Assembly (NCBI GenBank): GCA_021847165.1
Contig: JAJZUH010000028.1
Location: forward strand, 2,646-16,514
Source: Pseudomonadota bacterium
GTDB taxonomy: Bacteria; Pseudomonadota; Gammaproteobacteria; Burkholderiales; Gallionellaceae
Length of the DNA: 13,869 nt
Direction: 5' to 3'
Shown: in pieces, positions 1 through 13,869 of the stretch
Layout of the letters: every line of letters starts with the position of its first letter
Numbering within the stretch: the first letter of the stretch is position 1
The notes under the pieces: model-generated
What the model saw: the letters and a program-made list of their open reading frames with translations, nothing else
What the model was told of the DNA's origin: nothing
Databases searched by the model: none
Translations under genes and position numbers: made by a program

Positions 1-360
1 GAGCGGATGGAGAACATCCGGCATGTCGGCGAAGTGTCCAAGCTGATCCTCGAAGATGGCGTGATCACCCTGACTACCTTCATCTCGCAGTTCCGGAGCG
101 ACCAGCAAAAAGTGCGCTCACTGTTCCTGCGCGGGGATTTCCTGGAAGTCTATTGCAACTCCCCGCTGGAAGTCTGCACATCAAGAGACGTGAAGGGGCT
201 GTATCAGTGCGCCGCACCGTAGAAATGAAGAGCTTCACTGGCATTTCCTCTTCCTACGCCCCCCACTGCGCCTGAACTCATCGTCAATACCTCACTTCTC
301 TCGCTACAAGAATCGCTCGAAACCGTCCTGGCCTTGTTGCATGAATGCGGTATCATCTGA
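1..360 (+). pseudogene. cysC: Adenylylsulfate (APS) kinase remnant, 5' end outside window, two frameshifts
   Basis: An intact CysC phosphorylates adenosine 5'-phosphosulfate with ATP to give PAPS, the sulfate donor for sulfate reduction and sulfotransferases. The reading frame is open from base 1, so the start lies upstream. Family-typical stretches are visible: ENIRHVGEVSKL, then an ISQFRSD segment, then SPLEVC followed by RDVKGLY. The frame then hits TAG at 220-222. Reading one base back from about 213 continues the family sequence (EMKSFTGISS). Past the C-run at 259-264 that frame also stops (TGA at 273), but the original frame resumes homology (PELIVNTSLLSLQESLETVL) and ends at TGA 358-360. 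There are thus two compensating frameshifts, the second in a six-C homopolymer, so sequencing error must be considered. If real, the protein ends about 46 residues early and loses the conserved GEIK-FTGI-type region. Family assignment is strong; inactivation is likely but not certain. Confidence 0.82.
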
Positions 361-404
361 CGCCGTGAGCGCAATCAGCATATTTCCCAGCTTGTAACTA
401 AAAC

Positions 405-1091
405 ATGTCCCCCAAACTCCGCATCGTCGTAGCCACCCGAGAATCCAAGGAAGACTTCCTGTTCAAGACCGCCCTGGGCAAATCTTTGGCGGTTTACAAC
501 TATCCGCATATCGAGATTGCACTATTCGAGAGAAACAAGAGCGGACTGCCCGCCGTTTACAATCAGGCAATCGATGCTGCCAGACAGGATCCCGCAATAC
601 TGGTCTTTGTGCACGACGATGTCTATTTGTGCGGTTTCAACTGGCCGAATGAAGTCGCCGAAGGCCTTGAACACTTCCATATCCTCGGACTGGCAGGAAA
701 CAAGCGAAGGTCCCCCATGCAACCAGCCTGGGCCTTCATCGATACCAAATTTACTTGGGACACACGAGACAATTTGAGTGGCATCGTTGGGCATGGCAAA
801 GGTTTTCCTCCCACAATCCTGAGTCAGTTCGGCCCTCCGCGCCAAGAGGTGAAGCTGCTGGATGGCCTGTTCCTGGCCTGCCATAGCACCACCCTGCAAA
901 AGCACGACCTGAGATTCGACGAGCGTTTCAACTTTCACTTCTACGACATGGATTTCTGCCGTCAGGCAGAAATCGCAGGACTTCTGATGGGGACATGGCC
1001 GATATCGACTGTACATGAAAGCCCTGGCAACTTCGGCACGGAAGTCTGGCTAACAGCTTATTCGAAATATCTCGAGAAGTGGAAAAGCTAG
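405..1091 (+). CDS. Small glycosyltransferase-like protein (GT-A fold, Glyco_tranf_2_5-like)
   Basis: A 228-residue protein resembling single-domain GT-A glycosyltransferases of the Glyco_tranf_2_5 type. It has a beta-strand start (LRIVVATRE), a sugar-nucleotide-binding-like segment SGLPAVYNQAID at about 46-57, and a HDDV motif at 70-73 that takes the place of the metal-binding DXD. LLDGLFLAC is at about 151-159. A FYDMDFC segment at 179-185 and H204 (TVHES) match the usual catalytic/metal acid and histidine positions. No signal peptide or membrane segment is visible, so it should act in the cytoplasm. The ATG at 405 has no clear Shine-Dalgarno; an in-frame GTG further upstream is cut off by a TAA, so this is the first usable start. 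It is the only island gene on the plus strand and converges with the GT2-TPR gene across 27 bases. Donor and acceptor are unknown. Confidence 0.78.
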   Translation: MSPKLRIVVATRESKEDFLFKTALGKSLAVYNYPHIEIALFERNKSGLPAVYNQAIDAARQDPAILVFVHDDVYLCGFNWPNEVAEGLEHFHILGLAGNKRRSPMQPAWAFIDTKFTWDTRDNLSGIVGHGKGFPPTILSQFGPPRQEVKLLDGLFLACHSTTLQKHDLRFDERFNFHFYDMDFCRQAEIAGLLMGTWPISTVHESPGNFGTEVWLTAYSKYLEKWKS

Positions 1092-1118
1092 CTAGGTCGA
1101 CCGAATTGATACCCACGC

Positions 1119-2675
1119 CTAAATCGCCCTGATATCCGCAACCAGTTTTTCCCATGCACTCGGCGGGATCGGGTTGATATTCGACAAGACATCGCGCACA
1201 AAGGCCAGAACCGCCGCATCGCTCGGCTGCTCTCGCAGTATGCCTCCCCACACACTTAGAGCGCCTTCGATATTGCCTGTCGCCAACAGCATAGCGGCAT
1301 AGTTTCGCGCAGTTACGCCTGCAGTTCCCTCCAGCATCATGCCCTTCTCGAAGCAGGGAACTGCCTTGGCAAAATCGCCATCATTGAAATACTGAACACC
1401 AAGATCGTTGTATACATCCCAACAAGTACTGTCCTTATCCGCCAATTCGATCAGAGGCGTTTTGCTTTCCTGTATCTGCCCGGCCTCCAATAGCCTAGAC
1501 ACCTGTTCATATGCACGGCGATCCTCCAGACGCTCGCTTCTGTTCTGTGAAGCCTGTACAGGAGATGAATGACATGATGTGCCTACAGCTTGCATCTGTT
1601 GCGCAAACTCTTCGAGTTGCGTTTTTTGCGCACCAATGAGTGCATCTCGGCTTGCAATATGCCTCCCCAATTCGACAACCGCCTCAAGATGAAACAAATC
1701 ATGTTTCCCAGTCAGAGCGGTAAAGTCACGGAAACTGAATTGATACAACTCCATGATCCTTTGTTTGACATCTGAATCAGACATCAAGTCAAACAATGTT
1801 TCGATTCCCAGCATTTTCCCCCATGGCTGGGAAGCTTCACTCACGGCCATCATCGCCAAAACAAACTGAGGTACGCAGCCCTCGCCACGACGGTATGGCT
1901 CTGCCTCTGGAAAAATGGCCACCAGCTCATCAAAAGTACCAATACGCAGATAATTCTTGAGGATGTAATGGAACTCTGAACGCGAGCGTATGCGCACCTC
2001 AGGTCGGCTACCGCTAGCATTCATCTCCGCATCGCGCACGCGGTAGCGGGTCAACCGCTCGGGAAGCACATGTATTTCGTACTTGAAACACAGGCGCACC
2101 CACAAATCAAAATCGGTCAATTGTGCAAGCGAATCCTGATACAGCCCGCACTCCTCATAGCAGAGCTTGCGTATCAGCACACTGGGATGACAGAGCGCAT
2201 TGCCGTAAAAAAAGAAGCGCCTGAGCCATTGTTGGCGCGAGCGATTAGGCTGGTTGAATATGTTTGAGTAAATATGTGACTGATCAGCCAGTGGCTCGCT
2301 TCTCTCATCGATGGCCAGGGTGTTGGTGAATACCGCCCCTAGGGCGGGATTGGCATCAAGAACAGCAACCTGCTTCTGCAGCTTGTCCAGTTCCCACACA
2401 TCGTCCGAGTGATGAATGGCAATATATTCGCCTGTTGCGACCTCGGTGATCGCCTTGTTCACCCCGAACACGCCGCCGATGTTCTTCTCGTTTCGAAACG
2501 CCTTGATGCGCGGATCGGAGTAACGCTGAATCAGTTCCCATGAATTGTCTGAAGAACCATCATCCCAGATGATGAGCTCGAAATCGGCATAGGTCTGTTT
2601 GAGCGTATTCTCAATGGATTCGCAGATGAATTTTGCATGGTTATACGAGGAGAGGATAACGGATACTTTGGGCAT
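1119..2675 (-). CDS. GT2 family glycosyltransferase with C-terminal TPR-like region
   Basis: A 518-residue protein. Residues about 4-215 form a GT2 (GT-A) domain: it opens with VSVILSSYNHA, has the nucleotide-binding DDGSSDNS at 38-45, SDD at 90-92 as the DXD-equivalent metal site, and TDFD at 187-190 as the likely catalytic acid region. The middle (about 215-390) is helical and unrecognised. Residues about 395-518 look like degenerate TPR helices (VYNDLGVQYFNDGDFAKAV, then a second unit). It would transfer a sugar from a nucleotide donor in the cytoplasm; the TPR part may bind a protein acceptor. I chose the ATG at 2675 because the fold begins right there. An in-frame GTG at 2723 would add 16 hydrophilic residues and sit only 8 bases after the upstream stop; neither start has a strong Shine-Dalgarno. 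It is the last gene of the minus-strand operon. Confidence 0.88.
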   Translation of the reverse strand: MPKVSVILSSYNHAKFICESIENTLKQTYADFELIIWDDGSSDNSWELIQRYSDPRIKAFRNEKNIGGVFGVNKAITEVATGEYIAIHHSDDVWELDKLQKQVAVLDANPALGAVFTNTLAIDERSEPLADQSHIYSNIFNQPNRSRQQWLRRFFFYGNALCHPSVLIRKLCYEECGLYQDSLAQLTDFDLWVRLCFKYEIHVLPERLTRYRVRDAEMNASGSRPEVRIRSRSEFHYILKNYLRIGTFDELVAIFPEAEPYRRGEGCVPQFVLAMMAVSEASQPWGKMLGIETLFDLMSDSDVKQRIMELYQFSFRDFTALTGKHDLFHLEAVVELGRHIASRDALIGAQKTQLEEFAQQMQAVGTSCHSSPVQASQNRSERLEDRRAYEQVSRLLEAGQIQESKTPLIELADKDSTCWDVYNDLGVQYFNDGDFAKAVPCFEKGMMLEGTAGVTARNYAAMLLATGNIEGALSVWGGILREQPSDAAVLAFVRDVLSNINPIPPSAWEKLVADIRAI

Positions 2676-2731
2676 ATTCTGTGTTCGCTCTGGTTCTGGT
2701 TGATATGTATCGCGCTCTTGCACGGCGATAT

Positions 2732-3559
2732 TCAGGTCTTGCCGGCAGGTCTGAATATCGCCGCGATCTGCTCCGGCACTGGGAAATCCGCAACGTATTG
2801 TTCGCGATGCACCGTGCGCTCGTAAGCCGTCGGATAGCAGCGCGCGACGTAAGTCTGCTCGGCTGCATTGTCGAACCGGGTAGAGGCTGCAAGGCGCAAG
2901 CGTCCTGGCGTCCCATGTGTCGAGGTGCGATGTATGGTGAACATGGACATGAAGATGACATCGCCCACTTCGACCTCGGCCGGGATGAAATCCTCTTCGC
3001 GGTACTGGTCCGGTGCCACCTCGCGCACGGCATTGCCCTCGCCCCGCATGGGCAGCAGGCCGCGTTTGTGGCTGCCCGGTATCACTTCCAGCGGAAAGTT
3101 GTCCTTGTCCACATCAACCAGCGGCAGCCACACCACCACCCCATCCAGGCTGCCCTGCACTGAGGGAAAATCCTGGTGCGTCACCAGACCAAAATAGCCG
3201 TCCGGGATCTTCAGTTCGTGAGCCATGATATGCACCACCTGCCCGCCCGGGACGAAGATATCCCCCCAGCCGAACTTGTCATGCAGGAAAGCGATGATGC
3301 GTGGATCGTGCATCAGCTGGAACACGTCGAGCTTGCGCCAGAGTGCGGCAGCCACTTTCTTGTACTTGCCGGTATCATGTTGATAGAGCGCCTGCATCGC
3401 AGCAAAAGTATCTTCCCCACCCATGCCAGGTTGTCCATGCCGCGCATCCCAAAAAGTCCGCGCTATGGAATGCACGACGCACTGGATGCCCTGCTTGTCC
3501 AGCAAGCCCTTCGCAACAACGAATCCGTCAGCCTTGAACTTCTCCAGTTCCAAGCTCAT
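2732..3559 (-). CDS. Phytanoyl-CoA dioxygenase (PhyH) family Fe(II)/2-oxoglutarate oxygenase
   Basis: A 275-residue protein of the PhyH family, non-heme iron enzymes that couple 2-oxoglutarate decarboxylation to substrate hydroxylation. The facial triad is visible: H128 and D130 in THQDFPS, and the distal H210 in MFTIHRTS. R220 or R222 in the GRLRLAASTRFD segment is the expected 2-oxoglutarate carboxylate ligand. The N-terminus (FKADGFVVAKGLLD) is typical of the family, and the length is normal. The ATG at 3559 overlaps the upstream stop as ATGA, so longer in-frame starts inside the neighbouring gene are rejected. In this operon it most plausibly hydroxylates a sugar, an acyl group on a sugar, or a side chain of the glycosylated protein. 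The substrate is inferred from context only. Confidence 0.88.
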   Translation of the reverse strand: MSLELEKFKADGFVVAKGLLDKQGIQCVVHSIARTFWDARHGQPGMGGEDTFAAMQALYQHDTGKYKKVAAALWRKLDVFQLMHDPRIIAFLHDKFGWGDIFVPGGQVVHIMAHELKIPDGYFGLVTHQDFPSVQGSLDGVVVWLPLVDVDKDNFPLEVIPGSHKRGLLPMRGEGNAVREVAPDQYREEDFIPAEVEVGDVIFMSMFTIHRTSTHGTPGRLRLAASTRFDNAAEQTYVARCYPTAYERTVHREQYVADFPVPEQIAAIFRPAGKT

Positions 3560-4509
3560 CCCACACCTCCCGTCCATTCGGCGTAACCGAACCCGGACTG
3601 CCCGAAACCATTGCCGTTGTAGAACATGTAGCGCCGCCCGCCGACGTCCACCACCTCCGGGTAGGCCTGCATGAACGAGTCCCACCCTGCGGCACTCGGC
3701 GTTATCCCGGCGCGATCATCCATGCGGGTCCACGCCAGGCCATCGCCCGATTCAGCATAACCAATACGGTAGCTGCCCGCCTGGTTGGTGCGGTAATCGA
3801 CATGACTGCGATAGCTGTACCACATGCGATAGAGCGCTCCATCCTTGCGCACACTGGCACGCACGATACCGCCTTCGGCGGGATGAGCATAATCGATAGC
3901 CACGCGCCCCTCCCGACACCAGTGGATGCCATCGTCCGACTCGGCATACTTGAGATGATAGCGCGGCTCCATGCGTCCGCCGATCGATTCCCAGCCGGTA
4001 CAGGACAGATACCAGTTGCGCCAGATGCCATTCTCGATGCGGACGCAGGTCGTCGCGCAGAAATGCGGCTCTTCCGCAGTGCGCTCCATGACCGGTCCGT
4101 CGAACATACGGCGGTAGATACGCCCGCCGTCCTCGCTCACTGCCAATCCCACCGAGTTGTGGTAGGGCACGGTGTTGCGCACGTTCCAGCCGATGTAATA
4201 CAGATACTTCACTCCCTGCCAGTCGACCACCGAGGACGGCATCATGCCGCAGTCGTCGAAGGTGCCCGGCGCGCCGAGTTGCAATATCGGCTCCGGCTGG
4301 ATTCCGAGGATACGCGAAGGATCGCGCGCATCCACTTCCATCCGGGTGATCAGGCTGCGGTTCGCTTCGTCGCGGCTACTGAAGAATATCCGCAATCGTT
4401 GTTCATCCAGCACATCCACCGTGGGAATCTGGGCATGGCTGCGCGCCCACGGCAGACGTTCGTCCACCGCATAGATCAGACCGCACTTGCGCCAGCCGGG
4501 CGAGGTCAT
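3556..4509 (-). CDS. Five-bladed beta-propeller protein, GH43/GH32-like, function unknown
   Basis: A 317-residue soluble protein whose repeat pattern fits the five-bladed propeller of the GH43/GH32/GH68/GH130 group. Blade-like units are visible: RLRIFFSSRDEANRS, YLYYIGWNV with GLAVSEDGGRIYRR, YAESDDGIHWCREG, YRMWYSYRSH with GYAESGDGLAWTRM, and YMFYNGNGFG near the end. Three of them carry an S/E-x-DG-x-x-W/Y signature. No secretion signal is seen, so it should be cytoplasmic, which is unusual for a polysaccharide-degrading hydrolase. The start ATG (4509) overlaps the FkbM stop by ATGA and its own stop overlaps the PhyH start by ATGA, which suggests translational coupling of the three. It could be a glycosidase, a phosphorylase, a sugar-binding propeller or a transferase; I cannot assign catalytic acids with confidence. 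Confidence 0.78.
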   Translation of the reverse strand: MTSPGWRKCGLIYAVDERLPWARSHAQIPTVDVLDEQRLRIFFSSRDEANRSLITRMEVDARDPSRILGIQPEPILQLGAPGTFDDCGMMPSSVVDWQGVKYLYYIGWNVRNTVPYHNSVGLAVSEDGGRIYRRMFDGPVMERTAEEPHFCATTCVRIENGIWRNWYLSCTGWESIGGRMEPRYHLKYAESDDGIHWCREGRVAIDYAHPAEGGIVRASVRKDGALYRMWYSYRSHVDYRTNQAGSYRIGYAESGDGLAWTRMDDRAGITPSAAGWDSFMQAYPEVVDVGGRRYMFYNGNGFGQSGFGYAEWTGGVG

Positions 4510-5312
4510 GTGCCCGCCTTTTTTTCAAAGATGCAGTTGTACAGACCGGCATAATTCTGCACTTGTTGCTTGCTCGCTATGGCAAAGCCACGCTGCGCAA
4601 AGAAGTTTTGCGCGAACTCCTTCAGGAAACTCTCCGTCAGCTCGATGAACACCGAACGCACCTTCTTCAGGCACTCCTCCGCCCCCGCCAGCACTTCGGC
4701 CTCGGCACCATCAACATCGATCTTCAGATAGGCCGGTTGCGGCAACTTCATGATGCCGACCAGTTCATCGAGCGAGCATTTCAACACCGGATGCGAATAC
4801 TCCGGCAGGAATGTGTGCCCGAAGACATCCTGCGCCTTGTCCAGTATCTTCTCGTGCCCCCCCAGTTCCATGCGCTTGATGTGCATGCGGCCCACGCCCA
4901 TTGTCTCGGAAACCGCAAGGTTGTAGCAGCCTTCCAGCGCAACGCCGTTCGCACTCGCGTTGAGATAATTGTTGTAGGACAGCAGGAAATAATTGGCCGG
5001 GTCGGGCTCGATGGCGATCACGCGCAGGCCGCAAGCCACCGCATACATAGCGAAGATGCCGTTGCTCGCCCCGATGTCGTACATCACCGCGCCTTGCGGA
5101 ATAGAGTCTATCCAATCCAGCAATTCCGGCTCGATGTGCTCATGGCCACAGGCCATCCACAACAACCGGCGTGACAGGCAGAGCCAGTCCAGCCTCTTCC
5201 CGCGCACCGTGGTACTGTGCCTGAACTTCTCCAGATCGAAGCCATCGGCCAGTTGCAGCTGTTCTGCGCTGACCAGCATTTCCAAGGGAACAAACTTTCG
5301 TCTTGTCGTCAT
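4506..5312 (-). CDS. FkbM family SAM-dependent methyltransferase
   Basis: A 268-residue class I methyltransferase of the FkbM type, which usually O-methylates sugars or polyketides. SAM-binding motif I is VMYDIGASNGIFAMYA at about 76-91, followed by the acidic motif IEPDP at 101-105. The FkbM hallmark LKIDVDGAE is at about 196-204. About 70 residues precede motif I and may help bind the acceptor. I chose the ATG at 5312, 25 bases past the upstream stop. The alternative in-frame start at 5366 is a TTG inside the GT61 gene and adds 18 basic residues. No strong Shine-Dalgarno is present, so translation may depend on coupling. Placed between a glycosyltransferase and the propeller/PhyH pair, it likely methylates a sugar hydroxyl of the finished or growing glycan. 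Confidence 0.88.
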   Translation of the reverse strand: MTTRRKFVPLEMLVSAEQLQLADGFDLEKFRHSTTVRGKRLDWLCLSRRLLWMACGHEHIEPELLDWIDSIPQGAVMYDIGASNGIFAMYAVACGLRVIAIEPDPANYFLLSYNNYLNASANGVALEGCYNLAVSETMGVGRMHIKRMELGGHEKILDKAQDVFGHTFLPEYSHPVLKCSLDELVGIMKLPQPAYLKIDVDGAEAEVLAGAEECLKKVRSVFIELTESFLKEFAQNFFAQRGFAIASKQQVQNYAGLYNCIFEKKAGT

Positions 5313-5337
5313 CTGTCGGCAGTCCCGTAATATGCGT

Positions 5338-7242
5338 TCACGCAGTCGCGCCTGCCAGATGCGCAAGCTGCGGTATGTAATCGACCATCAGGTTTACCGA
5401 CCTCTCCAGCTCATCCACATCGACCAGCAAATCGTCATTCAATTCGGCCGGAGAAAACTTGGGCAAACCATGCGCATCCGCTGCCTTGCACAGCAAATGG
5501 AAATGCACCAAGCCATTGTTGTTGCAGATAGACCAGAATGAGTCAGTTGCAAAGTCCTCCTGGTAAAGGATCAGCGCCTTGGCACCTTCGTTGCACAACA
5601 TCAGATTGGAAAAGCCCGCCCCGGCAGGTCCGACGACCATTTCCGCACAGGAGAATAATGCGCGCTTCTCCTGCAAGCTCAACGACTCCAGGCAATGGGA
5701 TTCGAAACCGTACCTTTCCAGCAATGCCTTCACTGCCGCGTTATTGGCAACTTTTCGGTAGCGAGCGTTTTCTCGATCAATATATATCCTTCTTTTCGTT
5801 TTACCGTCGCAAGTCAAAGCATAGGCCCGGTGGAGCCCCTGCGATATCCAGGGCTCGATAAGAATGCTAGGAAGCGGCCGGCCGAAGTCGTAATTCACCG
5901 GACTGGACGTGAAGAGCAACTTGCTTGCCTTCAGGTGGGGCATTGATCGCCATTCCGCGACTCGCTCGAGCCGTATACCCAGCACTTCCAGGAATTCCAT
6001 GAGATGAGGCAACTTACGGTCCACCAGGAACAGGTCCACATCTTCCAGCCGATAGCCGGCCTGGAGCACCAGCAGCAACCTGGGCAACATTTCCAGCACC
6101 CAGTGAAAATACTCGCTCCCCCACACCCCGCAAAGCGGCATCACGGTTCCGTCAAATGTCTGCACGGGGGGCAGTTTCGCGCGATCCGCAAGGGCAAAAA
6201 GTACACCATCACCCCAGCACACATCATTTACAAAATGATCATCTGCATCAAATACAGCAAAGCCTTGGTAGCCAATACACAGGCGTGCATCACTCAGCGC
6301 GACTACCGAGTGTTGCCTTATCACTGCCTGTTTGCCGCTCAGGCTTGGCACCTTGGATTGCTTGCAGGACAAGGAGTCGAAATAGACAAACCCAGAGGAC
6401 AATCCATCCAACCGGGTAACTTTGCAAAACGCAGAGGATTCCAGCGTTGAGATATCAACCTGTTTGCCCACCTTGGCAAGAAATCTTTCTCTGCCCAGCG
6501 CTTCAACACTGCATTCCACCTTGAACAGGTCTATACGATTTTTGTCGTGGATATTGCCGAACCGAACCGATGAGCCATCAGATTCCCGTCCTGGCCAGCT
6601 TGCAAACAAGCCACTAAAGGCTTCAACCAAGGGGGCGGTCGAAACAAAAGGGTTCCTGATGAAATAATCGACAAACGAATCCAGTGTCTTATGCACCAGA
6701 TCGGCAGGCAGTGGCTCCAGTTGAATACCCAGTTTTTTCAGTACTTCCAGCAGCCTGCTAAAGGCGTCCGCATGGCCTGAATCTGTAGCAATGGCCTTGT
6801 TATAACAGTCGAGCGACTCTGTCAGCTTTCCCTGATCCTGAAACAAGCTGCCAAGGTTGTAATAAGCCTCGGCATAGCCTGAATTGAGAAGCACCGTATT
6901 CTGGTAACAGATGATTGCCTCATCTCGCATACCCAATTTTTTGAGCGTATTCCCCAAGTTGAAGTGCGCCTGCGCAAAATTTTGCGCGATCCCGATCACG
7001 CCACCGAACAATTCTGCGGCTACCTCATACATGCCCGCCTCATAAGCTATCACTCCCAACATGTGCAGCACATCGGGATGGTTCGGCTCCGCTGCAAGCA
7101 TCTGATGACAGAGGACCTCGGCCTCAATCAGCCGCCCTGCCTGAAGATGTTGCGAAGCAAGATCAAAGGCCTCGGCAATCGGAACAGGTTTGATTTGATC
7201 TTCGGACAAAATTACCTCGTCATCGTCACATATCGTCTTCAC
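5338..7242 (-). CDS. TPR-GT61 (DUF563) glycosyltransferase
   Basis: About 634 residues. Residues about 25-175 form four TPR units (AEVLCHQMLAAEPNHPDVLH; AQAHFNLGNTLKKLGMRDEA; AEAYYNLGSLFQDQGKLTES; and a flanking one). Residues about 310-610 match the GT61/DUF563 domain: FHWVLEMLPR at 379-388, RRIYIDR at 484-490, and VVGPAGAGFSN at 536-546. GT61 enzymes transfer xylose, GlcNAc or other sugars in plant, animal and bacterial systems. TPRs fused to a GT resemble the arrangement of cytoplasmic protein glycosyltransferases, so a protein acceptor is plausible (inference). The start is uncertain. GTG at 7242 is just past the upstream stop (7256) but has no Shine-Dalgarno; TTG at 7209 has a GAGG five bases upstream and would drop 11 residues. 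Longer forms run into the acyltransferase gene and are rejected. Confidence 0.87.
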   Translation of the reverse strand: MKTICDDDEVILSEDQIKPVPIAEAFDLASQHLQAGRLIEAEVLCHQMLAAEPNHPDVLHMLGVIAYEAGMYEVAAELFGGVIGIAQNFAQAHFNLGNTLKKLGMRDEAIICYQNTVLLNSGYAEAYYNLGSLFQDQGKLTESLDCYNKAIATDSGHADAFSRLLEVLKKLGIQLEPLPADLVHKTLDSFVDYFIRNPFVSTAPLVEAFSGLFASWPGRESDGSSVRFGNIHDKNRIDLFKVECSVEALGRERFLAKVGKQVDISTLESSAFCKVTRLDGLSSGFVYFDSLSCKQSKVPSLSGKQAVIRQHSVVALSDARLCIGYQGFAVFDADDHFVNDVCWGDGVLFALADRAKLPPVQTFDGTVMPLCGVWGSEYFHWVLEMLPRLLLVLQAGYRLEDVDLFLVDRKLPHLMEFLEVLGIRLERVAEWRSMPHLKASKLLFTSSPVNYDFGRPLPSILIEPWISQGLHRAYALTCDGKTKRRIYIDRENARYRKVANNAAVKALLERYGFESHCLESLSLQEKRALFSCAEMVVGPAGAGFSNLMLCNEGAKALILYQEDFATDSFWSICNNNGLVHFHLLCKAADAHGLPKFSPAELNDDLLVDVDELERSVNLMVDYIPQLAHLAGATA

Positions 7243-7255
7243 AGCAGCCAACCAG

Positions 7256-7915
7256 CTACATCCTGATCTTGGTGCTCGGCATGGCCAACTTCTCGGCTGG
7301 ATTGCCCTTGTACGCCCCCCACGCCTCGGTGTCATGCATCACTGCTGCAGCCATCGCCACGAAGGTTCCCTCGGCGATCTTCAGGCCGTCACGCAGGGTC
7401 GAGTTCACTCCGAAGAAGCTATACGCCCCGATCTCGCAATGCCCTGACATGACCACATGCGAAGTGAACATCACATGATCATGGATCACGCCGTGGTGGC
7501 CGATGTGGTTACCGCTCCACAGCACCACGTTGTTGCCGATCTTTGTGAACGGCTGGATGGTATTGTCTTCCAGGATGAAACAGTTGTCGCCAATCTCGTT
7601 GCCGAACAGCGTCGCCTTGCTGCTCACGTAACTGATGCAGCCGTAGCCCTTGGCCTTGATGGCGTTGTACACTTGCTCGCGGTCGCGGTTCATGTTCTTC
7701 GGCGCCATGGGGGCAAAGAACATGTGCCCGCGAGGTGGGAACGCTTTTTCCACTTCCTCGAACGGCACCACCGGCAAGCCACGGAACATACCACCCTCGG
7801 GCAGGTAGTCGCGATTGACGCTGAAGGCGGCCACCTCATGTGGCGAGTCGTGCTCAAGATAGAAGTGTGCCAATTCTGCAAAATCCTTGACGCCGAAGAT
7901 CACGACCTTAGCCAT
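7256..7915 (-). CDS. NeuD/PglD-like sugar O- or N-acyltransferase (left-handed beta-helix)
   Basis: A 219-residue protein with the two-part NeuD/PglD layout. The N-terminal Rossmann-like domain (AKVVIFGVKDFAELA, then GLPVVPFEEVEKAF) normally holds the nucleotide sugar. The C-terminal left-handed beta-helix of hexapeptide repeats (ATLFGNEIGDNCFI, TKIGNNVVLWSGNHIG, CEIGAYSFFGV) binds acyl-CoA. The histidine-rich turn HIGHHGVIHDH at about 137-147 includes the position of the catalytic base in PglD-type enzymes. The length is normal. The ATG at 7915 is fixed by a full TAAGGAGG six bases upstream, the best ribosome site in the island, and overlaps the preceding gene by 8 bases. Next to an aminotransferase it most likely acylates the new amino group of a nucleotide-linked sugar; the acyl group could be other than acetyl. 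Confidence 0.86.
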   Translation of the reverse strand: MAKVVIFGVKDFAELAHFYLEHDSPHEVAAFSVNRDYLPEGGMFRGLPVVPFEEVEKAFPPRGHMFFAPMAPKNMNRDREQVYNAIKAKGYGCISYVSSKATLFGNEIGDNCFILEDNTIQPFTKIGNNVVLWSGNHIGHHGVIHDHVMFTSHVVMSGHCEIGAYSFFGVNSTLRDGLKIAEGTFVAMAAAVMHDTEAWGAYKGNPAEKLAMPSTKIRM

Positions 7916-8549
7916 GGATCGCCTCCTTATAGACATAGACGGTGTATTCATACAGACCATAGTCGTTGCGGATCACGAAATGGCGCGACAGTTCTTTCGT
8001 CAGGAAGGCGATGAGCGGATCGGCAGGTAAATGAAACAGGTCGTCCCGTTCCCAGTCGACTGCCTTGGACATGACATTGAAAGCCAGCCCGCGCCGCACC
8101 TTGGGGAATACGGTACGCAGCACGCGCTTGAAATATTCGAACATTTCGTCGAACGTGAGTTCGCGTTTCTCGGTAAACACCCCGTTCATCACCACGTAAT
8201 CGAATTTACCCAGCTGCTCCGGCGCTTCCAGCACGTCCAGACAGGCAAAGTCGACCTGCGGAAACTTGCTGCGCGACAGTTCGCAAAAGGCGGGCGAGGC
8301 ATCCAGCCCATGGTATTCCAACGCCGCAAAGCGGCTGTTCAGCAGGTAGGGATAGAGGTGCGAGGCGCCGCAGCCGAAGTCGAGCAGCGTCAACCCCATG
8401 CAATCTTCGCGCACTACTTCCAGCATCACGCGATAGCGCTTCTCGACATCGCGCTGGTTGGGCCAGTCCACGCCCAGGTGCGTATCGCCGTGGCGCTCCA
8501 GGCAGTCCTCGTAATGCTCAATGATGGCGGTGTACTTGTGCGCACTCAT
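7908..8549 (-). CDS. Class I SAM-dependent methyltransferase
   Basis: A 213-residue methyltransferase. Motif I is LTLLDFGCGASHLYPYL at about 53-69, with the ribose-binding acidic motif HGLDASPAF at about 80-88. DFACLDVLEAP follows at about 100-110 and a motif IV-like KFDYVVMNGVFTEKRE at about 115-130. It lacks signal or membrane segments. The ATG at 8549 overlaps the WbqC stop as ATGA, so the two are likely translationally coupled, and a GGAGA lies upstream. Its place between WbqC and the NeuD-like acyltransferase suggests it modifies the same amino sugar or its acyl substituent. O- versus N-methylation cannot be told from the sequence. Confidence 0.87.
   Translation of the reverse strand: MSAHKYTAIIEHYEDCLERHGDTHLGVDWPNQRDVEKRYRVMLEVVREDCMGLTLLDFGCGASHLYPYLLNSRFAALEYHGLDASPAFCELSRSKFPQVDFACLDVLEAPEQLGKFDYVVMNGVFTEKRELTFDEMFEYFKRVLRTVFPKVRRGLAFNVMSKAVDWERDDLFHLPADPLIAFLTKELSRHFVIRNDYGLYEYTVYVYKEAIHG
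7922..7929 (-). promoter_or_regulatory. Strong ribosome binding site of the NeuD-like acyltransferase
   Basis: The minus strand reads TAAGGAGG, six bases before the ATG at 7915 and inside the last codons of the preceding methyltransferase gene. It rules out the longer in-frame start at 7960. It is clearly stronger than the other ribosome sites in the operon. Confidence 0.85.
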
Positions 8550-9247
8550 GTCAGGTCCATCTCCCCGAGCAGCAGCCGCGCCTGTGGCTGCGGGTTGAAC
8601 ATCAATACGTCCAGGATGGATAGCCAGGGCACGAACTCCCCGCCGCCCTGAGCGTAGCTCAACGGCCAGGAACGCAGGAACTTCAACTCTATGCCCTGCT
8701 CGCTGAAGCGAGCGCGGTCATACAGCGCTTCCCCGCCGATGGCATTGACGTAGCGCTGTGCGCTTTCCTGCCGGCAAATGTCGAGGATGCGTTCCTGCCC
8801 GCGCAGTTGCGCGTTGCCGTAGATGCGCGAGCTGCCCACGATCTCCGTTCCCAGCGCAAGATAATGTGCAATTTCGCGCAGGCTGTTTAGCAGGAACTCG
8901 TCCAGCCGGCGCACTGGATGACGGATGATACGTTCCATCAGCGCCGACACATCCGCATAGCACGGCGCCTTCGCATAGGCCTGCCGGATGGTGCGCAACA
9001 GCTTGTCGCGCCAGCCATCGTCGTCCATCAGTTCGATATCGCAGATCAGCTTGTTTTGGCTCGCGCCGCGCAGCGGCACCGTAAACGTATGTGCAGCCCC
9101 ATCGAGCAGGAGGCGATTGCGGTTCACCCAGCCGCGATTGATGTAATGAACATCGTCGAACACCACGAACTTATCTACCGCCGCCATCAACTGGAAATAT
9201 CCGATATAGGGCAGGAAATAGGGTTGCATGATGGCAATGGTCTTCAT
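8546..9247 (-). CDS. WbqC family protein
   Basis: A 233-residue protein with the hallmark WbqC N-terminus: IAIMQPYFLPYIGYFQL at about 4-20, DKFVVFDDVHYINRGW at about 25-40, then NRNRLLLDG and a strand region leading to VPL. The family occurs in O-antigen and other surface-glycan clusters, commonly next to DegT aminotransferases; its biochemical role is not settled as far as I know. The conserved His/Asp/Asn/Arg set in the N-terminal third looks enzyme-like. It lies 8 bases after the aminotransferase stop and overlaps the next methyltransferase start, so it belongs to the same amino-sugar module. An acyl- or aminoacyl-transfer role on the amino sugar is a possibility suggested by context only. 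Confidence 0.9.
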   Translation of the reverse strand: MKTIAIMQPYFLPYIGYFQLMAAVDKFVVFDDVHYINRGWVNRNRLLLDGAAHTFTVPLRGASQNKLICDIELMDDDGWRDKLLRTIRQAYAKAPCYADVSALMERIIRHPVRRLDEFLLNSLREIAHYLALGTEIVGSSRIYGNAQLRGQERILDICRQESAQRYVNAIGGEALYDRARFSEQGIELKFLRSWPLSYAQGGGEFVPWLSILDVLMFNPQPQARLLLGEMDLT

Positions 9248-9255
9248 GCGCCAGC

Positions 9256-10368
9256 TTATCCCGCGATCAGCCCGACCACCGAATCTACCTGCTCATCTGA
9301 CAGTCCGGGATAGATCGGCAGACAGAGGATCTCGCTGGCAGCCTGGCTCGCCACGCCAAGGTTGGATCGCGCTGCGGAGGGCAATCCGCGATACATAGGA
9401 AAATCGCTGATCAGCGGATAAAAATAGCGGCGTGCAATGACGTTGTGCTCGCGCAGCTTCTGGTACAACTCGTCGCGATTCAATGGGTAGCCAGGCTGCA
9501 CCAGGATGGGAAAATAGGCGTAATTGGACACATCTTCATGGACGGCCGAGAAACAGCGTATCCCCTTCACTCCGGCAAAAGCCTTGCGATAGCGGGCATC
9601 GATGACCCTGCGCTGTTGCAATGCCGCATCAATCCCCTTGAGTTGCAACAAGCCCAATGCCGCGTTGAATTCGCTCATCTTGCCGTTGATGCCGGGAGCA
9701 ACCACCGTCACCTCGTCGACGAAGCCGAAATTCTTCAGGTGGTCGATGCGTTGCTTGGTCTTGGCATCCGGCGAGACGATAGCCCCGCCTTCGAAGGTAT
9801 TGAACACCTTGGTCGCATGAAAACTCAGCACCGACAGGTCGCCATAATTCAGCAGGCTGCCGGAATGGTACTGGACGCCGAACGCATGCGCAGCATCGTA
9901 GATGACCCTCAGGTTGTAGTTGTCCGCGATCTTCTGGATAGCGTCCACATCGCAGGGATGTCCATACACATGCACCGCCAGGATGGCCGTAGTCGACGGG
10001 GTGATGGCAGCCTCAACCTTTGTCGGGTCAAGATTAAGGGTATCCGGATCGATATCGACGAAGACCGGCTTGATGCCGTTCCAGAGCAGCGAATGTGCGG
10101 TGGCCACAAAAGAATATGGCGTCGTGATCACCTCGCCGGTGATGCGCAGGGCTTGCAGCGCGGTGACCAGGCCGATGGTGCCATTGGTAAACAGTGAGAT
10201 GTATTTGACGCCCAGGTATTCGCACAGCGCGCGTTCCAACTGCTGATGAAAGGAGCCACCGTTGGTAAGTATCCTGCTATCCCATATCTGCTGCAGATAG
10301 GGAAGGAATTCCTCCAGTGGCGGCAGCACCGGCTTTGTCACATAGATGGGCTCTTTCGACTGTGTCAT
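9256..10368 (-). CDS. DegT/DnrJ/EryC1/StrS family sugar aminotransferase (VioA-like)
   Basis: A 370-residue PLP enzyme that converts a keto sugar nucleotide to an amino sugar. The Schiff-base lysine is K187 in SFHATKVFNTFEGG, and D158 in IYDAAHAFGV is the pyridine-nitrogen partner. The phosphate-binding TNGT is at 61-64 and ITTPYSFVAT at 81-90. The opening YVTKPVLPPLEEF and the overall pattern resemble VioA-type enzymes that make dTDP-4-amino-4,6-dideoxyglucose. The exact sugar cannot be proved here, and no RmlA/RmlB partner is in the window. The ATG at 10368 overlaps the stop of the fusion gene as ATGA and has GGTGAG just upstream; the extra 85 codons of open frame lie inside the neighbour and look non-native. 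It is the first committed sugar-building enzyme in the operon. Confidence 0.92.
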   Translation of the reverse strand: MTQSKEPIYVTKPVLPPLEEFLPYLQQIWDSRILTNGGSFHQQLERALCEYLGVKYISLFTNGTIGLVTALQALRITGEVITTPYSFVATAHSLLWNGIKPVFVDIDPDTLNLDPTKVEAAITPSTTAILAVHVYGHPCDVDAIQKIADNYNLRVIYDAAHAFGVQYHSGSLLNYGDLSVLSFHATKVFNTFEGGAIVSPDAKTKQRIDHLKNFGFVDEVTVVAPGINGKMSEFNAALGLLQLKGIDAALQQRRVIDARYRKAFAGVKGIRCFSAVHEDVSNYAYFPILVQPGYPLNRDELYQKLREHNVIARRYFYPLISDFPMYRGLPSAARSNLGVASQAASEILCLPIYPGLSDEQVDSVVGLIAG

Positions 10369-13184
10369 TTGCTCACCACATACAGGATGCTTGTGTGCGT
10401 CAGCCCCAGCGAGCGGAATACCTCCTCCCCGAAATATTCTTCCCCCAGTTCGTCCACACGGAAACCGTGGCTGCGGATCTTGTTCACATAATCGCCATGC
10501 GCGTAGAGCCTGACATGATCGTCTTGCCCATACAGCCTCCAGCGGCCTGCCGCGTCTCTCACGCTCGGGTCTTCCACCGTCTTTTCCAGCCCCACGATGA
10601 TGGGCGCCACAAGAATGCCACACCCGCCAGGCTTGGTGATTCTGTACAGTTCCCTGATCGCCTGGTCGTCGCTCTCCACATGCTCAAGCACATGGCTGCA
10701 TATGAAAAAATCGTAACTCGCATCGGCAAATGGCAGGTTCTGGAGATCGACCTTGTAGTCGACGTGCCCCATACCGAAATCTGCAGTCTCGTAATCGGCG
10801 AACAACAGTCTAAGCCTTTTCGACAGCGCTTCCTCGGGAGCGAAGTGCATAACGCGGGCAGAACGACTTAATGCCCCCTTCTTCTGCTGTTGATCCACCC
10901 ACAACGCATAGAGGCGTTCCCGGTCAGATGCTCCACAGTGATTGCACGTGTATTGCTCCAGCGAGATCATCTCGCCTTTGCCAAAATGGGCAAATCCATG
11001 AAGACGCGAATTTTCGCGGTAAAGTTCTGGAAGAGGCAAAAAGGAGACTTGATCGCTGCCGCAAACAGGGCAACAGGATTGCGGCTGTCCTGCCATGCCA
11101 GCTGGCTCCCCGCGCAGGTTCGCTTCCAAGACATCCACATCATCGCCGCTTAGCCCATGTTGCTTGGCCAAAGCCAGGATATCGCGCGCAACCTGCATCT
11201 GTCCCGCCTGATGCAGGGCATCGATGTAACTCAACCAGTATTGCCCTCGTGCCGGATCAGCCTGCAGCGCAGCCACGAAATAGGGCAACCCATCGGCGGG
11301 CCGATTTGACTGGACCGCCAGTACGCCAAGATTATGATTCGCCTCTGGATGGTCCGGAACAATCTTCAGTATCTCGCGATAAAGGCGCCCAGCCTCCTCC
11401 AATTTTCCTGCTTGATGAAAATCTACTGCTTGCTGCAACAACTGATCCGGCGTCGGCGATATAACCTCGGCCTTTGGCTTCATCCAGAGGCCGATATGCC
11501 CCTTGATCGGCTTGCCGTGCTCAGTGCGGATATCGGTAGCCGTCATTTCTATTACCAGAAACCCATTTTCAGATGCCAGTCGTTCCAGGTATTTGACAGA
11601 CTGGCCATAGCGACCGGTGTTCTTCAACTGGTAATCCGGGGAATCGCCCTGAATATCCCCGTCAAGCTGGACTTCGCAATCCTCGACAGAGAACGCGAAC
11701 AGCCCGCCCTGCCGCAGCAGCCTTTTGACTTCCGCGATCACGTCATCAAGCTTGCCTAGATAGATGAACACATCGGCCGTCGCAATCACATCGAAACTCG
11801 ATGTCGGCTCGGCTTGCATCATCGGCAACAGATCGGACCTTACCAGCCGCTGGTACAAATTTCGCGCTTGCGCTCGTTCCAGCATTTTCTCGGACAGGTC
11901 CACCCCCACCAAACTGCCTGCCAATGGCGCGAACTCAACCCCCACCAGGCCTGTCCCGCATCCCAGATCGAGGACATCGCATTTTGTCGCAGGCAGCAAA
12001 TGGCGCTGAACCATCTGCGCCAGCTTGGCGGGGACGCCATACTGAAGCGCTTGCTGCAAATGGGTATCGAAACTATCCGCGTAGCTGTCGAACACATCTT
12101 CGACATATTTGGCGGGAGCACGCTCGGTATTCTTACCGGTCAGGGAGGCAATCAAGTGCTGATCCACCGCATTCCCGGGCATCAATCTGGCGCGCGACTG
12201 GAAATGCGCTAATGCTTCAGTCAGGCGTCCCATGGATTGCAAGACGACGCCCAGGTTACCGTGGGCTGCGGCAAAATCGGGTTTGAGCTCCAGCGCTCGA
12301 CGATAGCTCTTCTCGGCCTCTTCATGCCTACCGAGAGCCTGCAAGGCAACACCCATGTTAAGAAGTGCGTCTGCATTCTTCGGATTTAGCTTCAATGCAT
12401 GGTCTAAATTGGCCACAGCCTCATTCGACCGGCCGAGATCCTGAAGATTGCCCCCCAGATTGCTGTATGCCTCGGCGTCATTCGGCAATAATTCAGCCGC
12501 TCTTTGCATGGGCGCCAGTGCTTCGGCATTCTTACCCAATTGCTTGAAAGCCGCTCCCAACACCTTCCAGCCGAAACCATACAGAGGGAAGCGTTGCACC
12601 ATTGTCTGCGCCAAGGTCACAGCTTCAGCACTGCGCCCTTGCGTGAAAAGGGCCATCAGCGCATCGATCTCCCCTTGGGCAGGTTTGCCCCCGGTTTTCC
12701 CCGCAGGCTTTACCTCCGGCTCTTCAGCAGATTTGGCCGTGGGGCTAGCCTCCCGCTGCAGTGCGACCGCGCGCCCTCGATGCTCCTCATCGGACGGCAT
12801 GTCAGCCTCCAGATGTGCCGCCAGCACATCAACGTCTTCGCCCTGCAATCCGCTCTGCCTCGCAAGCGCCAGCACCTGCCGCGCCGTTTCCGGCTGGCCG
12901 GCCTGGTACAAGGCATCGATATAGCTCAACCAGTATTGGCCATGGGCCGGATCGGCTTCCAGGGCGGCGGCGAAGAACGGCAGTCCGGCAGCCGGCTGCT
13001 GCTGCTGTACGTACAGCGCACCCAGATTGTGATTGGCCTTGGGATGATGCGGATCGCTCTGCAGGATGGCCCGATAGCCTTTCTCTGCTTCCTGCAGTTC
13101 GCCTGCCTGATGGTGCGCAACAGCCTGTCGCAACGCCTGTTCTATCGCCTGCATCCCGATTCCCGGTGAAATTCCAAGGGTCAT
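10365..13184 (-). CDS. TPR-methyltransferase-TPR-zinc ribbon-methyltransferase fusion
   Basis: A 939-residue multidomain protein. Order: TPR block 1 (about 17-127); a charged K/E/P/A-rich linker (128-170); TPR block 2 (about 171-345, units such as AEAYSNLGGNLQDLGRSNEA); methyltransferase 1 (about 355-568) with YVEDVFDSYADSFDTHL and motif I DVLDLGCGTGLVG, as in COG4976 TPR-methyltransferases; TPR block 3 (about 581-692), a copy of block 1; a zinc-ribbon pattern CPVC (705-708) with CNHC (747-750); and methyltransferase 2 (about 775-905). The last has HFAPEE in place of the usual glycine-rich motif I, then DLQNLPFADASYDFFICSHVLEHV and ITKPGG. It is likely cytoplasmic and may hold a protein or glycan substrate while methylating it (inference). 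It is the first gene of the operon, 75 bases after fliE. ATG 13184 was chosen; ATG 13154 is also possible. There is no sign of a frameshift, so the fusion appears genuine. Confidence 0.88.
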   Translation of the reverse strand: MTLGISPGIGMQAIEQALRQAVAHHQAGELQEAEKGYRAILQSDPHHPKANHNLGALYVQQQQPAAGLPFFAAALEADPAHGQYWLSYIDALYQAGQPETARQVLALARQSGLQGEDVDVLAAHLEADMPSDEEHRGRAVALQREASPTAKSAEEPEVKPAGKTGGKPAQGEIDALMALFTQGRSAEAVTLAQTMVQRFPLYGFGWKVLGAAFKQLGKNAEALAPMQRAAELLPNDAEAYSNLGGNLQDLGRSNEAVANLDHALKLNPKNADALLNMGVALQALGRHEEAEKSYRRALELKPDFAAAHGNLGVVLQSMGRLTEALAHFQSRARLMPGNAVDQHLIASLTGKNTERAPAKYVEDVFDSYADSFDTHLQQALQYGVPAKLAQMVQRHLLPATKCDVLDLGCGTGLVGVEFAPLAGSLVGVDLSEKMLERAQARNLYQRLVRSDLLPMMQAEPTSSFDVIATADVFIYLGKLDDVIAEVKRLLRQGGLFAFSVEDCEVQLDGDIQGDSPDYQLKNTGRYGQSVKYLERLASENGFLVIEMTATDIRTEHGKPIKGHIGLWMKPKAEVISPTPDQLLQQAVDFHQAGKLEEAGRLYREILKIVPDHPEANHNLGVLAVQSNRPADGLPYFVAALQADPARGQYWLSYIDALHQAGQMQVARDILALAKQHGLSGDDVDVLEANLRGEPAGMAGQPQSCCPVCGSDQVSFLPLPELYRENSRLHGFAHFGKGEMISLEQYTCNHCGASDRERLYALWVDQQQKKGALSRSARVMHFAPEEALSKRLRLLFADYETADFGMGHVDYKVDLQNLPFADASYDFFICSHVLEHVESDDQAIRELYRITKPGGCGILVAPIIVGLEKTVEDPSVRDAAGRWRLYGQDDHVRLYAHGDYVNKIRSHGFRVDELGEEYFGEEVFRSLGLTHTSILYVVSK
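11109..11444 (-). repeat. Internal duplication, copy 2 (TPR block, residues 581-692)
   Basis: The second copy sits directly ahead of the zinc ribbon and methyltransferase 2. The offset between copies is constant at 564 residues. This suggests that two genes, each of TPR-cap plus methyltransferase form, were duplicated and joined, or that a TPR cap was copied along with the second catalytic domain. Confidence 0.85.
12801..13136 (-). repeat. Internal duplication, copy 1 (TPR block, residues 17-128)
   Basis: This codes for residues 17-128 of the fusion protein and aligns without gaps to residues 581-692. Shared stretches include HQAG, ANHNLG, GQYWLSYIDAL and the DVDVL end. By hand count 73 of 110 positions are identical, far above ordinary TPR similarity, so this is a duplication and not just another TPR. 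Confidence 0.85.
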
Positions 13185-13259
13185 TGTACCCGCCGCGTTT
13201 CAAATACCTGCGTGCCACAAGCCGCACCCCGGCATTCAAACGTCAGCGCTTGCGAAGGA

Positions 13260-13586
13260 TCATACCTGCATGTTCATAATGTCGTTATAGGCCGCCGCCA
13301 CCTTGTTGCGTACCTGCACGGCCGTCTGGAACGAGATATTCGCCTTCTGCATGGCGATCATGGTATCACTCAGACTCACCTTGTCGTCGCCCAGCACAAA
13401 GGCTTTTTGCATGTCCTCCGCCTGGTGCTGGGCCTGATTGACACTGTCCAGGGAAGACTTCAACATGTCGGCGAAGTTCGCGCCTCCCGTCGCAGCTGGC
13501 GCCTGGAGCGGCTGGCCCTGCGCTGCGGCCATGGCCGCCCGCATCTGGCTCAACAGGCTGTCCACATTGGAAACATTCATGCTCAT
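13260..13586 (-). CDS. fliE: Flagellar hook-basal body complex protein FliE
   Basis: FliE, 108 residues, joins the MS ring (FliF) to the proximal rod and is exported early in flagellar assembly. The C-terminal half is highly typical: FADMLKSSLDSVN, then DDKVSLSDTMIAMQKANISF, then AVQVRNKVAAAYNDIMNMQV. The N-terminal half is an Ala/Gln-rich variable region. The ATG at 13586 is set by a GAAGGAGG sequence seven bases upstream; a second ATG two codons later is too close to use that site. It is divergent from fliF, as in enteric bacteria. The glycosylation operon follows on the same strand after 75 bases with no evident terminator, so read-through from fliE is possible. Confidence 0.96.
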   Translation of the reverse strand: MSMNVSNVDSLLSQMRAAMAAAQGQPLQAPAATGGANFADMLKSSLDSVNQAQHQAEDMQKAFVLGDDKVSLSDTMIAMQKANISFQTAVQVRNKVAAAYNDIMNMQV

Positions 13587-13749
13587 GATCCACCTCCTTC
13601 TTCGATGGAGGCACTGTACCCGCCCGGCCAGCCCGGCCAGCAGGGGAAAAGCGCCCGATTTCCCCCGCTTTTCGGCATACTGAACTTGTCTTGCGGGCAG
13701 ATAATGCGCAGCGTGAGGGATTGCCCCTTGGTTCATCTGGAAGAAAAGC
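13587..13749. promoter_or_regulatory. Divergent fliE/fliF intergenic region
   Basis: This 163-base gap must hold the promoters for both fliE and fliF. I see a GATAAT hexamer at 13700-13705 on the fliF side, but no good -35 partner. On the fliE strand a GCCGAAAA resembles the sigma-28 -10 element (GCCGATAA), but its -35 region does not match. No GG-N10-GC sigma-54 element was found. The region is real as a regulatory gap; the exact promoters are unresolved. Confidence 0.6.
13593..13600 (-). promoter_or_regulatory. Strong ribosome binding site of fliE
   Basis: The minus strand reads GAAGGAGG, ending seven bases before the ATG at 13586. It decides the FliE start over the ATG two codons downstream. 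Confidence 0.85.
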
Positions 13750-13869
13750 ATGGCTGACACGGACATCAATACCAACGCTTCATTGACAAGGCTGCTCTTC
13801 GGCATGCCCAATCAGCAAAAGCTCGGCCTGATCGTGGCCGTCGCCGCCACCGTGGCGCTGCTGGCCGGG
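13750..13869 (+). CDS. fliF: Flagellar MS-ring protein FliF, N-terminal 40 codons (runs off window)
   Basis: FliF forms the membrane-embedded MS ring on which the basal body, switch and export gate assemble. Only the first 40 codons are present: a short polar lead, then NQQKLGLIVAVAATVALLAG, the start of the first transmembrane helix, as in FliF N-termini. The ATG at 13750 has GGAAG six bases upstream. The position opposite fliE strongly supports the call; the rest of the gene lies outside the window. Confidence 0.88.
   Translation, partial: MADTDINTNASLTRLLFGMPNQQKLGLIVAVAATVALLAG

What the first reader, a model, noticed from the sequence alone, without database searches (positions are those of the whole stretch)
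10365..13184. Two-methyltransferase TPR fusion with an ungapped ~110-residue internal duplication
One 939-residue protein carries two methyltransferase domains of different subfamilies. Each is preceded by a copy of the same TPR cap (residues 17-127 and 581-691), which align without gaps at about two-thirds identity by hand count. The second domain also has a zinc ribbon. A conserved cap duplicated ahead of two different catalytic domains suggests the cap recognises one common substrate or partner. I know of single TPR-methyltransferases (COG4976) but not of this composite.
Basis: partly seen in the sequence, partly recalled or inferred. Interest (0 to 1): 0.72.

Follow-up and report, generated by a model that had tools for sequence, protein, structure and literature searches.

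The report
Flagellar methyltransferase pair with docking caps
A bacterial gene beside the flagellar gene fliE makes one protein with two different methyl-adding enzymes, each led by the same docking module that related bacteria also attach to other flagellum-decorating enzymes, and sequence mosaics suggest that enzymes are swapped behind this module.

Summary
It is not an assembly join: a single-contig 3.0-Mb genome carries the same fusion (71% identity), as do other database proteins.

The cap is neither a generic TPR nor special to this protein. It is a ~115-residue, three-TPR module found in 39 of 158 family genomes, ahead of GT41 glycosyltransferases, several methyltransferases, sulfotransferases and a GT9 enzyme. 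52 of 68 caps lie within 20 kb of fliE or a flagellin-family gene, against 4 of 38 cap-less GT41 ORFs (same contig only: 52/54 against 4/9).

Best reading: the cap docks cytoplasmic modifying enzymes onto flagellin, as the TPR domain of Caulobacter FlmG does, and this protein brings two methyltransferases to the glycan made by the genes downstream.

New here: effectors are exchanged behind the cap. Against Sideroxyarcus emersonii, nucleotide identity falls from 165/180 to 52/90 inside cap 2, where a GT41 domain replaces the second methyltransferase. A standalone relative is a cap1/cap2 mosaic switching at the same block. A general test of this rule was not significant. Flagellin binding, methylated group and activity of the second domain are inferred.

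The parts
10365..13184 (-). 939-residue protein: cap1 - linker - TPR array - methyltransferase 1 - cap2 - Cys4 - methyltransferase 2
12801..13142 (-). cap 1 (residues 15-128), three TPR hairpins plus end helix
12909..12938 (-). conserved block QYWLSYIDAL of cap 1; mosaic P0121 switches from cap1-like to cap2-like within it
12138..12677 (-). further TPR array, residues 170-349
11475..12137 (-). methyltransferase 1 (MT1, residues 350-570), intact LDLGCGTGL motif I; relatives named 'predicted TPR repeat methyltransferase'
   Evidence: dN/dS 0.14-0.22
11106..11447 (-). cap 2 (residues 580-693)
11214..11243 (-). conserved block QYWLSYIDAL of cap 2; nucleotide identity with S. emersonii drops right after it (14/15 and 12/15 in the block, then 8/15 and 6/15 per five codons)
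10935..11072 (-). Cys4 motif (C705, C708, C747, C750), probable zinc ribbon
   Evidence: invariant in 38 of 38; positions
10368..11096 (-). methyltransferase 2 (MT2, residues 697-939) with HFAPE in place of a canonical GxGxG motif I; Pfam matches cover only its second half
   Evidence: dN/dS 0.07-0.11
13260..13586 (-). fliE, same strand, 75 nt upstream of the first ATG of the fusion gene (probable start near 13586)
   Evidence: PF02049 E 1.9e-30; start by eye
9256..10368 (-). DegT-family sugar aminotransferase; its ATG overlaps the fusion gene's TGA (ATGA at 10365-10368); a relative is fused to a cap-GT41 protein in G008 and G027
8546..9247 (-). WbqC-like protein of the island
   Evidence: PF08889
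7256..8549 (-). methyltransferase (7908-8549) and hexapeptide-repeat protein, probable acyltransferase (7256-7960), of the island
1119..7335 (-). rest of the island: TPR-GT61, FkbM methyltransferase, 3556-4509 (no Pfam match), PhyH dioxygenase, GT2
405..1091 (+). GT2-like glycosyltransferase of the island, opposite strand

Best explanation
The protein is a flagellin-modifying enzyme made of two cap-docked methyltransferase units joined head to tail. Each cap is a three-TPR docking module that holds a catalytic domain against one common partner, most likely flagellin before export (inferred from linkage and from FlmG). MT1 and MT2 then methylate two positions of the O-linked flagellin glycan (inferred). 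MT2 works with the sugar pathway of the same island (co-occurrence shown, chemistry inferred). The shared cap is also where effectors are exchanged: recombination inside the cap's conserved middle replaces the downstream enzyme and keeps the docking part (mosaics shown in sequence; the recombination event itself inferred).
For: Cap in 39 of 158 family genomes; flagellin-family genes in 39 of 39 of these against 77 of 119 cap-less ones (Fisher 1.2e-6), FliE 39 of 39 against 71 of 119. 52 of 68 caps within 20 kb of fliE or a flagellin-family gene; in 12 of 19 cap genomes of this genus a cap starts within 1.2 kb of fliE. Cap-less GT41 ORFs listed for the same genomes: 4 of 38 (Fisher 3e-11); counting only contigs that hold a marker, 52 of 54 against 4 of 9 (Fisher 3e-4). 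Other families of the order: 16 of 33 caps, at most about 1.4 expected. Precedent: FlmG's TPR domain, but not its GT domain, binds flagellins in two-hybrid (PMC7591256, passages); TPR repeats are also used in print as the mark of flagellin glycosyltransferases, and Maf-1's TPR domain is said to give flagellin specificity (PMC13317340, passages). Both methyltransferase domains are under purifying selection. All 4 MT2 genomes carry both island GT2 genes, 0 of 36 others in the stretches fetched. Effector exchange.
Against: No binding or activity was measured. 16 of 68 caps have no marker within 20 kb; 14 of these lie on contigs without any marker, two such contigs being long (363,100 and 194,933 bases). 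Outside the family 17 of 33 caps are not within 20 kb, and two cap genomes (G058, G621) have neither a Flagellin_N nor a FliE match. MT2 lacks a canonical SAM motif I. A general test, whether the cap's C-half predicts the effector better than the N-half, was not significant (balanced accuracy 0.766 against 0.698; 22 against 16 discordant). The cap tree's bootstrap had not settled. Genomes are related, so the p-values overstate independence.
Confidence: 0.55

Rival explanations
1. The cap docks onto another component of the flagellar pathway (export gate, chaperone, or the glycosyltransferases of the island) and so assembles an enzyme complex, rather than binding flagellin.
For: In 12 genomes a cap starts within 1.2 kb of fliE. 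Several different cap proteins co-occur in one locus, e.g. 6 caps each in G076 and G078, as expected of subunits of one complex.
Against: The direct precedent (FlmG) binds flagellin. Several caps lie beside flagellin-family genes (G073, G075, G091, G143, G664, G759).
Confidence: 0.22
2. The cap is only the folding end-piece of a TPR superhelix; its spread reflects gene duplication inside flagellar glycosylation islands and no shared partner.
For: In most cap proteins the cap precedes a longer TPR array. The cap tree is poorly resolved, and both cap halves partly predict effector type.
Against: It also sits directly on MT2 with no TPR array behind it (cap2 of the window and of G028, and G018, G029). 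Cap-less GT41 ORFs exist in the same genomes and most of those listed are not near flagellar genes. The cap is kept across at least six effector types.
Confidence: 0.15
3. One or both domains methylate flagellin side chains directly (lysine methylation) rather than the glycan.
For: Docking is equally compatible with a protein acceptor. Glycosylated flagellins of Aeromonas caviae and Shewanella oneidensis also carry methyl-lysines (PMC9290775, passages). MT1 has a weak match to PF10294, 'lysine methyltransferase' (21.1 bits, cut-off 21), behind stronger generic matches.
Against: No FliB family among the Pfam matches of either domain (12 and 6 families, all shown). MT2 co-occurs with the island's GT2 genes. 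The best fold matches of MT2 include RebM and AtmM, recalled as sugar O-methyltransferases (TM only 0.4-0.5).
Confidence: 0.1

Closest known systems
FlmG, Caulobacter flagellin O-glycosyltransferase (PMC7591256)
   Same: Cytoplasmic, modular: N-terminal TPR docking part plus C-terminal enzyme, acting on flagellins. The cap-GT41 relatives of the window's protein have the same layout.
   Different: FlmG has one TPR domain and a glycosyltransferase; here are two caps and two methyltransferases, no glycosyltransferase. Whether FlmG's TPR part is homologous to the cap was not tested.
'Predicted TPR repeat methyltransferase' (that this is COG4976 is recalled)
   Same: Residues 1-570 match about 600-residue proteins that JGI names so (P0011, P0014, P0016).
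   Different: The window adds a second cap plus a different, Cys4 methyltransferase.
Standalone Cys4 (zinc-ribbon) methyltransferases of about 257 aa and cap-MT2 proteins of about 345-420 aa
   Same: MT2 is up to 77% identical to the standalone form (P0140) and 92% to that of cap-MT2 protein P0121.
   Different: Here it is joined behind cap-TPR-MT1.
Proteins with constant N-terminus and exchanged C-terminal effector (polymorphic toxins such as CDI/Rhs; recalled, no call)
   Same: Constant delivery part, effector replaced by recombination at its end.
   Different: Effectors here are flagellum-modifying enzymes, not toxins, and presumably stay in the cell.

Membership tests
FlmG-type flagellin glycosyltransferase | N-terminal TPR domain | tested here: met
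FlmG-type flagellin glycosyltransferase | C-terminal glycosyltransferase domain | tested here: not met
   only methyltransferase families in MT1 (12 Pfam families) and MT2 (6), all shown; the rest is TPR. Cap relatives do carry GT41
FlmG-type flagellin glycosyltransferase | TPR domain binds flagellin | not testable with these tools
   only genomic linkage available
TPR methyltransferase (COG4976, name recalled) | TPR repeats followed by class I methyltransferase with GxGxG motif I | tested here: met
   LDLGCGTGL in MT1
Zinc-ribbon methyltransferase (MT2 type) | two CxxC pairs plus methyltransferase fold | tested here: met
   38 of 38 aligned keep C9, C12, C51, C54; fold; zinc binding itself not tested
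FliB flagellin N-methylase | FliB family match | tested here: not met
   not among the 12 and 6 Pfam families of MT1 and MT2, nor among the NCBIfam matches shown (25 of 33 and 16 of 16)

The most novel reading that the evidence does not exclude
The cap defines a flagellar cassette system: a constant docking module behind which recombination swaps, stacks and deletes catalytic domains (GT41, MT1, MT2, other methyltransferases, sulfotransferases, GT9, aminotransferase fusions). The flagellum's chemical surface is thereby re-equipped, possibly under pressure from phages or predators, much as constant-N/variable-C effector systems diversify.
Probability: 0.35. Interest if true: 0.75.

Novelty: new variant of a known kind. 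Interest (0 to 1): 0.6.

Why it matters
How modifying enzymes find flagellin and not other proteins is worked out for few systems (FlmG, Maf). A portable cap shared by several enzyme types predicts one binding site on flagellin and gives a small (~115 aa) testable docking tag. The mosaics suggest how bacteria could change flagellar decoration in one recombination step.

Tried and rejected
Assembly join: rejected (single-contig genome G028; the database cluster that stands for the window's own protein, P0001 at 99% identity, has a contig of 288,634 bases). Generic TPR: rejected within the family, but at order level the match E-values run continuously from 6e-49 to 6e-13, so the boundary blurs with distance; the HMM was trained on caps from the same loci. 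Recent tandem duplication: rejected (third-position identity 43/111). General claim that the cap's C-half travels with the effector: tested, not significant. P0121 as a plain deletion product of the two caps: possible, but the MT1 tree groups the window's MT1 with three proteins whose partner is GT41 (G004, P0008, P0009; support 86/80), so a P0121-like gene may equally be the donor of MT2. Full-length fold search was dominated by TPR proteins. The cap-less control is weak in part: 11 of its 38 ORFs come from one genome (G143) and 29 of 38 lie on contigs without a marker; hence the same-contig count. Paper searches (open-licence library only, listings seen) showed no title on this cap or its swaps; I looked at passages of three papers and at no whole text. 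On the second check I raised the side-chain rival from 0.08 to 0.1.

Full report
WHAT IS THERE. The gene at 10365-13184 is on the minus strand and codes for 939 residues. Order of parts: cap1 (15-128), low-confidence linker (130-164), TPR array (170-349), methyltransferase MT1 (350-570), cap2 (580-693), Cys4 segment and methyltransferase MT2 (697-939). Third codon positions agree at only 43/111, so the duplication is old. fliE ends 75 nt upstream on the same strand; the fusion's TGA overlaps the ATG of a DegT aminotransferase (ATGA). Farther on come WbqC, a methyltransferase, a hexapeptide-repeat protein, TPR-GT61, FkbM, PhyH and GT2 genes. Just outside the window, at the other end of the 16,514-base contig, lies a further cap protein with GT41. 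I read this as a flagellar glycosylation island of a Gallionellaceae genome; the family name rests on the names of the nearest proteins and my knowledge of where those genera belong.

NOT AN ARTEFACT. G028, a single contig of 3,003,656 bases, carries the same fusion (932-aa open frame, 71%). P0006, named Sideroxydans lithotrophicus, shows the same domain identities and is probably the same protein with a later start; that G028 is strain ES-1 is my recollection of its genome size. P0005 and P0007 are two further full-length forms. dN/dS is 0.14-0.22 for MT1 (two comparisons) and 0.07-0.11 for MT2 (three), so both domains are maintained.

THE CAP IS A SHARED MODULE. A 115-residue query found 68 caps in 39 of 158 family genomes, in 3 of 15 genera. 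An HMM on 3,655 ORFs of the fetched loci gave 68 hits at 113 bits or more and nothing between 113 and 45. The 68 caps lie in 64 proteins. By C-terminal clustering: 42 in one cluster, 41 of which match a GT41 query (the other is cut by the fetched stretch); 4 MT2; 4 another methyltransferase; 2 GT41 plus DegT; 2 GT9-like; 2 sulfotransferase; and 8 single proteins, namely one MT1, one further sulfotransferase, one SGNH-like (by eye only) and five not placed there (cut or masked; two of them match GT41). Pfam was run on six of these proteins. With 240 database proteins added, double-cap pairs include MT1+MT2 (4 distinct proteins), MT1+GT41 (P0003=G004, P0008, P0009) and MT1 with a second MT1-like domain (P0002, P0004). 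G073 carries a 1971-aa open frame with FkbM, cap, methyltransferase, cap and GT9 directly upstream of a flagellin-family gene. Outside the family the cap is patchy: 27 of 399 order genomes (three of them family members) and 2 of 369 class genomes (one the window's own) at E 1e-12.

FLAGELLAR LINKAGE. 54 of 68 caps are on a contig with fliE or a Flagellin_N gene; 52 are within 20 kb (at most about 5% expected at random). 33 of 39 genomes have at least one such cap. Of 38 cap-less GT41 ORFs listed for the same genomes (the listing was cut; the G022 and G033 pieces were dropped), 4 are within 20 kb. Many of those ORFs are on small contigs with no marker; counting only contigs with a marker it is 52 of 54 against 4 of 9 (Fisher 3e-4). 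Outside the family 16 of 33 caps in 15 of 24 genomes are within 20 kb, at most 1.4 expected; G058 and G621 have neither flagellin-family gene nor FliE. Flagellin_N also detects FlgL, so 'flagellin-family' is meant broadly. The precedent is FlmG: its TPR domain binds flagellins and its GT domain does not (PMC7591256; passages only). TPR repeats as a mark of flagellin glycosyltransferases are already in print (PMC13317340; passages only).

EFFECTOR EXCHANGE. In the cap tree the window's cap2 pairs with cap2 of G004 (100/98; the bootstrap had not settled) although the next domain is MT2 in one and GT41 in the other. G004's 2,738,141-base contig equals that of P0003, named Sideroxyarcus emersonii. 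At nucleotide level the two cap2 copies share 165/180 before the QYWLSYIDAL block and 52/90 after it (Fisher 1.8e-10); cap1 shows no such fall (160/180, 78/90; p 0.69). Per five codons the count is 14/15 and 12/15 in the block and 8/15 and 6/15 right after it, with some lower values (10/15 to 13/15) already in the 25 codons before it. Of 2,211 cap pairs, 16 have a left half at 0.80 or more, and this is the only one of them with a right half under 0.70, the next lowest being 0.71 and 0.73. P0121, a 364-aa cap-MT2 protein, differs in which cap it follows: of 46 informative sites matching either cap, the first 27 of 27 match cap1, then 17 of 19 match cap2, the switch falling within the same block (0 of 5,000 permutations as extreme). 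Only its protein sequence was seen. Adjacent gene pairs in G130 and G105 have long stretches of cap and TPR that are 97-100% identical at nucleotide level (in G130 interrupted by a linker at 56-65%), followed by catalytic parts at roughly 34-64%. The MT1 tree needs 6 partner changes at least, and starred branches force 3 for GT41. Against a general rule: the half-cap prediction test was not significant.

HOW IT PROBABLY WORKS. Docking to flagellin is inferred. MT1 has an intact SAM motif; its closest solved relatives by sequence include METTL27 and, weakly, amino-sugar N,N-dimethyltransferases; it also has a borderline match to PF10294, named lysine methyltransferase. MT2 has HFAPE instead of GxGxG, invariant in the 38 aligned relatives, so its SAM use is inferred from fold (RebM, MitM, SpnF, AtmM). 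All 4 genomes with cap-borne MT2 (G000, G028, G018, G029) have both island GT2 genes; 0 of 36 others have both in the stretches read (G091 has one; G024 and G030 have weak matches to the other), and G004, where GT41 stands in the place of MT2, shows none of the sugar cassette in its 20-kb stretch. MT1 shows no such tie (G004 and G097 have MT1 without the cassette). So MT2 probably methylates a sugar made by this cassette, and MT1 a more widespread acceptor. Lysine methylation of flagellin is the main chemical alternative (PMC9290775; passages only).

VERDICT. Two ordinary enzyme families in an unusual, real arrangement; the finding of interest is the shared, exchangeable flagellar docking cap behind it.

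Noticed in passing
Genus g1 genomes: 15 of 16 cap genomes with an uncut flagellin-like frame have a short one (200-253 aa; e.g. 238 aa in G028, L103), G029 being the exception; 5 of 6 cap-less genomes of the genus whose frame was listed have about 500 aa or more. Lengths are open frames sorted by eye from FlgL-like hits; the other genus (g32) does not follow this.
   Followed up: partly
L053:10497-14138 and L054:10246-13887 (G008, G027): Cap-GT41 is fused to a DegT aminotransferase that is a separate, overlapping gene in the window: a sugar-making enzyme joined to a transferase.
   Followed up: partly
L071:9682-15118 (G130) and L057:13458-19006 (G105): Adjacent cap-GT41 genes with near-identical cap and TPR parts but divergent catalytic domains; gene conversion of the docking part or recent duplication with replacement.
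   Followed up: partly
window 3556-4509, minus strand: 317-aa ORF with no Pfam match, with relatives in the loci of G028, G090, G008, G014, G015, G032 and weakly G003; looks glycosidase-like by eye only.
   Followed up: no
P0144, P0154, P0176: MT2 also occurs fused to a sulfotransferase (581-595 aa) with no TPR among the listed Pfam domains.
   Followed up: no
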